From Tahibacter soli (lineage in GTDB: Bacteria; Pseudomonadota; Gammaproteobacteria; Xanthomonadales; Rhodanobacteraceae): a stretch of DNA of 64,000 nt. Under the pieces are notes generated by a model. The model was not told where the DNA came from. It saw only the letters and a program-made list of their open reading frames with translations, and did not search any database. The DNA lies in assembly GCF_025717065.2 (NCBI RefSeq), contig NZ_JAOVZO020000020.1, positions 434,001 to 498,000 on the forward strand, in the 5' to 3' direction. The position numbers and the translations under genes were made by a program. Positions 1 through 64,000 of the stretch are shown one piece after another; within the stretch, counting starts at the first letter, position 1; every line of letters begins with the position of its first letter.

Positions 1-1684
1 ACTCGACGATGCGATCCGCGCTGGCTCCAAGCCGCGACAGCGCTTGCACGACCTGTCCCAGCGCCGCATCCCGACGCGCTTGCAACAGTTCGACGGCCAG
101 TCGCATGTCCAGACTCGCATCTCCCTGCTTCGCCGCAAGGAACGCATCAACGGCGTGCAAGTCGCCTTGATGCAATGCGCGTGTCGCCGCCAGAAGATCG
201 CGCCGCCAGCGCAGGCGAACCGGCAATTCAACAGCCGGGTTCGGGAGCGCGAACGGCGTGGCGTTGCCGTCGTCCCATTCTTTCTCGTCAAGTTCCGCTT
301 CATAGGCCGCCAACGGCATGTCGAGCGCCACGAACAACGCTTTTGCGGTTCTCAGATCGACCAGGGCGGCCAAGGTATTTCCGGTATCGCGTTCTATCCG
401 CGCCCGCAACCACAAAGCCGAAGCCCTGCGCGCCTTCGCCTGTGCGGTTTCAAGGAACTGCAAAGCAGCGTCCACGTAAATGCGGGCCTCGGCCGTAGCG
501 CCGACGGCGCGATAGAGTTCCGCCACATCGAGATAGACATTGGCCTGCCAGCGCGTATCTTTCGCTCGCTCGAACTCCGACAGCGCATCGTTCGACGCGG
601 TGAGGGCATCGGCGATACGCCCCTCTCCGGCCGCAAGCGCGGCGCGTAGTCGCGCGAGGCGCCCGGCCGTCAACGGCGTGATCTGCGTTCCGGAAATCCG
701 TGTTGCCCGGTGCAACACCTCGCGTGCTGCCTCGAACCGGCCGTCGTCCAGGGCGAACTGCGCCAAGTTGACATAGTTGTTCGCAGCATCGTTCCACTCG
801 CCCAACTTCTCTAGTTCTGCGGGTAACGGTTCCAGGCATCGGTGCGCCGGTTGCGCAAGGCCAAGATTGCGCATCGCCAGACAACCCTCGATCTGCGCAC
901 GCACCATGAAATAGCGATTGCCCGCTTTGCGGTTGAGCAACTGCGCCTCGCGCGCAAGATCGCGAGCCTGCGCAAACTGCCCAAGCCGGGTCAGCTGCTC
1001 GACGGCACCGAGCATGGCGGCCGCTTCGCGAACGGCGTCGCCGGCCTCCAGCCAGCGCGTACGTGCGACGCGATAGAGTTCCAACGACTCGATCGGCTTG
1101 GCCTGGCGCGAAGCGCGTGTCGCCGCCGCATGCAGCTGCAATGCCTGGCAGTATGGCGACGCTTTGGCGTCGACCTCGACATTTTCGCCGTTGAGAAGTT
1201 TTTCGGCGCGCGCAATGCACCCCGGCAGTTCCTGAATTTGTTTCGTCGGCGCGCAATGCAGTTGCAGCAACAGGGGGGCACCGGCATCGCCGTGCACGGC
1301 CCTGACTTCAATACGCTGCCCCTTTTCAACCGCCAGCGCTGCCATTCCCAACCGCGGCGGGCGAGACTCCATTCCAGTGAACGAAGCCGATTCGGAAGCG
1401 GATGGTGCCGACGACCACTCAAGGTCGCGACCGTTTTCTTTCAGGACGAGAATTCGCAGCGCAGGCGCAGCGCCTGGGCGTTCGTCGCTTGCCGGGTCGA
1501 GCACGAAGACCAGACTCGCGGGAGCCGGCGGCAGCGTCATCTCGCGGACATCGCCACTGCAGGATATGCGGTCAGGCGGCGTCGAATCGACGACGCCGGC
1601 TGCCACCGCGCTGTCGCCGGCAACACCGACGAAGCAACCGCACAAGAGCGCCCACGCAACGCGGTGGAATGGCCTGGTCGCCAT
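1..1684 (-). CDS. Secreted helical-repeat (TPR-like) protein, C-terminus beyond window
   Basis: Reading the minus strand from an ATG at 1684 gives an open frame that runs off the left edge (561 codons visible). The N terminus (MATRPFHRVAWALLCGCFVG, then AGDSAVAAG) looks like a signal peptide. After about 130 residues of beta-type sequence with Cys residues, the rest is made of amphipathic helices with TPR-like spacing (for example LARLRAALAAGEGRIADAL and VYLDVAELYRAVGATAEARI). Its start lies 36 bp after the stop of the serine protease gene, so the two are probably one transcript. Proteins with this build often end in a CHAT (caspase-like) protease domain, but that part, if present, lies outside the window, so the function stays open. 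Base composition is somewhat less GC-rich than mutS. Confidence 0.7.
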   Translation of the reverse strand, partial: MATRPFHRVAWALLCGCFVGVAGDSAVAAGVVDSTPPDRISCSGDVREMTLPPAPASLVFVLDPASDERPGAAPALRILVLKENGRDLEWSSAPSASESASFTGMESRPPRLGMAALAVEKGQRIEVRAVHGDAGAPLLLQLHCAPTKQIQELPGCIARAEKLLNGENVEVDAKASPYCQALQLHAAATRASRQAKPIESLELYRVARTRWLEAGDAVREAAAMLGAVEQLTRLGQFAQARDLAREAQLLNRKAGNRYFMVRAQIEGCLAMRNLGLAQPAHRCLEPLPAELEKLGEWNDAANNYVNLAQFALDDGRFEAAREVLHRATRISGTQITPLTAGRLARLRAALAAGEGRIADALTASNDALSEFERAKDTRWQANVYLDVAELYRAVGATAEARIYVDAALQFLETAQAKARRASALWLRARIERDTGNTLAALVDLRTAKALFVALDMPLAAYEAELDEKEWDDGNATPFALPNPAVELPVRLRWRRDLLAATRALHQGDLHAVDAFLAAKQGDASLDMRLAVELLQARRDAALGQVVQALSRLGASADRIVE

Positions 1685-1720
1685 CGAATCTATCGCCTCG
1701 ATACGGAGAACCTGCAGTGG

Positions 1721-3133
1721 TCAGCGTGGCTTTTCATAGCCGTTCGTCTGGTCGTCCTGATCCGGATTTTCGGCGCCGCGCGCGACCGGCGCGCCGTCTG
1801 GCGACAAGGTCCCATCGCAGATCACCTTCTCGCGAGTATCCAGGTTTAGTTTTTTCGCATCCTGGATATTGTGCGGTCCGGGCCGGATACGTTCGCTACC
1901 CGCCACGAATGCTTCGATTCGAATGCGCCGACAGACCACGTCCTGAAACGTGCTGCCATCGGGTCTGGCAAACACGTAAAATTCCGTGCGATTGGCATCA
2001 ATGCCGTAGAACCAGTGGTCCGTCGGATCCCGGTTCAGCAGAATAGGCTGTCCGCGCAATCCGCTGCGGTCTACGAACCTCATGTAGGGCAACCTGTCTT
2101 TCGCTTCGTATATTTCGACCCGTTCGCACTTCTTGAAGATACCGTTCGCCGAGGCCACCGAGTTGAGTGCCCAGGCGGCCCGCCGCCCCAGCGAGTCGAT
2201 CTCGTTGCACAATGCATCGTCGCTGCGGACGCGAAGGCAATTGTGCGCATTGCGCAGGACAAATTCTTCAGAGACCTTGACGTCCAACGGCGGAGGCGCC
2301 ATCCCGGAAGCCTTGTAGATCCATGCCTGGACTGCCGGCGACAATGGTAGAAACGTCGCAATGCCTTCCTCGGACATGCCGCTCCTCCGCGCGTTCATGT
2401 CGCTGCGCGTCGTATGCAGACCCAGCAGACGGGTCCAATGCTTCAAGATCGAAAAATCCGGGAGGAACAACGGTGCGCCGCTGTCGTACTTGCGCACCAT
2501 GCCGTTCAGGAGCACATGGCGATCCCGGTAGATCGCGCCTCTCCATTGCGTGCGAGGCTCCAGATAGCGGGCGAACGCCATCTGAGGATACGTCGGGTAG
2601 TTGCCGTCCCGATCTTCACCGTAGCCCGCAACCAGCACATGGTCGTCGGCTTCCGGACAAGCTTCTCCCGGGAGCTGTGCATAGTCCAGATTGAACTCGT
2701 CCATCGGTTCGGCGAGATGCAGAAGCACGATCTGATCGCGCAGACCGGTGAACTCGGACGCGCGCGGATGCCAACAGTTGTCGCCGACGCGAGCGCAAAA
2801 ACCGTCCTGCCAGTGCACCGTGTCCACTCTGTTGTAGACCGGCACGTCGTCACGCTTTCCGGAAATAGTGTAAAGCTGCAGATCCTCCGGGTCGCTCGAC
2901 AGGCAATGCGAAACTGCGAGCGCCCAATCTTTGTTGATTACCGTGGCGCTACCCAACATCATGTCGGACGGACCGACGAGCCGGGCTACCGGCAAAAGCC
3001 GATACTCGTCCGGAAGCCCGCCATCCAGTTGCATGTGAAACGTCGGCCAGTTGCCCGCCCCCGTTTCCTTGAACCACCGCAAGATCGACGGCACCAGACC
3101 TTCTGCGTAGTATTCGGACTCGCTGCTCATCAT
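1721..3133 (-). CDS. Trypsin-like (S1 family) serine protease
   Basis: The 470-residue product carries a recognisable but divergent chymotrypsin-fold triad: the His motif in ALAVSHCLS, the Asp motif in LRDQIVLLHLAEP and the nucleophile motif in KYDSGAPLFLP (classical forms are TAAHC, DIALL and GDSGGP). The protease domain covers about residues 45-275. The remaining 190 residues are Cys-containing and not recognised. No clear signal peptide is seen (it begins MMSSESEYYAEG), so it may act in the cytoplasm or leave by an unusual route. The ATG at 3133 is preceded by GGGAGACGG, a good ribosome binding site. The neighbour downstream is the repeat protein at 1-1684, and the pair looks co-transcribed. 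Trypsin-like proteases paired with repeat or caspase-like proteins occur in bacterial conflict systems, which is a possibility here and not shown. Confidence 0.75.
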   Translation of the reverse strand: MMSSESEYYAEGLVPSILRWFKETGAGNWPTFHMQLDGGLPDEYRLLPVARLVGPSDMMLGSATVINKDWALAVSHCLSSDPEDLQLYTISGKRDDVPVYNRVDTVHWQDGFCARVGDNCWHPRASEFTGLRDQIVLLHLAEPMDEFNLDYAQLPGEACPEADDHVLVAGYGEDRDGNYPTYPQMAFARYLEPRTQWRGAIYRDRHVLLNGMVRKYDSGAPLFLPDFSILKHWTRLLGLHTTRSDMNARRSGMSEEGIATFLPLSPAVQAWIYKASGMAPPPLDVKVSEEFVLRNAHNCLRVRSDDALCNEIDSLGRRAAWALNSVASANGIFKKCERVEIYEAKDRLPYMRFVDRSGLRGQPILLNRDPTDHWFYGIDANRTEFYVFARPDGSTFQDVVCRRIRIEAFVAGSERIRPGPHNIQDAKKLNLDTREKVICDGTLSPDGAPVARGAENPDQDDQTNGYEKPR

Positions 3134-3609
3134 CCGTCTCCCATGTTGTCAGTAGGTAACACCGTCCGACCGTTTTCCCATCCAGGACAGCAGTGGCAAG
3201 GGATGGCGACTGCATGCCTCGGTTGCCGAAGGCTTCGCGCTACGCGCCGCAAAAACCCTACTGTCACGATAGGCAACGTCCTCGCACGGCAAGCCGGCGA
3301 CGCGTCGTGCCGGATCGTGCTGACGTCGGTCGCAAGCTCCGATCCTCCCCCTCGCGCCGACGGCCATGACGAACCCGTGGGTGCGACGCGATGGTGTCAA
3401 AAAAGCGGGCATGCGGGTGAGCCTTCGGACATGGACAATGCGTCGTTTGCGTCCTGCGGGACTCGGCACGCCGCTCGATATCCAAAGTCCGAGGCAGCGC
3501 GACGCCGGGAGATTCCCTCCCCGGGGCCCGGAAAACGGAAACGTCGGGGGAAGGTCGACTGCAACCCGGAATGCAACGGACGTGCCCCGATGCGTACATC
3601 GGCCGTTGA
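3134..3609. other. Intergenic region between divergent protease gene and mutS
   Basis: These 476 bp hold the divergent upstream regions of the protease gene (minus) and mutS (plus). Short open frames exist on both strands, but all have arginine-rich, low-complexity translations typical of shadow frames in GC-rich DNA. I see no RNA gene, hairpin or convincing promoter. Confidence 0.5.
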
Positions 3610-6240
3610 ATGACGCACGGCGACAAGAATTCAGCGAAACCAGGTAACGATGTGAACGATTCCAATGGCAGCAAGGCTACCCCGGAACACACCCCGCTCA
3701 TGCGGCAGTACTTCGCCGCGAAAGCCGACTACCCCGACACGCTCGTGTTCTTCCGCATGGGCGATTTCTACGAGCTGTTCTACGACGACGCGCGCAAGGC
3801 CGCGCGCCTTCTCGACATCACGCTGACCCAGCGCGGCAACTCGGCCGGCGCGCCGATTCCGATGGCCGGCGTGCCGCATCATTCGGCCGAAGGGTATCTG
3901 GCGCGTCTGATCAAACTCGGCGAGTCGGTTGCCATCTGCGAGCAGATCGGCGATCCCGCGCTCGCCAAGGGCATCGTCGAACGCAAGGTCGTGCGCGTCG
4001 TGACACCGGGCACCGTCACCGACGAGGCGCTGCTCGAAGAACGCCGCGACAACTTCCTGCTCGCCATCACCGCCGGCAAGACGAGCTACGGCCTCGCCTG
4101 GGTCGATCTCGCCAGCGGCCGCTTCCTGTTGACCGAAGCGGCGACCGCCGAAGCGCTCGCGTCCGAACTCGCGCGCCTCGCGCCCGCAGAGACGCTCGTC
4201 GGCGAAGACGTCGCCTGGCCGCGCTTCGTCACCGAACTGCCGGGCCTGCGCAAGCGCGCGCCGTGGCATTTCGATCTGGAAACCGCCACAAGGCAACTCT
4301 GCCGCTTTTTCGGCACGAAGGATCTGTCCGGCTTCGGCTGCGAAGGCCTGCCGCTCGCCGTCGCCGCGGCCGGCGGCCTGCTCGGCTACGTCGAGGAAAC
4401 GCAGAAGAGCGCGCTGCCGCACCTGTCCGGCCTCGCGGTCGAAAACGCCGCCGACACCGTGGCGCTCGACGCCGCGACGCGCCGCAATCTCGAGCTCGAC
4501 ACCCACGCGAGCGGCCGCAACGAGCACACGCTGCTCGGCGTGATCGACCGCAGCGTGACGCCGATGGGCGCGCGCGCATTGAAGCGCTGGCTGCATCGCC
4601 CGCTGCGCGACCACGCCACGCTGCGCCAGCGCTATCGCGCGATCGCCGCGCTGATCGAAGCGCGCCGCCTCGAAGCGCTGCGCGAGACGCTGCGCGGCGT
4701 CGGCGATCTCGAACGCATCCTCGCGCGCGTCGCGCTGCGTTCGGCGCGCCCGCGCGACCTTTCCACCTTGCGCGACGGCCTCGCGCAGCTGCCGCGCCTG
4801 CGTGCCGACGTCGACGGCGCCGACAGTCCGCTGCTGGCCTCGCTGCTCGCGCGCATCGGCGAACACGGCGACACGGCGCAATATCTCGCCGCCGCGCTCG
4901 TCGACCAGCCGCCGGCCCTGCTGCGCGACGGCGGCGTGATGCGCACCGGCTTCGACGCCGAACTCGACGAGCTGCGCACGCTGTCGACGAACGCCGACCA
5001 GTTCCTGATCGACCTCGAAGCGCGCGAGCGCGAAGCCAGCGGCATTCCGACGCTCAAGGTCGGCTACAACCGCGTGCACGGCTACTACATCGAAATCAGC
5101 CACGCGAACGCGGCGCGCGCGCCGACGCACTACACGCGCCGCCAGACGATCAAGGGCGCCGAACGCTACATCACCGAAGAACTCAAGGGCTTCGAGGACA
5201 AGGTGCTGTCGGCGCGCGAACGCTCGCTGATGCGCGAACGCGCGCTGTACGAGCAGATCCTCGACGATCTCAACGTCAACCTGCGCGCGCTGAAGGACGC
5301 CGCCGGCGCGATCGCCGAACTCGACGTGCTGGCGACGCTCGCCGAACGCGCCGACGCGCTGAACTGGGTCGCGCCGGAATTCGACGCGGGCGCCGGCATC
5401 CGCATCGTGCGCGGCCGCCATCCGGTCGTCGAACAGGTGCGCGACGATCCGTTCGAACCGAACGACCTCGCGCTCGACGAATCGCGCCGCATGCTCGTGA
5501 TCACCGGGCCGAACATGGGCGGCAAGTCGACGTACATGCGCCAGGCCGCGCTGATCGTGCTGCTCGCGCACATCGGCAGCTACGTGCCGGCCGACGCCGC
5601 GACGATCGGCACGATCGACCGCATCTTCACGCGCATCGGCGCGGGCGACGACCTGTCGCGCGGGCAGTCGACGTTCATGGTCGAGATGTCCGAAACGGCG
5701 AACATTCTGCACAATGCGACGCAGCACAGCCTCGTGCTGATGGACGAGGTCGGCCGCGGCACGTCGACCTACGACGGCCTCGCGCTCGCCAAGGCGTGCG
5801 CGGTGCAGCTCGCGACCGCGAACCGTGCGTACACGCTGTTCGCGACGCACTACTTCGAGCTGACCGAACTCTCCGCGCAGTATTCCGGCATCGCCAACGT
5901 GCACCTCGACGCGATCGAATACGGCGACAGCCTCGTGTTCATGCACGCGGTCAAGGAAGGCCCGGCGAACCGCAGCTTCGGCCTGCAGGTGGCCGCGCTC
6001 GCGGGTCTGCCCAAGCCCGTGATCGGCGCGGCGCGGCGCTATCTCGCCGCGCTCGAACAGCAGCCGGCAACGGCCGCCGCTGCCCCGGCGACGACGCAGG
6101 CCGCGCTCGAGGCGCCGCGGCAGATGGGCCTGTTCGCCGCGCCGTCGGCGGTCGAACGCGCGCTGCGCGAGATCGATCCCGACGAGCTGACGCCCAAGGC
6201 CGCGCTCGAGGCGCTGTACCGCATCCGCGCGCTGCTGTGA
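3610..6240 (+). CDS. mutS: DNA mismatch repair protein MutS
   Basis: MutS recognises mismatches and loops after replication and recruits MutL using ATP. At 876 residues it is full length (E. coli 853). The mismatch-reading motif [11 protein letters not shown] lies near residue 45, the clamp and lever domains follow, and the ATPase has Walker [15 protein letters not shown] near residue 635 and Walker [17 protein letters not shown]. The C terminus has the expected proline/alanine linker before the small tetramerisation helices ([18 protein letters not shown]). The start is uncertain. ATG 3610 has a poor ribosome binding site, while an in-frame GTG at 3652, 14 codons later, is preceded by CAGG at good spacing and better matches the family start. 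It is monocistronic as far as can be seen. Confidence 0.97.
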
Positions 6241-6413
6241 CGCAATGTTCCGAAGAGTGAACCCCGTCGCACAATCGAGTGAACCTCTCGCGGCCTCCGC
6301 GCGATAGACGGCACGAATGCAAGGCGCGTTGCCGGACGACGGAACGCGCGGCGCATCGGCAACGCCCGCGACCTGATGCGGGCCTGACAGTGCCTCTTCC
6401 AAGGAGATCCACC

Positions 6414-6887
6414 ATGAATGCTCGCATCATCGCCGCGCTCGCTTTCGCCCTCGCCTGCTCGCCCGCCGCGTTCGCGCAGAAGAGCAAGTCCGACGTCAAG
6501 ATCGACAACGTCATCGCCACCAACGCCGCCGTGCTCGGCTCCACCGCCAAGCAGAACATCGAAGTCGGCAACGCGAAAGACGGCGGCACCTCGTCGGTCA
6601 CCGGCAAGAACATGATCGTGACGAACGCCGCGGTGCTCGGCTCGACCGCCGAACAGTCCACGCGCGTCGGCAACGCGACCGGCGGCGGCACGTCGACGGT
6701 GAAATTCGACAACCTCATTCAAACGAACGCCGCGGTGCTCGGTTCCAGCGCCAAGCAGAACCTCGAGATCGGCAACTCGGCGAACGGCGGCCAGGCGACG
6801 GTGACGGCGAAGAACATCATCGTCACGAACGCGGCCGTGCTCGGTTCGAAGTCCGACCAGAACGTCAAGCTCGGCAACGCCGAGTAA
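6414..6887 (+). CDS. Small secreted protein with four ~35-residue repeats, candidate amyloid subunit
   Basis: A 157-residue protein with a clear signal peptide (MNARIIAALAFALACSPAAFAQ) and a strong AAGGAG site 8 nt before the ATG at 6414. The mature part is four copies of a repeat with the core TNAAVLGS, then A/S-x-QN-x-x-x-GN and a Gly-rich turn (TNAAVLGSTAKQNIEVGNA; last copy TNAAVLGSKSDQNVKLGNA). The repeats carry regularly spaced Asn, Gln and Gly between alternating hydrophobic residues, as in curlin and other beta-solenoid amyloid subunits, but the sequence is not CsgA. Two genes downstream is a CsgG/HfaB-like lipoprotein, the kind of pore that exports such subunits. I infer an exported fibre or surface-coat subunit. 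The family itself is not one I recognise. Confidence 0.8.
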   Translation: MNARIIAALAFALACSPAAFAQKSKSDVKIDNVIATNAAVLGSTAKQNIEVGNAKDGGTSSVTGKNMIVTNAAVLGSTAEQSTRVGNATGGGTSTVKFDNLIQTNAAVLGSSAKQNLEIGNSANGGQATVTAKNIIVTNAAVLGSKSDQNVKLGNAE

Positions 6888-6899
6888 GACGGCGCCTTC

Positions 6900-7002
6900 G
6901 CGAGGGTCCCGGCGGGTTGCGCCGGGGAGCGGTCGACACGATCCACGCAAGGATCGCTCGCGCAGCGCGATGCAGCGCGCGCCGCCGCACCGGGACCCTC
7001 GC
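6900..7002 (+). repeat. Long inverted repeat between repeat-protein gene and next gene
   Basis: GCGAGGGTCCCGG at 6900-6912 is exactly complementary to CCGGGACCCTCGC at 6990-7002, a perfect 13-bp stem. It closes a 77-base loop that has further GC-rich self-complementary stretches (GGCGGGTTGCGCCGG). It starts 12 bases after the stop codon of the repeat protein. It could protect the upstream message or act as an attenuator that lowers expression of the export genes relative to the subunit, as is common in fimbrial and curli operons. The function is inferred. Confidence 0.55.
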
Positions 7003-7028
7003 CCTCATGCCAGCACGAGGAGTACGCC

Positions 7029-7337
7029 ATGCGTATCGCCGCAGCCCTGATCCTGTGCGCGTTTTCCGCGACGTCGCTCGCCGGCAGCACCGGCCTGGGC
7101 ATCAAGGATCTCAACGACGACATCCGCGCCAGCGTCGTCAAGGAAATGTCCAAGATGAAACGCTACGACGACGGCGGCAGGCGCCGCAACAACGGCGCCG
7201 GCGGCGAGGACGAGCAGCAGAGCGGCTGCAATATGGACATCGGCTCGACCAAGAGCCCGACGCGCGCGAACGGCCCGACGCCGCGCCGCGTGGTGACGGT
7301 CGTCACCGGCAACGTCGTGCAGCTGTGCAATCAGTGA
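7029..7337 (+). CDS. Small secreted protein of the curli-like locus
   Basis: The product is 102 residues long with a signal peptide (MRIAAALILCAFSATSLAGS). The mature part begins with a helix (GIKDLNDDIRASVVKEMSKM), has a Gly/Asn/Arg-rich linker, and ends in a beta-type segment (CNMDIGSTKSP through VVTVVTGNVVQLCN) with two Cys about 30 residues apart that could form a disulfide. GAGG precedes the ATG at 7029. It lies between the repeat protein and the CsgG-like lipoprotein, only 5 bp before the latter. By position it may be an accessory or nucleator protein (compare CsgB, CsgE, CsgF or HfaA), but no homology was recognised. Confidence 0.72.
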   Translation: MRIAAALILCAFSATSLAGSTGLGIKDLNDDIRASVVKEMSKMKRYDDGGRRRNNGAGGEDEQQSGCNMDIGSTKSPTRANGPTPRRVVTVVTGNVVQLCNQ

Positions 7338-7342
7338 CCGCC

Positions 7343-8887
7343 ATGAACGCCCGACGCGCGATCCCGCTATGCACGAGCCTCCTCGTGACCGCTCTGGCCG
7401 GCTGCTCGACCGCGAACACGCGCGCGCCGGTCGTCGGCGCCTACCAGGACCTGCGGCGCGGCCCGATGCTGCCGGTCGAGCGCACCGTCACGAACTTCGA
7501 CGACGCGCTGCGCTGCATGGACGGCCTGCTCGAAACCTACGGCGCGCAGGCGTCGATCCTCGTCGAGAACATCGACGACAAGACGCAGAAAGTGCCGGCC
7601 GGCACGACCGACATGTTCATCACGGCGATGAGCCAGATGACGCGCCGCAGCCGTGCGATCCGCACCGTCGCTTTCGGCGACGACACGAAGAACCTGTCGT
7701 CGTACATGCTGCAGTCGAACTCGCTCGCGGCGTTCCAGCCCGAGCTGATTCCGACCTACGCGGTGCGCGGCTCGATCACGCAGTTCGACGACAATCTCGC
7801 GAAGAAGACCGCCGACGCCGGCGCGACGCTCGGCATCGCGAGCAAGAATTTTTTCGGCTTCGGCGCGTCGAAGAGCTCGTCGGTGAACCTCATCGGCCTC
7901 GATCTCGCGGCGCTGCGCACGAGCGACTTCTCGGTCGTGCCCGGCGTCAACGCGCGCAATACCGCGGCCGTGCTGCAGGAAGGCAAGGGACTCGACGGCG
8001 AAGCCGCGGTGTCGAAGCTCGGCGTCAATTTCATGACGAGCTTCTCCAAGTCCGACGGCAAGAGCGTGGCCGTGCGCAATCTCGTCGAGCTGTCGGCGAT
8101 CGAGCTCATAGGCAAGCTCAACAAGGTGCCGTACTGGCGCTGCCTCGGCATCGATTCGAAACAGGCCGACGTCGCGGCCGAAATCGAGGACTGGCACAAC
8201 GGCATGGGCGGCGCGGAGAAACTCGCGTTCTTCGTGCGCCACCTGACGACGCTGGGCCTGATTCCCGACGACGGCAAGCCGACCGATCCCGCGCGCTTCA
8301 AGCTCGCCTACCAGGCGTACGTCGAAGCGCTCGGAATTGAATATTCCGGACAATTTTCCCTCGACGTGCTGCGCGCGCATTTCGACGCCGACCAGGCGAA
8401 GGTCGGCGAACTCGCCGCCGCGCGCATGCAGGGCCTCGCCGCGACGCAGCTGGGCCTCGCGATCACCGTCGTGCCGCGCGACGGCGGCGAGCAGGTCGGC
8501 TTTCGCATCGACCCGACCGCGAAGACGCATCTGTACTGCTTCCTGCGCGACGAGGGCGGCGCCATCGCGCGCGTCTACCCGAACCGCTGGCAGCGCGACG
8601 CCGCCGTCGCGCCCGGCACGGCGCTCGACCTGCCGCCGCCCGGCACGTTCCGCATCACGCCGCACGCGCAGGCGCCGCAGGTGCTGCGCTGCTACACGAG
8701 CCCCGACTCGCTCGCCGGCAAGCTGCCGCGCGCGCTCGCCGGGCCCGATCTGACGCCGATCCGCGGCGTGGACAGCATCGATGCGCTCGACGCGCGGTTC
8801 GCCGCGCTCGGCGCGCCGCTCGCGCGCATCGCTATCGACTTCCACGGCCGCGGCGCCGGCCTCGTCGCCAACCGCCTGGAGAACTGA
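7343..8887 (+). CDS. CsgG/HfaB-like outer-membrane lipoprotein with C-terminal DUF4384-like domain
   Basis: This 514-residue protein starts at ATG 7343, after the previous stop. It has a lipoprotein signal with lipobox LAGC (Cys21). Residues about 30-290 show the CsgG/HfaB pattern: AYQDLRRGP near the start, AFQPELIPTYAVRGSITQFD, a Gly/Ala/Ser-rich stretch ending in NLIGLDLAALRTSDFSVVPG, and a C-terminal helix ELSAIELIGKLNKVPYWRCL. CsgG forms the nonameric outer-membrane channel for curli, and HfaB the one for holdfast anchor proteins. Residues about 375-475 look like DUF4384 (HLYCFLRDEGGAIARVYPN), a beta-domain often found with caspases and other surface proteins. The fusion is longer than CsgG (277 residues). 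I infer export of the repeat protein encoded upstream. Confidence 0.8.
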   Translation: MNARRAIPLCTSLLVTALAGCSTANTRAPVVGAYQDLRRGPMLPVERTVTNFDDALRCMDGLLETYGAQASILVENIDDKTQKVPAGTTDMFITAMSQMTRRSRAIRTVAFGDDTKNLSSYMLQSNSLAAFQPELIPTYAVRGSITQFDDNLAKKTADAGATLGIASKNFFGFGASKSSSVNLIGLDLAALRTSDFSVVPGVNARNTAAVLQEGKGLDGEAAVSKLGVNFMTSFSKSDGKSVAVRNLVELSAIELIGKLNKVPYWRCLGIDSKQADVAAEIEDWHNGMGGAEKLAFFVRHLTTLGLIPDDGKPTDPARFKLAYQAYVEALGIEYSGQFSLDVLRAHFDADQAKVGELAAARMQGLAATQLGLAITVVPRDGGEQVGFRIDPTAKTHLYCFLRDEGGAIARVYPNRWQRDAAVAPGTALDLPPPGTFRITPHAQAPQVLRCYTSPDSLAGKLPRALAGPDLTPIRGVDSIDALDARFAALGAPLARIAIDFHGRGAGLVANRLEN

Positions 8888-8889
8888 CG

Positions 8890-9210
8890 ATGACATCGCC
8901 GCGATACCTCGGTCTTGCGCTCGCCGCGTTCGGCGCCTGCGCGATCGCCGCCGAGCGGACGACGCCGGCCGAGCCGCCGCCGGCGCTGCTCGCCGATGCC
9001 GGCGAAGGCGACGCCGACGAGATCGACCGCGCGGCGCGCTCGCACGGGCAGACCTCGCGCGTGCTGCGCTGCTGGCAGGAAGGCCGCCTGATCGTCGAAC
9101 GCCCGGTGCGGTCGGTGCCGCCCGAAAGCCTGCGCGCGGTACAGCTCGGCGACGGGCGCGAAGCGATGCGCCTCTACGACCTGCGGAATTCCACATGTCT
9201 CATCGAATGA
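8890..9210 (+). CDS. Small secreted hypothetical protein
   Basis: A 106-residue product whose ATG lies 2 bp after the stop of the CsgG-like gene, so it is almost certainly in the same operon. The N terminus (MTSPRYLGLALAAFGACAIAA) is a probable signal peptide. The mature region has two Cys (in VLRCWQEGRLIVE and RNSTCLIE) around a short beta-rich segment, which suggests a small disulfide-linked periplasmic or surface protein. No family was recognised. By position it may help assembly or export. Confidence 0.7.
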   Translation: MTSPRYLGLALAAFGACAIAAERTTPAEPPPALLADAGEGDADEIDRAARSHGQTSRVLRCWQEGRLIVERPVRSVPPESLRAVQLGDGREAMRLYDLRNSTCLIE

Positions 9211-9332
9211 CGCGCGCGGCGCGCGGCGCGACCGAAGCGGACACGTGCGCCGTCGCATGGCGGCCGTCGTACTCCGTCGAGTTCGGCACGCTTATACTGC
9301 CGGGGACCGCAACGGACCCTGCAGACGCGTCC

Positions 9333-9917
9333 ATGGACAACGACATCGCTCGTGAACTGCTGCGCCGCGTCGTCGCACGCGACGAGGCCGCGTTCGCGAC
9401 CTTGCACCGCGCGCTCGCGCGCCGCGTGTTCGCGTTCGCGATGCGCGGCCTGCGCGACGAAGGGCGCGCCGAGGAAGTGGTCGTCGACACGCTGTTCGAA
9501 GTCTGGAAACATCCCGAGCGCTACGACGGCAGCTGCCTCGTCAGCACCTGGGTGCTCGGCATCGCGCGCAACAAGACGCTGACGCTCGCGCGCGGACTGC
9601 GCGCGAACGAACCGCTGTCGGACGACCTCGCCGAAACGCTCGCGAGCGGCGATCCCGGCGCGTTCGAGGCGATCGCCGAAGTGCAGCGCGAGGCCGGCGT
9701 GAAGCAGTGCATGGAAAAACTCTCGGCGCCGCATCGCGAATGCATGCACCTCGTGTTCTACGAAGGTCTCGCGCTCGCCGACGTCGCCGGCATCCAGCAC
9801 TGTCCGGAAAACACGGTCAAGACGCGCCTGTTCCACGCGCGCAAGAACATCGAGCACTGCCTGCGCCGCCTGCTCGAGCGCGAGGGCGATCTCGAAGGAG
9901 TCGGCGACCATGCGTGA
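9333..9917 (+). CDS. ECF-family RNA polymerase sigma factor
   Basis: A 194-residue sigma factor. Region 2 spans about residues 10-90 (RRVFAFAMRGLRDEGRAEEV, WVLGIARNKTLTLAR). Region 4 spans about residues 125-180 (LSAPHRECMHLVFYEGLALADVAG, then NTVKTRLFHARKNI, the recognition helix). Two Cys flank region 4, which is not usual. I chose ATG 9333 because it begins where the family begins; the longer upstream open frame is a shadow of the preceding genes. A TATACT hexamer at 9293-9298 is a possible -10 element. The anti-sigma gene overlaps its 3' end by 8 bp. It may control the flanking surface genes, which is an inference from position. Confidence 0.9.
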   Translation: MDNDIARELLRRVVARDEAAFATLHRALARRVFAFAMRGLRDEGRAEEVVVDTLFEVWKHPERYDGSCLVSTWVLGIARNKTLTLARGLRANEPLSDDLAETLASGDPGAFEAIAEVQREAGVKQCMEKLSAPHRECMHLVFYEGLALADVAGIQHCPENTVKTRLFHARKNIEHCLRRLLEREGDLEGVGDHA

Positions 9918-10554
9918 CGATGTCGAATGCCTACTGCCGTGGTACGTCAACGGCACGCTTGCCGCCGCCGAGCGCGAGCGCGTCGAACGCGAACTCGCGC
10001 GCGATGCGTCGCTGCGCGGCGCACTCGCGTTCTGGCAACAGGCCGCGCAGGCGCAGCGCACGAGCGCGGCGCCCGTCGCCGAAGACGTGGGCCTGGCTCG
10101 CACGCTCGCGCGCATCCGCGCCGAGTCGGCGCCGGCCGCCGCGTCGCGTCCGGCCACGCCGGCACCGTCGCTGTGGCAGCGCTGGTTCGGCGGCACGTGG
10201 CTCAAGCCCGCGTTCGCCGCGGCGCTCGCCGTGATCGTCGTACAGTCCGGCCTCCTCGTCGGCATCGAACGCACGAAATACCGCGGCGCCGCGCCGCCCG
10301 TGTCGCCGGCGACCGACGCCGCGCTCGCCTCGCGCGTCACGCTGCGCGTCGTGTTCGATCCGTCGGCGACCGAAGGCCAGCTGCGCGTCGCGCTCGCCGC
10401 GGCGAACGCGTGGTACGTCGGAGGTCCCGGCGAGTCCGGCGAATACTGGCTCTCGGTCGCGCCCGAACACGCCGACGCCGCGCTCGAAGCGCTGCGCGCC
10501 AGCGGCCTCGTGCGCGTGGCCGCGACGACGACACAGGCGCCCGCGCCGCAATAG
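9910..10554 (+). CDS. Membrane-bound anti-sigma factor
   Basis: The 214-residue product starts with an anti-sigma-like N-terminal domain (MRDDVECLLPWYVNGTLAAA, then RERVERELARD). It has a single predicted transmembrane segment around residues 97-117 (LKPAFAAALAVIVVQSGLLV) and a periplasmic domain with a beta-alpha-beta pattern (VTLRVVFDPSATEGQLRVAL, YWLSVAPEHADAALEAL). The zinc-binding His/Cys set of classical ZAS domains is incomplete (one Cys). It overlaps the sigma gene (ATG 9910, sigma stop 9917), so translation is coupled. It probably holds the sigma factor at the membrane until an envelope signal releases it. Confidence 0.85.
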   Translation: MRDDVECLLPWYVNGTLAAAERERVERELARDASLRGALAFWQQAAQAQRTSAAPVAEDVGLARTLARIRAESAPAAASRPATPAPSLWQRWFGGTWLKPAFAAALAVIVVQSGLLVGIERTKYRGAAPPVSPATDAALASRVTLRVVFDPSATEGQLRVALAAANAWYVGGPGESGEYWLSVAPEHADAALEALRASGLVRVAATTTQAPAPQ

Positions 10555-10650
10555 TCCCGTGCGCGCCGTCGCGTCCGCCATGCGATCGCGGAGTGTGCGG
10601 AACGTCTCGAAATTCGCGTGAACCGTCGGCGGAAAGCCTGCGATCCATGA

Positions 10651-11331
10651 GTGCCCGGCTCGCGGGCTGCCGCACAGGATCACGATCATGCGCTCCCCCT
10701 GAACTCGATCGCGTTCGCCGTACTCGCCGCGCTGTCCGGCGCCGCGGCGGCGGACACCGTTTACGTCGACGCCGACCAGGTGCCGCGTCCGATCGACGTC
10801 GCACGCGCGCTCGCCGGCGCCGATTTCCAGCCGGCCGTCAAGAAGCGCGGCCTGTCGCTCGAATCCGATGCACCGGCCCAGCGCATCGGCGGCGGCGTAG
10901 AAACCAGGCCCGTCGCTTCAACGTCGCCGAAACCCGTCAAGGTCGCCGCGACCGCGGCGCCGTCGACCGCGCCGGCTCCCGCGCCGGCTGCTGCGCCCGG
11001 CACGCTCGCGGTTGCCGTCGCTTTCGCCTTCGGCTCGGCCGACCTGACGCCGCCCGCGCGCGCGCAGCTCGATTCGATCGCCGAAGGCCTGAAGCTGCTC
11101 AAGGCGGACGCGGCCGTCGTGATCGAAGGCCACACCGATTCGGTCGGTCCGGACGCCTACAATCTCGCGCTGTCGGACCGGCGCGCGGCGGCGGTCAAGC
11201 GCTATCTCGTCGAGCGTCACGGCATCGCCGAACTGCGACTGGCCACGATCGGCAAGGGCAAGACCGAGCCGCTCGCGGATACGCCGCCGAATGCCGCGCG
11301 CAATCGCCGCGTCGCGTTCCGGCTCGGGTGA
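10651..11331 (+). CDS. OmpA-family peptidoglycan-associated protein
   Basis: The last 115 residues form an OmpA C-terminal domain, which binds peptidoglycan: VAFAFGSADLTPPARAQLDS, VIEGHTDSVGPDAYNLALS, DRRAAAVKRYLVERHG and NRRVAFRLG. Before it come an Ala/Pro linker and a hydrophobic signal-like segment (NSIAFAVLAALSGAAAADTV). The open frame begins at GTG 10651, but that start adds an odd polar leader. ATG 10688 opens MRSP and hits a stop after a C5 run; one extra C there would give MRSPLNSIAFAVLAALSG, a textbook signal peptide. So either the start is unusual or one base is missing from the sequence. The protein lies between the sigma/anti-sigma pair and the autotransporter. Confidence 0.85.
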   Translation: MPGSRAAAQDHDHALPLNSIAFAVLAALSGAAAADTVYVDADQVPRPIDVARALAGADFQPAVKKRGLSLESDAPAQRIGGGVETRPVASTSPKPVKVAATAAPSTAPAPAPAAAPGTLAVAVAFAFGSADLTPPARAQLDSIAEGLKLLKADAAVVIEGHTDSVGPDAYNLALSDRRAAAVKRYLVERHGIAELRLATIGKGKTEPLADTPPNAARNRRVAFRLG

Positions 11332-11353
11332 GGCCTGCCGAATCGTTCACGGT

Positions 11354-11382
11354 TTGACGATTCGCGACGCGATAAGTGTAAA
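11354..11382 (+). promoter_or_regulatory. Candidate sigma-70 promoter for autotransporter gene
   Basis: TTGACG at 11354-11359 and TGTAAA at 11377-11382 are separated by 17 bp, about 65 bp before the autotransporter start codon. The surrounding DNA is locally less GC-rich. It would transcribe 11446-16690 separately from the sigma-factor operon. Confidence 0.45.
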
Positions 11383-11445
11383 GCTCGCGCGGCGACGCTC
11401 GCCCCTCGCCGCGCGATGCGCCCCTGCCCTGACAAGGATTCGACC

Positions 11446-14400
11446 ATGAAACGCGACGAGAAGCGGCGCTGGAGCGCGGCGCTGCGCCGCCTGGCAGGCT
11501 GCGTCCTGCCGCTGCTGGCCGCGCTGCCCGTTGTGGGCTTTGCCCAAACGTATAGTGGTGTACAAGTGACGACGACCGGAACCACGTATCCGTTCGGCGC
11601 CCGCAATTTTCCGGCCGACGCGACGCTGGTGCGCCTGGCCATCGTCGCGTCGCCCGGCGGCGACGCGCTCGCATCGCCGACCGCGCCGCTCACCGCGGGC
11701 CAGTTCGAGAACAGCATCAGCGTCGGCGCGGCACCCGGCGTCCGCGTCATCCGGTTCTGCTACGACACCGCGACGACGACGTGCGATCCGACCGCCGGCA
11801 ACAACATCATCCACCTCGGCGCCGTCACGGCGAACTGCACGCTGACCGCGCCGCAGACGAGCGGCCCGGCACCGCTCGCCGTGAACGCGACGGCGAACTG
11901 CACGGTCACGACCGGCGCGAACGTGCGCCTCGACAACGGCGCGTACAACTGGACGCTGCCGCCCGGCGCCGGCGTCACGCCGCCGCCGGCCGTCGGCGGT
12001 CCGTCGACCGCGACGTTCACGCTGACGACGCCCGGCAACTACAACGCGCGCATCGCGCCGACGTTGAATTTTTCCATCACGCGCACCGTCGTCTTCAACG
12101 ACACGCAGCCGGCGACGAACAACCCGGTGCCCGCGACGCCCGTCACGCTGCCGCTGCAGGTGACGACCGCGACGAACCAGGCGCCGACCGCGCAGATCAC
12201 CTCGCCCGCCGACAACCAGACGTTCGACGAACCGGCGTCGTTCGCGATCTCGGCGAACGCGGCCGATACCGACGGCACGATCGCGTCGGTGCAGTTTCTG
12301 CTCGACGGCGCGTCGATCGGCACCGACGCCGCGCCGCCGTATTCGATCGCGTTTCCCGCGAACAAGCCGGCCGGTACTTACACGCTCGTCGCCCGTGCCA
12401 CCGACAACGCCGGCGCAACCGGCGAGAGCGTGCCGGTGCGCGTCGTGGTCTTGCGCCGCGTGCAGCGGCTCGACGTCGTCACGCCGTACGCCGACCTGCG
12501 CTTCACGCCGGGCCGCGAAATCGAAGTGCGCATCCGCGCGAGCGGCGGCCTGGGTCCGGTCGCGAACCAGGATCTCGACTGGACCGTCGCCGGCGGCGGC
12601 TCGACCGCGCAGCCCGGCGTCTGTCCGGCGTCCGACACGCCGCGCACCGGCAGCCTGCGCACCGACGCGAACGGCGAAATCGCGATCCGCTTCGTGCCGA
12701 GCTGCGCCACGACCGCGCGCAATCTCACCGTCGCGACCGCGGCCGGCACGACGCCGGCGATCAGCACCGTCGTGCGCCTGCGCGGGCCGCGCGACATCGA
12801 ACTCGTACTGACCGCGCCGCGCGACGGGGCGACGTACGACGAGGCCGACGCGTTCGAACTGCGTGCGACGCTGACCGACCCCGACGATCGCGTCGCGTCG
12901 GTCGAGTTCACCGCGAACGGCACGCCGGTCGGTTCGGCGAGCGCGGCGCCGCACGCGATCCGCTGGCCCGCGAACCAGCCGCCGGGCACGTATCGCATTG
13001 CCGTGCGCGCGATCGAACGCACCGGCGCGATCATCGACGGCGACGCCGTGACGATCCAGATCACGCGCCGAGCCGGTGCGCTGACCGTGCTGACGACCGG
13101 CACCGACCTCGTCTTCGTGCCCGGCGAACCGGTGCGGCTGCGCGTGCGCGCCACGAGCGCGCAGGGCGGCCCGGCCGCGAACGAGCGTCTGACCTTCGCG
13201 ATCGGCGATGCCGCAGCGGCGAAGGCCGCGTGCGCGCCGGCCGACACGCCGTCGCAGGGCAGCGTCGTCACCGACGCGAACGGCGAGGCGCTGATCGAAT
13301 TCGTGCCGGGCTGCGCATCGAACTCGCGGCGCGTGACGATCGCGTCGGCGACAGATCCATCGGTGCAGGCGAGCGTCGTGCTGCGCGGCCCCGACGCGAA
13401 CGCGAACGCGCTCGGTTCGGGCATCGACGCGCAGGCGATCGTCGCGATGCCCGGCACGGCGACGCCGGTGCCGGTGACGGTCGCCGCGACGAACGGCCAG
13501 CCGATCGTCGGCGCGACGCTCGAGTTCGCGCTGCAGCCGGCGAACGCCGGCACGATCAGCGCGACCGCTACCTCCGACGCGCAAGGCCATGCATCGGCGA
13601 GCCTCGTGCTCGGCGACGGCACGACCGCGGCGAGCGTGCGGGTCTGCGTGCGCGGCCGGCCCGACCTGTGCACCGACATTCCGGTGCGCAGCGCGACGCT
13701 CGCGGTGATCCGGCCCGCCGCCGAACTCGTCGCGCCCGTGCTGCGACAGAGCGTGGAAACCGCGCGCGTGCAGTTGAGCCAAATCCGCTCGCATCTCGCG
13801 ATGTCGCGTTCCGGCAACGGCCACGGTTTTGCCAACGGCCTGAACGTGCGCGTCGGCGGCGCGAGCGTGCCGGCCGCGGGATCGGCGCAGAGCAAGGACG
13901 GCGAAGACGGCGCCGGTGCCGACACGCAGCCGTTCGGCTTCTTCGTCGCGGGCGACGTCGACGTCGGCGAACGCGACTCGCGCGGCGGCCTGCGCAACGG
14001 CTTCAAGGTGACCACGCGCGGCATCACGGCCGGCGTCGACTATCGCTTTTCGTCGGCCTTCGTCGCGGGCGCGGCGCTCGGCGCGATGCGCGCGTCGACC
14101 GATCTCGCCAACGGCGGCGCGCAGGACGCCAGCGGCACGAGCTTCTCGCTGTTCGGGCAGTGGCTGCCGACCGACCGTTGGTATTTGAACGGCGTTTTCA
14201 ACGTCGGCCGCAACAGCTACGACATCGAGCGCCGACTGTACGACGGCTCGGCATTGTTCAGCGACACGGACAGCCGCCAGCGCGCGCTGCAGTTCGAGGC
14301 CGGCTACGCGTTCGCGCGCAACGCGTTCAAGTTCACGCCGTTCCTGCGCTACGAGATCGTGCGCGCCGACATCGACGCGATCCGCGAACGCGGCGACAGT

Positions 14401-14763
14401 ATCGACGCGCTGTACCTGAGCGACACCGGCGTTTCGAGCGACACGCTGAGCACCGGTGCGTACTTCGAATACGCGTTCAGCGGCCGGAGCGGCGTGTGGA
14501 TACCGAGCCTGCGCGTCGAATTCTTCGGCGAAGACCGCGACCAGGAAGAAATGGTCGCACGCCTCCTCGCGGGCGACGCCGGCGCGTTCGCCGTGCCCGA
14601 GGACGACGCGGACGAGCGCTACGGCAGCGTCGGCTTCAACCTGCAGTGGCTCACCGGCACGCGCGGACAGCCGATCTCGAGCTTCATCGGCATCGAGCGC
14701 AGTTTCGGCCGCGCCGACTACCGGGCGACGCGGTACACGCTCGGCGTAAAAATTCCTTTCTGA
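11446..14763 (+). CDS. Ig-repeat autotransporter adhesin (type V, C-terminal beta-barrel)
   Basis: A 1105-residue surface protein. ATG 11446 follows AAGGA at good spacing and gives a signal peptide with a basic start and the core LAGCVLPLLAALPVVGFAQ. The passenger has two bacterial Ig-like modules of the same type (around residues 245-340, ITSPADNQTFDEPASFAISA, and 455-545, LTAPRDGATYDEADAFELRA). Each is followed by an invasin-like module with a conserved Cys pair (GSLRTDANGEIAIRFVPSC and GSVVTDANGEALIEFVPGC). From about residue 825 there is an autotransporter beta-barrel with alternating aromatic strands that ends in TLGVKIPF, the terminal-Phe signal read by the BAM machinery. A coiled segment precedes it (VETARVQLSQIRSHLAMS). 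Likely an adhesin. Confidence 0.88.
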   Translation: MKRDEKRRWSAALRRLAGCVLPLLAALPVVGFAQTYSGVQVTTTGTTYPFGARNFPADATLVRLAIVASPGGDALASPTAPLTAGQFENSISVGAAPGVRVIRFCYDTATTTCDPTAGNNIIHLGAVTANCTLTAPQTSGPAPLAVNATANCTVTTGANVRLDNGAYNWTLPPGAGVTPPPAVGGPSTATFTLTTPGNYNARIAPTLNFSITRTVVFNDTQPATNNPVPATPVTLPLQVTTATNQAPTAQITSPADNQTFDEPASFAISANAADTDGTIASVQFLLDGASIGTDAAPPYSIAFPANKPAGTYTLVARATDNAGATGESVPVRVVVLRRVQRLDVVTPYADLRFTPGREIEVRIRASGGLGPVANQDLDWTVAGGGSTAQPGVCPASDTPRTGSLRTDANGEIAIRFVPSCATTARNLTVATAAGTTPAISTVVRLRGPRDIELVLTAPRDGATYDEADAFELRATLTDPDDRVASVEFTANGTPVGSASAAPHAIRWPANQPPGTYRIAVRAIERTGAIIDGDAVTIQITRRAGALTVLTTGTDLVFVPGEPVRLRVRATSAQGGPAANERLTFAIGDAAAAKAACAPADTPSQGSVVTDANGEALIEFVPGCASNSRRVTIASATDPSVQASVVLRGPDANANALGSGIDAQAIVAMPGTATPVPVTVAATNGQPIVGATLEFALQPANAGTISATATSDAQGHASASLVLGDGTTAASVRVCVRGRPDLCTDIPVRSATLAVIRPAAELVAPVLRQSVETARVQLSQIRSHLAMSRSGNGHGFANGLNVRVGGASVPAAGSAQSKDGEDGAGADTQPFGFFVAGDVDVGERDSRGGLRNGFKVTTRGITAGVDYRFSSAFVAGAALGAMRASTDLANGGAQDASGTSFSLFGQWLPTDRWYLNGVFNVGRNSYDIERRLYDGSALFSDTDSRQRALQFEAGYAFARNAFKFTPFLRYEIVRADIDAIRERGDSIDALYLSDTGVSSDTLSTGAYFEYAFSGRSGVWIPSLRVEFFGEDRDQEEMVARLLAGDAGAFAVPEDDADERYGSVGFNLQWLTGTRGQPISSFIGIERSFGRADYRATRYTLGVKIPF

Positions 14764-14773
14764 AGAAAACGCC

Positions 14774-16690
14774 ATGATGCGCATTCTCGCGACCGCGTTA
14801 CTCGTGTTCCTGGCCGGCTGCGCGACGCAGCCGGCCGGCGGCGGACGGCTCGACGCCTACGACGTCGTCGACTGCGAACTGCCCGGCGCGGTCATCCGCA
14901 TCGGCCGCGAATACGCAACCACCGGCCGCGCGCGCGCGCTGCGCACGAGCGCGCACGACTGCGCGTTGCGCGGCGGCTACTACGAAGAAGCCAATCGCGC
15001 GAACTACGAGACCGCGCTGCGCGTGTGGCTGCCGCCGGCCGAAGACGGCGACGCGCAGGCGCAGTTCTTCGTCGGGCAGATCTACGAGAAAGGCCTTGGC
15101 CGCCAGCCCGACGGCGCGAAGGCCGCGAGCTGGTACGAGCGCGCGGCGGCGCAGGACTACAAAGCGGCGCAGGCGGCGCTCGCGATGCTGACCGAACGCG
15201 GCTACGGCGCGAAACCGGCCGATCCGGCGGCGGCGCTCGCGCTGTATCGCAAGGCGGGCGGACTCGAGCAGCCGCTGGTCTACGCGAGCGAAGTGGAACG
15301 GCGCGAGCGCGAAATCGCGCGGCTGCGCGCCGAACTCGAACAGGCGCGCGACGAGTTGCGTCGCGAACGCGAACGATTGCAGCTGCAGCATCGCTCGTTC
15401 GATCGTCGTATCGAGACGCTGCAGGGCGAGCTCGACGCCGCGCGTGCGCGCTCGGACGCCGCCGCGGTGGCCGCCGCGCAAGCCGCGCTCGACGCGAACG
15501 CGGCGCAGCGCGACGCGAGCGCGCAGGAACTCGCCGCGAATCAGGCGCAGCTCGAACGCTACGCGCTCGGCATCGACAATCTCGCGGCGGCGACGCCGCC
15601 GGTTGCCGAAGGCGCGCAGCCGAGCATCGAGCTCGTCGAGCCCGCGCCGATCGCGGTGCGCGGCCTGATGACGGTTCGCGTGCGCGGCGACGACGCACAC
15701 CAGACGATCGTCGCGCGCATCCGCGCGTCGTCGCCGATCGCGTCGGCGACGATCAACGCGACGCCCGTCGCCGCCGACGCCGACGGCTACGTGCGGCTCG
15801 ATCTCGCGCTGACCGGGCCGACGACGCCCGTCGAGATCGTCGTGGTCGACAAGAACGGCCGCAACGGCAGGATGCCGTTTCTCGTGCTGCGCGAAAACGC
15901 GCTGCCGCAGGCGACGCAGGCGTCCGATGCGGCGAAGAAGCCCGGCCGCTACTTCGCGCTGGTGATCGGCAACGCCGCCTACCGGCACTGGGACTCTCTG
16001 GCGACGCCGCACGAGGACGCCACGCGCGTAGCGACGGTGCTGCGCGAACGCTACGGTTTCGACGTGACCCTGCTCAAAGACGCGACGCGCGCCGACACGC
16101 TGCGCGCATTGTCCGCGTTGCGCGAAAAGCTCGGCGACAACGACAACCTGCTCGTCTACTACTCCGGCCACGGCACGTGGGACAAGGCGAACCTGCAGGC
16201 GTACTGGGTGCCCGTGGACGGCGAAAAGGATTCGATCGCCAACCACATCTCGTCGAGCGACATCACCGACCAGATCGGCGTGATGCGCGCGACGCAGGTG
16301 CTCGTCGTCGCCGACGCGTGCTACGCGGGCGTCATGGTGCGCTCGGTCGCCGATTCGCTGACCGGGCCGCCGGCGAACGCGCGCACGCAGTGGCTCAAGC
16401 AGCGCGCGGGGGTAACGAGCCGCAAGGTGATGAGCTCGGGCAATATCCGCGAAGTGCTCGACGGCGGCGCGGGGCGGCATTCGATCTTCGCCGCGGCGTT
16501 CATCGCGGCGCTGGAGAAGCGCGGCGAGCCGTTCGAGGCGCAGGAGATCTACCGCGAAATCGCACCGCGCGTCGAAGACGCCGCGCGCGGATTCGGCGAG
16601 CAGCAGGAGCCGCAATACGGACAGCTGCGGCACGCGGGGCACGTCGGCGGCGATTTTCTGTTCGTGCCGAAGGGTGCGCGCGGGCCGTAG
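14774..16690 (+). CDS. Caspase-family (C14) lipoprotein with Sel1 repeats and coiled coil
   Basis: This 638-residue lipoprotein (signal MMRILATALLVFLAGC) starts 11 bp after the autotransporter stop, so the two are co-transcribed. Residues about 90-165 hold two Sel1-type repeats (AQFFVGQIYEKGLGRQPDGA, AALAMLTERGYGAKPADPAA). Residues about 175-265 are a charged coiled coil, then comes a beta-domain. Residues about 390-540 are a caspase p20-like domain that starts GRYFALVIGNAAYRHWDSL, with catalytic His in YYSGHG and Cys in VADACYAGVM, so both catalytic residues are present. Its place in the envelope, beside an adhesin, suggests proteolytic processing of surface proteins, though the substrate is unknown. 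Confidence 0.9.
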   Translation: MMRILATALLVFLAGCATQPAGGGRLDAYDVVDCELPGAVIRIGREYATTGRARALRTSAHDCALRGGYYEEANRANYETALRVWLPPAEDGDAQAQFFVGQIYEKGLGRQPDGAKAASWYERAAAQDYKAAQAALAMLTERGYGAKPADPAAALALYRKAGGLEQPLVYASEVERREREIARLRAELEQARDELRRERERLQLQHRSFDRRIETLQGELDAARARSDAAAVAAAQAALDANAAQRDASAQELAANQAQLERYALGIDNLAAATPPVAEGAQPSIELVEPAPIAVRGLMTVRVRGDDAHQTIVARIRASSPIASATINATPVAADADGYVRLDLALTGPTTPVEIVVVDKNGRNGRMPFLVLRENALPQATQASDAAKKPGRYFALVIGNAAYRHWDSLATPHEDATRVATVLRERYGFDVTLLKDATRADTLRALSALREKLGDNDNLLVYYSGHGTWDKANLQAYWVPVDGEKDSIANHISSSDITDQIGVMRATQVLVVADACYAGVMVRSVADSLTGPPANARTQWLKQRAGVTSRKVMSSGNIREVLDGGAGRHSIFAAAFIAALEKRGEPFEAQEIYREIAPRVEDAARGFGEQQEPQYGQLRHAGHVGGDFLFVPKGARGP

Positions 16691-16788
16691 GCGCGAGCGA
16701 CCGGACGCGACCGGTGCGTTCAGGCGGGCGCGGGTCGCGAGCGATTACAGTCGCTTGCGATCCACGCAACGCGCCGGAGGAAACGCAC

Positions 16789-17217
16789 ATGGAAACGCAC
16801 GAACTGCATCGCGGGCGGCTGATCGATCACGTCCAGCTCGTCGTCGCCGATCTGCCCGCTTCGCAAAAATTCTACACCGCCATTTTTGCAGTCCTGGACA
16901 TTCCGATCGGCGGCAAGGGCGGCGACTTCTTCTGGGCCGACGAGTTGTTCGTCTCGACGCCCGGCAGCAAAGCCGCCCAGGGCCAGCTGACCGGCCGGCA
17001 CCATCTGGCGTTCCAGGCGAAGGACCGCGCAACGGTCGACGCGTTCCACCGGGCCGCGCTCGCCAACGGCGGCGAGGACAACGGCTCGCCCGGCGAGCGC
17101 GCGTACCACCCGGGCTACTACGCCGCGTTCGTGCTCGACCCGGACGGCAACAACATCGAAGCGGTGTACCACGGCGAGGCGAAACGCAGCGCGCCGTCGG
17201 TGCGCATCACGTTCTGA
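16789..17217 (+). CDS. VOC-family (glyoxalase/bleomycin-resistance-type) protein
   Basis: A 142-residue single-domain member of the vicinal-oxygen-chelate superfamily: RLIDHVQLVVADLPASQKFY at the start, RHHLAFQAKDRATVDAFHRA in the middle, and YYAAFVLDPDGNNIEAVYHG at the end. The metal-ligand positions (His at residue 14 or so, His in HHLAF, Glu in NIEAVY) are present. GGAGGA lies 7 nt before ATG 16789. The family covers lyases, dioxygenases and resistance proteins, and the substrate cannot be told from sequence. Its 3' end overlaps the convergent glycosyltransferase gene by 11 bp. Confidence 0.88.
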   Translation: METHELHRGRLIDHVQLVVADLPASQKFYTAIFAVLDIPIGGKGGDFFWADELFVSTPGSKAAQGQLTGRHHLAFQAKDRATVDAFHRAALANGGEDNGSPGERAYHPGYYAAFVLDPDGNNIEAVYHGEAKRSAPSVRITF

Positions 17218-19429
17218 GCGGCGCTCGCGTCGCTTCGAGCAGGAACGATTCGAGCGCTTTCACGGCGTCGGGCGCCGCGAACAGCCGCTGTGCGCGCTCG
17301 CGCAGCGTCGCGCGCAACGCATCGCGCCGCGCCGCGTCGGCCAGCAGCGTCGTGGCGAGCGTCACGTAGTGATCGTCGTCGCGCGCGATCGTCGCGTCGA
17401 CACCGAGCATCCGCAGCATGCCCGCCGTCTGCCGGCCGCGCGCAAAGCGTCCGTCGTAGCAGACGACCGGCGCCGCCATCGCGAGCGCGTCGAGGCTCGT
17501 GCCGCCGCCGGAAAAGCCCGGCGTGTCGAGCACGAGGTCGGCGCGCGCGACGCCGCCGAGAAACTCGGCGTACGGCCGCGGCGATTCGATGACCAGATGT
17601 CGTGCGGGATCGAGCCCGTGCGCGCGCAGCACCGGCTCGATGCGTGCGCGGAAACGGCGCGCGAGCGCCTCGCCGCGATGGAACACGACGAGCCTGCCGT
17701 CGCTCGCGGCGAGCACGCGCGCGAGCGTCGCGTCGAACGCCGGCGGGAGCTTCGTGAGATTCTGCAAGCACGCAACGAGCGGTCGCGCGCCGTCGCGCAG
17801 CGCGTCGAACCACGCGCCGTCGCCGGGCGCGACCGGCGCGCGCGGCGCGCAGCCGAGGCCCGGCAATCGCACGAGTCGTTCGCGGTAGTGCGCCTCGCCG
17901 CCGGGCGGTTCGAGCGCATCGGCGCTCAAGTAGTAGTCGACGCTCGCGAGCCCGGTCGTCGCGGGATGGCCGTAGGCCGCGCATTGCACCGGCGCGAGCC
18001 GCATCGCCGCGAGCACCGCTTGGCGCACGTCCATGCCGACGTCGAGATAGATCAGCACGTCGAGCTGCGCGGTGCGGATGCGCTCGGCCAGCGCCGGCAG
18101 CTCCGCCGGCGGCGCTTCGCTGTGATCGGCGGACGCGACGATCGCGGCGAGCCTGTCGTCCGGCGTCGCGCCGGTGTACCAGACGTGGCGTTCGAATCGC
18201 GCCGGATCGAGTTCGCGTATCCAGCCGCCGAAATACCGTTCGACGACGTGCGCATGCAGATACGCGCTGACGAAGCCGACGCGCACGCGCCCTTCGCGCA
18301 CACGCGGTTCGATCGGCATCGCGAGCGTCGGATGCGCCAGGCGCACGACGCGCTCGACGAGATCGCCGTAGCGCGCGAGCGTCGCCGTGTGATCGCCGGG
18401 CAGGTACGCGAGCTGGAACAGGCCGACCGCTTCGGCCGCTTCGAACCAGCCTGCCGCGTCGGCGGCGTCGGCGCGATCGAGTTCGGCGTGCAGCGCATCG
18501 AGATTTGCCGCGACGCGCGCGACCGCCGCATTCGCTTCGGCGTAGTCGTGCGGCAGCCACGGCAAGGCGAGCGCCGCGTTCCAACGCGCGCGCGTCCACG
18601 CCGGCGCGAGTTCGCACGCGCGGCGCAGCGCGTCGGCGGCCGCCGCGCGGTCGCCGGTCTCGTCGCACGCGAGGCCGAACTGCAGATGGTTCGCGGCGAC
18701 GTCGGGCGCGAGTTCGCAGGCGCGTCGCAGCGCGCCGACAGCCGCGTCGGCGTCGTTCGCCATGCGCGCGGCGGCGCCGAGCGTTTCCCACCACGCGGCG
18801 TTGTCAGGGTCCGCGCGCGTCGCGGTTTCGGCAAGCGCGCGCGCATCGGCGTAGCGCTGCTGGTCGACACGCAGCATCGCGAGGTTGCCGTTCGCGGCGG
18901 CGTCCCGTGGACTCGCCGCATGCGCGCGGTACAGAAACTTTTCGGCTTCGTCGAGTCGGCCGAGGCGGCGCAGCAGATTGCCGAGATTCGTCAGCGTGTT
19001 CGCGGCGTTCGGCTGCGTCGCGAGCGCCTGGCGATACGCGCGCTCGGCCGCCGCGGCGTCGCCGCGCTGCTCGTGCAGCAGGCCGAGGTTGTACGCAGCC
19101 GTCGAATATTCCGGGCGTATTTTAATGGCTTGCGCAAATGCCTCGGCGGCCGCGTCGAATTCGCCGTGCGCGCGCAGGGCGAGCGCGAGGTTGTTGAGCA
19201 TTTCCGCGGCGCGCGGGCGCAGTTCGACGGCGCGGCGATAGTGGCGTATCGCCTTGTCGACCTTGCCCTGCTGATACGCGACGATGCCGAGCAGATGCCA
19301 CGCGTCGGCGTTCGCGGCGTCGAGCTTCGTCACGCGCTGGTAGTGGCTTTCGGCGAGGCCCAGCTCGCCGGCCTGGTGATGCTTCTGGCCTTTCGCGAAC
19401 AGCGCGAGCGCTTGCGGGTTCGCGGACAT
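17207..19429 (-). CDS. TPR protein with O-GlcNAc-transferase-like (SPINDLY/GT41) glycosyltransferase domain
   Basis: Residues 1 to about 320 are at least eight TPR units (for example NADAWHLLGIVAYQQGKVDK, PNAANTLTNLGNLLRRLGRL). Residues about 375-740 match the GT41 family: VRVGFVSAYLHAHVVERYFG, VQCAAYGHPATTGLASVDYY, LSADALEPPGG and the nucleotide-sugar loop LDTPGFSGGGTSLDALAMAA. Such enzymes glycosylate protein Ser/Thr in the cytoplasm, or Asn in HMW1C-like relatives. ATG 19429 overlaps the hslR stop as TGATG, so translation is coupled. A longer in-frame extension to 19705 reads through hslR and is rejected. In bacteria the targets of these enzymes are often adhesins or flagellin; the target here is unknown. 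Confidence 0.88.
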   Translation of the reverse strand: MSANPQALALFAKGQKHHQAGELGLAESHYQRVTKLDAANADAWHLLGIVAYQQGKVDKAIRHYRRAVELRPRAAEMLNNLALALRAHGEFDAAAEAFAQAIKIRPEYSTAAYNLGLLHEQRGDAAAAERAYRQALATQPNAANTLTNLGNLLRRLGRLDEAEKFLYRAHAASPRDAAANGNLAMLRVDQQRYADARALAETATRADPDNAAWWETLGAAARMANDADAAVGALRRACELAPDVAANHLQFGLACDETGDRAAAADALRRACELAPAWTRARWNAALALPWLPHDYAEANAAVARVAANLDALHAELDRADAADAAGWFEAAEAVGLFQLAYLPGDHTATLARYGDLVERVVRLAHPTLAMPIEPRVREGRVRVGFVSAYLHAHVVERYFGGWIRELDPARFERHVWYTGATPDDRLAAIVASADHSEAPPAELPALAERIRTAQLDVLIYLDVGMDVRQAVLAAMRLAPVQCAAYGHPATTGLASVDYYLSADALEPPGGEAHYRERLVRLPGLGCAPRAPVAPGDGAWFDALRDGARPLVACLQNLTKLPPAFDATLARVLAASDGRLVVFHRGEALARRFRARIEPVLRAHGLDPARHLVIESPRPYAEFLGGVARADLVLDTPGFSGGGTSLDALAMAAPVVCYDGRFARGRQTAGMLRMLGVDATIARDDDHYVTLATTLLADAARRDALRATLRERAQRLFAAPDAVKALESFLLEATRAPLRT

Positions 19430-19845
19430 CAGAGCGAATCGATGTCGCCGAGCGCCTTGATCAGGCGGCGCGCGCGCTTGTCCGGCTTCGTCGGCGGCCT
19501 GGCGTAGCCGGTCGCTTCGAGACGGCGCTGCTCGGCGGCCTGCGCGCGCGCCTGCCGGCTCGCGTCGCTTTCGCGATACAGCGCCTGCGCGACCGGCGCG
19601 GGACCGCGCAGTTCGGCGAGACCCAGCACGGCGACTTCGAAACGTTCCTCGCCGCGCGAAATGTGCAATACGTCGCCGACGCGCACGGCCTTGCCGGGTT
19701 TGCACGGCTGCGCGTTGACGTCGATCTTGCCGCCGTCGATCGCGTGCTTGGCGAGCGTGCGCGTCTTGAAGAAGCGCGCGGCCCAGAGCCAGACGTCGAG
19801 GCGAACTGCGTCGAGGGCGGGTTTTTCAGGGACTGCGTGGGTCAT
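19429..19845 (-). CDS. hslR: Heat-shock protein 15, S4-domain RNA-binding protein
   Basis: The 138-residue product has an S4 RNA-binding domain (VRLDVWLWAARFFKTRTLAK, HAIDGGKIDVNAQPCKPGKA) and the basic C-terminal helix of Hsp15 (RRLEATGYARPPTKPDKRAR). Hsp15 binds 50S subunits carrying stalled peptidyl-tRNA and moves the tRNA to free the subunit for recycling. Start ATG 19845 fits the family; upstream codons to 19908 are a poor match. The next heat-shock gene, htpG, lies just upstream, separated by a strong hairpin, and the glycosyltransferase gene overlaps its stop. Confidence 0.93.
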   Translation of the reverse strand: MTHAVPEKPALDAVRLDVWLWAARFFKTRTLAKHAIDGGKIDVNAQPCKPGKAVRVGDVLHISRGEERFEVAVLGLAELRGPAPVAQALYRESDASRQARAQAAEQRRLEATGYARPPTKPDKRARRLIKALGDIDSL

Positions 19846-19866
19846 GGGCGAATGATGACGCTTGTG

Positions 19867-19910
19867 CTTTGGCTCGTCACCCCGGCCTGCGCCGGGATGA
19901 CGAGCCAAAG
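19867..19910 (-). terminator. Strong hairpin after htpG
   Basis: CTTTGGCTCGTCA (19867-19879) pairs with TGACGAGCCAAAG (19898-19910), and the stem continues after one mismatch through a CCCGGC/GCCGGG step to a CTGC loop: 20 positions with one mismatch. It lies 4 bp after the htpG stop. The core (CCCCGGCCTGCGCCGGGATGA) resembles widespread extragenic palindromes. There is no long U tract, so it may also serve as an mRNA stabiliser. Confidence 0.65.
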
Positions 19911-19914
19911 AGAA

Positions 19915-21798
19915 TCAACCCACCAGCGCATTCATCCGCCGCACGAACGCCGCCGGATCGTCCAGGCGCGCGCCTTCGAGCAACTGCGCCTGTTCGAACA
20001 GCAGGAGGCCGAGGTCGCCCGCACGCGCCGCGTCGGCTTCGCTCTCGATGCGCCTGACCAGCGGATGCTGCGGATTGATCTCGAGAATCGGCTTGGACGC
20101 GGGAACGTCCTGCCCCGCCTCGCGCATCAGCCGCTGCAGGTGCAGCGCCATGTCGTATTCGTCGAGCACGAGGCACGACGGCGAGTCGGTCAGGCGCTGG
20201 CCCACGCGCACGTCGCGCACGCGCTCGCCGAGCAGTTCCTTGAGCTTGGCGACCAGCGGCTCGGCCGCCTTGTTCGCCGCTTCGCGCGCTTCCTTGTCGG
20301 CCGCGCCGCCGAGCGCGTCGAGGTCGAGTTCGCCCTTCGCGGCGTTGCGCAGCTTCTTGCCCGCGTATTCGTGCAGGTAGCCGAGCATCCATTCGTCGAT
20401 GCGGTCGAACATCAGCAGCACTTCGACGCCGCGCGCGCGCAGCGCTTCGATCTGCGGACTGCCGGCCGCCGCGGCGTAGCCGTCGGCGCTGACGTAGTAG
20501 ATGGCGTCCTGGCCCACGGCCATGCGGCCGATGTAGTCGTCGAGCGACACCGTGCGGCCGGCGCCGTCGGACTTCGTCGACGCGAAGCGCAGGAGCTTGG
20601 CGATGCGCTCGCGGTTCGCGGTGTCCTCGGCGATGCCTTCCTTGAGCACGTTGCCGAAGTTGTCGACGAACGCCTGGAACTTTTCCTTGTCGTCGTTCGC
20701 GAGCTTTTCGAGCAGGTCGAGGCTGCGCTTGACGCAGGCCGAACGGATCTGCTGCACCAGGCGATTGTCCTGCAGAATTTCGCGGCTGACGTTCAACGGC
20801 AGGTCGTCGGAGTCGACGACGCCGCGCATGAAGCGCAGGTACGACGGCAGCAGCTGTTCGCTCGCGTCCATGATGAACACGCGGCGGATGTAGAGCTTCA
20901 GGCCCTTGCGCTCGTCGCGACCGCTCCACATCGCGTCGAACGGCGGCTTGGACGGCAGGAACAACAGCAGCGTATAGCTCTGGCTGCCTTCGACGCGATT
21001 GTGCGTCCAGCTCGCCGCGTCGTTGTAGTCGTGCGCGAGCGATTTGTAGAAACCCTGGTAGTCGTCGTCTTTCAGTTCCGACTTCGGCCGCGTCCACAGC
21101 GCCGCCGCGTGGTTGACGGTTTCCCATTCGCCGCCCGGCTTGCCGTCTTCCGCTTCCTTCGGCATGCGGATCGGGAACGCGATGTGGTCGGAGTATTTGC
21201 CGATTAGCGAGCGCAGCTGCCACGCGTTCAGGAATTCGCTTTCCTCTTCCTTCAGGTGCAGCGTGACGCTGGTGCCGCGCGGCAGGTCGGCCGCGTCGGC
21301 GATCGTGTATTCGCCGGTGCCATCCGATTCCCAGCGCACGCCGGCGTCGGCGGCCGAGCCGGCGCGGCGCGTCGTCAGCGTCACCTTGTCGGCGACGATG
21401 AACGCGGAATAGAAGCCCACGCCGAACTGGCCGATCAGCTGCGTGTCCTTGCGCGCGTCGCCGGACAGCGCTTCGAGAAACTTGCGCGTGCCCGAGCGTG
21501 CGATCGTGCCGATGTTCTCGATGACTTCGTCGCGACTCATGCCGACGCCGTTGTCGCGCAGGGTGAGCGTGCGCGCGTCGGCGTCGATGCTGATTTCGAT
21601 GCGCAGTTCGGCGTCGCCCTCGACGAGCGATGGATTCGCCAGCGCTTCGAAGCGCAGCTTGTCGCAGGCGTCGGAGGCGTTGGAAACGAGCTCGCGCAGG
21701 AAGATTTCCTTGTGCGAGTACAGCGAATGCGTCACCAGGTGCAGCACCTGGGCGACTTCGGCTTCGAACTTGCGCGTCTGCGCTGCGGTTTCGGTCAT
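19915..21798 (-). CDS. htpG: Chaperone protein HtpG (Hsp90)
   Basis: The 627-residue product matches the usual length. It has the GHKL ATP-binding motifs: SNASDACDKLRFEALANPSL, LRDNGVGMSRDEVIENIGTI and GQFGVGFYSAFIVADKV. The middle domain (YIRRVFIMDASEQLLPSYLR, GVVDSDDLPLNVSREILQ) and the C-terminal dimerisation domain follow. ATG 21798 gives the family start MTETAAQTRKFEAEVAQ. HtpG helps fold a subset of cytoplasmic proteins and is heat-induced; no sigma-32 promoter could be confirmed by eye. Confidence 0.97.
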   Translation of the reverse strand: MTETAAQTRKFEAEVAQVLHLVTHSLYSHKEIFLRELVSNASDACDKLRFEALANPSLVEGDAELRIEISIDADARTLTLRDNGVGMSRDEVIENIGTIARSGTRKFLEALSGDARKDTQLIGQFGVGFYSAFIVADKVTLTTRRAGSAADAGVRWESDGTGEYTIADAADLPRGTSVTLHLKEEESEFLNAWQLRSLIGKYSDHIAFPIRMPKEAEDGKPGGEWETVNHAAALWTRPKSELKDDDYQGFYKSLAHDYNDAASWTHNRVEGSQSYTLLLFLPSKPPFDAMWSGRDERKGLKLYIRRVFIMDASEQLLPSYLRFMRGVVDSDDLPLNVSREILQDNRLVQQIRSACVKRSLDLLEKLANDDKEKFQAFVDNFGNVLKEGIAEDTANRERIAKLLRFASTKSDGAGRTVSLDDYIGRMAVGQDAIYYVSADGYAAAAGSPQIEALRARGVEVLLMFDRIDEWMLGYLHEYAGKKLRNAAKGELDLDALGGAADKEAREAANKAAEPLVAKLKELLGERVRDVRVGQRLTDSPSCLVLDEYDMALHLQRLMREAGQDVPASKPILEINPQHPLVRRIESEADAARAGDLGLLLFEQAQLLEGARLDDPAAFVRRMNALVG

Positions 21799-21880
21799 GG
21801 TCGATGCCCTCGGCAAGTGTTGTGAACGGTCCTGTTCATGCGGGCCGCCGGTTGCGCTTTCAACGCGGCGTCCGCAACGC

Positions 21881-21908
21881 AAAACGGCCGCCTCGCGGCA
21901 GCCGTTTT
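21881..21908 (-). terminator. Rho-independent terminator of the rpsP-rimM-trmD-rplS operon
   Basis: AAAACGGC and GCCGTTTT arms, extended by GCC/GGC around a 4-base loop with one internal mismatch, lie about 20 bp after the rplS stop. Read on the minus strand the stem ends in GTTTT. The A-rich side also serves the other strand, but no gene points into it from the left. Confidence 0.75.
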
Positions 21909-21928
21909 GGAAAACGCTGAAAAGTCGA

Positions 21929-22297
21929 TTAGTCGGCCGACTTGGCGCTCTTCGACAGATCTTCCTGGATGCGCGCCTTCTTGCCTTCCAGGCCGCGCAG
22001 GTAGTACAGCTTCGCGCCGCGCACCTTGCCGCGACGCTTGACCGACACGGAGTCGATCACCGGGCTGTGCGTCTGGAACACGCGCTCGACGCCCGTGCCG
22101 TGCGAAATCTTGCGCACCGTGAAGGCCGAATTCAGGCCGGCGTTCTTGCGCGCGATGCAAACACCTTCATACGCCTGCACGCGCTCGCGGTTGCCTTCCT
22201 TGACCTTGACGTTGACGACGACCGTATCGCCCGGGCCGAAATCCGGCAGGCTGCGCTTGATCTGGGCGGCTTCGAACTGTTGAAGGAGGTTGCTCAT
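21929..22297 (-). CDS. rplS: 50S ribosomal protein L19
   Basis: The 122-residue protein starts at ATG 22297 ([20 protein letters not shown]), with the AAGG-type spacing and N terminus usual for L19. It has [15 protein letters not shown], then [20 protein letters not shown], and ends in [21 protein letters not shown]19 sits at the 30S-50S interface. It is the last gene of the rpsP-rimM-trmD-rplS operon, 19 bp after trmD. Confidence 0.98.
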
Positions 22298-22316
22298 GAC
22301 ACTCACCACTCGTTGA

Positions 22317-23087
22317 TTATGCTTCCGGCTTGTCGCCGGCCCTTGCCGCGAGCCATTCGCGGCGGAATTCTTCCAACAGCGTTCGCGCTTGACTGCCGAG
22401 CTCGCGCCTCGCGAGGAGGTCGGGCCGGCGCAACCAGGTGCGCCCCAGCGACTGCTTCAGACGCCAGCGCCGGATCATCGCATGGTTGCCCGATTGCAAC
22501 ACGTCCGGTACCGCGCCGAGTTCGTCGACCATCGGCCTCGCGTAGTGCGGGCAATCGAGCAGACCGTCCGAAAACGAATCCTGCTCTGCCGAAGCCGCGT
22601 CGTTCAGCGCGCCGTCCTGCAGCCGCCCGATCGCATCGATCAGCACCGCCGCGCCGAGCTCGCCCCCTGACAGCACGTAGTCGCCGATGGAGATTTCTTC
22701 ATCGACTTCCGCCGCGATCAGGCGTTCGTCCACGCCTTCGTAGCGCCCGCACAGAAGAATCAGATGATCCTCCCGCGCGAGTTCGGCCACCTTGGCCTGC
22801 GTGAGCCGCGATCCCTGCGGACTCAGATAAATCGTTCGGCTCTTCGAGCCCGATCCCGCCTTGCGCGCCGCGACGATCGCCTCGCGCGTCGGTGCGATCA
22901 GCATCACCATGCCGGGCCCGCCGCCGCAGGTGCGGCCGTCCACGGTACGGTAGCTGTCGGTCGCGAAATCGCGCGGATTCCAGGCGGTGACCGACAGCAG
23001 TTCGCGTTCCTGCGCGCGTCCGACGACGCCGACCGCCGCGCAGGAGCGCACGAAATCGGGAAACAGCGTGATGACGTCGATGCGCAT
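22317..23087 (-). CDS. trmD: tRNA (guanine-37-N1)-methyltransferase
   Basis: TrmD methylates G37 next to the anticodon, which prevents +1 frameshifting. The 256-residue product shows the SPOUT knot motifs: [30 protein letters not shown] and [16 protein letters not shown], and the C-terminal domain with [20 protein letters not shown]. It lies between rimM (17 bp upstream) and rplS, the standard order. Confidence 0.98.
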
Positions 23088-23104
23088 CGCGCCGCCTGCC
23101 TTCG

Positions 23105-23623
23105 CTAAAACTCCGGATCCCAGTCGACGACGATGCGGTTCGCATCGAAATCGACCTCGCGTACGTATTGGTCCACGACGAACGGGATCAGCCGTTCGCG
23201 TTCGCCGTCGCGCGCGACGAGCACGTCGTTGGCGCCGGTCGAGAACAGGTGCGAGACGCGGCCCAGGGGCACGCCGTCGACCGTGAACACGTCCAGCCCT
23301 TCCAGATCGGTCCAGTAGAACTCGCCGGGTTTCGCTTTCGGCAGCGCCGAACGCGACACCCAGATTTCCGTTCCGATCAATGCCGCGGCCTGGTCGCGGT
23401 CGCCGTGGCCGGGCAGTTCGGCAATCATGCCCTTGCCCTGCTCGCGCCCGCGGCAGTCGCGGATTTCAGTCTCTTTCCCCGACGAAGACTTCAAGATCCA
23501 TGGCTGGTACTTGAAGATCTGCATGCGGGGATCGGTCCAGGATTCGATCTTGACCGCGCCCTGGACCCCGTGCACGCCGACGATCCTGCCTACGAGGATG
23601 CGCCGGTCGCCACTCGCCGTCAT
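23105..23623 (-). CDS. rimM: Ribosome maturation factor RimM
   Basis: A 172-residue RimM with the N-terminal domain [20 protein letters not shown] and the PRC-barrel domain ([40 protein letters not shown]). It binds S19 and helps mature the 30S head. It starts 9 bp after rpsP in the ribosomal operon. Confidence 0.97.
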
Positions 23624-23632
23624 GCCGACGCC

Positions 23633-23893
23633 TTAGGCGGCGGCAGCGGCGCGCTTGGCGGCCTGCTTGATCAGCGAACGCACCTTCTCGGTCGGCTGCG
23701 CGCCCTTGGAGATCCATTCCTGCGCACGCGCGACGTTCAGTTCCAGAGGAACTTCCTTGCCGGCGGCGATCGGATTGAAGAAACCCAGGCGCTCGATGCT
23801 GCGGCCGTCACGCGCATAGCGCTCGTCGGCAACCACGATGTGATAGAACGGACGCCCCTTGGCGCCGCCGCGGGACAGGCGAATCTTGACCAT
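23633..23893 (-). CDS. rpsP: 30S ribosomal protein S16
   Basis: An 86-residue S16: [40 protein letters not shown], and the [15 protein letters not shown] end. It is the first gene of the rpsP-rimM-trmD-rplS operon, with a candidate promoter about 65 bp upstream. Confidence 0.98.
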
Positions 23894-23956
23894 TGGTCAC
23901 TTCTCTTCAGGTGATCGGGCCGTCAGGCGGACGCATGCAGCCCCGGGAAACGCGGC

Positions 23957-23985
23957 ATTGTAGGGAAGGTCGGCACGCGCTGCAA
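23957..23985 (-). promoter_or_regulatory. Candidate sigma-70 promoter of the rpsP operon
   Basis: On the minus strand TTGCAG (23985-23980) is followed after 17 bp by TACAAT (23962-23957), which matches five of six -10 consensus positions. It lies 64 bp before the rpsP start. Confidence 0.5.
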
Positions 23986-24051
23986 GCGCAAATGCCGAAA
24001 AATCCATCTCCCGCCAAGCGCTTGCCGTGTCGCGCCCGGCTTCCTTCGTAC

Positions 24052-25440
24052 TCAGCGCATCATGCCGCCGCCGGGAAAACCGCCCCCGCCGCCCATGTTG
24101 CGCATCGCGCCCTTCATCTGGCGCATGAGGCCCTTGACGCCGCCGCCGGCGAGCTTGGACATCATCTTTTCCATCTGCTGGTACTGCTTGAGCAGCTTGT
24201 TGATGTCGGCCGGCTGCATGCCCGAGCCGCGCGCGATGCGCTGCTTGCGCGAGCCGTTGAGCAGGTCCGGATGGCGGCGTTCTTTTTTGGTCATCGAATT
24301 GATGATCGCGATCATGCGGTGCACTTCGCGGTCGTTGGCCTTCGACTTGACGTGCTCGGGCAGCGCGCCGACGCCCGGCAGCTTGTCCATCAGCGACGCG
24401 AGGCCGCCCATGTTGAGCATCTGCTGCAGCTGTTCGCGCATGTCGTTGAGGTCGAAGCGCTTGCCCTTCATCACCTTTTCGGCGAGTTTCTGGGCTTTCT
24501 CCTGGTCGACCTTCTGTTCGACCTGCTCGACCAGCGACAGCACGTCGCCCATGCCGAGGATGCGCTGCGCGACGCGGTCGGGGTGGAACGGTTCGAGCGC
24601 GTCGGTCTTCTCGCCCGCGCCGATGAACTTGATCGGACGGCCGGTGACGTAGCGCACCGACAGCGCGGCGCCGCCGCGCGCGTCGCCGTCGGTCTTGGTC
24701 AGCACGACGCCGGTCAGCGGCAGCGCTTCGGCGAACGCCTTGGCGGTGTTCGCGGCGTCCTGGCCGGTCATCGAGTCGACGACGAACAGCGTTTCGATCG
24801 GCGTGAGCGCCGCGTGCAGCGCCTTGATCTCGGCCATCATGTCGGCGTCGACGTGCAGGCGGCCGGCGGTGTCGACGATCAGCACGTCGGCGAAGTTCTT
24901 CTTCGCCGCGTCGAGCGCGCCGCGCGCGATGGCGACCGGATCCTGGCTGCCTTCGCTAGGGTGGAACAGCACCTCGACCTGCTCGGCGAGCACGCGCAGC
25001 TGTTCGATCGCGGCGGGACGGTACACGTCGGCCGACACGACCATCACTTTTTTCTTCTTGCGTTCTTTCAGGAAGCGCGCGAGCTTCGCCGCGGTGGTGG
25101 TCTTGCCGGCGCCCTGCAGGCCCGCCATCAGCACGACGGCCGGCGGCTGCGCGGCCAGGTTGAGGTCGGTGTTGACCGTGCCCATGACCGCGGTCAGCTC
25201 GTCGCGCACGACCTTGATCAGCGACTGGCCGGGCGTGAGGCTCTTGAGCACGTCCTGTCCGACCGCGCGCACCTTGATGCGCTCGATCAGCGCCTGCACG
25301 ACCGGCAGCGCCACGTCGGCCTCGAGCAGCGCGATGCGCACTTCGCGCAGGGATTCGCGGATGTTTTCCTCGGTCAGGCGCGCGCGACCGCGCAGGCGCT
25401 CGATGGTGGACGACAGTCGCTGGCTCAGGGACTCGAACAT
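24052..25440 (-). CDS. ffh: Signal recognition particle protein Ffh
   Basis: The 462-residue GTPase binds 4.5S RNA and signal sequences and delivers membrane proteins to FtsY. It has the N domain (MFESLSQRLSSTIERLRG), G domain motifs GLQGAGKTTTAAKLARF, DTAGRLHVD and LTKTDGDARGGAALS, and a Met-rich M domain (MREQLQQMLNMGGLASLMDK), ending in a Gly/Met-rich tail. ATG 25440 fits the family start; the open frame upstream of it is not conserved. A TATACT hexamer on the minus strand (25479-25474) is a likely -10 element. Confidence 0.98.
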   Translation of the reverse strand: MFESLSQRLSSTIERLRGRARLTEENIRESLREVRIALLEADVALPVVQALIERIKVRAVGQDVLKSLTPGQSLIKVVRDELTAVMGTVNTDLNLAAQPPAVVLMAGLQGAGKTTTAAKLARFLKERKKKKVMVVSADVYRPAAIEQLRVLAEQVEVLFHPSEGSQDPVAIARGALDAAKKNFADVLIVDTAGRLHVDADMMAEIKALHAALTPIETLFVVDSMTGQDAANTAKAFAEALPLTGVVLTKTDGDARGGAALSVRYVTGRPIKFIGAGEKTDALEPFHPDRVAQRILGMGDVLSLVEQVEQKVDQEKAQKLAEKVMKGKRFDLNDMREQLQQMLNMGGLASLMDKLPGVGALPEHVKSKANDREVHRMIAIINSMTKKERRHPDLLNGSRKQRIARGSGMQPADINKLLKQYQQMEKMMSKLAGGGVKGLMRQMKGAMRNMGGGGGFPGGGMMR

Positions 25441-25566
25441 GGACGCGTATCGCAGGGAAACAAAAGGACGGCGAGTATAGCAGCCGCTGCCGACGAATCC
25501 GTCCGGGCGCCCGAAGCTAACGCTTCTCACTAACATCGGTCGCGGGCTCTATGCCACACTCGACGC

Positions 25567-26367
25567 ATGCCGATTTCCGTTCTTTCCGCGCTCGCCGTCG
25601 CTCTGTACATCGCCGCGGCGCTGGCGCTCGCGCTGCCGCTCGTCAATCGCGCGTCGCTGCCGCGCGGGGCCAGCCTCGGCGTCGCCGGCATCGGCGTGAT
25701 CGCGCACGGCGCCGTCGTGTTCGGCGCGCACAGCGGCGGACTCGACCTGCACTTCTTCGCGGCGCTGTCGGTCGTGGCATTGCTCACCGCCGCGATGACG
25801 CTCGTCGTGAACGCCGCGCGGCCGGTCGCCGGCCTCGGCGTCATCGTGTTTCCGCTCGCCGCGGTGCTGCTCGGCATCGATACGTGGCTCGCGCCGCCGA
25901 CGCATCCGGCCGACCGCGACTGGCAGATCCAGCTGCACGTGATCGTCGCGCTGCTCGGTTATGCCGTACTGAGCCTGTCGGCGCTGCTGGGCCTCCTGCT
26001 CGCGGCGCAGGATCGCGCGCTGCGCAATCACCGGCTGTCGGCCGGCCTCGTGCGCGTGCTGCCGCCGCTGACCCTGACCGAAGCGCTGATGTTCCGTCTC
26101 GTCGGCGCCGGCTTCGTGCTCCTGACGCTGACGCTCGTGACCGGCGTGCTGTTCGTCGACAATCTCTTCGCGCAGCACCTCGTCCACAAGACGGTGCTGT
26201 CGATCGTCGCGTGGTTCGTGTTCGGCGCGCTCCTGTTCGGCCGCTGGCGCTTCGGCTGGCGCGGCCGCCGCGCGGTGCGGCTGCTGCTGATCGGCATGGT
26301 CGTGCTGCTGCTCGCGTTCTTCGGCAGCAAATTCGTACTCGAACTCCTGTTGCGCCGCACGCCATAG
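25567..26367 (+). CDS. ypjD: CcsA-like inner-membrane protein (YpjD/CorE type)
   Basis: A 266-residue protein with about eight hydrophobic segments and the cytochrome c assembly (CcsA/CcmC) pattern, here as WQIQLHVIVALLGYAVLSLS and TLTLVTGVLFVDNLF, HKTVLSIVAWFVFGALLFGR. Conserved His residues face the membrane surface. In proteobacteria this gene is commonly divergent from ffh, as here. E. coli YpjD has been linked to cation handling; the role is not settled. Confidence 0.88.
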   Translation: MPISVLSALAVALYIAAALALALPLVNRASLPRGASLGVAGIGVIAHGAVVFGAHSGGLDLHFFAALSVVALLTAAMTLVVNAARPVAGLGVIVFPLAAVLLGIDTWLAPPTHPADRDWQIQLHVIVALLGYAVLSLSALLGLLLAAQDRALRNHRLSAGLVRVLPPLTLTEALMFRLVGAGFVLLTLTLVTGVLFVDNLFAQHLVHKTVLSIVAWFVFGALLFGRWRFGWRGRRAVRLLLIGMVVLLLAFFGSKFVLELLLRRTP

Positions 26368-26499
26368 CCTCCGCTGCAAAAACCGGCACTCGTTCACACT
26401 CGCGACGCTGCGCGCCCCTTGCCGGGGCGTCGGTCAGGGGGCAGAATCCTTCGTCAGCGGGGGAACTTACGTGCTTGATCTCAGCCTGATTCGCAATCC

Positions 26500-26868
26500 A
26501 TGAAGCCCGACCCCAGCGCCGCCGAACGACGCCGCTTCCAGCGATTCAACTTCGAAGGCACGGTGCGCCTGTATTCGGGCACGGCGATGTGGGAAACCAA
26601 GCTCGTCGATGTCTCGCTCAAGGGCGTGCTGATCGAGCGGCCGGTCGACTGGAACGGCAAGGCCGGCGGCGGCTATCGCATGGATCTGCGCATCAACAAC
26701 AGCGTGATCATCAGCATGGGCGTGACGTGCGCGCACATCATGCCGCACCGCCTCGGCTTTCGCTGGGACAAGATCGACCTCGACAGCTTCGCGCAGTTGA
26801 AGCGCCTGGTGGAGCTGAATCTGGGCGATCCGGCGCTGCTCAATCGCGAGCTTTCGTCGCTGGGCTGA
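26500..26868 (+). CDS. PilZ-domain protein (c-di-GMP receptor)
   Basis: The 122-residue product is essentially one PilZ domain. The RRRFQRF segment near residue 11 gives the RxxxR motif and DVSLKGVLI supplies the D/NxSxxG motif, both needed to bind c-di-GMP. No effector domain is attached, so it probably acts through a partner protein. The window also encodes a GGDEF protein (56199-59018), but the two are far apart. Confidence 0.9.
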   Translation: MKPDPSAAERRRFQRFNFEGTVRLYSGTAMWETKLVDVSLKGVLIERPVDWNGKAGGGYRMDLRINNSVIISMGVTCAHIMPHRLGFRWDKIDLDSFAQLKRLVELNLGDPALLNRELSSLG

Positions 26869-26966
26869 GCCAGGCGCCGCCTTGTTGACACCGGAGGTCA
26901 GCCGGTATTCAGTCCCGCGGCCGATTTAGATGGCCTGCTCCATTGTCGCGGCGTATGTTGCAGTGC

Positions 26967-27584
26967 ATGAAAAACGCTGCCGAACGAACCGCCGAGATGC
27001 GTATTTATCGCTCCCGTATCCGTCCGCCCGAACGCCTGCGTTACCGCGCCGCGAACGACGCGCCGACTGCGCTCGGCGAAGAGGTTCGCACGCGCGACGG
27101 ACGCGTCCTGCGCCTGCGCGCGATCCATCCGGACGACGTTGTTGCGCTGCAGCGCGGATTTTCGCGACTGAGCCCCGAGGAAATCCGCATGCGCTTCCTG
27201 CACATGCTGACCGAACTGCCCGACGCGCTCGCCACGCGCCTGTGCAACCTCGATCCCGACCAGGAAATCGCGTTCGTGCTGGCCGATCCGCCGGGCACGC
27301 CCGATCCGGAGATTCACGCGGTCGCGCGCGCCTATATCGATCCGACCACCGACAGCGCCGAGTACGCGCTGGTCGTGCAGAAGGCGCTGACCGGCCAGGG
27401 CCTCGGCCTCCTCCTGATGCGCCGCCTGATCGACGCCTGCCGCGCGCGCGGCGTGCACGAGATCTGGGGCGACGTGCTGACGGAAAACCACGCGATGCTG
27501 CGGTTGTGCGACCGCCTGCGCTTCAAGCGCGACTCGGTGTTCCACGATCCGACGCTGACGCGGGTCAGATTGGCCCTCGGCTGA
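26967..27584 (+). CDS. GNAT-family N-acetyltransferase
   Basis: The product is about 205 residues from ATG 26967 (an ATG at 26955 and a TTG at 26943 are also in frame, none with a strong ribosome binding site). A GNAT fold is visible: VLRLRAIHPDDVVALQRGF, RMRFLHMLTELPDALATRL, the acetyl-CoA loop ALTGQGLGLLLMRRLIDACR and the C-terminal strand EIWGDVLTENHAMLRLCDRL. The sequence resembles the acetyltransferase domain fused to Pat-type acyl-CoA synthetase-like proteins, which acetylate protein lysines. The substrate is not certain. Confidence 0.85.
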   Translation: MKNAAERTAEMRIYRSRIRPPERLRYRAANDAPTALGEEVRTRDGRVLRLRAIHPDDVVALQRGFSRLSPEEIRMRFLHMLTELPDALATRLCNLDPDQEIAFVLADPPGTPDPEIHAVARAYIDPTTDSAEYALVVQKALTGQGLGLLLMRRLIDACRARGVHEIWGDVLTENHAMLRLCDRLRFKRDSVFHDPTLTRVRLALG

Positions 27585-27647
27585 CCGATCGGCCCGGTCG
27601 CGCTGCGCGCGGCCGGGCCGATCGGAGTAGACTGCGCGGTTCCCTCG

Positions 27648-30600
27648 GTGCCCGTCGGGCGCCGGGCCGACCCGATTCGCAGCCGTGATGACCCCGACCC
27701 TGCTCTCCCCGTTCTTCCCACGTCGCCCAAGGTTCGCCGTTATTGGGAGACGCCGCACGGCTCCGCGCTGGCGCTCGCGCTCGCCGAAACCGGCCGCGCG
27801 CACGCCGGACTCGTCGTCGCCGTCGCGCGCGACACGCATTCGGCGCACGCGCTCGAAACCGAGCTGGCCGTGTTCGCCGGCGACTCCGTGGAAGTCTTGC
27901 ATTTTCCCGATTGGGAAACGCTGCCGTACGACCTGTTCGCGCCGCATCCGGAAATCGTCTCGCAGCGCGTCGCGACGCTGTACCGCCTGCCGACGACGCG
28001 GCGCGGCGTACTGATCGTGCCGGTCGGCACGCTGATGCAGCGCCTGGCGCCGCAGAGCTACATCGGCGGCACGAGCCTTGCGCTCGCGACCGGCCAGAAG
28101 CTCGACCTCGCCGCCGAGCAGCGCCGCCTGGAAGCGGCCGGCTACCGCAACGTGCCGCAGGTGCTCGAACCGGGCGACTTCGCCGTGCGCGGCGCGCTGA
28201 TCGACATCTTTCCGATGGGCGCCGCCGAACCGTATCGCGTCGAACTCTTCGACGAGGAAATCGACTCGATCCGCAGCTTCGATCCGGAAACGCAGCGCTC
28301 GGCGCAGAAAGTGGACGCCGTGCGCCTCCTGCCCGCGCGCGAGTTTCCGCTGACCGACGAATCGGCGAAGGCGTTCCGCACGCGCCTGCGCGAACGTTTT
28401 CCGATCGACATCCGGCGCTGCCCGATCTACCAGGACCTGAAGGAAGGCGCGACGCCGGCCGGCATCGAGTACTACCTGCCGCTCTTCTTCCAGGGCACCG
28501 CGACGCTGTTCGACTATCTCGCCGACAGCGCGCTGTTCGTGCTCGCCGACGGCGCGCTCGACGCGGCCGAGCAGTTCTGGAAGCAGGCCGCCGACCGCTA
28601 CGACCAGCGCGCGCACGACATCGAACGGCCGATCCTGCCGCCGCTGGAGCTGTACCTGTCGCCCGAGCAGCTGCGCGAGCGCCTGAACCGCGAACTGCGC
28701 GTCGACGTCGTACCGAAGGGTACGAATGAACATGTGGTCTCGCTCGGCACGCAGCCGGCCCCGTCGCTGCCGATCAGCCGCAAGGGCGAGGAAACCGGCG
28801 CGGAGCTCGCGCGCTTCGTCGCGGCGTACCCCGGCCGCGTGATGATCGCGACCGACTCGGCCGGCCGCCGCGAGGCGATGATCGAACAGATCGCCGTCGC
28901 GGGCCTGAAGCCTGCGACGGTCGGCGACTGGACCGAGTTCGCGCAGGGTTCGGCGCGCTTCGCGATCGGCGTCGCGACACTCGACGCCGGATTCGCGCTG
29001 ACCGCGGCCGGCATCACGCTGCTGACCGAGCGCGAACTGCTCGGCGAACGCGTGCAGCAGCAGCGCCGACGCAAGCGCGCCGCGCGCGATCCCGAAACGA
29101 TCATCCGCGACCTGACCGAGCTCGCGCTCGGCGCGCCGATCGTGCACATGGATCACGGCGTCGGCCGCTACCAGGGCCTGATCAAGCTCGACGTCGGCGG
29201 CGCCGCGAACGAGTTTCTCGCGATCGAATACGCCAAGGGCGACAAGCTCTACGTGCCGGTCGCGCAGCTGCATCTCGTGTCGCGCTATTCCGGCGCGTCG
29301 CCGGAACTGGCGCCGCTGCATTCGCTCGGCGGCGACGCGTGGGAACGCGCCAAGCGCAAGGCCGCCGAAAAGGTGCGCGACGTCGCGGCCGAGCTGCTCG
29401 CGATCTACGCGCAGCGCGAAGCGCGCCAGGGCGTCGCGGTGCCGGTCGACCGCCAGATGTACGAGCAGTTCGCCGCGGCGTTTCCGTTCGAGGAAACGCC
29501 GGACCAGCTCGGCGCGATCGACGCCGTGATCGCCGACATTGAATCGGGCAAGCCGATGGACCGCGTCGTCTGCGGCGACGTCGGCTTCGGCAAGACCGAA
29601 GTCGCGCTGCGCGCCGCGTTCGTCACCGCCACCGCCGGCAAACAGGTGGCCGTGCTCGTGCCGACGACGCTGCTGGCGCAGCAGCATTACCAGAACTTCC
29701 GCGACCGCTACGCCGACTGGCCGATCAAGGTCGACGTGCTTTCGCGCTTCAAGTCGAAGAAGGAAGTCGAAGAGGCCATGCGCAGGCTCGCCGACGGCCG
29801 CATCGACGTGATCATCGGCACGCACCGGCTGCTGCAGCAGGACGTGAAGTTCAAGGATCTGGGCCTCGTCATCGTCGACGAGGAACACCGTTTCGGCGTG
29901 CGGCAGAAGGAACAACTGAAAAAACTGCGCGCCGAAGTCGACATCCTCACGCTGACCGCGACGCCGATCCCGCGCACGCTGAACATGGCGATGTCGGGCA
30001 CGCGCGACCTGTCGATCATCGCGACGCCGCCGGCGCACCGCCTCGCGGTGAAGACGTTCATCAGCCAGTGGGATCCGGCGCTGCTGCGCGAGGCGTTCCA
30101 GCGCGAGCTGCAGCGCGGCGGCCAGGTGTACTTTTTGCACAACGAAGTCGACACGATCGAGAAGACCGGTCGCGAACTCGCCGAACTCGTGCCCGAGGCG
30201 CGCATCCGCATCGCGCACGGCCAGATGCCGGAGAAGGAGCTCGAGCAGGTGATGCTCGACTTCCACCGCCAGCGCTTCAACGTGCTCTTGTGCACGACGA
30301 TCATCGAATCGGGCATCGACATCCCGACCGCGAACACCATCATCGTCAACCGCGCCGACCGCTTCGGCCTGGCACAGCTGCATCAGCTGCGCGGCCGCGT
30401 CGGCCGTTCGCACCATCGCGCCTACGCGTACCTCGTGCTGCCCGACCGGCGCTCGATCACCGCCGACGCCGAAAAGCGCCTCGAAGCACTCGCATCGATG
30501 GAAGAACTCGGCGCCGGTTTCACGCTCGCGACGCACGACCTGGAAATCCGCGGCGCCGGCGAACTGCTCGGCGAAGAACAGAGCGGCCAGATCCAGGAGG

Positions 30601-31139
30601 TCGGCTTCTCGATGTACACCGAGCTCCTCGAGCGCGCCGTGCGGGCGCTCAAGAGCGGCAAGGTGCCCGACTTCGATCTCGTCAGCGAACACGAGGCCGA
30701 GGTCGAGCTGCATCTGGCCGCGCTGATTCCCGACGACTACCTGCCCGACGTGCACACGCGCCTGACGCTGTACAAGCGCATCGCGAGCGCGCGCGACGCC
30801 GAGCGCCTGCGCGAACTGCAGGTGGAAATGGTCGATCGCTTCGGCCTGCTCCCCGAACCGGTCAAGAACCTGTTCGCGGTGACCGAACTCAAACTCGCCG
30901 CGACCGACCTCGGCATCCGCAAGATCGATCTCGGCGCGCACGGCGGACGCGTGGTGTTCACCTCGTCGCCGAACGTCGAGCCCGCGACGATCATCAAGCT
31001 GCTGCAGATGCTGCCGCGCGTCTACGCGCTCGACGGCCCGGACAAGCTCAAGGTCCGCCTGGAAATGCCCGGCACCGCCGAGCGCCTGCGCAGCGCGCAG
31101 GAACTCATCGTCGCGCTCGGCCGCCGCAAGGCCGCGTAA
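27648..31139 (+). CDS. mfd: Transcription-repair coupling factor Mfd
   Basis: Mfd removes RNA polymerase stalled at DNA damage and recruits UvrA. At 1163 residues it is full length. Seen in order are the UvrB-like N-terminal part (FPDWETLPYDLFAPHPEIVS), the RNA-polymerase-interacting domain (GAPIVHMDHGVGRYQGLIKL), the SF2 translocase with VVCGDVGFGKTEVALRAAF and IVDEEHRFGVRQKEQ, the second lobe (ESGIDIPTANTIIVNRADRF) and the C-terminal TRCF domain. The start is uncertain: the only in-frame start near the expected position is GTG 27648, without a clear ribosome binding site, while an ATG at 27688 is in another frame. Confidence 0.97.
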   Translation: MPVGRRADPIRSRDDPDPALPVLPTSPKVRRYWETPHGSALALALAETGRAHAGLVVAVARDTHSAHALETELAVFAGDSVEVLHFPDWETLPYDLFAPHPEIVSQRVATLYRLPTTRRGVLIVPVGTLMQRLAPQSYIGGTSLALATGQKLDLAAEQRRLEAAGYRNVPQVLEPGDFAVRGALIDIFPMGAAEPYRVELFDEEIDSIRSFDPETQRSAQKVDAVRLLPAREFPLTDESAKAFRTRLRERFPIDIRRCPIYQDLKEGATPAGIEYYLPLFFQGTATLFDYLADSALFVLADGALDAAEQFWKQAADRYDQRAHDIERPILPPLELYLSPEQLRERLNRELRVDVVPKGTNEHVVSLGTQPAPSLPISRKGEETGAELARFVAAYPGRVMIATDSAGRREAMIEQIAVAGLKPATVGDWTEFAQGSARFAIGVATLDAGFALTAAGITLLTERELLGERVQQQRRRKRAARDPETIIRDLTELALGAPIVHMDHGVGRYQGLIKLDVGGAANEFLAIEYAKGDKLYVPVAQLHLVSRYSGASPELAPLHSLGGDAWERAKRKAAEKVRDVAAELLAIYAQREARQGVAVPVDRQMYEQFAAAFPFEETPDQLGAIDAVIADIESGKPMDRVVCGDVGFGKTEVALRAAFVTATAGKQVAVLVPTTLLAQQHYQNFRDRYADWPIKVDVLSRFKSKKEVEEAMRRLADGRIDVIIGTHRLLQQDVKFKDLGLVIVDEEHRFGVRQKEQLKKLRAEVDILTLTATPIPRTLNMAMSGTRDLSIIATPPAHRLAVKTFISQWDPALLREAFQRELQRGGQVYFLHNEVDTIEKTGRELAELVPEARIRIAHGQMPEKELEQVMLDFHRQRFNVLLCTTIIESGIDIPTANTIIVNRADRFGLAQLHQLRGRVGRSHHRAYAYLVLPDRRSITADAEKRLEALASMEELGAGFTLATHDLEIRGAGELLGEEQSGQIQEVGFSMYTELLERAVRALKSGKVPDFDLVSEHEAEVELHLAALIPDDYLPDVHTRLTLYKRIASARDAERLRELQVEMVDRFGLLPEPVKNLFAVTELKLAATDLGIRKIDLGAHGGRVVFTSSPNVEPATIIKLLQMLPRVYALDGPDKLKVRLEMPGTAERLRSAQELIVALGRRKAA

Positions 31140-31169
31140 GAAAAAACAAGAAACCACCGGTACACAACG

Positions 31170-31652
31170 ATGCATACCCGAGCCGAAGAACTGATCCGCG
31201 CGCTGCACCTCGAACCGCACATCGAAGGCGGCCACTATCGCCGCATCTACGAATCGGCCACGCGCGTGGCCTACGGCGACGCGGCGCAGCGCGCGGTCGC
31301 GACGTCGATTTACTTCCTGCTCGCGGCGGGCGACCTGAGCCGCTGGCACCGTCTCGACACCGACGAGGTGTGGCACTTCTACGAAGGCCAGCCGCTCGAA
31401 CACCTGCGCTTCGATCCGGTCGAGGGTGTGCTGACGCGGCACGTGCTAGGTCCGGCGTCGCGCGAGTCCGCGCCGGTCTGCGTCGTCCCGGCCGGCATGT
31501 GGCAGTGCGCGAGGCCGCTCGGCGCGTATACGCTCGTCGGCTGCACCGTCGCGCCAGGCTACGAATTCCGCGGCTTCGCGCTGCTCGACCAGGCGCCGGA
31601 CGTGGCGAAGCGGCTCAGCCTGATCGACGAGGCGCTGCTCGATCTCGCCTGA
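31170..31652 (+). CDS. Cupin-fold protein of the DUF985 (Cupin_5) family
   Basis: A 160-residue product with the family pattern: LIRALHLEPHIEGGHYRRIY near the start, SIYFLLAAGDLSRWHRLDTD, EVWHFYEGQPLEHLRF, and GYTLVGCTVAPGYEFRGF-like strands at the end. Metal-binding His and Glu positions of the cupin barrel are present. The enzymatic role of the family is not established. It lies 30 bp after mfd and may be co-transcribed with it. Confidence 0.88.
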   Translation: MHTRAEELIRALHLEPHIEGGHYRRIYESATRVAYGDAAQRAVATSIYFLLAAGDLSRWHRLDTDEVWHFYEGQPLEHLRFDPVEGVLTRHVLGPASRESAPVCVVPAGMWQCARPLGAYTLVGCTVAPGYEFRGFALLDQAPDVAKRLSLIDEALLDLA

Positions 31653-31661
31653 GACGCGGCA

Positions 31662-33134
31662 TCACAGCGACGTCAGCACGTTGCCGTTCGCGTCGAGCCA
31701 CTGGATCGTGAAGCCGCGAATCGCGCCGCCGCTCGCCGGCGCCGCCGACGCGAGGAACACCGGAATCACGAGATAGCCCGTGCGATGGTTGGGCACGCGA
31801 TCCTGCGCGAACGGGTTGGCGCAGTAGGCGTTCTCGGGCGTCAGGGCCGCGCTCTGCGGATCGAGCGGACACGGATAGCGCGACGCGTAGCTCACCGGCG
31901 GATGCGCAAGGCCGGGCTTGAACGGCAGCGGCGGACCGAAGCCGCCGAACAGCGTGAAGCGCACTTCGAGATCGAGCACCGCTGCATCGTCGACCGTCAG
32001 CACGACGTCGTACCACGTATACGGCAGCAGCGGATTGCGCAGCTGCGTCTCGCACTCGATGCGCGCGTCGCGCCCGTACAGCTCGACCCAGATCTGCCCG
32101 CCCTCGCTGGTGTCGGGCGGACAGTTCGCGCGCGCGGCGAAGCCGACGTTCGCCTTCGCGAAGAAAATGCCGATGCCGTCGACCGGTCCGGCCGAGATGC
32201 CGTCCGAGGCGCCCTGCGCGTGGCCGTACAGCACGATCGGGATATGGCTGACGTTCGAGTCGTCGTCGAACAGGTCGCCGGTATAGAAAGAGAACTTCGC
32301 GCGCATTTTCGCCGCGTTCGCCGGCCGCGGCGTCGAGTTCGACTGCAGGTAGCCGTACAGCGGATCGCGTTCGGTGCCCTTGAGCGCCTCGCGCGATTTC
32401 GGCGGTCGCACGTTTTGTATCGGAATCGTCGTCGGCGCCGCATCGGTGACCGCGATGCCGTTGTAGCGGCCGTCGAATCGCGCCTGCACGGTGTCGTTGA
32501 CGTAGCCGTCGAACACGTAGCCGGCGATGCCGTCGAACGTCCAGCCGGCGTCGACGAGCGCGTCCTTCGCGGCGATGCTGATCGTGTAGCGGTGCTCGCG
32601 GTTGCAGTCGCGTCCGGTCGAGCGGCAGTCCGACAGCCGGTACAGCGCCGTCGCGCCGGGCGGCGGCTGTTTGAAGATGTAGCCTTCGACGCGTTCGAAC
32701 ACGTAGCCGCTCGCGATCGCGGCGTTCGCCTCGACGGCGCTCGCGGTATAGAAGTGTTCGGTTTCCGGCGCGCCCTTGTACAGACGATAGAACGGCAGCG
32801 ACGACGGCGGCTGCGCGCAGGCGAACGCCATCGGCATCGGAAAGCCCATGTCGGGATTCGACGTGCCCGGCAGCGGCGGCTGGCCGCCCGGGCCGGGCAA
32901 GTCCGGCGGCGAGCACGGCAGCCAGCCGACGACGCCGCGGCGCACGGCGCCGTCGATGTTCGCCGAGTCGTCGCTCTGCTTGAGGTCGGTCGTCAGGAAC
33001 GTGTCGCTCTCGGGCACGCCGGGCGCGGTCTCGCCGGCATAGTGCGTTTCGATGAGCTGCACGAGATCGTACGCGTGCGCGCCCGGCGAGCCGAACAGCA
33101 GTGCGGCGACTGCGGCGATGCTGCGAGGTTTCAT
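31662..33134 (-). CDS. Secreted protein with DUF5648-like repeats (paralogue 1)
   Basis: A 490-residue secreted protein. ATG 33134 follows GGAGG and gives a signal peptide (MKPRSIAAVAALLFGSPGAH). Residues about 110-225 carry two copies of a DUF5648-like motif: FYRLYKGAPETEHFYTASAV, VFERVEGYIFKQP, and HRYTISIAAKDALVDAGWTF, DGIAGYVFDG. The C-terminal half is beta-rich with paired Cys and several strictly conserved blocks shared with its neighbour (RAKFSFYTGDLFDDDS, IPIVLYGHAQGASDGISAGP, GQIWVELYG, GFTIQWLDANGNVLTSL). The two proteins are clearly paralogues in tandem. Role unknown; likely an extracellular enzyme or adhesin. Confidence 0.85.
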   Translation of the reverse strand: MKPRSIAAVAALLFGSPGAHAYDLVQLIETHYAGETAPGVPESDTFLTTDLKQSDDSANIDGAVRRGVVGWLPCSPPDLPGPGGQPPLPGTSNPDMGFPMPMAFACAQPPSSLPFYRLYKGAPETEHFYTASAVEANAAIASGYVFERVEGYIFKQPPPGATALYRLSDCRSTGRDCNREHRYTISIAAKDALVDAGWTFDGIAGYVFDGYVNDTVQARFDGRYNGIAVTDAAPTTIPIQNVRPPKSREALKGTERDPLYGYLQSNSTPRPANAAKMRAKFSFYTGDLFDDDSNVSHIPIVLYGHAQGASDGISAGPVDGIGIFFAKANVGFAARANCPPDTSEGGQIWVELYGRDARIECETQLRNPLLPYTWYDVVLTVDDAAVLDLEVRFTLFGGFGPPLPFKPGLAHPPVSYASRYPCPLDPQSAALTPENAYCANPFAQDRVPNHRTGYLVIPVFLASAAPASGGAIRGFTIQWLDANGNVLTSL

Positions 33135-33350
33135 GCGTACCTCCGTCGACATGGAACGACCGTCGGACCGACCGGCCCGCGCACCATAGCGGCGAAAAGC
33201 TGAAGAAACCCGTAACTAATTTTCAACTAATCGTTAAAGGATACATCAGAACAATCGCGGCTCGCCGCGCCTCGGCGTGCCGATGCCGGGCTGATCCTTG
33301 CATCGCTGCGAATGCCGCGACCTTGCGTCGCCCGGCGGCTCGGCGCCGGC

Positions 33351-33382
33351 GTTCCTTCCCGGCCCGAAGGCCGGGAAGGAAC
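33351..33382 (-). terminator. Perfect 14-bp hairpin after paralogue 2
   Basis: GTTCCTTCCCGGCC and GGCCGGGAAGGAAC flank a CGAA (minus: TTCG) tetraloop, a very stable stem, 8 bp after the stop at 33391. There is no U tract, so it could be a terminator or a 3'-end stabiliser. Confidence 0.65.
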
Positions 33383-33390
33383 GGGTCGGA

Positions 33391-34857
33391 TTACAGCGAG
33401 GTCAGCACGTTGTCGCTCGCATCGAGCCACTGGATCGTGAAGTTCGTGATGGTGCCGCCGGTCGCCGGCGTCGCCGACGCTTCGAACACGGGAATCACGA
33501 GATAGCCCGTGCGCTGGTTCGGCATGCGATCCTGCGCGAACGGATTGGCGCAGTGCGCGTTCGCGGCCGTCAGCGTCACCGCCGTCGGATACAGCGGGCA
33601 CGGATAGCGCGAGGCGTAGCTCACCGGCGGATGCACATGGCCGGTCTTGAACGGCAGTCGCGGGCCGGTGCCGCCGGCGCTGCTGAAACGCACTTCCAGA
33701 TCGAGCACCGCGTTGTCGTCGACCGTCAGCACGAGGTCGTACCAGGTGCTCGCGGCGAGCGGCGTGTCGAGATTCGTTTCGCATTCGACCCGCGCGCGCG
33801 CGCCGTACAGCTCGACCCAGATCTGGCCGCCGGCGACCGGCGTTCCGGGGCAGGACGTGCTCCACGTCGAACTCGCCTTGGCGAAGAAGATGCCGATACC
33901 GTCGACCGGCGCCGCCGAAATGCCGTCCGTCGCCGCCTGCGCATGGCCGTAGAGCACGATCGGGATATGGTTGATGTTCGACGACGCGCCGAACAGGTCG
34001 CCGGTATAGAACGAGAACTTCGCGCGCATCTTCGCGGCGCCGGCCGGCCGCGGCGTCGAGTTCGACTGCCGGTAGCCGTGCAGCGGATTGCGCTCGGTGC
34101 CCTTCACCACCAGCGGCGACTTCGTCGGCGTGACGTTCTGTATCGCGACCGCGGTCGGCGAAACGCTGTTGACGGTGATGCCGTTGTAGGTGCCGTTGAA
34201 TTTCGCCGGCACCGTGTCGTTCGCGTAGCTGTCGTAGACGTAGCCGGCGATGCCCGCATAGCCCCAGCCGTCGGCGATCAGCTGGTCGCGCGCGTACGAG
34301 CTGATCGTGTAGCGATGCTCGAAGTCGCAGCCGCCGGCGACCGGCCAGCACTTCGCGAGCTGATACAGCGCCGTCGAGCCGATCGGCGGCGTCTGGAAGA
34401 TATAGCCTTCGACGCGCTCGAACACGTAGCCGTTCGCAATGGCGCTGTTCGCTTCGGCGACGCTGCGCGTATAGAAATGATCCGTATCGGGCGCCCCCTT
34501 GTACAGACGATAGAACGGGTGCGAGAGAGGCGGCTTCGCGCACGTGAAGTTCATCGGCGTGCCCGCATCGAATCCCATGTTGGGATTCGACGTTCCGGGC
34601 AGCGGCGACTCGCCGTTGGGCCCGAGCGTCGTCGGCGGCGCGCACGGCAGCCACGCCGCGACGCCGCGCCGAACTCCGCCGTGGATGTCGACGGCGGCGG
34701 TGTCCTGGCCGATGTCGGTCGTCAGGAACGTGTCGCGCGACACGGGATTGTGCGATTCGAACAATTGCACGAGATCGAGGTTGATCGCGTGCGCCGTGCC
34801 GGTCGCACAGAGCGCGACCAGTGCCGCGGCGATGCCTCGCTTGATGCCAATTGCCAT
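33391..34857 (-). CDS. Secreted protein with DUF5648-like repeats (paralogue 2)
   Basis: A 488-residue secreted protein. ATG 34857 follows GGAGA and gives a signal peptide (MAIGIKRGIAAALVALCATG). It has the same layout as the neighbour at 31662-33134: a Cys-containing N-terminal part, two DUF5648-like units (FYRLYKGAPDTDHFYTRSVA, VFERVEGYIFQTPP; HRYTISSYARDQLIADGWGY, AGIAGYVYDSY), then a conserved beta domain (RAKFSFYTGDLFGASSNINH, GQIWVELYGARARVECETNL) and the end FTIQWLDASDNVLTSL. The copies have diverged across the whole length, so the duplication is old. Each gene has its own signal and upstream region. Confidence 0.85.
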   Translation of the reverse strand: MAIGIKRGIAAALVALCATGTAHAINLDLVQLFESHNPVSRDTFLTTDIGQDTAAVDIHGGVRRGVAAWLPCAPPTTLGPNGESPLPGTSNPNMGFDAGTPMNFTCAKPPLSHPFYRLYKGAPDTDHFYTRSVAEANSAIANGYVFERVEGYIFQTPPIGSTALYQLAKCWPVAGGCDFEHRYTISSYARDQLIADGWGYAGIAGYVYDSYANDTVPAKFNGTYNGITVNSVSPTAVAIQNVTPTKSPLVVKGTERNPLHGYRQSNSTPRPAGAAKMRAKFSFYTGDLFGASSNINHIPIVLYGHAQAATDGISAAPVDGIGIFFAKASSTWSTSCPGTPVAGGQIWVELYGARARVECETNLDTPLAASTWYDLVLTVDDNAVLDLEVRFSSAGGTGPRLPFKTGHVHPPVSYASRYPCPLYPTAVTLTAANAHCANPFAQDRMPNQRTGYLVIPVFEASATPATGGTITNFTIQWLDASDNVLTSL

Positions 34858-35156
34858 TTCCGGTTCTCCATCGGTAGAAACGCGATTACCCGAAGCGCCG
34901 CGCAAGCGGCAACCGCCGACCCGCGCGCCACGACGACTTCTTCCAAAATTGAATTTCAACAACTTTTTCAAATTTAAGTCCGCTCACAACTAGTACATAC
35001 CGGAAAAGAGCGAAAAAGTTGATCACGCGCGCCGCGGTCGCCGACATTGATCCGCGTCACGGAATACGCCGCGGCAATCGTCATCATCCGCACACATTCG
35101 CGCACGACACTGCGCGGTCCAGCGGCCGGGGGGCCGTTCACACGGGAGAGGGAGAG
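34858..35156. promoter_or_regulatory. AT-rich divergent control region with 9-bp inverted repeat
   Basis: This 299-bp gap separates the DUF5648-like gene (minus) and the nuclease gene (plus). Its middle (about 34945-35025) is far more AT-rich than the surroundings. AACTTTTTC at 34961-34969 is repeated as GAAAAAGTT at 35012-35020. No promoter could be fixed with confidence, but both genes' promoters must lie here. The upstream region of paralogue 1 (33190-33245) is also AT-rich with TAACTAATTTTCAACTAA. Confidence 0.45.
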
Positions 35157-36830
35157 ATGTCGCATCGTGCATTTGTGCGGCTTGCCGCACTGTTTTCACT
35201 GTTCGCCGCGCCGGCGTTCGCCGACGTGTTCGTCAACGAAATCCACTACGACAACGACGGCACCGACGCGAACGAACGCGTCGAAATCGCCGCGCCGGCC
35301 GGCACTTCGCTCGCCGGCTGGAAGCTCGCGCTGTACAACGGCGGCGATGGCAAGGTGTACGCGACGATCAATCTCGCCGGCACCGTGCCGAGCCAGTGCG
35401 GCGGCCACGGCACGCTCGCGTTCAACGCGGCCGGCCTGCAGAACGGCTCGCCCGACGGCCTCGCGCTCGTCGACGCCGCCGGCGCCGTCGTGCAGTTCCT
35501 GAGCTACGAGGGCGCGTTCACGGCGAGTGACGGCCCGGCCGCCGGCCGCGTCGCGAGCGACATCGGCCGCAGCGAAGGCACGGACGTCACGGCGTCGCAG
35601 TCGTTGCAGCTGCGCGGCACCGGCACGCGCTATGCCGATTTCGCCTGGGCGACCGCGTCGGCGGCCTCGTTCGGCGCGTGCAACAGCGGCCAGACGTTCA
35701 CCGGCGGCGGCGGCGGCGGTTCGACGGCGCTGCAGAGCGGCGTGCCGGTGGCCGGCATCGGCGGCGCGACCGGCACCGAAAAGCGCTACACGATCGCGGT
35801 GCCCGCGAGCGCGAGCAGCCTCGCCGTCGTCACGAGCGGCGGCAGCGGCGACGCCGATCTCTACGTCCGGTTCGGCGCGGCGCCGACGACGTCGAGCTAC
35901 GACTGCCGCTCGAACCGTTCCGGCAACGCCGAGAACTGCACCGTCGCGACACCGGCCGCCGGCACGTGGCATGTGCTGGTGCGCATGTACGCGACCGCGG
36001 CGAACGTCACGCTGACGGCGACGGTGTCGATGTCCGGCGGCGGCGGCGACGATCCGTACTACGACGGCGTCGACACGACGAGCGCGGCGCGGCTGCGCAG
36101 CACGCTGCACGCGATCATCGCGCACAGCGTGAAGATTCCGTACACCGCGAGCGCGACCGACGTGTGGAACGTGCTCGACGACGCGGACGAAGATCCGCTC
36201 GTACCGGGCAATATTCTCGACATTTACAAAAACGCGAGCTACGCGAAAGCCGCGGCCGGCAACGACTTCTACAACCGCGAGCACACGTGGCCGAAGTCGC
36301 TCGGCTTTCCGGACGACGGCGACGCGAACTATCCGCACACGGACACGCATATGCTGATGGCGTCGGACATCGCCTACAACGAGGCGCGCGGCAACCTGCC
36401 GTTCGGCACCTGCACGTCGGGCTCCACGCTGTACGCGACGCTCGCGTATTTCGGCCAGGGCGGCAGCGGCCACGGCAACTACCGCTGCAACGGTTACTGG
36501 CAGGTGTGGGACGGCATGAAGGGCAACGTCGCGCGCGCGATGCTGTACATGGACGTGCGCTACGACGGCGGCACGCATCCCGGCACCGGCACGCCCGAGC
36601 CCGACCTGCGCCTCACCGACAGCCTGTCGCTGATCGCGCAGACGAGCGGCAACGCGTCGGTCGCGTACATGGGCCTGTTGTCGACGATCCTCGCCTGGCA
36701 TCGCGACGATCCGGTCGACGCGCGCGAACGCCTGCGCAACGACATCGTCGAGAGCTACCAGGGCAACCGCAATCCGTTCGTCGATCACCCGGAATGGGCG
36801 GCGTGCATCTTCCAGAACGTCTGCAACTGA
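35157..36830 (+). CDS. Secreted endonuclease I with lamin-tail and PPC domains
   Basis: A 557-residue secreted nuclease. ATG 35157 follows GGGAGAGGGAGAG and gives a signal peptide ending FAAPAFADVF. Residues about 22-175 are a lamin-tail domain (VFVNEIHYDNDGTDANERVE, GWKLALYNGGDGKVY). Residues about 195-295 look like a pre-peptidase C-terminal (PPC) beta-sandwich (LAVVTSGGSGDADLYVRFGA, TWHVLVRMYATAANVTLTA). Residues about 300-557 are an endonuclease I domain with the His-Me core NREHTWPKSLGFPDDGDANY and DTHMLMASDIAYNEARGN. Such enzymes degrade extracellular DNA for phosphate or nutrients, or to remodel biofilm. Confidence 0.9.
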   Translation: MSHRAFVRLAALFSLFAAPAFADVFVNEIHYDNDGTDANERVEIAAPAGTSLAGWKLALYNGGDGKVYATINLAGTVPSQCGGHGTLAFNAAGLQNGSPDGLALVDAAGAVVQFLSYEGAFTASDGPAAGRVASDIGRSEGTDVTASQSLQLRGTGTRYADFAWATASAASFGACNSGQTFTGGGGGGSTALQSGVPVAGIGGATGTEKRYTIAVPASASSLAVVTSGGSGDADLYVRFGAAPTTSSYDCRSNRSGNAENCTVATPAAGTWHVLVRMYATAANVTLTATVSMSGGGGDDPYYDGVDTTSAARLRSTLHAIIAHSVKIPYTASATDVWNVLDDADEDPLVPGNILDIYKNASYAKAAAGNDFYNREHTWPKSLGFPDDGDANYPHTDTHMLMASDIAYNEARGNLPFGTCTSGSTLYATLAYFGQGGSGHGNYRCNGYWQVWDGMKGNVARAMLYMDVRYDGGTHPGTGTPEPDLRLTDSLSLIAQTSGNASVAYMGLLSTILAWHRDDPVDARERLRNDIVESYQGNRNPFVDHPEWAACIFQNVCN

Positions 36831-36835
36831 ACCGC

Positions 36836-36870
36836 CGCTCCCCCGGGGATCGCCCCGGGGAGCGCGTTTT
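36836..36870 (+). terminator. Rho-independent terminator of the nuclease gene
   Basis: CGCT-CCCC-GGGG pairs with CCCCGGGGAGCG around a short ATCG loop, with one bulged C, and is followed by GCGTTTT. It starts 6 bp after the stop codon and separates the nuclease gene from the convergent gene at 36881. Confidence 0.8.
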
Positions 36871-36880
36871 GCGAGGCGCG

Positions 36881-37219
36881 CTACGCCGCCGGCGTCTGCC
36901 GCGCGGCGGCTTCCTCGGCGGCGCGTTCCTTGCGGTGCCGCATTTCCACGATGATGTTGTAGACCGCGACGAACGCCGGAAACGCGTTCTGCAGGATGCC
37001 GACCGAATCGTTCTTGCCCCAGATGAAATACGACAGCGTCAGGAGGCTGCCGACGATCGAGAGCCACCAGAACGCCATCGGCAGATGCGTGCGCCGCTTT
37101 CTCTTCGTCGCCCACGCCTGCACGAACCAGCGCGCGGTGAACAGCAGCGTGCCGAGGTAGCCGATCAGCTTCCACGGCGTGATCACGATGTGATCGAAAT
37201 CGAACAGAGCCTGGTCCAT
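36881..37219 (-). CDS. LAB_N-domain inner-membrane protein
   Basis: The 112-residue product from ATG 37219 matches the lipid-A-biosynthesis N-terminal domain: WKLIGYLGTLLFTARWFVQA, then LPMAFWWLSIVGSLLTLSYF, and AVYNIIVEMRHRKE. It has three transmembrane helices. In some bacteria the same domain is fused to or encoded beside lipid-A or glycosyltransferase genes; here it stands alone. A role in envelope lipid or sugar-carrier handling is likely but not shown. Confidence 0.85.
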   Translation of the reverse strand: MDQALFDFDHIVITPWKLIGYLGTLLFTARWFVQAWATKRKRRTHLPMAFWWLSIVGSLLTLSYFIWGKNDSVGILQNAFPAFVAVYNIIVEMRHRKERAAEEAAARQTPAA

Positions 37220-37729
37220 TGCCTTGCGCCGACGCCAAAAACGACCGGCGATTATACCCGCGGGCATTAAAGCCCGCTTAAGACGCGACCGCGGTCACAG
37301 CGCGGCGCGGCCGTCGTTGACAACCATGGACCCCGCACTTACGGTCGGCTCTCGCGCCGGCGGCCGGGGGCCTGCCGGCACATCGCGGGCGACCGCACTT
37401 TGTACATTGCGCACCACTTTCGTAACGCTCATGGCACGGAGGCCGTGATGCGCCCGCCCGCGCAGCGCATGCGCGACGGGCGCCGCGTCGTGCGGTCGGG
37501 TCCGCGCGGCGGGCCGCGTGCCGCGGAAACGGCGCGGCGGCCGGGAAGGTCGGTTCCCGTCGGACGGCGCGCGGGCTCGCACACGCGCCGTGACACGCGG
37601 GTGATCCCGGAGGACGGATGCCTTGGGGAAGGCGTCCTTCGTGCGGAACGTCGCGCTTTGCGTCCCGGCGCAATCGCCACGGCCCGTGCCGCGCGCCGCT
37701 CCGGCGGGCAACCGACGAGCCGCCCGCGC
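37220..37729. other. 510-bp gene-free stretch
   Basis: It separates the LAB_N gene start from the end of the toxin-like gene. Several open frames occur on both strands (up to about 138 codons), but their translations are Arg/Pro/Ala-rich without family features, as expected for chance frames in GC-rich DNA. I see no RNA gene or clear terminator. Confidence 0.45.
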
Positions 37730-39679
37730 CTAGCGGCTCCGGCGCGCCGCGGCCCGCTTCGCGGGCGTCTTCTTCGCGACGGTTTTCTTTGCGGCCACTT
37801 TCTTTGCGGCCACTTTCTTTGCGACCGCTTTCTTCGCGGCCGGCTTTTTCGCGACCTTCTTCGCGGCCACTTTTTTCGTTGTAGATTTCTTCGCGGCGGC
37901 CTTCTTCGCAGCCGCCTTCTTCACGGCCCCGCGCCGCTTCGCCGCCGGCAGCGCCGGATAGCCGCCCAGGCGCTCGTAGCGCCACGTCAGCGTCACGCCT
38001 TCGACGCCGCCGGGCCGCGCCGACGCCTTCACGCCGACCAGCGTCGGCTCGAGATCGGCCGGCACGTCGGCGCTCCAGTTCGGTGCGCTGATGTCGTCGC
38101 CGGCGCCGGCGCGGCGGCCGAAATTCGTCTCGAAGCGGATCGACATCAGGCGATGGTCGGCCGTGCCGTATACCGACACGATGCGCTCCTTGTCCTTGAG
38201 TTCGATTTCGCTCGGCGTGCCGGCCGTGCTGCCGACCGACTGCCACACGCCGTTCGACTTGATCGCGATGCCGGTCAGCGCGCCGCCGCCGTAGACGCGC
38301 ACGCCCTGAATCGCGGCGTTGCGGTCGGCGAGCGTCCGGCTCGCTTCGAGATCGGACCCGAACGCGCCGGCCTCGACGAAGATATTTTCGCGCGGCGCCG
38401 GCGGCCGCTCGGCCCCGTACGAATTCCACAGCAGCGTCGGCGCGAACAGCGCGTCGAGTTCGGCGTCGAACAGCGCCTGCGCCGTGCGCTTCGCGGTCGC
38501 GACGAGATCGTTCGCCACGCGGTCGACCGTGCGCTGGTCGGTGTCGATGTCGAGCCGGCGGCGATAGTCGGCGCCGCTGTGCGCGTCGACCACGCGTATC
38601 CAGTACGAGCTCGTGTGATGGCTGTGGTCGACGCGCGCGCGCTGGTCCACTTTCGCCATGCGCCGGTCGAAGATGCCCTGGCGATAGGCGCGCGCCGCCG
38701 CGGCGTATTCGGCGACCGCCTCGCTCAGCCAGCGCCGGTGCGACGCTGCGTTCCTGTCGGCCTCGTCGGAGATCGTCGCGAACGCCGTCGTCATCTCGTG
38801 CAGCATGCCGATCTTGAGCGTGCCCATCGCGATGAGGTAGGCGAGCGTCTTTTCGGCCTTGTCGGCCTTGAAGAACGCGCGGTCGACCTGGTTGATCGCC
38901 GCATAGGCCGAGTTGAAGAACCCGAGCTTCTCGGCGCTCGGCACCATGTCGGACATGTCGGAGAGATTCTTGCGTGCCCCGTCGAGCGCGACGCCGAGGT
39001 CCTCCAGGCGCTTGGCGGTCAACTTTTCGTCGACGTAGCGCTCGACGTAATACGTCATCTGGTCCCAGAACATCTGCTGCGACTGGTCGGGCCAGAACGC
39101 GCCGGCGATGAATTTGAACGCGCCGCCGGCCTTCGGAATCAGGCCGATCGCGCCGAGGCCGATGTCGCGCAGCATGTCGGTGGGCTTCTTGAACGTCGGC
39201 AGCGCCGCGGGCTTGACGTCGCGCGTCGCGAGCACGAGGCGGAACTGGTATTCGTGCGCGTCGGCCTTGCCGGGCTTGTCGCGCTGCACGAGTTCGGCGC
39301 CGCCGTCGCTCGAGCCGTTCTTCACGGCAACGAACTTGCCGCTGTGCGTCGCCTCGATGAACACGCAGCCCTCGCCCGCGTCGAGCAGACGAAACTGCTG
39401 GTTCGGCCCGCTGTGCCACGACACCTGGATCACCTTCGCGCCGTCGTCCTTGGAAATGCCGTAGACATCGAACACGTGCTGCGACGCTTCGCAGCGGATC
39501 GCATACATGCCGTCGCGGGTCGGATTGAACTTGAAGCGCTGATGCGGCTTGTTCGCCTGCGCGGCGTTCTGGCGGATCGGCGCGTCGAGCGCCGTCGACG
39601 CATCCTTCACTTCGAGCACCAGCTTGCTGTGGCGCGGAACGATGTAGTAGTGCGCGTCCGTATCCGGTTTCACCGACAT
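37730..39679 (-). CDS. Multidomain lectin / Cry-toxin-like protein with histone-H1-like tail
   Basis: A 649-residue protein from ATG 39679. Residues about 8-150 resemble a ricin-type beta-trefoil lectin (MYAIRCEASQHVFDVYG, SGPNQQFRLLDAGEGC, EYQFRLVL). Residues about 160-330 are helical and resemble the pore-forming N-terminal domain of Cry delta-endotoxins (IGLIPKAGGAFKFIAGAFWP, then MTYYVERYVDEKLTAKRLED, LGVALDGARKNLSDM). Residues about 440-560 fit a jacalin-like lectin fold (VRVYGGGALTGIAIKSNG, KERIVSVYGTADHRLMSIRF). The last 70 or so residues are AAKK/VAKK repeats like bacterial histone-H1-like proteins. There is no signal peptide. I infer a carbohydrate-targeted pore-forming toxin; the basic tail is unusual. 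Confidence 0.72.
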   Translation of the reverse strand: MSVKPDTDAHYYIVPRHSKLVLEVKDASTALDAPIRQNAAQANKPHQRFKFNPTRDGMYAIRCEASQHVFDVYGISKDDGAKVIQVSWHSGPNQQFRLLDAGEGCVFIEATHSGKFVAVKNGSSDGGAELVQRDKPGKADAHEYQFRLVLATRDVKPAALPTFKKPTDMLRDIGLGAIGLIPKAGGAFKFIAGAFWPDQSQQMFWDQMTYYVERYVDEKLTAKRLEDLGVALDGARKNLSDMSDMVPSAEKLGFFNSAYAAINQVDRAFFKADKAEKTLAYLIAMGTLKIGMLHEMTTAFATISDEADRNAASHRRWLSEAVAEYAAAARAYRQGIFDRRMAKVDQRARVDHSHHTSSYWIRVVDAHSGADYRRRLDIDTDQRTVDRVANDLVATAKRTAQALFDAELDALFAPTLLWNSYGAERPPAPRENIFVEAGAFGSDLEASRTLADRNAAIQGVRVYGGGALTGIAIKSNGVWQSVGSTAGTPSEIELKDKERIVSVYGTADHRLMSIRFETNFGRRAGAGDDISAPNWSADVPADLEPTLVGVKASARPGGVEGVTLTWRYERLGGYPALPAAKRRGAVKKAAAKKAAAKKSTTKKVAAKKVAKKPAAKKAVAKKVAAKKVAAKKTVAKKTPAKRAAARRSR

Positions 39680-39756
39680 GGCCCTGGCTCCGTTGGCTGC
39701 GGCAAGCCCCGCATGCCGAAGGCTGCGCAAAAACGCATCCGCTCCTATCACACTTG

Positions 39757-39787
39757 TTGAGCAACAGGCGTCCTGCCTGTTGCTCAA
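39757..39787. repeat. Hairpin 1 of a four-hairpin cluster
   Basis: TTGAGCAACAGGC and GCCTGTTGCTCAA form a perfect 13-bp stem around GTCCT. It lies 78 bp upstream of the toxin-like gene's start codon and is the first of four separate stem-loops that lie almost end to end. Confidence 0.7.
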
Positions 39788-39794
39788 TCGAACG

Positions 39795-39813
39795 GCGCAA
39801 GCAAAGCTTGCGC
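39795..39813. repeat. Hairpin 2 of a four-hairpin cluster
   Basis: GCGCAAGC and GCTTGCGC form a perfect 8-bp stem around AAA, 7 bp after hairpin 1. Its sequence is unrelated to hairpin 1. Confidence 0.65.
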
Positions 39814-39822
39814 ACCTTCTCC

Positions 39823-39852
39823 GAGAATCAATCGCTTGCGCGATCGATTCTC
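39823..39852. repeat. Hairpin 3 of a four-hairpin cluster
   Basis: GAGAATCAATCGC and GCGATCGATTCTC pair over 13 positions with one mismatch around a TTGC loop. Confidence 0.65.
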
Positions 39853-39854
39853 GA

Positions 39855-39874
39855 GCGATCCATCCCTGGATCGC
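39855..39874. repeat. Hairpin 4 of a four-hairpin cluster
   Basis: GCGATCCA and TGGATCGC form a perfect 8-bp stem around TCCC, 2 bp after hairpin 3 and about 100 bp upstream of rapA. Confidence 0.65.
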
Positions 39875-39973
39875 GCGCCTCCAAGTGTGCTAGCAAAATC
39901 GCCGAACGAAGCAAAGGTTCCCCGCGCGCCTCAAGGGGCGGATAATCGCGCCCCCGATCGACAGGATGCGCTG

Positions 39974-42823
39974 ATGGTTTTCGTTCCCGGACAACGCTGG
40001 GTCTCCAACGCCGAACCGGAACTCGGTCTGGGCACGATCCTGCGCATCGAAGGGCGCAGCATCCAGGTGCTGTTCGCGAAGTCCGGCGTACTACGCCACT
40101 ACGCCGCGCACGCCGCGCCGCTCGTTCGCGCCGAGTTTCGCGTCGGTCAGAAAGTCAGCGGCAAGGGCCTCGCGTTCACGATCGAGCGCGTCGAGACGCA
40201 TCAGGGCCTCCTGCACTACTACCACGGCGCCGACGCGCTCGTCGAAGGCGAACTCGACGACGTGCAAAGCCTGTCGCAGGCCGACGAGCGCCTGCTGTCG
40301 GGCCGCGTCGACCGCGCCGACCGCTTCGATTTCCGCGTCGAGGCGCTGAACCGCCGCGCGAACGCGCGCCGCGCGCCGGACTACGGCCTCGCCGCCGCGC
40401 GCATCGATCTCGTGCCGCACCAGCTGCGCGTCGCGCAGATCGCCGCGTCGCGCCGCCCGCCGCGCGTGCTGCTCGCCGACGAGGTCGGCCTCGGCAAGAC
40501 GATCGAAGCGGGCATGGTGCTGTCGCGCCTGATCGCCGCCGGCCGCGTCGAGCGCGTGCTCGTGCTGCTGCCCGAGCCGCTCGTCTACCAGTGGTTCGTC
40601 GAACTGCTGCGCCGTTTCAATCTGCAATTTTCCATTTTCGACGAAGAACGCTGCGAGGCGATCGAACTCGCCGGCGACGGCCGCAATCCGTTCGAGGACG
40701 AGCAGTTCGTCATCACCGACATCGGCTTTCTGTCGGGCAACGCCAGGCGCGCGCAGCAGGCGATCGACGCCGGCTGGGATCTTCTCGTCGTCGACGAGGC
40801 GCATCACCTCGCGTGGACGCCGGAAGCGGCGAGCCCGCAGTACGCGCTGGTCGAACGCCTCGCCGCGGCGACGCCGGGCGTGATCCTTCTCACCGCGACG
40901 CCCGAGCAGCTCGGCCGCACCGGCCACTTCGCGCGGCTGCGCCTGCTCGATCCCGCGCGCTATCACGATCTCGAACGCTACACCGAGGAAGCCGACGGCT
41001 ATCTCGCGCTGTCGCGCATCGCCGCGAAGCTGACCGACGGCGTCGCGCTCGATGCCGGCGACGTCGCCGAACTGCGCGCGCGCCTGACGGGCGACGATGC
41101 GAGCCAGGCGCTGCTCGCGCGCCTCGGCGAGAACGACGCGACGGTCGCCTCGCAGCTGCTCGACGCGCTGATCGACCGCCACGGCACCGGCCGCGTGATG
41201 TTCCGCAACCGCCGCGCCGTCGTCGGCGGTTTTCCGCAGCGCATCCCGAACGTCGACGTGCGCGACGGCGACGCGCTGAGCGAAGACGAGCGCCAGCGCC
41301 TGCTGACCGAGTTTCTGTCGGACATCCAGCAGCCGCCGACGCTGCACGAATACGACTATTCGGCCGACCCGCGCCTGTCGTGGCTGATCGGCCTCATCGA
41401 CGAATTCCCGCGCGACAAGTTCCTGCTCATCTGCCGCAGCCAGGCGAAGGTGCTCGCGCTCGAAGAAGCGCTGCGCACGAAGAGCGGCATCGCAATCGCG
41501 CGGTTCCACGAAGGCCTGTCGATCGTGCACCGCGACCGCAACGCGGCGTACTTCGCCGACCCGGAAGGCGCGCGCATCCTCATCTGCTCGGAAATCGGTT
41601 CGGAAGGCCGCAATTTCCAGTTTGCGCATCATTTGATCCTGTGGGACGTGCCGCTCGATCCCGATCTGCTCGAACAGCGCATCGGCCGCCTCGACCGCAT
41701 CGGGCAGAAGCACGACATCCAGCTGCACGCCGTCGCGTACCGCGGCACCGCGCAGTACGTGCTGCTGCGCTGGTACGCCGAAGCGCTCGACGCGCTGCGC
41801 GTGAGCCCGGCCGACGGCCGCGAGCTGTACAAGCGTTTCGGGCCCGATCTCGCCGAGCGCGCCGCGACGCATGCGCTCGAAGGCACCGAACCGGATCAGG
41901 AAATCGATTCGCTGATCGCCGAAACGCGCGCCGTGCACGAAGAGCTGTCGCGACTCGTGCACGCCGGCCGCGACCGGCTGCTGGAACTGGCGAGCGCCCG
42001 CGAAGCGCGCGACGAAACGCTGCGCGCGGCGCTGACCGCCGCCGACGCCGACCTCGACGGCGACGACTTCATCCTGCGCCTGTTCGAACAATTCGGCGTC
42101 GAGCACGACGAAACCGGCACGCGCACCTACGTGCTCGATCCCGAATACGTCAGCACCGAAGGGCTTGCGGGTCTCAAGGACGGTCCGCAGCAGATCACGT
42201 TCGACCGCGCCACCGCGCTCGCGCGCGAAGAACTGCCGCTGTTGCGCGCCGATCATCCGATGGTCGCGAGCGCGATCGACGTGCTGGTCGAGGGTGAGCA
42301 AGGCAATGCGGCGATCCTCGTCGACGACGCGCTGCCGCCGCGCACGGTGCTGCTCGAAGCCGTGTTCGTGCTCGAATGCGTCGCGCAGCGTAGCCTCGGC
42401 GTCGAGCGCTTCCTGCCGGCGCTGCCGCTGCGCACCGTCGTCGACACGAAACTGCAGCGCCGCGACGCGTACAAGCCCAACAGCGTATCGCTGCAGAAGG
42501 CCGGCGACCGCGCGCTCGATTTCAACCGCTACCGCAAGTTCATCGCGCAGCTCGTGCCGCCGATGCTGGAGGCGTGCGAGAAAGGCGCGTACGAACTCGC
42601 CGAACGCGAGATCGCAGCGGCGATCGGCGAGGTGAGCGCGCAGCTCGGCGCCGACATCGCGCGCCTGACCGCGCTGCGCGCCGTGAACCCCGGCGTGCGC
42701 GAGGACGAAATCGCGTCGCTCGCGACCGAACTCGCCGCCATCCTCGATGCGCTGCCGCGCGCACGGCCGCGGCTCGACGCCGTGCGCTTCGTCTGCAGCC
42801 AGGATTTTCTGAGCTTGCGGTAG
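39974..42823 (+). CDS. rapA: RNA polymerase-associated Swi2/Snf2 ATPase RapA
   Basis: RapA recycles RNA polymerase after termination, especially at high salt. The 949-residue product is near the usual 968. It has the N-terminal Tudor-like domains (FVPGQRWVSNAEPELGLGTI), helicase motif I in LLADEVGLGKTIEAGMVLSR, motif II in VVDEAHHLAW, motif III ILLTATPEQLGRTGHF, and motifs V-VI (ICSEIGSEGRNFQFAHHLIL, EQRIGRLDRIGQKHDIQLHA). The C-terminal RapA domain follows (RDAYKPNSVSLQKAGDR). ATG 39974 lies 9 nt after ACAGGA. The family start motif is at once apparent, so the upstream extension to 39836 is rejected. Confidence 0.96.
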   Translation: MVFVPGQRWVSNAEPELGLGTILRIEGRSIQVLFAKSGVLRHYAAHAAPLVRAEFRVGQKVSGKGLAFTIERVETHQGLLHYYHGADALVEGELDDVQSLSQADERLLSGRVDRADRFDFRVEALNRRANARRAPDYGLAAARIDLVPHQLRVAQIAASRRPPRVLLADEVGLGKTIEAGMVLSRLIAAGRVERVLVLLPEPLVYQWFVELLRRFNLQFSIFDEERCEAIELAGDGRNPFEDEQFVITDIGFLSGNARRAQQAIDAGWDLLVVDEAHHLAWTPEAASPQYALVERLAAATPGVILLTATPEQLGRTGHFARLRLLDPARYHDLERYTEEADGYLALSRIAAKLTDGVALDAGDVAELRARLTGDDASQALLARLGENDATVASQLLDALIDRHGTGRVMFRNRRAVVGGFPQRIPNVDVRDGDALSEDERQRLLTEFLSDIQQPPTLHEYDYSADPRLSWLIGLIDEFPRDKFLLICRSQAKVLALEEALRTKSGIAIARFHEGLSIVHRDRNAAYFADPEGARILICSEIGSEGRNFQFAHHLILWDVPLDPDLLEQRIGRLDRIGQKHDIQLHAVAYRGTAQYVLLRWYAEALDALRVSPADGRELYKRFGPDLAERAATHALEGTEPDQEIDSLIAETRAVHEELSRLVHAGRDRLLELASAREARDETLRAALTAADADLDGDDFILRLFEQFGVEHDETGTRTYVLDPEYVSTEGLAGLKDGPQQITFDRATALAREELPLLRADHPMVASAIDVLVEGEQGNAAILVDDALPPRTVLLEAVFVLECVAQRSLGVERFLPALPLRTVVDTKLQRRDAYKPNSVSLQKAGDRALDFNRYRKFIAQLVPPMLEACEKGAYELAEREIAAAIGEVSAQLGADIARLTALRAVNPGVREDEIASLATELAAILDALPRARPRLDAVRFVCSQDFLSLR

Positions 42824-43020
42824 CGCCGTTCGCGATCGCGTACGCGCCGCCGTTCCGGCCGATGATCTTCACGCTCGGCGTGGCGAGCGTGTTCGTGTTC
42901 CGGCGCTCTCGCGCGCTGACGTACGACGTGCTCGTGGTCGCGCCGGGCTGAGTTCGGCGCTAACCTCTGGAGCTCGACGTCGTTGCCGCGGTCTGTGCGG
43001 CACAACCTTCGAGGAAAACC

Positions 43021-43395
43021 ATGCTGGCATCGCTGCTCATTGCCGCCGCTTTCGCGGCCGAACCGCCGAGCGAAGAAATGAACGCCGCGGCGGCGTACAT
43101 CCAATCGAACTATCTGCCGGTGATCTTCGACGCGTGCAAGCAGCACGCGCCGCTGCGCGCGCCCGAATACGAGCAGGCGCTCGAACGCTGGAACAAGGCG
43201 AACAAGAAGGTCGTCGCCTACGGCGAAAAAGTGTCGCGCGCGCAGGCTCAGGCGCAAGGCATGCAGCTCGAAGCGATGATCGCGCAGTCGCTCGCCGACC
43301 TGCGCAACGACATGTCCGGCAAGACGCCCGAGGAAATGGACGCCGGCTGCGCCAACGCGCTGCGGAGCGCATGGGCCGAATCTCAGCCGAAGTAG
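43021..43395 (+). CDS. Small secreted hypothetical protein
   Basis: A 124-residue product from ATG 43021 with GAGG upstream. It starts with a short hydrophobic signal (MLASLLIAAAFAAEPP) and is otherwise a helical, charged protein (AAAAYIQSNYLPVIFDACKQ, ALERWNKANKKVVAYGEKVS) with two Cys that could pair. No family recognised. It resembles small periplasmic helical proteins in general build. Its 3' end faces the methyltransferase gene at 18 bp. Confidence 0.65.
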   Translation: MLASLLIAAAFAAEPPSEEMNAAAAYIQSNYLPVIFDACKQHAPLRAPEYEQALERWNKANKKVVAYGEKVSRAQAQAQGMQLEAMIAQSLADLRNDMSGKTPEEMDAGCANALRSAWAESQPK

Positions 43396-43413
43396 CGCCG
43401 GCGTCCCGGCCGG

Positions 43414-44175
43414 TCAGTCGCACCGTGCCGCGCTGTCGCATTGCGCATGCATTGCCGCCGCTACGCGGGAAAATGCCGGTTTCAACAATGCTCCCGCCGC
43501 TCGGCGCAGATGGCCCGGGTCGCCGATCGACGACGACAGGCGCGGGAAAGGGTCATCACCGGCATGCGCGAAAACCACGTTGTTCGTTCCATCGGCTTCG
43601 CAAACAGTGAACACCCCGCGGCCGAAGCTGCGCCGGATACGCTCAAGGTGCGCGTTCAGGTCGTCGCAATACAAGTTCAGGACCATGATGCCGTTGTCGC
43701 ACAGCGCCTGCCGGCACTGATCGTAGAACGCTTGTGAAGCAAGCTTTGCCGGAACCCCTTCGCGGGTGTACCCGTCCACAAGCAGCACATTGAACTGCCG
43801 ATGAGCGCGGCGAACAAAGTGGGCGCCATCGTCCAGATGGACGCGAAACCGCTCGTCGTCCGGCGGCACATGAAACTCGTCGCGCAGTGCGAGAACGTGG
43901 GGATTGATCTCTACTACGTCGATCCGTGTCCGGGGCAACTCCCGGTAGCAGAATTTCGCGAGCGAACCGCCGCCAAGTCCGATCATGGCGACGCGTTGCG
44001 GCTGGCCGTTGAAGAGCAGGAACCCCATCATCGTGCGCGTGTAGTCGACGACGAGCGTACAGGGCTCGCGTTTCAACATGCGGCTCTGTGCTTCGTGGAG
44101 CGAGAAATGGAGCGTCTTGTAGTGAAGTGTCTCGTGCACGAAGGGTCGGCACATCTCGGAGGCGTCGTCCAACAC
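43414..44175 (-). CDS. Spermidine-synthase-like (PABS fold) methyltransferase-type protein
   Basis: A 253-residue product with a Rossmann fold of the polyamine-synthase family: LVVDYTRTMMGFLLFNGQPQ, the nucleotide loop MIGLGGGSLAKFCYREL, the acidic strand IDVVEINPHVLALRDEF, the second acid site HLDDGAHFVRRA, and NVLLVDGYTREGVPAKLASQ. The Gly-rich loop and acidic residues that bind decarboxylated SAM are present, but the catalytic Asp region is altered (VDGYTREG against the usual DSTDP). It may be a member of the fold with another substrate. Base composition here is less GC-rich than in rapA. Confidence 0.82.
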   Translation of the reverse strand: MLDDASEMCRPFVHETLHYKTLHFSLHEAQSRMLKREPCTLVVDYTRTMMGFLLFNGQPQRVAMIGLGGGSLAKFCYRELPRTRIDVVEINPHVLALRDEFHVPPDDERFRVHLDDGAHFVRRAHRQFNVLLVDGYTREGVPAKLASQAFYDQCRQALCDNGIMVLNLYCDDLNAHLERIRRSFGRGVFTVCEADGTNNVVFAHAGDDPFPRLSSSIGDPGHLRRAAGALLKPAFSRVAAAMHAQCDSAARCD

Positions 44176-44358
44176 GTTGCTAGCTCTCGTCGGTGCACGC
44201 CGGCGACCGGCCGTTTTTCAACCTCATCGTCGTCCGCGCGCAGCCCTGTGCGAACGCGACGGAGTCTTGTCCGAGCACGCGGCCGCGAGTTTCCGCGACG
44301 CGCGCATCGCCCGACGAAAACGCCGGCGCGATGCGACAGACCGGCTTGACCGAAAGCA

Positions 44359-44598
44359 TCAGCGAGCGCCCGGCTCGGCGTTCGAATGTGCGTCGACGAG
44401 CGATTCCAGAAAGGTCACGACCATCCGGTCCTTGCCCGACCGGACCAGTGCGGCCGCCGTTTGGTCGCCGAGGGAAGGGATCGGCTGCGTTTCGTACCAG
44501 GCCGCAATATCGAGCGCGGCAGGCAATCGCGCTCGTGCGACGTCAATGCCCCATTGGGCTTCGCCGGCGAACGGATCTTCTGAGACTTGGCTGCGCAT
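44359..44598 (-). CDS. Small hypothetical protein, weakly MbcA/ParS-like
   Basis: The 79-residue product (MRSQVSEDPFAGEAQWGIDV, then AAWYETQPIPSLGDQTAAAL and VRSGKDRMVVTFLESLVDAH) has a C-terminal pattern that faintly resembles the toxin-binding domain of MbcA/ParS/Xre antitoxins, with its Leu-Gly-x-x-T-A-x-x-L-V-x-x-G core. No RES or Fic toxin is next to it, so this is a weak lead. It lies 27 bp after the 268-residue gene at 44626-45432, and the two probably share a transcript. Confidence 0.55.
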   Translation of the reverse strand: MRSQVSEDPFAGEAQWGIDVARARLPAALDIAAWYETQPIPSLGDQTAAALVRSGKDRMVVTFLESLVDAHSNAEPGAR

Positions 44599-44625
44599 CT
44601 TCGGGTCTCCGCGTGCAGGTCGTGC

Positions 44626-45432
44626 TCAACGGCGCTTGTCTTTGACGGAACGCTTCAGCAAATCCGGCGTCTGCGAGAGCTTCGACAGAACGGCCTCGAC
44701 GATCGGATTCGGCAGCGCTTCGTTGCGAAGGTGTTCCGCGACCGCGCGTGCCACGACTTGCGCCAGTTCCAGCGACAGCGGGGCGGTCTCGTCGCGCCAG
44801 AACCGCAGTTGCATTTCCCGAAGCCAGGCAGCCTCGGGAAGCCGGATACGCGTCCGGTTGAACGCATCCAGACATCGGCGATCCGTGTCGGCATCGAGCC
44901 CACGTGCGATCAGCAAGCTGCAGGGCGAGCGACCGGGCAGGCGCAGGTGCGCATCGTAGACGGCAAGGCATTCCGCCAGGCCTTGTCGCTGCATCGCCTC
45001 GAGCTTCGTCGAGTCGGCTTCGGGCGTCTGGGGCGTTCGCAGGATGGATAGCGCGATTTGTACCGGCGTGCGCACCAGAAGCGCGGCAACCGAGCTTTCC
45101 TCGGCGGGAGTATCGCGAAACGGTTCGCCCAGCTGAGGGGCGCTATCGCTCACCCACGATCCGCCCGGCGCGGATACGGACGAAATCCTGGCAAGCGACT
45201 GTCGGTTGGCGCGAACCGTATCCCAGGCCTGACCAAGCGCTTGCCATGCCGTCGGGATGGTCGGCCAGCACAGTGCGTAGACGTGAGCGCTTGTTGCGTT
45301 TGGCAGGACGGCGGTTGCGCTGGCGACGACGGCCGGCTGACCCGACGAAGGGAGCATCGGGCGTTGGCGCGAAGTATCGGGTGCGCGGCGAAGCGTTCCG
45401 GAGGTCGCCGACGAGCGACGGGGGCTGCTCAT
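44626..45432 (-). CDS. Uncharacterised protein divergent from XRE regulator
   Basis: A 268-residue product from ATG 45432, chosen because the TATAAT hexamer at 45538-45533 overlaps the other possible start at 45534. The N-terminal 80 residues are Ser/Pro/Arg-rich. The C-terminal half is a helical domain (GLAECLAVYDAHLRLPGRSP, SLLIARGLDADTDRRCLDAF, LSLELAQVVARAVAEHLRNE) not recognised. With the 79-residue gene downstream and the divergent regulator it forms a compact three-gene accessory unit with lower GC content. Function unknown; a toxin-antitoxin-type unit is possible. Confidence 0.6.
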   Translation of the reverse strand: MSSPRRSSATSGTLRRAPDTSRQRPMLPSSGQPAVVASATAVLPNATSAHVYALCWPTIPTAWQALGQAWDTVRANRQSLARISSVSAPGGSWVSDSAPQLGEPFRDTPAEESSVAALLVRTPVQIALSILRTPQTPEADSTKLEAMQRQGLAECLAVYDAHLRLPGRSPCSLLIARGLDADTDRRCLDAFNRTRIRLPEAAWLREMQLRFWRDETAPLSLELAQVVARAVAEHLRNEALPNPIVEAVLSKLSQTPDLLKRSVKDKRR

Positions 45433-45532
45433 ACTCAGAATTCCGTGGTGGTCAAGCCAACGACGCCGTCGATTCCCTGTAGAAGGCGCGCCGGCGAAGA
45501 CGACGCACACGCCCGGCGTCAAGGTTCCATGC

Positions 45533-45577
45533 ATTATAGATGATGTTTTTTATGCTTCACTAGATGTCTTAAGCATC
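45533..45577 (-). promoter_or_regulatory. TATAAT -10 element and operator-like repeat for the minus-strand unit
   Basis: On the minus strand 45538-45533 reads TATAAT, a perfect -10. Just upstream, GATGTCTTAAGCATC at 45563-45577 has GATG/CATC arms, and TGATGTT occurs at 45541-45547, the same half-site as in the palindrome at 45683-45699. No good -35 was found, which would suit a regulated promoter. Confidence 0.45.
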
Positions 45578-45682
45578 AATAATAATTGCTGATCGTCGAT
45601 CTGCGTCGTTGGCTTTCCGGTATCGACTTGTCCGATGATCCGCGGTTCGCTTCCGGCGAATGCCGTTGCCCCGAATCGCGAA

Positions 45683-45699
45683 TGATGTTCAAAACATCA
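45683..45699. promoter_or_regulatory. Palindromic operator candidate for the XRE regulator
   Basis: TGATGTT-CAA-AACATCA is a perfect 7-bp inverted repeat 51 bp before the regulator's start codon. It sits against a possible -35 TTGAGA at 45701-45706, so bound protein would block the promoter. The same half-site TGATGTT recurs at 45541-45547 near the divergent promoter. Confidence 0.55.
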
Positions 45700-45749
45700 C
45701 TTGAGATGTTCAATCTCTCTTTGTTAAAGTTCCTTCCGGAGTCTTGTAG

Positions 45750-46007
45750 ATGATTACCGCGGCTCAACTTCGTGCGGCGCGCGCCCTGGCGGGACTGGAC
45801 CAAAAGTCGTTGGCGCAGAAGGCGGGAGTGTCGCTGCCGACCATTCAGCGCATGGAAGCGAGCACGGGAAACGTGCGCGGTGTGGTCGAAACACTGACCA
45901 AGATCATCGCCGCGCTGGACCTTGCGGGTGTCGAATTGATCGGCGAGAACATGCCCAGCCACGGTACGGGTCGAGGCGTGCGGTTGAAGACTCCGAAGCC
46001 CCCTTGA
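45750..46007 (+). CDS. XRE-family helix-turn-helix regulator
   Basis: The 85-residue product is one HTH_XRE domain (ITAAQLRAARALAGLDQKSL, then AQKAGVSLPTIQRMEASTG) followed by a short strand (IIAALDLAGVELIGENM) and a basic tail. GGAG lies 8 nt before ATG 45750. It is divergent from the uncharacterised genes at 44359-45432 and probably represses both sides through TGATGTT half-sites. The tail resembles single-domain XRE proteins of the HipB-like size class, but there is no HipA gene here. Confidence 0.88.
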   Translation: MITAAQLRAARALAGLDQKSLAQKAGVSLPTIQRMEASTGNVRGVVETLTKIIAALDLAGVELIGENMPSHGTGRGVRLKTPKPP

Positions 46008-46028
46008 GCACCAACGCCAAGGGATAAC

Positions 46029-47402
46029 TTGGGTGCGCGAGAGTTTTCCCCTCGGGATCTCGCCAGTCCGCTTGGGGGATCCTTGCGTACGCCGTCTGCA
46101 TCCCCCCGCGATCGCTCGTCGTCCAGGCAGACTTTCGTATCGAAATTCACTGCCGCATTTCAGCGAACGAGCAAGTGGGTCGAATTCCCGAGCGACGCCG
46201 TCGCCGGGGCAGTTGCCGCGACGATGCTGTTGTCGCTCGTCTGGTTCGTTGCCCTCGCGTTCGGTCGGGAACCGGAGATTGCTTTGACCGCCGCTGCCGT
46301 AGTCGGACTACCGGCTTCTACGCGCGGCGGTGCTTGCTGCTTCCGAATCAACGGTGCCGTTCTCGTTTTCGGCGCCGTCGTGTACGGGATCGTTTTCAGT
46401 CAGGGGCCGCGCGAAACGATCGCGGCGGTGTCGGCGATCGGCATCACGCTGCTGGTTTTCGGCGCCGGCCGCTTTGAAGCGTGGATAGCGCGCATTCCCG
46501 AACCCGTTGTCGTCGGTCTGGCGTTCGGAGTCGCGTTGATCCTCCTGTTCGGCCTGATCGAGGTTCTGCTCGGTCTCGATCCGAAGGCCGACGCTTCGAA
46601 TCGCTTCCACCGATGGGTCGCGCTCTGGAAGCACCCCGACGCGATACCGCTGGCAAGCATTGCCGTGGCCGGATGGTCATTGGCAACGCTCCTTTTTTTG
46701 CACCTCGTCAGGTCCGCCTGGCCCGGCGTTCTGCTCGTTTTCGTCGGTGCCTCGCTCATCGCGGGGATGCCTGCCATGCCGGCCGAAACCGTCGGCGATC
46801 GACTCGGCGCGATGTCAACATCGCACCCGTCGCTGTACGAGCCGACGGCTGCGTGGGCGCATCTCTCGCCCGTGCTGTCGATCGCCGTCACGCTCGCGTT
46901 GCTCGTTGCGGTGCGACCGCCTCGACGGCTCCCGCACGAGCCGCGTCACGAACAGGCCGCCGGGCGTCGGGCGAACGCAACCTCGCCTCTCGAAGAATTG
47001 CGCCCGACATCCTCTCGTCAACCCGGTGCCGGCATGCATCTCGATGCGCGAGCACCGCTGGCCGGAACTCGAAGCGTTGTCGCGACGGGAGCGCTGGCAC
47101 TGGCAGCGGCTCCGCTGATCGCCTACGTACCGCTCGCCAGCGTCGTCGCCGTACTGATGATCGTCGTTTGCAGAACAGGCGACGCGCGCCGTTTTCGGCA
47201 GTTCATGGGCGCACCGGCAGCGGATCGGCTTCTGCTGTTCGCGACGTTCGTCTCGACAGTACTGGTTGATCCCGCGATCGCGATCGGTATCGGCCTCGTC
47301 CTGTCGAGGGTTCTGCGCGGCAGACAAACGGTCGCTGCCGCTGCTGTTCGCGCACTGCCCGTCCCAAGCGTCGGACCCAAGCCGCCCAAGGAAATGCCAT
47401 GA
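46029..47402 (+). CDS. Degenerate SulP-type permease without STAS domain
   Basis: A 457-residue membrane protein with about ten hydrophobic segments. Late segments fit SulP transporters: ARIPEPVVVGLAFGVALILL, PLIAYVPLASVVAVLMIVVC, then FRQFMGAPAADRLLLFATFV and STVLVDPAIAIGIGLVLSRV. The usual early GPTAAF motif is missing, a poorly hydrophobic insert (residues about 300-345) interrupts the core, and there is no STAS domain, so transport activity is doubtful. The TTG at 46029 has AAGGGG just upstream, and no better start was found. Its stop overlaps the malic enzyme start (ATGA at 47399-47402), so the two are coupled. Confidence 0.7.
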   Translation: MGAREFSPRDLASPLGGSLRTPSASPRDRSSSRQTFVSKFTAAFQRTSKWVEFPSDAVAGAVAATMLLSLVWFVALAFGREPEIALTAAAVVGLPASTRGGACCFRINGAVLVFGAVVYGIVFSQGPRETIAAVSAIGITLLVFGAGRFEAWIARIPEPVVVGLAFGVALILLFGLIEVLLGLDPKADASNRFHRWVALWKHPDAIPLASIAVAGWSLATLLFLHLVRSAWPGVLLVFVGASLIAGMPAMPAETVGDRLGAMSTSHPSLYEPTAAWAHLSPVLSIAVTLALLVAVRPPRRLPHEPRHEQAAGRRANATSPLEELRPTSSRQPGAGMHLDARAPLAGTRSVVATGALALAAAPLIAYVPLASVVAVLMIVVCRTGDARRFRQFMGAPAADRLLLFATFVSTVLVDPAIAIGIGLVLSRVLRGRQTVAAAAVRALPVPSVGPKPPKEMP

Positions 47403-48700
47403 GCTATCGTTTACCGGCACTCGCCTACCACCGCTTCCCGACACCGGGCAAGATCGCGACGACATCGACGAAGGCGCTCGCGGGCCCGGACGACTTGGCG
47501 CTGGCCTATTCGCCCGGCGTGGCCGCGGCTTGCGAGCGAATCGTCGCAGCGCCCGCGGAGGTCGCCGAACTGACCGCGCGGGCCAATCTCGTGGGCGTCA
47601 TTACCAACGGAACGGCCGTGCTGGGATTGGGAGCGATCGGGCCGCTCGCCGCGAAACCGGTCATGGAAGGCAAAGCGGTGCTGTTCAAGGAGTTCGCGGG
47701 CATTGATGTCTTCGATCTGGAAGTCGACGAGAAGGATCCGGACAGACTCGTCGATCTGATCGCCGCCCTGGAGCCCACCTTTGGCGGAGTCAACCTCGAA
47801 GACATCAAGGCACCGGAGTGCTTCTATGTCGAGGAGCGGTTGCGGGAAAGGCTTCGAATTCCGGTGTTCCACGACGATCAGCACGGAACGGCGATCGTTG
47901 TCGCTGCCGCGCTCCTGAATGCGTTGACTCAGGTCGGAAAAAGCCTGCGCAACAGTCGGCTCGTGACGTGCGGCGCGGGTGCCGCGGCGTTGGCCTGCTT
48001 GAACTTGCTTGAAGATCTGGGTCTGTCCCGAGATCAGATTACCGTCTGCGACATCGACGGCGTGGTGTACGACGGCCGGTGCAACGGAATGGATCCGTTC
48101 AAGGCACGCTATGCGAGAGCGACCGACCATCGGACGCTCGCCGAAGCCATCGAGAACGCCGATGTTTTCCTGGGCCTTTCCACGGGAGGGGTGCTGACGT
48201 CGACGATGATCGCCAGCATGGCCACGCAGCCGATCGTGTTCGCGCTGGCGAACCCGGAGCCGGAAATGCACCCGGCCGACGTTTACGCCGCAAGACCCGA
48301 CGCGATCGTTGCGACAGGACGCTCCGACTATCCGAACCAGGTCAACAACGCGCTCTGCTTCCCCTATATCTTCCGAGGCGCCCTGGATGTCGGCGCTACG
48401 CGCATCACGCGCGAAATGGAATTGGCTGCCGTGTCGGCGCTTGCTCGCCTCTCAGGAGTGCCGCAGGCGGCTTCGACGGCGATAAGCCAGGCTGGACGGT
48501 CCCGACCGGCGCTATTGCCCGAACCGTTCGACCGCCGGCTGCTCCCCAACGTTGCCGGCGCGGTGGCTCAAGCGGCCATGGCGAGCGGCGTGGCGACGCG
48601 CCCGATCCACGATCTCGCGGCCTATCGGCAGAGCCTGGCCACATGGCGCGCCGAGCGGAAGTCGCCACGTCCGGTAGTGCAGCCCGTCGCCGTGTCTTGA
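47399..48700 (+). CDS. Malic enzyme (oxaloacetate-decarboxylating), short form
   Basis: Converts malate to pyruvate and CO2 with NAD(P). The 433-residue protein covers the malic N domain ([56 protein letters not shown]), the metal site ([40 protein letters not shown]) and the NAD-binding fold ([33 protein letters not shown]). The phosphotransacetylase-like domain of MaeB is absent. It is sandwiched between two SulP-type transporters and translated in coupling with the first, which suggests use of imported C4-dicarboxylates. Confidence 0.94.
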
Positions 48701-48807
48701 TGACGCGGCGCATACCGAACAATCTCGCTCGTCCGCCGGGCGAGGACGACTCCGGTCATTTCGCATCTTTTCTTGCGCATCACCGACTCAGTCGAACAAA
48801 GTGACCC

Positions 48808-50505
48808 ATGAAAACCTTGGATACGCGTCGTCTGCGGCAGATCTATGAGCCGAAGCTGTTCACGGTGTTGCGTGACGGCTATTCCTTGCCCGATCTTCGC
48901 CGCGATCTCGTCGCAGGCCTGACGGTTGCGATTGTCGCGTTGCCGTTGGCGATGGCGCTCGCGATCGCGTCGGGCACCGCGCCCGAAAAGGGACTGCATA
49001 CGGCGATCGTCGCGGGTTTTCTGATCTCGTTCTTCGGCGGTTCGCGCGTGCAGATCGGCGGGCCCACCGCGGCCTTCATTCCAGTCGTCTTCGTCGTGAT
49101 CGAGAAGTTCGGCTACGGCGGATTGATTCTGTGCACGCTCCTGGCCGGGTTCATGCTGATCGGCGCCGGCGTACTGCGACTCGGCGTACTGATGAAGTAC
49201 ATCCCGCAGCCGGTCGTCACGGGGTTCACGGCGGGCATCGCCGTCAGCATCTTCTCAAGCCAGATCAAAGATGTACTTGGCCTTCGCATGGACGCCGTGC
49301 CGGCCGAGTTCTTCGCACGCTGGAATGCCTATTTCCACAACCTCGACAAGTTCACCCCCGCGACCGTCGGCGTTGCCGCAGCGTGCCTGGCATTGATCAT
49401 CGTGCTGCGGCGCTGGCGTCCGACCTGGCCGGGCTTCCTGTTCGCAGTCGTAGCCGGCGCGCTCGCCACGACGCTGTTCGCGCTGCCGACCGATACGATT
49501 GCCTCGCGCTTCGGTGGCATTCCGGCCGCGTTGCCGCAGTTCGAGATTCCGCATATTCCGTTCGAACGCACGCTGGAATTGTTTCCGAGTGCGTTCACGA
49601 TCGCCTTCCTCGCCGGCGTCGAGTCGCTGCTCTCTGCCGTCGTGGCGGACGGCATGACCGGCGGCAGGCACCGCTCCAACGGCGAGCTGGTTGCGCAAGG
49701 CATAGCGAACATCGGCGCGGCACTATTCGGCGGACTGCCGGCGACCGGCGCCATCGCGCGTACCGCGGTGAACATCCGGTCCGGCGGCCGCTCGCCCATC
49801 GCGGGAATCGCGCACGCCGTATTCCTGCTGCTGTTCATGCTGGTCGTCGCACCGTTGATGGGCTACGTGCCGCTCGGAGCGCTCGCGGCGGTCCTGCTGG
49901 TCGTGGCGTGGCAGATGTCGGACATCGAGAGCTTTCGGCATCTTTGGAAAGGACCGATCGGCGATCGCGCCGTCCTCTTGACCACGTTCGTGCTGACCGT
50001 GATGTTCGACCTCACCGTCGCGATCGAGGTCGGCCTCGTGCTCGCATCGTTCCTGTTCATGCATCGCATGAGCGAAGTCGTCGAACTGCAGTCGAGGGTG
50101 TCGCTACTCGAAGAGGATCGCGACACCGCCGACGAACCGGACCAGCGCGCGCAGCTGCCGCCCGGGGTCGAGGCGTTCCAGATCTCCGGCCCGCTGTTCT
50201 TCGCCGTTGCGAGCCGGCTCGACGAAGTGCTCGATCAATTCCCCGTTCCGCCGGCGGTCTTCATTCTGCGCATGCGTCTCGTACCGCTGATCGACGCGAG
50301 CGGCGTCTCTGCGCTGCGGCAGTTCCTCAGTCGCTGCGAGCGCAAGGGCACGCGCGTCATCTTGTCGGGATTGCGCGAACAGCCGCGTCGCGTCCTGGCG
50401 CAGATGCAGGTAGTACCGGACGGCAAGCAGCTGCAATTCGCCGACAACTTTGCGCAGGCTATCGTCCAAAGCCGTTTGGAGCGAACCGACGTTGAGGAAG
50501 CCTGA
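48808..50505 (+). CDS. SulP-family anion transporter with STAS domain (DauA-like)
   Basis: A complete 565-residue SulP protein: AGLTVAIVALPLAMALAIAS, GGPTAAFIPVVFVVIEKFGY, KYIPQPVVTGFTAGIAVSIF, ESLLSAVVADGMTGGRHRSN, and a C-terminal STAS domain from about residue 445 (PPGVEAFQISGPLFFAVASR, LIDASGVSALRQFLSRCERK). E. coli DauA of this family imports succinate and other C4-dicarboxylates. The malic enzyme just upstream supports a dicarboxylate role here rather than sulfate. A 107-bp gap separates them, so it may have its own promoter. Confidence 0.92.
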   Translation: MKTLDTRRLRQIYEPKLFTVLRDGYSLPDLRRDLVAGLTVAIVALPLAMALAIASGTAPEKGLHTAIVAGFLISFFGGSRVQIGGPTAAFIPVVFVVIEKFGYGGLILCTLLAGFMLIGAGVLRLGVLMKYIPQPVVTGFTAGIAVSIFSSQIKDVLGLRMDAVPAEFFARWNAYFHNLDKFTPATVGVAAACLALIIVLRRWRPTWPGFLFAVVAGALATTLFALPTDTIASRFGGIPAALPQFEIPHIPFERTLELFPSAFTIAFLAGVESLLSAVVADGMTGGRHRSNGELVAQGIANIGAALFGGLPATGAIARTAVNIRSGGRSPIAGIAHAVFLLLFMLVVAPLMGYVPLGALAAVLLVVAWQMSDIESFRHLWKGPIGDRAVLLTTFVLTVMFDLTVAIEVGLVLASFLFMHRMSEVVELQSRVSLLEEDRDTADEPDQRAQLPPGVEAFQISGPLFFAVASRLDEVLDQFPVPPAVFILRMRLVPLIDASGVSALRQFLSRCERKGTRVILSGLREQPRRVLAQMQVVPDGKQLQFADNFAQAIVQSRLERTDVEEA

Positions 50506-50653
50506 TCGACGTCGATACGAACGGCGCGGGTGAATCGCCGGGCTTCACGTGTCTCCGACGGAACCGTGCCGGCGCTTCGGGTCGTGGAACGTCTCGATGC
50601 CGTCGGCGGCCGAAGACGCCGCGAGAATTCGCGCGAACCCGTCGGACAGGACG

Positions 50654-52522
50654 CTACGGCACCACGCCGAGATTGTCCTTCGTCAGCACCGCGCCCATGC
50701 CGCGCGGCTTCGTCGCGATCTCGCCCGACGCCGGCAGCGGCTTGCCATCGGCGACGTGCGCCCACATCGCATCGAGCGCGCGGTACGCGTACGGCAGCAG
50801 CGGCACGTAGCGCGCCGCGAGCGGCGGCAGGCCGAGGAACGCGTCGAAATGCTGCGCGTTGGCAATGTCCCAATGGGTAATCTTTTGCCCCGATGCCTCG
50901 ACCCAGCGCGCGTACGCGCCGCCGGTGAACGCGCTCGGAATCAGGCCGTCGTCCGTGCCGTGCACGACGAAGAGCGGCAGGTCCTTGCGCGGCAGCTTCG
51001 CCTGCGTCGCGGCGATGCCGTCCTTCACGCGCTTCGCGTCGGCGCCCTCGCCGGTCCACAGCTCGCGCAGGCATAGCAGGCCCGGCAGCGTCGGATCGGC
51101 ACCGGCGGCCTGCGTGTCGACGAGGCCGACGCCCGCGCCCGGCGGAATGCCGCTGCCGTCGGCGATCCACGCGGCGCGCTCGGCCGCGGTCGCCGCGCGC
51201 GGCACGCCGTCCTTGCCCATCGGCGCGTAGCGATAGCCACACGGCATCGCGTCGGCGCCGTAGCGGCCGTAGGTCGACGCGTACGCGACGGCCACCATGC
51301 GCCACAGGTCGAAAGCCGTGCTCAGCGCGCCGGCTTCGAGCGCGGCATCGGTCCAGCCCGACGCGCGCATCAGGTCGTACGCTTCCTGCGCCTGCGCCGC
51401 GGCGTCGCCCGCCTTGAGCAGCCCGCGCTCGTGCAGCGCCGCGCAGCGCGCGAGCGCGGCCGGCGACGGTTTGCCGCCGGGCCGCGCCAGCAGTACCGCG
51501 TCGAAGCGCGGATGCGCGAGCGCGCACGCCTGGAAAATCGCCGCCTGCGTCGTATAGCTGTAAATCGGCTGCGCGCCGTCGGCGCCGGGCCACACGTTCG
51601 GCGCGATCGCCACGACGCCGGCGAAGCCCGCGCCGTCGATTTCGGCCGCGCGCAGCACCGCGCCGCCGCCGTTGGAAAGACCCGCCGCGATCACGCGCGT
51701 GTTCGAAAATTCGAAGCGCGGTTCGTTCGGAAACGCATCGCTCAGCGCCGCGAGCGCGAACTGCGCGGCCTGCACCGCGTGCCGGCCCCAGTCGGCTTCG
51801 GGGTTGTCGCCCGAGTGCACGTGCTTGACCGCGATCGTGTGTGGAACCGTCGCTTTTTGCGCGGGTTCGAAATCGAGCCCGGCGCCGCGCGCGGCGCGCG
51901 TGCCGTCGAGCGCGGCGCCCGTGTCGCTGTCGGCGTCGTAGTAGCCGGTGCCCGCGCCCTTGTCGGTGTAGGCCACCGCGCAGCCGCGCGGCAGGCCCCA
52001 CGCGCCGCCGAGCGCGATCGCGCCGTACACGCCGCGCGAACCCGAAGCCACCGCGACGACGACGCAGCGGTTCTTGCGGTCGAACGCGTCGGGCACCTGC
52101 ACGAGCACGCGATGCGGCTGCGACGCGCCGGGCACTTTCGCGAACGCCTGGAACTCGCGTCCCGGCACGCTCGGCACCGCGCCGTAGACGTCGCCGTAGC
52201 CGCCGCCGACCATGAGATCGGCGATGCCGCGCCAGTTGCTCCAGATCGCCCGGCGGCGCAGTTCCTCGCGCGTCGGCGCGTCGGGATTGGCGAACGGCTG
52301 CGGCACGGCCGCGCGCAGGCCGTCGAGGCCGAGGCCGGCGGAGAGCAGGTCGTCGGCGCCTTCGTGGCGCGTCTGCGCCACCGCGGAAACGAGAAAATCG
52401 GGCATCGCGGCAGCGGCCTTCGGTGCGGGCGTCGCCGCGGGCGGCGCGGCGGGCTTCTGGTCGGCGCAGGCGGACAGCGCGAGCGCGGTCGCGAGTATGA
52501 GGCAACGCGAGGTCGTGATCAT
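50654..52522 (-). CDS. D-(-)-3-hydroxybutyrate oligomer hydrolase family lipoprotein
   Basis: A 622-residue protein from ATG 52522 with a lipoprotein signal (LILATALALSACAD). The rest matches the 3HB-oligomer hydrolase family, an alpha/beta hydrolase with the nucleophile elbow VIAAGLSNGGGAVLRAAEID and late acid/His regions (LPLFVVHGTDDGLIPSAFTG, WDIANAQHFDAFLGLPPLAA). The family cleaves oligomers from polyhydroxybutyrate breakdown. The lipid anchor suggests it works on external oligomers. The frame upstream of 52522 runs into the divergent response regulator and is rejected. Confidence 0.9.
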   Translation of the reverse strand: MITTSRCLILATALALSACADQKPAAPPAATPAPKAAAAMPDFLVSAVAQTRHEGADDLLSAGLGLDGLRAAVPQPFANPDAPTREELRRRAIWSNWRGIADLMVGGGYGDVYGAVPSVPGREFQAFAKVPGASQPHRVLVQVPDAFDRKNRCVVVAVASGSRGVYGAIALGGAWGLPRGCAVAYTDKGAGTGYYDADSDTGAALDGTRAARGAGLDFEPAQKATVPHTIAVKHVHSGDNPEADWGRHAVQAAQFALAALSDAFPNEPRFEFSNTRVIAAGLSNGGGAVLRAAEIDGAGFAGVVAIAPNVWPGADGAQPIYSYTTQAAIFQACALAHPRFDAVLLARPGGKPSPAALARCAALHERGLLKAGDAAAQAQEAYDLMRASGWTDAALEAGALSTAFDLWRMVAVAYASTYGRYGADAMPCGYRYAPMGKDGVPRAATAAERAAWIADGSGIPPGAGVGLVDTQAAGADPTLPGLLCLRELWTGEGADAKRVKDGIAATQAKLPRKDLPLFVVHGTDDGLIPSAFTGGAYARWVEASGQKITHWDIANAQHFDAFLGLPPLAARYVPLLPYAYRALDAMWAHVADGKPLPASGEIATKPRGMGAVLTKDNLGVVP

Positions 52523-52607
52523 GCGGCCACGGTAGCAGGCGCGGTGCGCGCGACCATCGTACGAAAGTACGACCCGGTGCCGGGCGGGCGCTGCTACGCT
52601 AGCGCCG

Positions 52608-53273
52608 ATGCCAAGGCTGCTGATCGTCGACGACCACCCGCTGTACCGCCTGGCGCTCGCGCACACGGTGCGCGAACTCGTGCCCGACGCCGACGTCGCC
52701 GAGGCCGAAACGCTCGACGACGCGCGCGTGCATCTCGCGTCCGCGCCCGACACCGATCTCGTGTTGCTCGACCTGCACCTGCCCGGCAGCTACGGCCTGA
52801 TGGGTCTCGCGTCGATCCGCGGCGAGTTTCCGGCGGTCGCCGTCGTGATGATTTCGGCGCACGACGACCCCGCGGTGATCCGCCGCGCGCTCGCGTTCGG
52901 CGCGGCCGGGTTCATTCCCAAGCGCGCGTCGCCGGCCGAACTGAAGGCCGGCCTGCGCGCGGTGCTCGCCTGCGAGGACTTCGTGCCCGAGCCGCTGCGC
53001 GAAGCCGTCGCGCGCGCCAGCGCGTCGCCGTCGGACGGCGAACTCGCGGCCCGGCTCGCGAGCCTGTCGCCGCAGCAGTTCCGCGTGCTCGGGCTCGTCG
53101 CCGAGGGGCGTCTGAACAAGCAGATCGCCGACGCGCTCGGCATCCAGGAGCGCACCGTCAAGGCGCATATGACCGCGATCTTCGAACGCCTCGGCGTGCG
53201 CAATCGCACGCAGGCGGGCGTGCTGCTGCGGTCGCTGGAACTCGCCGATCCCGCCAGGGCGCCGGTGGAATAG
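52608..53273 (+). CDS. LuxR/NarL-type response regulator
   Basis: A 221-residue regulator with a receiver domain (LLIVDDHPLYRLALAHTVRE, phospho-acceptor Asp in DLVLLDLHLPGSYGLMGL, Lys in AAGFIPKRASPAEL) and a LuxR-type HTH (LSPQQFRVLGLVAEGRLNKQ, IADALGIQERTVKAHMTAIF, ERLGVRNRTQ). No histidine kinase is adjacent, so it is an orphan within this window. It is divergent from the hydrolase gene (86 bp apart) and 23 bp from the start of the following regulator. Confidence 0.93.
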   Translation: MPRLLIVDDHPLYRLALAHTVRELVPDADVAEAETLDDARVHLASAPDTDLVLLDLHLPGSYGLMGLASIRGEFPAVAVVMISAHDDPAVIRRALAFGAAGFIPKRASPAELKAGLRAVLACEDFVPEPLREAVARASASPSDGELAARLASLSPQQFRVLGLVAEGRLNKQIADALGIQERTVKAHMTAIFERLGVRNRTQAGVLLRSLELADPARAPVE

Positions 53274-53296
53274 CGCGCGTCGGATAAACTCGGCGG

Positions 53297-54916
53297 ATGC
53301 CCGCCCCGCTTCACCGTCTCGACGATCTCACGATCGATCTCGCCCGCCGCCGCGTCGAACGCGACGGCGTCGCGCTCGACGTCGGCGGCCTGTCGTTCGA
53401 CCTGCTCGCGTATCTCGTCGCACAGGGCGATCGCGTCGTCGGCTTCGACGAGCTGATCGCCCGCGTCTGGGCGCCCGCCGTCGTCGGCGAAGAAACCGTC
53501 ACGCAGCGCGTGAAGCTGTTGCGCCAGTCGCTCGGCGACGACGGCCGCAATCCGCGCTACCTGCGATCGGTGCGCGGCAAGGGCTATGCGCTGTGCGTCG
53601 CGCCGCAGCGGGTCGACGACATTCCGGTCGACCACATTCCGGTCAACGTCAGGCCGGTCGACGGCACGCCGGCACCGGCCGCCGCACAGCCCGCGCCGAC
53701 ACGCGCACGTCGCCGGCTCGCGCGCGCGGCGATCGCCGCCGCGTTCGTCGCGGGCGCCGTCGCGTGGTTCGCGGTGCCGACGAAGACGGCCGCGCCGACC
53801 GAACGCGACGAGATACTGCAGCGCGCACGCTACTACGCCGGCATCGGCCAGCCGGACGACATCGATCGCGCCGTCGCGCTGTACGACGACCTGCTGCGCC
53901 GCGACCCGAACGATCGCGCCGCGCAGCTCGGCCTCGCGTTCGCGTACAACACGCGCGTCTGCGTGCACAACCGCGAACCCGAATGGACCGAGCGCGCGCT
54001 GGCGCTGGCGCAGACCGTGCTCGCGGCCGAACCGGACAACAGCCTCGCCGAAGCGGCGATCGGCTACGCGCACGACTGCCGCGGCGAACTGCGCGACGCG
54101 ATGGCCCACTACGAGCGCGCGGTGAAGCTCGATCCGGCCGCGCGCACCGACAGCGCGGCGTCGCTCGCCTATCTGTACATGGTGCAGGGCCGTCTCGCCG
54201 ACGCGCTCGAAGCGAATGTCGCGGTCGAGCGCCGCGGCGCGAAGCCGCGTTATCTCGACCTGCAGATCGCGCGCACGCTCGAGCTGCTCGGCTACGCCGC
54301 CGCGGCCGAGGCGCGCTACCGGCGCAGCTTCCGGCTGTATCCCGACAACACGTATTCGAACGCCGCGTGGCCGAAGTTTCTGTTCCGCCAGGGCCGCTAC
54401 GGCGAGGCGCAGGCCGCGCTCGACGCGGCGCTCGCGCGCGGCGCGCATCCGGACATGCACATGTTGCAAGGTGAACTCGCGCTGCTGCGCGGCGACCGCG
54501 CGGCGGCGGCGGCGGCGTTCGCACGCGCGTCGGCGCTGCGCCCGCATACGAGCCTGCCGCGCACGCTCGCGACGCTGTATGCCGCCGCGCCGCCCGATCC
54601 CGCGTGGATCGCCGAACGCATCGAGGGATTGTCGACCTATGTCGCGAGCGGCGCCGGCGGCTGGCCGGAGGACCGCATCGACATCGCGCTGCTCGAACTC
54701 GCGCGCGGCGACAAGCCCGCCGCCGTCGCCGCGCTGCGCGGCGCGATCGCGGCGGGCTTTCTCGACCGCGCCTACCTGCAGGCGTCGCCGCTGTTCCGGC
54801 CGCTCGCCGACGACCCGGCGTTCGCCACGCTCGTCGATACCATCGCCGAACGCGTGAACGCCGAGCGCGTGCGCGCCGCGCCGCTCGCCGCGGCCGAGTC
54901 CGCCGGCGGCGGCTAG
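53297..54916 (+). CDS. CadC-like membrane regulator: winged helix, one TM segment, TPR domain
   Basis: A 539-residue protein. Residues about 8-100 form an OmpR/CadC-type winged helix (LTIDLARRRVERDGVALDVG, ETVTQRVKLLRQSLGDDGRN, YLRSVRGKGYAL). Residues about 145-165 are a transmembrane segment (AAIAAAFVAGAVAWFAV). The rest is periplasmic TPR-like helices (AVALYDDLLRRDPNDRAAQL, LEANVAVERRGAKPRYLDLQ). Such proteins sense envelope signals and bind DNA directly from the membrane. It starts 23 bp after the response regulator, probably in one operon. Target genes are unknown. Confidence 0.9.
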   Translation: MPAPLHRLDDLTIDLARRRVERDGVALDVGGLSFDLLAYLVAQGDRVVGFDELIARVWAPAVVGEETVTQRVKLLRQSLGDDGRNPRYLRSVRGKGYALCVAPQRVDDIPVDHIPVNVRPVDGTPAPAAAQPAPTRARRRLARAAIAAAFVAGAVAWFAVPTKTAAPTERDEILQRARYYAGIGQPDDIDRAVALYDDLLRRDPNDRAAQLGLAFAYNTRVCVHNREPEWTERALALAQTVLAAEPDNSLAEAAIGYAHDCRGELRDAMAHYERAVKLDPAARTDSAASLAYLYMVQGRLADALEANVAVERRGAKPRYLDLQIARTLELLGYAAAAEARYRRSFRLYPDNTYSNAAWPKFLFRQGRYGEAQAALDAALARGAHPDMHMLQGELALLRGDRAAAAAAFARASALRPHTSLPRTLATLYAAAPPDPAWIAERIEGLSTYVASGAGGWPEDRIDIALLELARGDKPAAVAALRGAIAAGFLDRAYLQASPLFRPLADDPAFATLVDTIAERVNAERVRAAPLAAAESAGGG

Positions 54917-54930
54917 CCGCGATCTTCCGT

Positions 54931-56046
54931 CTACGGTTTCGCCGGCAACGCCTTGAGCAGGTATTCGCGCAGCACTTCCTGCGAGCGCGGATGCGAGTCG
55001 CGCTTGTTGTAGCCGGTCGACGTCACCACCGCGACGAGTTCGAGTTCCGGCGAGACGAACACGTAGTTGCCGCCGTTGCCGGACATCGCCCAGATCCACG
55101 TGTCCTTGCCGCGCACCGGAAACTTGAAGCGCCAGAACTGGTAGCCGTACTCGACGTCGTCGCGCGGCACGGCGCGCGGCGTCAGCGCCGCGTCGATCCA
55201 GGCTTTCGAGATCACGCGCCTGCCGTTCCACTGTCCGGCCGTGCGCACCGTTTCGCCGATCTTGGCGACGTCGCGCGAGCGGTAGCGCGTGCCGCCGCCG
55301 CCCATGCCGACGCCTTCGGACGAGACGTTCCACTGCACCTTGTCGATGCCGAGCGGCGCTTCGAGCGCGTCGTGCGCGAACTTCGCGAGGGGCTGCTTCG
55401 TCGCGCGCTCGACCACGGCGCCGAGCATGAACGAGCCGGCCGTGCAGTACGCGAACGTGCGCCCGTACGGGCTGTCCTTCGGCCGCTTGTCCCACGGCGC
55501 GTAGCCGCGCACCGGCAGGTCGAGCGCGAATTGCACCCAGTCCTCGCTGACGTACATGCGTTCTTCGTTGCCCGCCGTGGCCGGGTTTTCGTCGTCGCAC
55601 TGCCAGATCGAACTCATCGTCAAAAGGTCTTCGAGCGTGATCGCGGCCTTGCGCGGATCGAGCCCGGCGGCCGGTGCCTTGTCGGCGAAATACGCATAGA
55701 CCTTCGCGTCGACGCCGGGAATCAGCCCGCGGTCGATCGCAAGGCCGACGAGCAGCGCCGTGACCGACTTCGTCGCCGAGCGCATGTCGTTGAGGACATC
55801 CGCACCGCCGGCGCCGAAATACGCCTCGTAAACGAGCTTGCCGCGCTGCGCGACGACGAGGCTCGTGATGTCGGGATACGTCTTGTCGGCCACTTTCGCG
55901 GCGACGGCGTCGAAGCGCGAGACGTCCCAGCCGAGCGCTTTCGCGTCGGCGACGGCCCAGCCGTCGTCGCGCGCGGCCGGGGCGGTGTAGGCGGCGGCGG
56001 TGCCGGCGCAGGCGGTGAAGACAAAAGCGGCGATCAGGCGTTGCAT
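54931..56046 (-). CDS. Secreted serine hydrolase of the beta-lactamase/class C family
   Basis: A 371-residue product from ATG 56046 with a signal peptide (MQRLIAAFVFTACAGTAAAY). The active-site motifs are Ser-x-x-Lys in MRSATKSVTALLVGLAID, the Tyr motif near FAYCTAGSFMLGAVVERATK, and a C-terminal Gly motif in WAMSGNGGNYVFVSPEL in place of KTG/HxG. The family includes esterases, D-amino-acid peptidases and class C beta-lactamases. The sequence looks more like an esterase/6-aminohexanoate-dimer-hydrolase-type member than a true AmpC. It ends 15 bp from the convergent regulator gene. Confidence 0.88.
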   Translation of the reverse strand: MQRLIAAFVFTACAGTAAAYTAPAARDDGWAVADAKALGWDVSRFDAVAAKVADKTYPDITSLVVAQRGKLVYEAYFGAGGADVLNDMRSATKSVTALLVGLAIDRGLIPGVDAKVYAYFADKAPAAGLDPRKAAITLEDLLTMSSIWQCDDENPATAGNEERMYVSEDWVQFALDLPVRGYAPWDKRPKDSPYGRTFAYCTAGSFMLGAVVERATKQPLAKFAHDALEAPLGIDKVQWNVSSEGVGMGGGGTRYRSRDVAKIGETVRTAGQWNGRRVISKAWIDAALTPRAVPRDDVEYGYQFWRFKFPVRGKDTWIWAMSGNGGNYVFVSPELELVAVVTSTGYNKRDSHPRSQEVLREYLLKALPAKP

Positions 56047-56198
56047 GAAGACTCCGGGTGTCGAAGGAAACGATGTCGAGGGAGGCGCAACGGTCGCGGC
56101 GAGCCGAAAAAAGTGCATGAAGCGCGAATGAAGAATTCTGAAAGCGCGGTTTTCGGCTAGGATCGAGCCGTGCGTTCGCGCTCGACAGGGGGTCGGCA

Positions 56199-59018
56199 AT
56201 GCGGTGGCACGCCTGGCGTACGGGGATCTGCGGCGTTGCGCTGCTCGCCGCGTCGTTCGCGTTCGCGGGCACGCCGCTGACCGCGCGGTTCAAGCCCGAC
56301 ATCGACGTCTACCCGCAATATTTCTCGGTCGCCCGCAGCGCCGACGGCCTTCTCTATCTCGGCGGCGTCGACCGCGTGCTGCGCTACGACGGCGTGCGCT
56401 GGGAATCGTTCGCGACGCCCAAGCCCGGCCCCGTGCGCGCGCTCGCGCTCGACCGCACCGGCCGGCTCTGGGCCGGCGGCACGGAATGGTTCGGCCGCAT
56501 CGAACGCGCGGCCGACGGCGGCGAGCGTTTCGTCGACTGCGCGCCGGCCTTCGCCGCCGACATCGGCGATGCCGGCTTCGCCGACATCTGGGACGTCGTC
56601 GCGCGCGACGACGGCATCTATTTCCGCGCGCTGCGCCATCTGTTTCACGCCGACGCGCAGTGCCGCCGCGTGCACGCATGGCACGCGCCGAACCGGTTCG
56701 GCGGCATCGTCGACCATGCCGGGCAGCTCGTCGTGAATTTCCGCGGCGAAGGCTTGAAGCGCCTGGCCGGCGACGCGTTCGAGCCGTTCCCCGGCGGCGA
56801 AGCGTTCGCGGCGAAGGCGGCGTTCTTTCTGATGTCGCTCGACGACAAGCGGCTGCTGGTGCAAGACGCGACGCCGCGCCTGGCGCTCGTCGAAGACGGC
56901 CGCGTGACGGTGCTGCGCGACGACGAGGCGATGTCGCACGTGAGCGCCGCGCTCGCGCTCGATGCGAACCGCGCCGCGTTCGGAGGCGACGACGGCAAGC
57001 TGCGCATCGTCGACATCGCCGACGGCAGCCTGCGCGAAATTCCGCTCGGCATCAGCTTTCAGAGCGGCATGGCGCGCGACCGCGACGGCGCGATCGTCGT
57101 CGGCGACAGCGAAGGCGCCGTGCGCGTGCCGTGGCCGCCGGCCTGGAGCGCCTACGGCGTCGCCGACGGCGTCACCGGTTCGATCCACGATGCGACGCTC
57201 GTCGACGGCGTGCTGCGCCTGCAGACCGGCGCCGGCGAAGTGGCCGCGCCGTGGGGCGACCGCGGCGCCGCGACCGCGTTCGCGCCGCAGCGCACGACGA
57301 CGAACGAAGCCTGGGCGCTCTTCGTCGACGGCGATGCGCGCATTCTCGCCGAATCGCACGGCCTGCGCCGCCTCGACGCCGGCGGCGCCGCGCTCGGCCC
57401 GGACGATCTGTACGCGCGCGTGTTCGAACGCTCGCCGTTCGATCCGGCGCGCGTGTGGGTCGGCACGGAATCGGGCTTCGCCGTGCTCGACCGCGACGCC
57501 GACGGCTGGCGGCTCGTCGCGCGGCACACCGACCTGCGCACGCGGGTGATGAGTCTCGTCGAAACCGCACGCGGCGACGTGTGGCTCGGCACCGAGGGTC
57601 GCGGCCTGTTGCGCGCGCACGTCGCGGCGAACGGCGCACTCGAATCGCTCGTCGACTACCGCAAGGAAATCGGCGCCGAAGCCGACATCGAAACGACGGT
57701 ATCGACGCTCGACGGCACGCTCGTCGCGAGCGCGGCGACGGGCCTGTTCGCGTGGAACGGCGAACGCTTCGCGCGCGACGACCTCGGCGGCCTCGCGCCG
57801 CTGCTCGCGCGCGACGAAACCGTGCGGCTGCGTGCCGGCACCGACGGCACGGCGTGGGCGTGGAGCTGGCGCGCGGTGTACCGGCGCGACGCGAACGGAA
57901 CGTGGCGACGCATCGACGAACTCGGCGCCACGAACGGCGTGATCGAAGCGCTGCGCCCGCTGCCCGGCGGCGACGTCGTCGTCGGCACGACCGGGCGCCT
58001 CCTGCACTACGACGCCGCGACATCGGGCGGCGCGCAGCGCGAACCGGTCGCGCACCTGGCGTCGGTGCGCCTGACGCCGCGCGAGGGCGAGCCGCGCGCA
58101 TTGCCGCTGGCCGCCACGGCGACGCTGCCCTACGGCGGCGGCACGCTCGCGTTCCAGCTAGGCCTGGCCGACCTCGCGCACGGCGCGGCGCCGCAATTTC
58201 GCGTGCGGCTGGCGGGGCTCGACGCGCGCTGGTCGGCGTGGAATCCGCGTGCCGAATTCAGCTACGCGCAGATTCCGCCGGGCGACTACCGTTTCGAAGC
58301 GCAGGCGCGCACGGCCGGCGGCCGAGAGCTCGACGTGCCGGCGTTCGCGTTTCGCGTCGAACCGCGCTGGTACCAGCACGGCGGCATGCAGCTCGCCGCG
58401 GCGCTCGCGCTCGCGGCGCTCGTCGCGCTCGCGCTGGGCGCGTCGCACCGCACGCGCATCCGTCGGCTCGCGCAACGCAATCGCGAACTCGACGCGCTCG
58501 TGCACGCGCACACGTCGGAACTCGAACTGGCCAACAGCCAGCTACGCGACCTCGCCGAACGCGACGGCCTGACGGGCGTGGCCAACCGGCGACGCAGCGA
58601 CGCGTTTCTCGCCGCGACGATCGCGGCGGCGCAGCAGACGCACCGGCCGTACGCCGTGCTGCTCGTCGACGTCGACCATTTCAAAACGTACAACGACACG
58701 CACGGCCACCTGGCCGGCGACGAGGTGCTCAAGCGCGTGGCCGCGACGCTGTGCGCGCACGTGCGCGACAACACGCTGGTGGCGCGCTTCGGCGGCGAGG
58801 AGTTCTGCCTCGTGGTGCCGCACTGCGACGCGGCGGCGGCAACGGAACTCGGGCGGCGGCTGTGCCGCGTCGTCGCCGAACAATGCCCCGGCGTCACGAT
58901 CAGTATCGGCGTGGCGACGGGCGACGGCGGCGAAACGGCGGCGCAGAGGCTCGCGCGTGCGGACGCGGCGCTGTATCGGGCGAAGCGGAATGGGCGGGAT
59001 CGGGTGGAGAGTGAGTGA
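56199..59018 (+). CDS. Membrane diguanylate cyclase with periplasmic beta-propeller and Y_Y_Y domain
   Basis: A 939-residue sensor. After a signal/anchor (WRTGICGVALLAASFAFAG) come about 630 residues of propeller-type blades (RSADGLLYLGGVDRVLRYDG, LALDRTGRLWAGGTEWFGRI), a Y_Y_Y-type Ig domain (QFRVRLAGLDARWSAWNPRA, FSYAQIPPGDYRFEAQARTA), a transmembrane helix near 730-750, a short coil and a GGDEF domain (ERDGLTGVANRRRSDAFLAA, LLVDVDHFKTYNDTHGHLAG, ARFGGEEFCLVVPHCD). The active GGEEF site is intact. The RxxD inhibitory site has Thr instead of Asp (RDNT), so product inhibition may be lost. A strong GGGGG site precedes ATG 56199. Confidence 0.92.
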   Translation: MRWHAWRTGICGVALLAASFAFAGTPLTARFKPDIDVYPQYFSVARSADGLLYLGGVDRVLRYDGVRWESFATPKPGPVRALALDRTGRLWAGGTEWFGRIERAADGGERFVDCAPAFAADIGDAGFADIWDVVARDDGIYFRALRHLFHADAQCRRVHAWHAPNRFGGIVDHAGQLVVNFRGEGLKRLAGDAFEPFPGGEAFAAKAAFFLMSLDDKRLLVQDATPRLALVEDGRVTVLRDDEAMSHVSAALALDANRAAFGGDDGKLRIVDIADGSLREIPLGISFQSGMARDRDGAIVVGDSEGAVRVPWPPAWSAYGVADGVTGSIHDATLVDGVLRLQTGAGEVAAPWGDRGAATAFAPQRTTTNEAWALFVDGDARILAESHGLRRLDAGGAALGPDDLYARVFERSPFDPARVWVGTESGFAVLDRDADGWRLVARHTDLRTRVMSLVETARGDVWLGTEGRGLLRAHVAANGALESLVDYRKEIGAEADIETTVSTLDGTLVASAATGLFAWNGERFARDDLGGLAPLLARDETVRLRAGTDGTAWAWSWRAVYRRDANGTWRRIDELGATNGVIEALRPLPGGDVVVGTTGRLLHYDAATSGGAQREPVAHLASVRLTPREGEPRALPLAATATLPYGGGTLAFQLGLADLAHGAAPQFRVRLAGLDARWSAWNPRAEFSYAQIPPGDYRFEAQARTAGGRELDVPAFAFRVEPRWYQHGGMQLAAALALAALVALALGASHRTRIRRLAQRNRELDALVHAHTSELELANSQLRDLAERDGLTGVANRRRSDAFLAATIAAAQQTHRPYAVLLVDVDHFKTYNDTHGHLAGDEVLKRVAATLCAHVRDNTLVARFGGEEFCLVVPHCDAAAATELGRRLCRVVAEQCPGVTISIGVATGDGGETAAQRLARADAALYRAKRNGRDRVESE

Positions 59019-59059
59019 CGGGGGTTCGGCGGGGCGTTGGGGCGGAGGGCTGGCTGGCC

Positions 59060-62005
59060 TCAAGTGGCGCGATGCTTCGACTCGCGAAGGCGGCGACGCA
59101 CTTCCGCAAACGGAGGATCAATCACGCCCGCGGGAACAAAAGGATCATCGATTCCGAACATCGCACTGACCAATGGAGAACTGGCGTCCACCTCCCAGGC
59201 GGGTACTACGGACAGATCCGACAACTCGATTTCTAGGTCAATATCCTCTTGCTCTAGTGGAATGCCTGGTTGAGCCATTTTGAAGTTGCCAGGCTGCAGC
59301 ACGATTCGACCGGCTTGCTTGTATAGCTTGAGCAACGTCCCCAGGTTCTGAGCAGACGCCGGAGTCATGTCATGCATTCGATAAACTGTCGTGACCAGCC
59401 GACGGGAGCGTGCCGCTTTGGCGAGTAAGAACTTTTCGCCGACGCCAATGGCTACTCGATAGTCCAGCGGGCGTTCGCGGCTGATGCCAGTAATGACGGT
59501 GACTCCAATCCATCCTTCTCGGTCGAATGGACCGATGTACTTCCGCCAGCCGCGGAAAATTTTTCGACCCGCATCTATGTCTTGAAACGCAAGAACCATG
59601 ATAGGAAAGGGGCGTTCTCCGCTCACCGTTGCGATGCCGACACCCGTCCAGCCGGCACGACTCCAAAGTGGAATATTGATCGGTGATATCGCTTCAATGT
59701 CCCGATGTTTCAGCGCGTCGGCGCCGAACAGGGTTTCCGGCGGTTTTTCGTCAGCGAAAGTAAGCTCTGTTGCCGATGGTGCTGAAACGTCTGCAGCAAC
59801 AGGTCGTGGTTGCCAGGAAACTTGTCGCAAGAGCGGGTATTCGGCGAACGCCGGATCATTGACCCAGTCCTCCGCACGTCCCGGCGGAGACTGGTCAAAA
59901 ATGTTGCTTACGGCAAGGATGGATCTGGCCGCATGGAAGGCCCGATCTTGCGCCTGGTGTTCGGAAAAGAGCTCTTCAAATACTTTTCGCTCAATGTTCA
60001 ACTGTAAATGGGCGGTGACCTGCGCAAGAAGATCGAACATGGCGTCCTGGAAGCCATTGCCCACCAGGGCAGTGGCGGGCACTATTGGATGCGCTAACAA
60101 GAGTTTTGTCTCGCCAAACTCGTCCTCGATTGCGCGCAACGAGAACGGTAGCTTTGCGGTATCAGACTGTCGCACCTCAATGGTGAGTTCTGCTCGAGGT
60201 GAAATCAGCTCTCGCGACCTCACTGCCGTTGAGTAAAAAGCCTCTAGGAAGGAAATAATACTTTCCCCCAATAGGGCAGAGGTAGTCCCGCCTCTCACAA
60301 TCACGTCGACGCGACAACCAAGAACGACGGTCGTCATCGTCGCGACGCCGATATGCCATGAAGGAGACTCGGGCAAATCATCTGCTGCCTGAGCGTATAT
60401 CCAAGCGTTAAAGAAATCTTCCAAATCGTCTTCGGCGCTGTACTGCGTGCGAATCAACTCGTCATGGCCCAACATAAACAAAGCTGCAGCTCGGGACATC
60501 TGGAGATCAAGCGAGTGCAACACATCGGGAAGGCGCGTCAGTTGAGCCCAACTCTCGTAGGGTGTTTTTAGAACTAAAATGCCAAGAACGCGATCGAGAG
60601 CGCGAACCTCGTCTTCAATTTTTTCCCTCTTTGATTCATCTATACTCAACGCTCTGAACAATAGCGGCAACCATTTCACCCATGCCATAACGTAGGGGGC
60701 GCGACCCAGTTGGAGTTCAAGCCAAGCCAGTTTTCTGACGATCGGCAGTGCCCGCGGGTCAATTTTTCCTTGCTTAAAATGTGCATACAAACATCGATCC
60801 AAGGCGAAAACGAGGTTCGCGCGTGCAGCAAACAACAAACCGACAGACTCGTACGCGACACCGACTGCAGCTTGCGCAACGATGAACTCGTCCCGCACCT
60901 CGTCTTTGGCCAGCAGGAACTGAGCCTTGGCCAAATCGTCAATCGCGCCGTAGAATTTCTTTCGGTCGAGCTTCTGGAGTCCACGTTCCAGACGAAGCTC
61001 CCCTGCCGCTAGCTCGCCGTGCCGTTCTGTTTCGATTTCGATGATTCGATCTAGCAGAGCGTCGTACCCGGAAAATTCGCCGATCGTGCCACCTATTTCT
61101 CGTAGCAGTTTCACAATGGGCCCTACTGGAAACTCTATCAGCCTACGTATATCACCGAGCACGTCGCGCAGACTGCTGAGTACTGGCTCAAGGTCCTGCT
61201 TCGTTTGGAACGCAATTACCAGATCCATCAACAATAGTTGCGTACGCGCCCAAAGCGAGCTTGTTTCCTTCGTTGTGTCTTCGGCATGCTGTTGCAGCGC
61301 CTTTCGCAACGCAGAGGTTCGCTGTGGATCGGGGCCTTGCGTTGGTACCAGCGCGAGCCACAAGTTGACTAACTTATCCAAATCCCAGATCCACTCGGAC
61401 TCGAGGGTTGCGGTGGATAACGCATCGCAGAGACGAATCGCTTCCTTCGCATCGTCAAACCACCATATCGCCGTCAAGGCGCGTTGGTACCAGATGCGCT
61501 GCAACTGCCTGTCGCCGTCGATGCTGCGCGCAAGACGTTCCGCTCTGTCGAATCGACCGTCAACTTCGGTTCGTGCACGCCCCAATCCTCTTGCGAGCAG
61601 GGCTGTTTGCAAACTTTCCTCGACCACTTCAAGGCTGACTTCGCCGTCTGCCGCTTGTTCGATTTTCTTGTCCAGCGCATCTAGATCATTCAGGCGTTCT
61701 GTGTCCAGCGGTCCCGGAACAACTTTTGTGAGGTGTTGTAGTTCGAATTGAAGGATGTCCGCTACAAGCTGCCATCGTTTGTGCTTGACGACTTTATCGA
61801 CGATCCAGGTTCTGTCCAAAATGCGAACCGCTATCCCGTACTTCACCTTGAGCGAATCTTCAGTATCGGCACGATCCTTGTCGCGAATTGCTTGGTTTGA
61901 GATGAAGTATATAAGTGCGTATGGGCGTGCCGTCTCGGCAATTTTCTTGACGTCGTCCTCGGCTTTCTGCTTCCATTTTTTTTGGCGCTTATCGCGAAGC
62001 CCCAT
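59060..62005 (-). CDS. Large defence-type protein, main part (frame after the A8 run)
   Basis: The open frame (981 codons from ATG 62005) is in frame with a conserved family from residue 11 or so: WKQKAEDDVKKIAETARPYA, YFISNQAIRDKDRADTEDSL, VKYGIAVRILDRTWIVDKVV. These blocks follow directly on the nuclease-type motif of the N-terminal frame (61843-62358). The first ten codons are out of frame with it, so the true start is probably 62358 with a shift at the A8 run, for about 1099 residues. Residues about 100-560 are long amphipathic helices, and the C-terminal third is beta-rich (GWRKYIGPFDREGWIGVTVI). GC content is visibly lower than in the core, which suggests horizontal transfer. Confidence 0.75.
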   Translation of the reverse strand: MGLRDKRQKKWKQKAEDDVKKIAETARPYALIYFISNQAIRDKDRADTEDSLKVKYGIAVRILDRTWIVDKVVKHKRWQLVADILQFELQHLTKVVPGPLDTERLNDLDALDKKIEQAADGEVSLEVVEESLQTALLARGLGRARTEVDGRFDRAERLARSIDGDRQLQRIWYQRALTAIWWFDDAKEAIRLCDALSTATLESEWIWDLDKLVNLWLALVPTQGPDPQRTSALRKALQQHAEDTTKETSSLWARTQLLLMDLVIAFQTKQDLEPVLSSLRDVLGDIRRLIEFPVGPIVKLLREIGGTIGEFSGYDALLDRIIEIETERHGELAAGELRLERGLQKLDRKKFYGAIDDLAKAQFLLAKDEVRDEFIVAQAAVGVAYESVGLLFAARANLVFALDRCLYAHFKQGKIDPRALPIVRKLAWLELQLGRAPYVMAWVKWLPLLFRALSIDESKREKIEDEVRALDRVLGILVLKTPYESWAQLTRLPDVLHSLDLQMSRAAALFMLGHDELIRTQYSAEDDLEDFFNAWIYAQAADDLPESPSWHIGVATMTTVVLGCRVDVIVRGGTTSALLGESIISFLEAFYSTAVRSRELISPRAELTIEVRQSDTAKLPFSLRAIEDEFGETKLLLAHPIVPATALVGNGFQDAMFDLLAQVTAHLQLNIERKVFEELFSEHQAQDRAFHAARSILAVSNIFDQSPPGRAEDWVNDPAFAEYPLLRQVSWQPRPVAADVSAPSATELTFADEKPPETLFGADALKHRDIEAISPINIPLWSRAGWTGVGIATVSGERPFPIMVLAFQDIDAGRKIFRGWRKYIGPFDREGWIGVTVITGISRERPLDYRVAIGVGEKFLLAKAARSRRLVTTVYRMHDMTPASAQNLGTLLKLYKQAGRIVLQPGNFKMAQPGIPLEQEDIDLEIELSDLSVVPAWEVDASSPLVSAMFGIDDPFVPAGVIDPPFAEVRRRLRESKHRAT

Positions 62006-62358
62006 CGCTCGGAAGACGCCTTCCCCGGTTCGCCCTCATACCATAATGTCGCAATGGAGGCGGCAACAGGGTAGGTTTCCGTGTCGACTTTGCTATCCCC
62101 GCCCCCTGTAGGTCCCGTTTGCGGAATAAGGTTCGGGCATAGCTCCTTTTCGGCCAGAGCGCGAGCGAAGTGCTCAAAAGCGACTTCTTCTTTACGCTGG
62201 GTAAGAGTGTCGAGATGGAACTCGAACTGGCGTCGGTCCATCTCGCTTACTTCGATGGTTAGTGTGTCCGAGTAAAGCTCGGGACGTCGTGCGCGCAAGA
62301 ATTCGCTGTACGAGGGCTTGTGAACGGGGGCGTCGCTCATCGAGGTTTTCGTATTCAT
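61843..62358 (-). CDS. N-terminal nuclease-motif part of the same protein, interrupted by a frameshift
   Basis: From ATG 62358 (MNTKTSMSDAPVHKPSYSEF) this frame encodes 127 sensible residues. They include an Mrr/PD-(D/E)xK-like motif: TGPTGGGDSKVDTETYPVAA (the GGG-D turn), followed by SSERWGFAISAKK, which fits strand-Lys of the active site. It then leaves frame at the A8 run (61976-61983) and stops after 44 unrelated residues at 61843. The continuing frame is 59060-61975. Adding one A would restore a 1100-codon gene. The short product would lack the helical body. A second ATG at 62340 is also possible. Confidence 0.65.
   Translation of the reverse strand: MNTKTSMSDAPVHKPSYSEFLRARRPELYSDTLTIEVSEMDRRQFEFHLDTLTQRKEEVAFEHFARALAEKELCPNLIPQTGPTGGGDSKVDTETYPVAASIATLWYEGEPGKASSERWGFAISAKKNGSRKPRTTSRKLPRRHAHTHLYTSSQTKQFATRIVPILKIRSR
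61976..61983 (-). other. A8 homopolymer at the frameshift site
   Basis: On the minus strand GCC-AAAAAAAA-TGG. The upstream frame reads AAA AAA AAT GGA, while the conserved Trp-Lys continuation needs AAA AAA AAA TGG (A9) or AAA AAA TGG (A6). Runs of eight or more A are known sites of RNA polymerase and replication slippage, and also of assembly error. Confidence 0.8.
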
Positions 62359-62437
62359 GCGCAAATTCTTTTGGCATTCAAAACCGATGGGGGCGAAATC
62401 CGAAGGGCGTTTAACGGTGCGCACTCCAAGTATATAG

Positions 62438-62479
62438 GGCGTCCTGGACACCCAAAAAGCTCGCAGCATCCCGCGCAAT
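62438..62479. repeat. Dispersed repeat, single-unit copy
   Basis: This 42-bp stretch matches 63959-64000 with four differences. Its first 16 bp (GGCGTCCTGGACACCC) differ at two positions from the tandem unit GGCTTCGTGGACACCC. The next 17 bp (AAAAAGCTCGCAGCATC) are identical in both copies, and GCGCAAT follows after a two-base difference. The possible promoter of the defence gene lies at its edge. Confidence 0.8.
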
Positions 62480-62483
62480 ACAG

Positions 62484-62610
62484 TTGCTCGCTGTGGTCGT
62501 CTCAGCGTAGCCCCGCGCGCAGCGCCGTCAAGGACTGCGCAAGTTCGATAAAACCGAATCCTTGACGGCGCTGCACGCGGCGCTCCTGGAAGGTCGCCCA
62601 CAGCGAGCAA
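62484..62610. repeat. Long nested inverted repeat upstream of symE-like gene
   Basis: TTGCTCGCTGTGG (62484-62496) pairs perfectly with CCACAGCGAGCAA (62598-62610). Inside, GCAGCGCCGTCAAGGA (62519-62534) pairs perfectly with TCCTTGACGGCGCTGC (62559-62574), and CCGCG/CGCGG extends that inner stem after one mismatch. The apical loop is 24 bases and AT-richer. This could be a structured RNA, a double terminator or the remnant of a small mobile element. Confidence 0.7.
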
Positions 62611-62629
62611 ACGCTCCTGGGGCAAAGGC

Positions 62630-62661
62630 GCGAACGGCGCGGTTGCTGCCACGCCGTTCGC
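62630..62661 (+). repeat. 10-bp inverted repeat in the symE-like leader
   Basis: GCGAACGGCG (62630-62639) pairs with CGCCGTTCGC (62652-62661) around a 12-base loop, about 20 bp before the TGGAG ribosome binding site. It could affect initiation of the toxin message. Confidence 0.55.
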
Positions 62662-62694
62662 TAACCACAAGGCCACTTACTGGAGTAAGTCCCC

Positions 62695-62916
62695 ATGGCT
62701 AAGCGCAAGAGTACCTCCGCTGCAACGCACGCCACACCGTCCGCCAAGCGCACGCGTTCGAATCCGTCGCCGTATTCCCAGGCCGTCGTTTTCGACGAAC
62801 GCGAAATCCCCTACATCCGCCTCCGCGGCTTCTGGCTCGCCGCCGCCGGGTTCGAACCCGCCGATGACCTCAAGGTCGCCGTCTCGAAAGGCCGCATCGT
62901 CGTCACTCGCCGCTAG
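62695..62916 (+). CDS. SymE-family toxin-like protein
   Basis: The 73-residue product has a basic, Ser/Thr-rich start and a C-terminal SymE domain: IPYIRLRGFWLAAAGFEPAD, then DLKVAVSKGRIVVTRR, close to the E. coli pattern IPAITLKGQWLEAAGF. SymE is an SOS-induced protein with an AbrB-derived fold that condenses DNA or acts on RNA, held down by the antisense RNA SymR. TGGAG lies 9 nt before ATG 62695. The long inverted repeats just upstream may be part of its RNA control. No LexA box was identified. It neighbours a restriction-like gene, as in E. coli. Confidence 0.85.
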   Translation: MAKRKSTSAATHATPSAKRTRSNPSPYSQAVVFDEREIPYIRLRGFWLAAAGFEPADDLKVAVSKGRIVVTRR

Positions 62917-62923
62917 CCCAACC

Positions 62924-62958
62924 GGCGAGGGCTCCGCTGCCGCGGGGCTCTCGCCTTT
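62924..62958 (+). terminator. Terminator of the symE-like gene
   Basis: GGCGAGGGCTCCGC pairs with GCGGGGCTCTCGCC (14 pairs, two of them G-U) around TGCC and is followed by TTT. It begins 7 bp after the stop codon. Confidence 0.75.
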
Positions 62959-63030
62959 CCGCCGCTCGCGGGGTCAAACCGTTGGGATTTTCAGTTCCCG
63001 CATCGCACGGCACAGCGCCCGATCAGGGAC

Positions 63031-63453
63031 TCAAACCGAGACCGGCGCATGGCCCGCATGCCGCGCAGGATCGACGACGGCGCACCGCAGATAGCCGCGC
63101 GTCGAGAAGCGCATCAAGCCATCAGCTCCGCCTGTCGTTGCGAACGACAAGGCATACGCGCCGCGCGCAAGGTGTTCCAGGTGCAGCTCGCGGCAATGCG
63201 TGTGCAACGACGCGAGGCCGCCGTCGGCTTCTCGCCGAAGATCGATGCCCGTCGAATCCTCGCCGTCCACGGTGACATCGATCGACCCTTTGCGGCTCGT
63301 CCACAGGCGCAGCACGGTGATGTCCGATGCGGAGGACGTCAGCGTCATGTCATAGCAGGCTTCGCCGCTTCGGACGATGCCAAGCCCGACCCCGTGCGCC
63401 ACGCATTCGTCGATGTCGCGGCTGTTCGAAAACGTCGTGATTTCTGTGGTCAT
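63031..63453 (-). CDS. Hypothetical protein
   Basis: A 140-residue product from ATG 63453 (MTTEITTFSNSRDIDECVAH). It appears to be a compact beta-rich domain (ITVLRLWTSRKGSIDVTVDG, YALSFATTGGADGLMRFSTR) with Cys and His residues, and no signal peptide or known motif. Its ATG overlaps the TGA of a 53-codon frame upstream (63450-63611) in the ATGA fashion, which suggests both belong to one operon. No function can be assigned. Confidence 0.6.
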   Translation of the reverse strand: MTTEITTFSNSRDIDECVAHGVGLGIVRSGEACYDMTLTSSASDITVLRLWTSRKGSIDVTVDGEDSTGIDLRREADGGLASLHTHCRELHLEHLARGAYALSFATTGGADGLMRFSTRGYLRCAVVDPARHAGHAPVSV

Positions 63454-63611
63454 CGGGTCTTGATCATGATCGGGTCGCCGGCCGTCGCGAGTAGCGCGTC
63501 GTCGGGCGGTAGGTCGCTGAGAATTTCCCGGCCGCCGACCCTGCGGGAGAATGCTTCCAGGTCGTCGGCCGTGAGTGCGGTGCTTTCCGGGCATTGGACG
63601 CTTGGCGGGTT
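63450..63611 (-). pseudogene. Start-less 53-codon frame coupled to the hypothetical gene
   Basis: The frame read just upstream of 63453 (QCPESTALTADDLEAFSRRV, GGREILSDLPPDDALLATAG, DPIMIKTR) has the amino-acid mix of a real protein and ends in an ATGA overlap with the next gene. It has no ATG, GTG or TTG start, and a stop lies just upstream. The tandem array begins 60 bp further on. I read it as the 3' remnant of a gene whose 5' end was lost, possibly with arrival or growth of the repeat. Confidence 0.4.
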
Positions 63612-63670
63612 TCACAATGCGCCAAAACGCCGTCGCCCAATAATACGGTCATTGAAGGTCGCTGCCGGGC

Positions 63671-63974
63671 GGCTTCGTGGACACCCGGCTTCGTGGACAC
63701 CCGGCTTCGTGGACACCCGGCTTCGTGGACACCCGGCTTCGTGGACACCCGGCTTCGTGGACACCCGGCTTCGTGGACACCCGGCTTCGTGGACACCCGG
63801 CTTCGTGGACACCCGGCTTCGTGGACACCCGGCTTCGTGGACACCCGGCTTCGTGGACACCCGGCTTCGTGGACACCCGGCTTCGTGGACACCCGGCTTC
63901 GTGGACACCCGGCTTCGTGGACACCCGGCTTCGTGGACACCCGGCTTCGTGGACACCCGGCTTCGTGGACACCC
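63671..63974. repeat. Tandem array, 19 perfect copies of a 16-bp unit
   Basis: The unit GGCTTCGTGGACACCC is repeated without change across 304 bp (19 x 16). Because 16 is not a multiple of three, each strand's three frames cycle through the same 16-residue period. On the minus strand all three frames are open (VSTKPGVHEAGCPRSR and shifts of it). There are no spacers, so it is not a CRISPR array. Perfect identity points to very recent expansion or active copying. Confidence 0.97.
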
Positions 63975-64000
63975 AAAAAGCTCGCAGCATCGAGCGCAAT
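63959..64000. repeat. Dispersed repeat, copy fused to the tandem array
   Basis: The last tandem unit plus AAAAAGCTCGCAGCATC and GCGCAAT matches 62438-62479 (38 of 42 positions). The element continues past the window edge. In the other copy the corresponding next sequence is the long inverted repeat, so the full element may be unit(s) + linker + inverted repeat. Confidence 0.8.

Follow-up and report, generated by a model that had tools for sequence, protein, structure and literature searches.

We analysed a 64,000-nucleotide stretch of Tahibacter soli DNA (the window) and conclude that one locus in it probably belongs to a branch of the CsgG/HfaB export systems that is so far undescribed, and in which a CsgG-fold lipoprotein would secrete an open-ended beta-solenoid subunit that assembles into fibres. 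We found no published description of the related loci that support this reading.

Locus layout and the exporter lipoprotein

Four forward-strand ORFs lie within positions 6414-9210 as the initial annotation described them, and their repeats, secretion signals and lipobox were all confirmed in the sequence. They encode a candidate fibre subunit of 157 aa (P0001; 6414..6887), a small secreted protein of 102 aa (7029..7337), an exporter lipoprotein of 514 aa with the lipobox LAGC (7343..8887) and a second small secreted protein of 106 aa (8890..9210). Tight spacing, earlier ascribed to all four, is limited to the last three genes, because the successive gaps are 141, 5 and 2 bp. The locus had also been drawn too short: the genus-conserved unit reaches about 16690 and continues, on the same strand, with an ECF-type sigma factor (9333..9917; named via homology to the L021 copy, which matches Sigma70_r2 and r4), a probable anti-sigma factor (9910..10554; zf-HC2 below cut-off, E 0.0035), an OmpA-family protein of uncertain start codon (10651..11331; PF00691, E 2.7e-24), a protein with Ig-like repeats and an autotransporter beta-domain (11446..14763) and a protein with Sel1 repeats, a caspase (peptidase C14) domain and a lipobox judged by eye (14774..16690; PF00656, E 5.1e-24). 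Homologues of the OmpA protein occur in 17 of 33 exporter loci, at varying strand and closeness to the exporter, and those of the Sel1/caspase protein at E < 1e-90 in 7 of 33, the window counted. The sigma/anti-sigma pair adjoins the core genes and may regulate them. Comparison of the window with two other genus orthologues indicated purifying selection on both the exporter gene (dN 0.30, dS 0.9) and the repeat gene (dN 0.20, dS 0.6-1.1).

The exporter comprises a CsgG/HfaB-like domain (about residues 46-270), a helical region (about residues 275-350), recognised by Pfam as a peptidoglycan-binding domain in 19 of the 32 relatives, and a DUF4384 domain (PF14326; residues 382-439), which scored 37.6 bits against a Pfam cut-off of 27, as anticipated; at E <= 0.01, 31 of the 32 relatives have DUF4384 too. 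The DUF4384 domain, together with the peptidoglycan-binding domain of many relatives, bears out the earlier view that the exporter differs from known systems. The proposed CsgG match held by predicted structure but not by Pfam cut-off: against PF03783 the window exporter reached 16.0 bits (E 0.0074; cut-off 20.8) and its genus orthologues 16.7 and 19.3 bits, only 5 of 32 relatives attained E <= 0.01, and the window exporter was absent from the hits when the whole genome was searched with PF03783 at E <= 0.001. Foldseek, given the AlphaFold model, returned CsgG at every rank from 1 to 25 (E 1.1e-7 to 4.6e-5, probability 1.00); membrane-inserted forms occupied ranks 1, 2, 4 and 5, and FlgT, HpaA and PelC came lower. 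The model superposes only loosely on CsgG (TM by target 0.44-0.57, rmsd 8-16 A) and contains two low-confidence stretches. Its four long strands (residues 139-159, 175-192, 198-213 and 219-234) would, on our own reading, fit two hairpins, of which the loop at 157-176 is modelled with low confidence.

Although the predicted fold is that of CsgG, the label "CsgG/HfaB-like" needs correction in that HfaB, not CsgG, is the nearest named relative: it gave the best match to the exporter profile (208 of 245 columns aligned, E 5.2e-6, probability 86), and 13 of the 32 relatives matched the HfaB model NF037935 at E <= 0.01, the strongest of them at 3.3e-9. The window exporter, at 19.7 bits, is far from the 300-bit equivalog cut-off of that model, and none of the matches listed approaches it. 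The lipobox column holds cysteine in 30 of 32 sequences; this alignment covers 32 of 33 rows, with the misframed L032 left out and the L037 row partial. The genome's own PF03783 protein (C20:81896-82459) matched the exporter profile poorly (probability 15) and was set aside as an alternative exporter, nearby ORFs of at least 120 aa showing no obvious repeat subunit by eye.

Repeat subunits and charge alternation between rungs

P0001, whose orthologues are P0012 and P0013, consists of a signal peptide, judged by eye, and four 34-residue rungs. These carry D31, K46 and E50 (rung 1, 6489..6590), then K65, E80 and R84, with signs opposite to those of rung 1 (rung 2, 6591..6692), D99 and K114 (rung 3, 6693..6794) and K133 and D148 (rung 4, 6795..6884). 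Self-alignment peaked at offset 34 with a score of 266, where 56 of 101 residues are identical; 1000 shuffles reached at most 42. The beta-solenoid suspected earlier was partly borne out: the predicted model is all-beta, its strands repeating at intervals of 34 residues (mean pLDDT 86.5, a confidence inflated by the repeats in a model built on 8 sequences), but its best PDB matches, the FapC and CsgA fibrils, scored poorly (probability 0.16-0.20, TM 0.11-0.20). The P0001 sequence itself matched nothing in the PDB. That the subunit is not CsgA was upheld by HMM, the curlin family PF07012 being absent from all repeat proteins scanned and, at E <= 1e-5, from the window's genome. A repeat-profile search of the same genome returned the window gene as its sole match. 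Subunits of relatives have rungs of about 31-43 residues and range from two rungs to about 12, and some loci hold tandem subunit genes.

Rung-to-rung alternation in the sign of charge is a new observation for these subunits. When corresponding positions were compared between adjacent rungs, 69 pairs of charges were opposite and 21 like (21 non-redundant proteins, still including related pairs), whereas two rungs apart 53 pairs were like and 9 opposite. Label permutation (n = 2000), which takes no account of descent, gave a mean of 41.8 opposite pairs (sd 4.7) and never reached 69. The alternation fails in 3 of the 21 proteins, is uninformative in 4, and in longer proteins may stem from a duplicated two-rung unit. 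Four curlin-type control proteins showed 2 opposite and 21 like pairs, a weak control because three of them are mostly acidic and the threshold was looser. An amyloid solenoid of this kind is described for HET-s, in which complementary charges alternate between stacked layers of three strands each (PMC9201691); the window-type subunit shares the alternation and, as predicted, the three strands, but HET-s is fungal and cytosolic, and we claim no homology. If such fibres do form, oppositely charged rungs suggest a simple design rule for in-register stacking that was previously known, to our knowledge, from a fungal prion.

Distribution, linkage and the small secreted proteins

Of 8 Tahibacter genomes, the same 3 contain the exporter gene and the repeat gene, and the two are found together in most loci of the wider sample. 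The initial annotation had named two findings that would count against it, the lack of any CsgG match by HMM or structure and the failure of these genes to co-occur; we looked for both and encountered neither. A single-protein query of genome contigs returned no exporter relatives, and an alignment query returned 32 exporter loci; by these sequence matches the exporter family is widespread, not special to the T. soli genome. We examined 33 loci, which come from several groups of Proteobacteria and are not independent (four from Acidovorax, four from Comamonas and several near-identical pairs); 28 have a secreted repeat protein within 3.5 kb of the exporter, and the repeat detector found nothing in the other 5. 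Detector hits numbered 46 in 219 kb near exporters against 4 in 280 kb farther off. For counting neighbours, the exporters of L032, L037 and L041 were placed by hand. The near hits include downstream non-subunits (pentapeptide proteins in Acidovorax and Comamonas), and three of the four far hits are one orthologous, seemingly out-of-frame ORF; same-strand upstream hits alone numbered 28 in 108 kb. In a second sample, chosen regardless of neighbours but overlapping the first by at least three loci (L105, L106 and L108 apparently equal L049, L033 and L036), 23 loci extended far enough upstream, and a repeat protein was detected in 15 of these and not in the other 8. Repeat proteins visible by eye in L047, L107 and L123 escaped the detector and are excluded from these counts.

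The 102-aa protein has two conserved cysteines in its mature part, C67 and C100, 33 residues apart. Both are invariant across 19 aligned family members, a hand-picked alignment that is cleaner evidence than the iterative models, whose E-values are rough because they took up a few wrong segments. In 27 of the 33 loci a member of the family is encoded upstream of the exporter. Across 369 genomes of the class the two-cysteine profile gave four matches, three adjoining an exporter and one weak, with a stop, in a genome lacking the exporter; thus four of the seven exporter genomes have no match. We regard the protein as a candidate cap, nucleator or chaperone. The 106-aa protein, which contains CWQEGRLI and, at its C-terminus, CLI, is present in 16 of 33 loci. 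Against Pfam, P0002 matched no family at E <= 10 and P0004 only DUF7283, at E 0.16.

Proposed system and alternative readings

In the system we propose, the four core proteins would reach the periplasm, as their signal peptides and lipobox indicate. The lipoprotein would build a pore of the predicted CsgG fold in the outer membrane, with DUF4384 as its periplasmic module; the peptidoglycan-binding domain of many relatives may tether their lipoprotein to the cell wall. By analogy with curli, the four-rung protein would cross the pore unfolded. Outside the cell it is predicted to fold into an open-ended beta-solenoid, whose head-to-tail stacking, steered by the alternating charges, would yield an amyloid-like fibre or coat. 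More speculatively, the two-cysteine protein, its cysteines one rung length apart, might serve as a disulphide-closed cap or nucleator.

Several known systems resemble this arrangement. In Pseudomonas, the FapC fibril is the weak top Foldseek match of the subunit model (TM-score only 0.11), and Fap export runs via the FapF barrel. Curli share the CsgG fold, a secreted, repetitive subunit with a high content of N, Q, G and S, and a predicted beta-solenoid, and some betaproteobacterial relatives carry Q-x-G-x-x-N, given as the minimal curli motif in PMC3521004. Ordinary curli or a degenerate csg operon is nevertheless very improbable, and we rejected curli proper: the subunits lack curlin repeats, their rungs of 31-43 residues, with three predicted strands each, differ from the 23 +/- 5 of curlin, the small secreted proteins P0002 and P0004 match neither CsgE nor CsgF models, and extra exporter domains and charge alternation set the window-type system apart. 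HfaABD of Caulobacter likewise places a CsgG-fold lipoprotein beside secreted surface proteins; HfaA and HfaD, which anchor the holdfast, require HfaB for their surface placement (PMC6707917). However, HfaB of L050, at 347 aa, is by length without a DUF4384 or peptidoglycan-binding extension, and one Caulobacter strain carries hfaB and the window-type exporter family at separate loci, its own window-type gene giving no HfaB-model match at E <= 0.1.

The kinship with HfaB raises the alternative of an anchor in place of a fibre: the exporter would display a short repeat protein on the cell surface, to which a polysaccharide or the Ig/autotransporter protein encoded nearby could attach, and no long fibres would form. 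The small size of the subunits, some of only two rungs, and the presence of Ig/autotransporter homologues in 6 of 33 loci agree with such an anchor, which we consider unlikely: no polysaccharide genes were recognised among the window genes examined up to 16690, the subunit profile showed no similarity to a presumed HfaD ORF (E 0.54), and a polymer would fit those relatives that have as many as about 12 rungs or carry subunit genes in tandem. Less likely still is a periplasmic scaffold without a pore, akin to PelC, FlgT and LpoB-type fold relatives, with the repeat protein as a periplasmic or outer-membrane-associated structural protein. The peptidoglycan-binding and OmpA proteins point to a structure linked to the cell wall, and FlgT, HpaA and PelC among the lower fold ranks and the low-confidence loop of the putative hairpin lean towards a scaffold, but the unbroken run of CsgG at the top ranks, membrane-inserted forms included, and strands that in the predicted model are compatible with two hairpins argue for a pore.

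If the fibre-export reading is correct, a widespread system joins the few known bacterial functional amyloids, and cultured genera such as Comamonas and Acidovorax carry it, allowing tests. A bolder version, which we hold only tentatively and think somewhat doubtful, is a third class of CsgG-fold secretion spanning alpha-, beta- and gammaproteobacteria and Magnetococcales. It would combine a wall-tied pore, a HET-s-like open solenoid whose rungs each have about 35 residues and three strands, rung charges that set stacking and are kept over subunit junctions by an even rung number (four here), and a single-rung, disulphide-closed cap or seed. Caspase-domain, autotransporter and OmpA genes accompany the exporter in several lineages, a link that merits attention.

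Four ORFs of a CsgG/HfaB-type export locus

The four ORFs that the initial annotation had proposed at 6414–9210 are real, and they belong to a conserved branch of CsgG/HfaB-type export loci that is undescribed as far as we searched: searches of open-access papers turned up no description of the cluster that we recognised. The first ORF (6414–6887), in a genome of 6.65 Mb, encodes a candidate solenoid fibre subunit of four repeats, or rungs, of 34 residues each. All four rungs are identical at 14 of their first 30 positions, including TNAAVLGS, Q and GN, and none of 1,000 shuffles approached the self-similarity of the protein. Its predicted structure is all-beta, with strands recurring in 34-residue steps; PDB matches of the model were weak, the top two being FapC and CsgA amyloid fibrils.

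The lipoprotein encoded at 7343–8887 (the exporter) matched DUF4384 above the Pfam cut-off and CsgG below it, and its NCBIfam match to HfaB (E 3.9e-4) fell far short of the equivalog cut-off. Structure prediction gives it a CsgG-type fold: Foldseek searches with the AlphaFold model (mean pLDDT 78.9, pTM 0.65) returned CsgG at all of ranks 1–25, followed by FlgT, HpaA and PelC, the CsgG superposition being loose (TM by target 0.44–0.57). Alignment with 31 relatives (32 rows) revealed 22 invariant columns, CMD (around residue 58) and PYW-x-C (around residue 263) among them, and a lipobox cysteine retained in 30 rows; at E ≤ 0.01 in Pfam, 31 of these exporters contained DUF4384, 19 PG_binding_1 and 5 CsgG. 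The exporter fold, the gene linkage and the charge pattern were computed; pore formation by the exporter, export of the subunit and fibre assembly are inferred.

Profile comparison aligned the CsgG-like domain of the exporter with HfaB over 208 columns (E 5.2e-6), against only E 0.0018 and probability 15 for the genome's own PF03783 protein. We rejected the possibility that the exporter family is HfaB itself and place it on a branch apart, because the Caulobacter strain harbouring one of the compared loci (L045) carries hfaB at another place (424.7 bits), between ORFs whose position and size alone suggest HfaA and HfaD. A 2012 curli survey describes many non-specific CsgG matches, likely paralogues, which fit a wider CsgG-type family (PMC3521004). 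The genome's sole PF03783 match (E 1.2e-54) lies outside the window, about 350 kb off (L010, 5822–6538, minus strand); it is a secreted protein of 239 aa also matched by LpoB, and the surrounding stretch holds no obvious repeat subunit.

Linkage and spread of the locus

The exporter and the repeat gene are linked. Both occupy the same three of eight genomes of the genus, and among 61 relatives, most of them from outside the genus, these three alone had the exporter. It occurred in 7 of the 369 genomes compared at class level and in 20 of 398 at phylum level, and its distribution is therefore patchy. A pattern scan blind to neighbours yielded 32 loci, their names coming from Rhodanobacteraceae, Burkholderiales, Rhodocyclaceae, Chromatiaceae, Azospirillum, Roseicella, Caulobacter, Acidovorax, Comamonas and Magnetococcales; with the window added, a secreted repeat ORF lay within 3.5 kb of the exporter in 28 of 33 loci, L034 offering just 417 bases upstream to search. 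A second sample gave 15 of 23 loci with enough upstream sequence.

One of the three genomes with both genes (G005) has a second, diverged locus (L009) with its parts in the same order. In the exporter of L009 (6253–7869, minus strand), an intact PG_binding_1 domain separates the CsgG-like part from DUF4384, and the locus also encodes two differing two-rung subunits and one two-cysteine protein.

Partner and neighbouring genes

In 27 of the 33 loci a two-cysteine protein (7029–7337 in the window) is encoded upstream of the exporter. The cysteines are the sole invariant positions among 19 aligned proteins, and in the window protein they are spaced 33 residues apart, about one rung. The CWQ protein (8890–9210) is present in 16 of 33 loci. 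By phmmer (E ≤ 1e-3, window counted each time), homologues were found of the ECF sigma factor (9333–9917) in 7 of 33 loci, the OmpA-family protein (10651–11331) in 17, the autotransporter (11446–14763) in 6 and, at E < 1e-90, the caspase protein (14774–16690) in 7.

The autotransporter gene, whose large product combines bacterial Ig-like repeats with an autotransporter beta-domain, stays beside the cluster in several relatives. The caspase protein is a lipoprotein that joins Sel1 repeats to a caspase domain, and its YSGHG and DACYAG motifs form what we take to be an intact His-Cys dyad; in relatives from the beta- and gammaproteobacteria, the cluster likewise contains strong homologues of it. 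Elsewhere in the window, adjacent minus-strand ORFs at 31662–33152 and 33391–34971 with similar N-terminal parts (Y/N-x-LVQL-E) are possibly tandem duplicates.

Repeat period and charge pattern of the subunits

Among 21 subunits remaining once near-duplicates were taken out, the best repeat period was mostly 31–43 residues, the L029 subunit being an exception with only a weak period of 61. Curlin repeats measure 23 ± 5 residues, and open-ended solenoids are said to polymerise, according to a curli study (PMC10192328); none of the repeat proteins scanned matched PF07012 (curlin).

Charges alternate between rungs. Pairs of charged residues at equivalent positions of neighbouring rungs were opposite in 69 cases and alike in 21, whereas two rungs apart 9 were opposite and 53 alike; in the window subunit all 7 neighbouring pairs were opposite and all 6 pairs two rungs apart were alike. 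When charge labels were permuted inside each protein, opposite pairs numbered 41.8 ± 4.7 and reached 69 in 0 of 2,000 trials. Opposite pairs prevailed in 14 of 21 subunits and like pairs in 3 (L009_10, L027 and L030), the remaining 4 being tied or having no pairs. The two-layer HET-s solenoid, as described in an amyloid structure review, alternates complementary charges between layers in the same manner (PMC9201691). The alternation in our subunits may serve stacking.

Upstream of the exporter, L080 and L081 carry near-identical two-rung subunit genes in tandem (two and three copies); their last rung ends in a C...C motif resembling that of the two-cysteine protein. Downstream of the exporter, two betaproteobacterial MAGs (L023 and L024, at about 10620–11800) encode a second subunit, 391 aa long and composed of roughly a dozen rungs.
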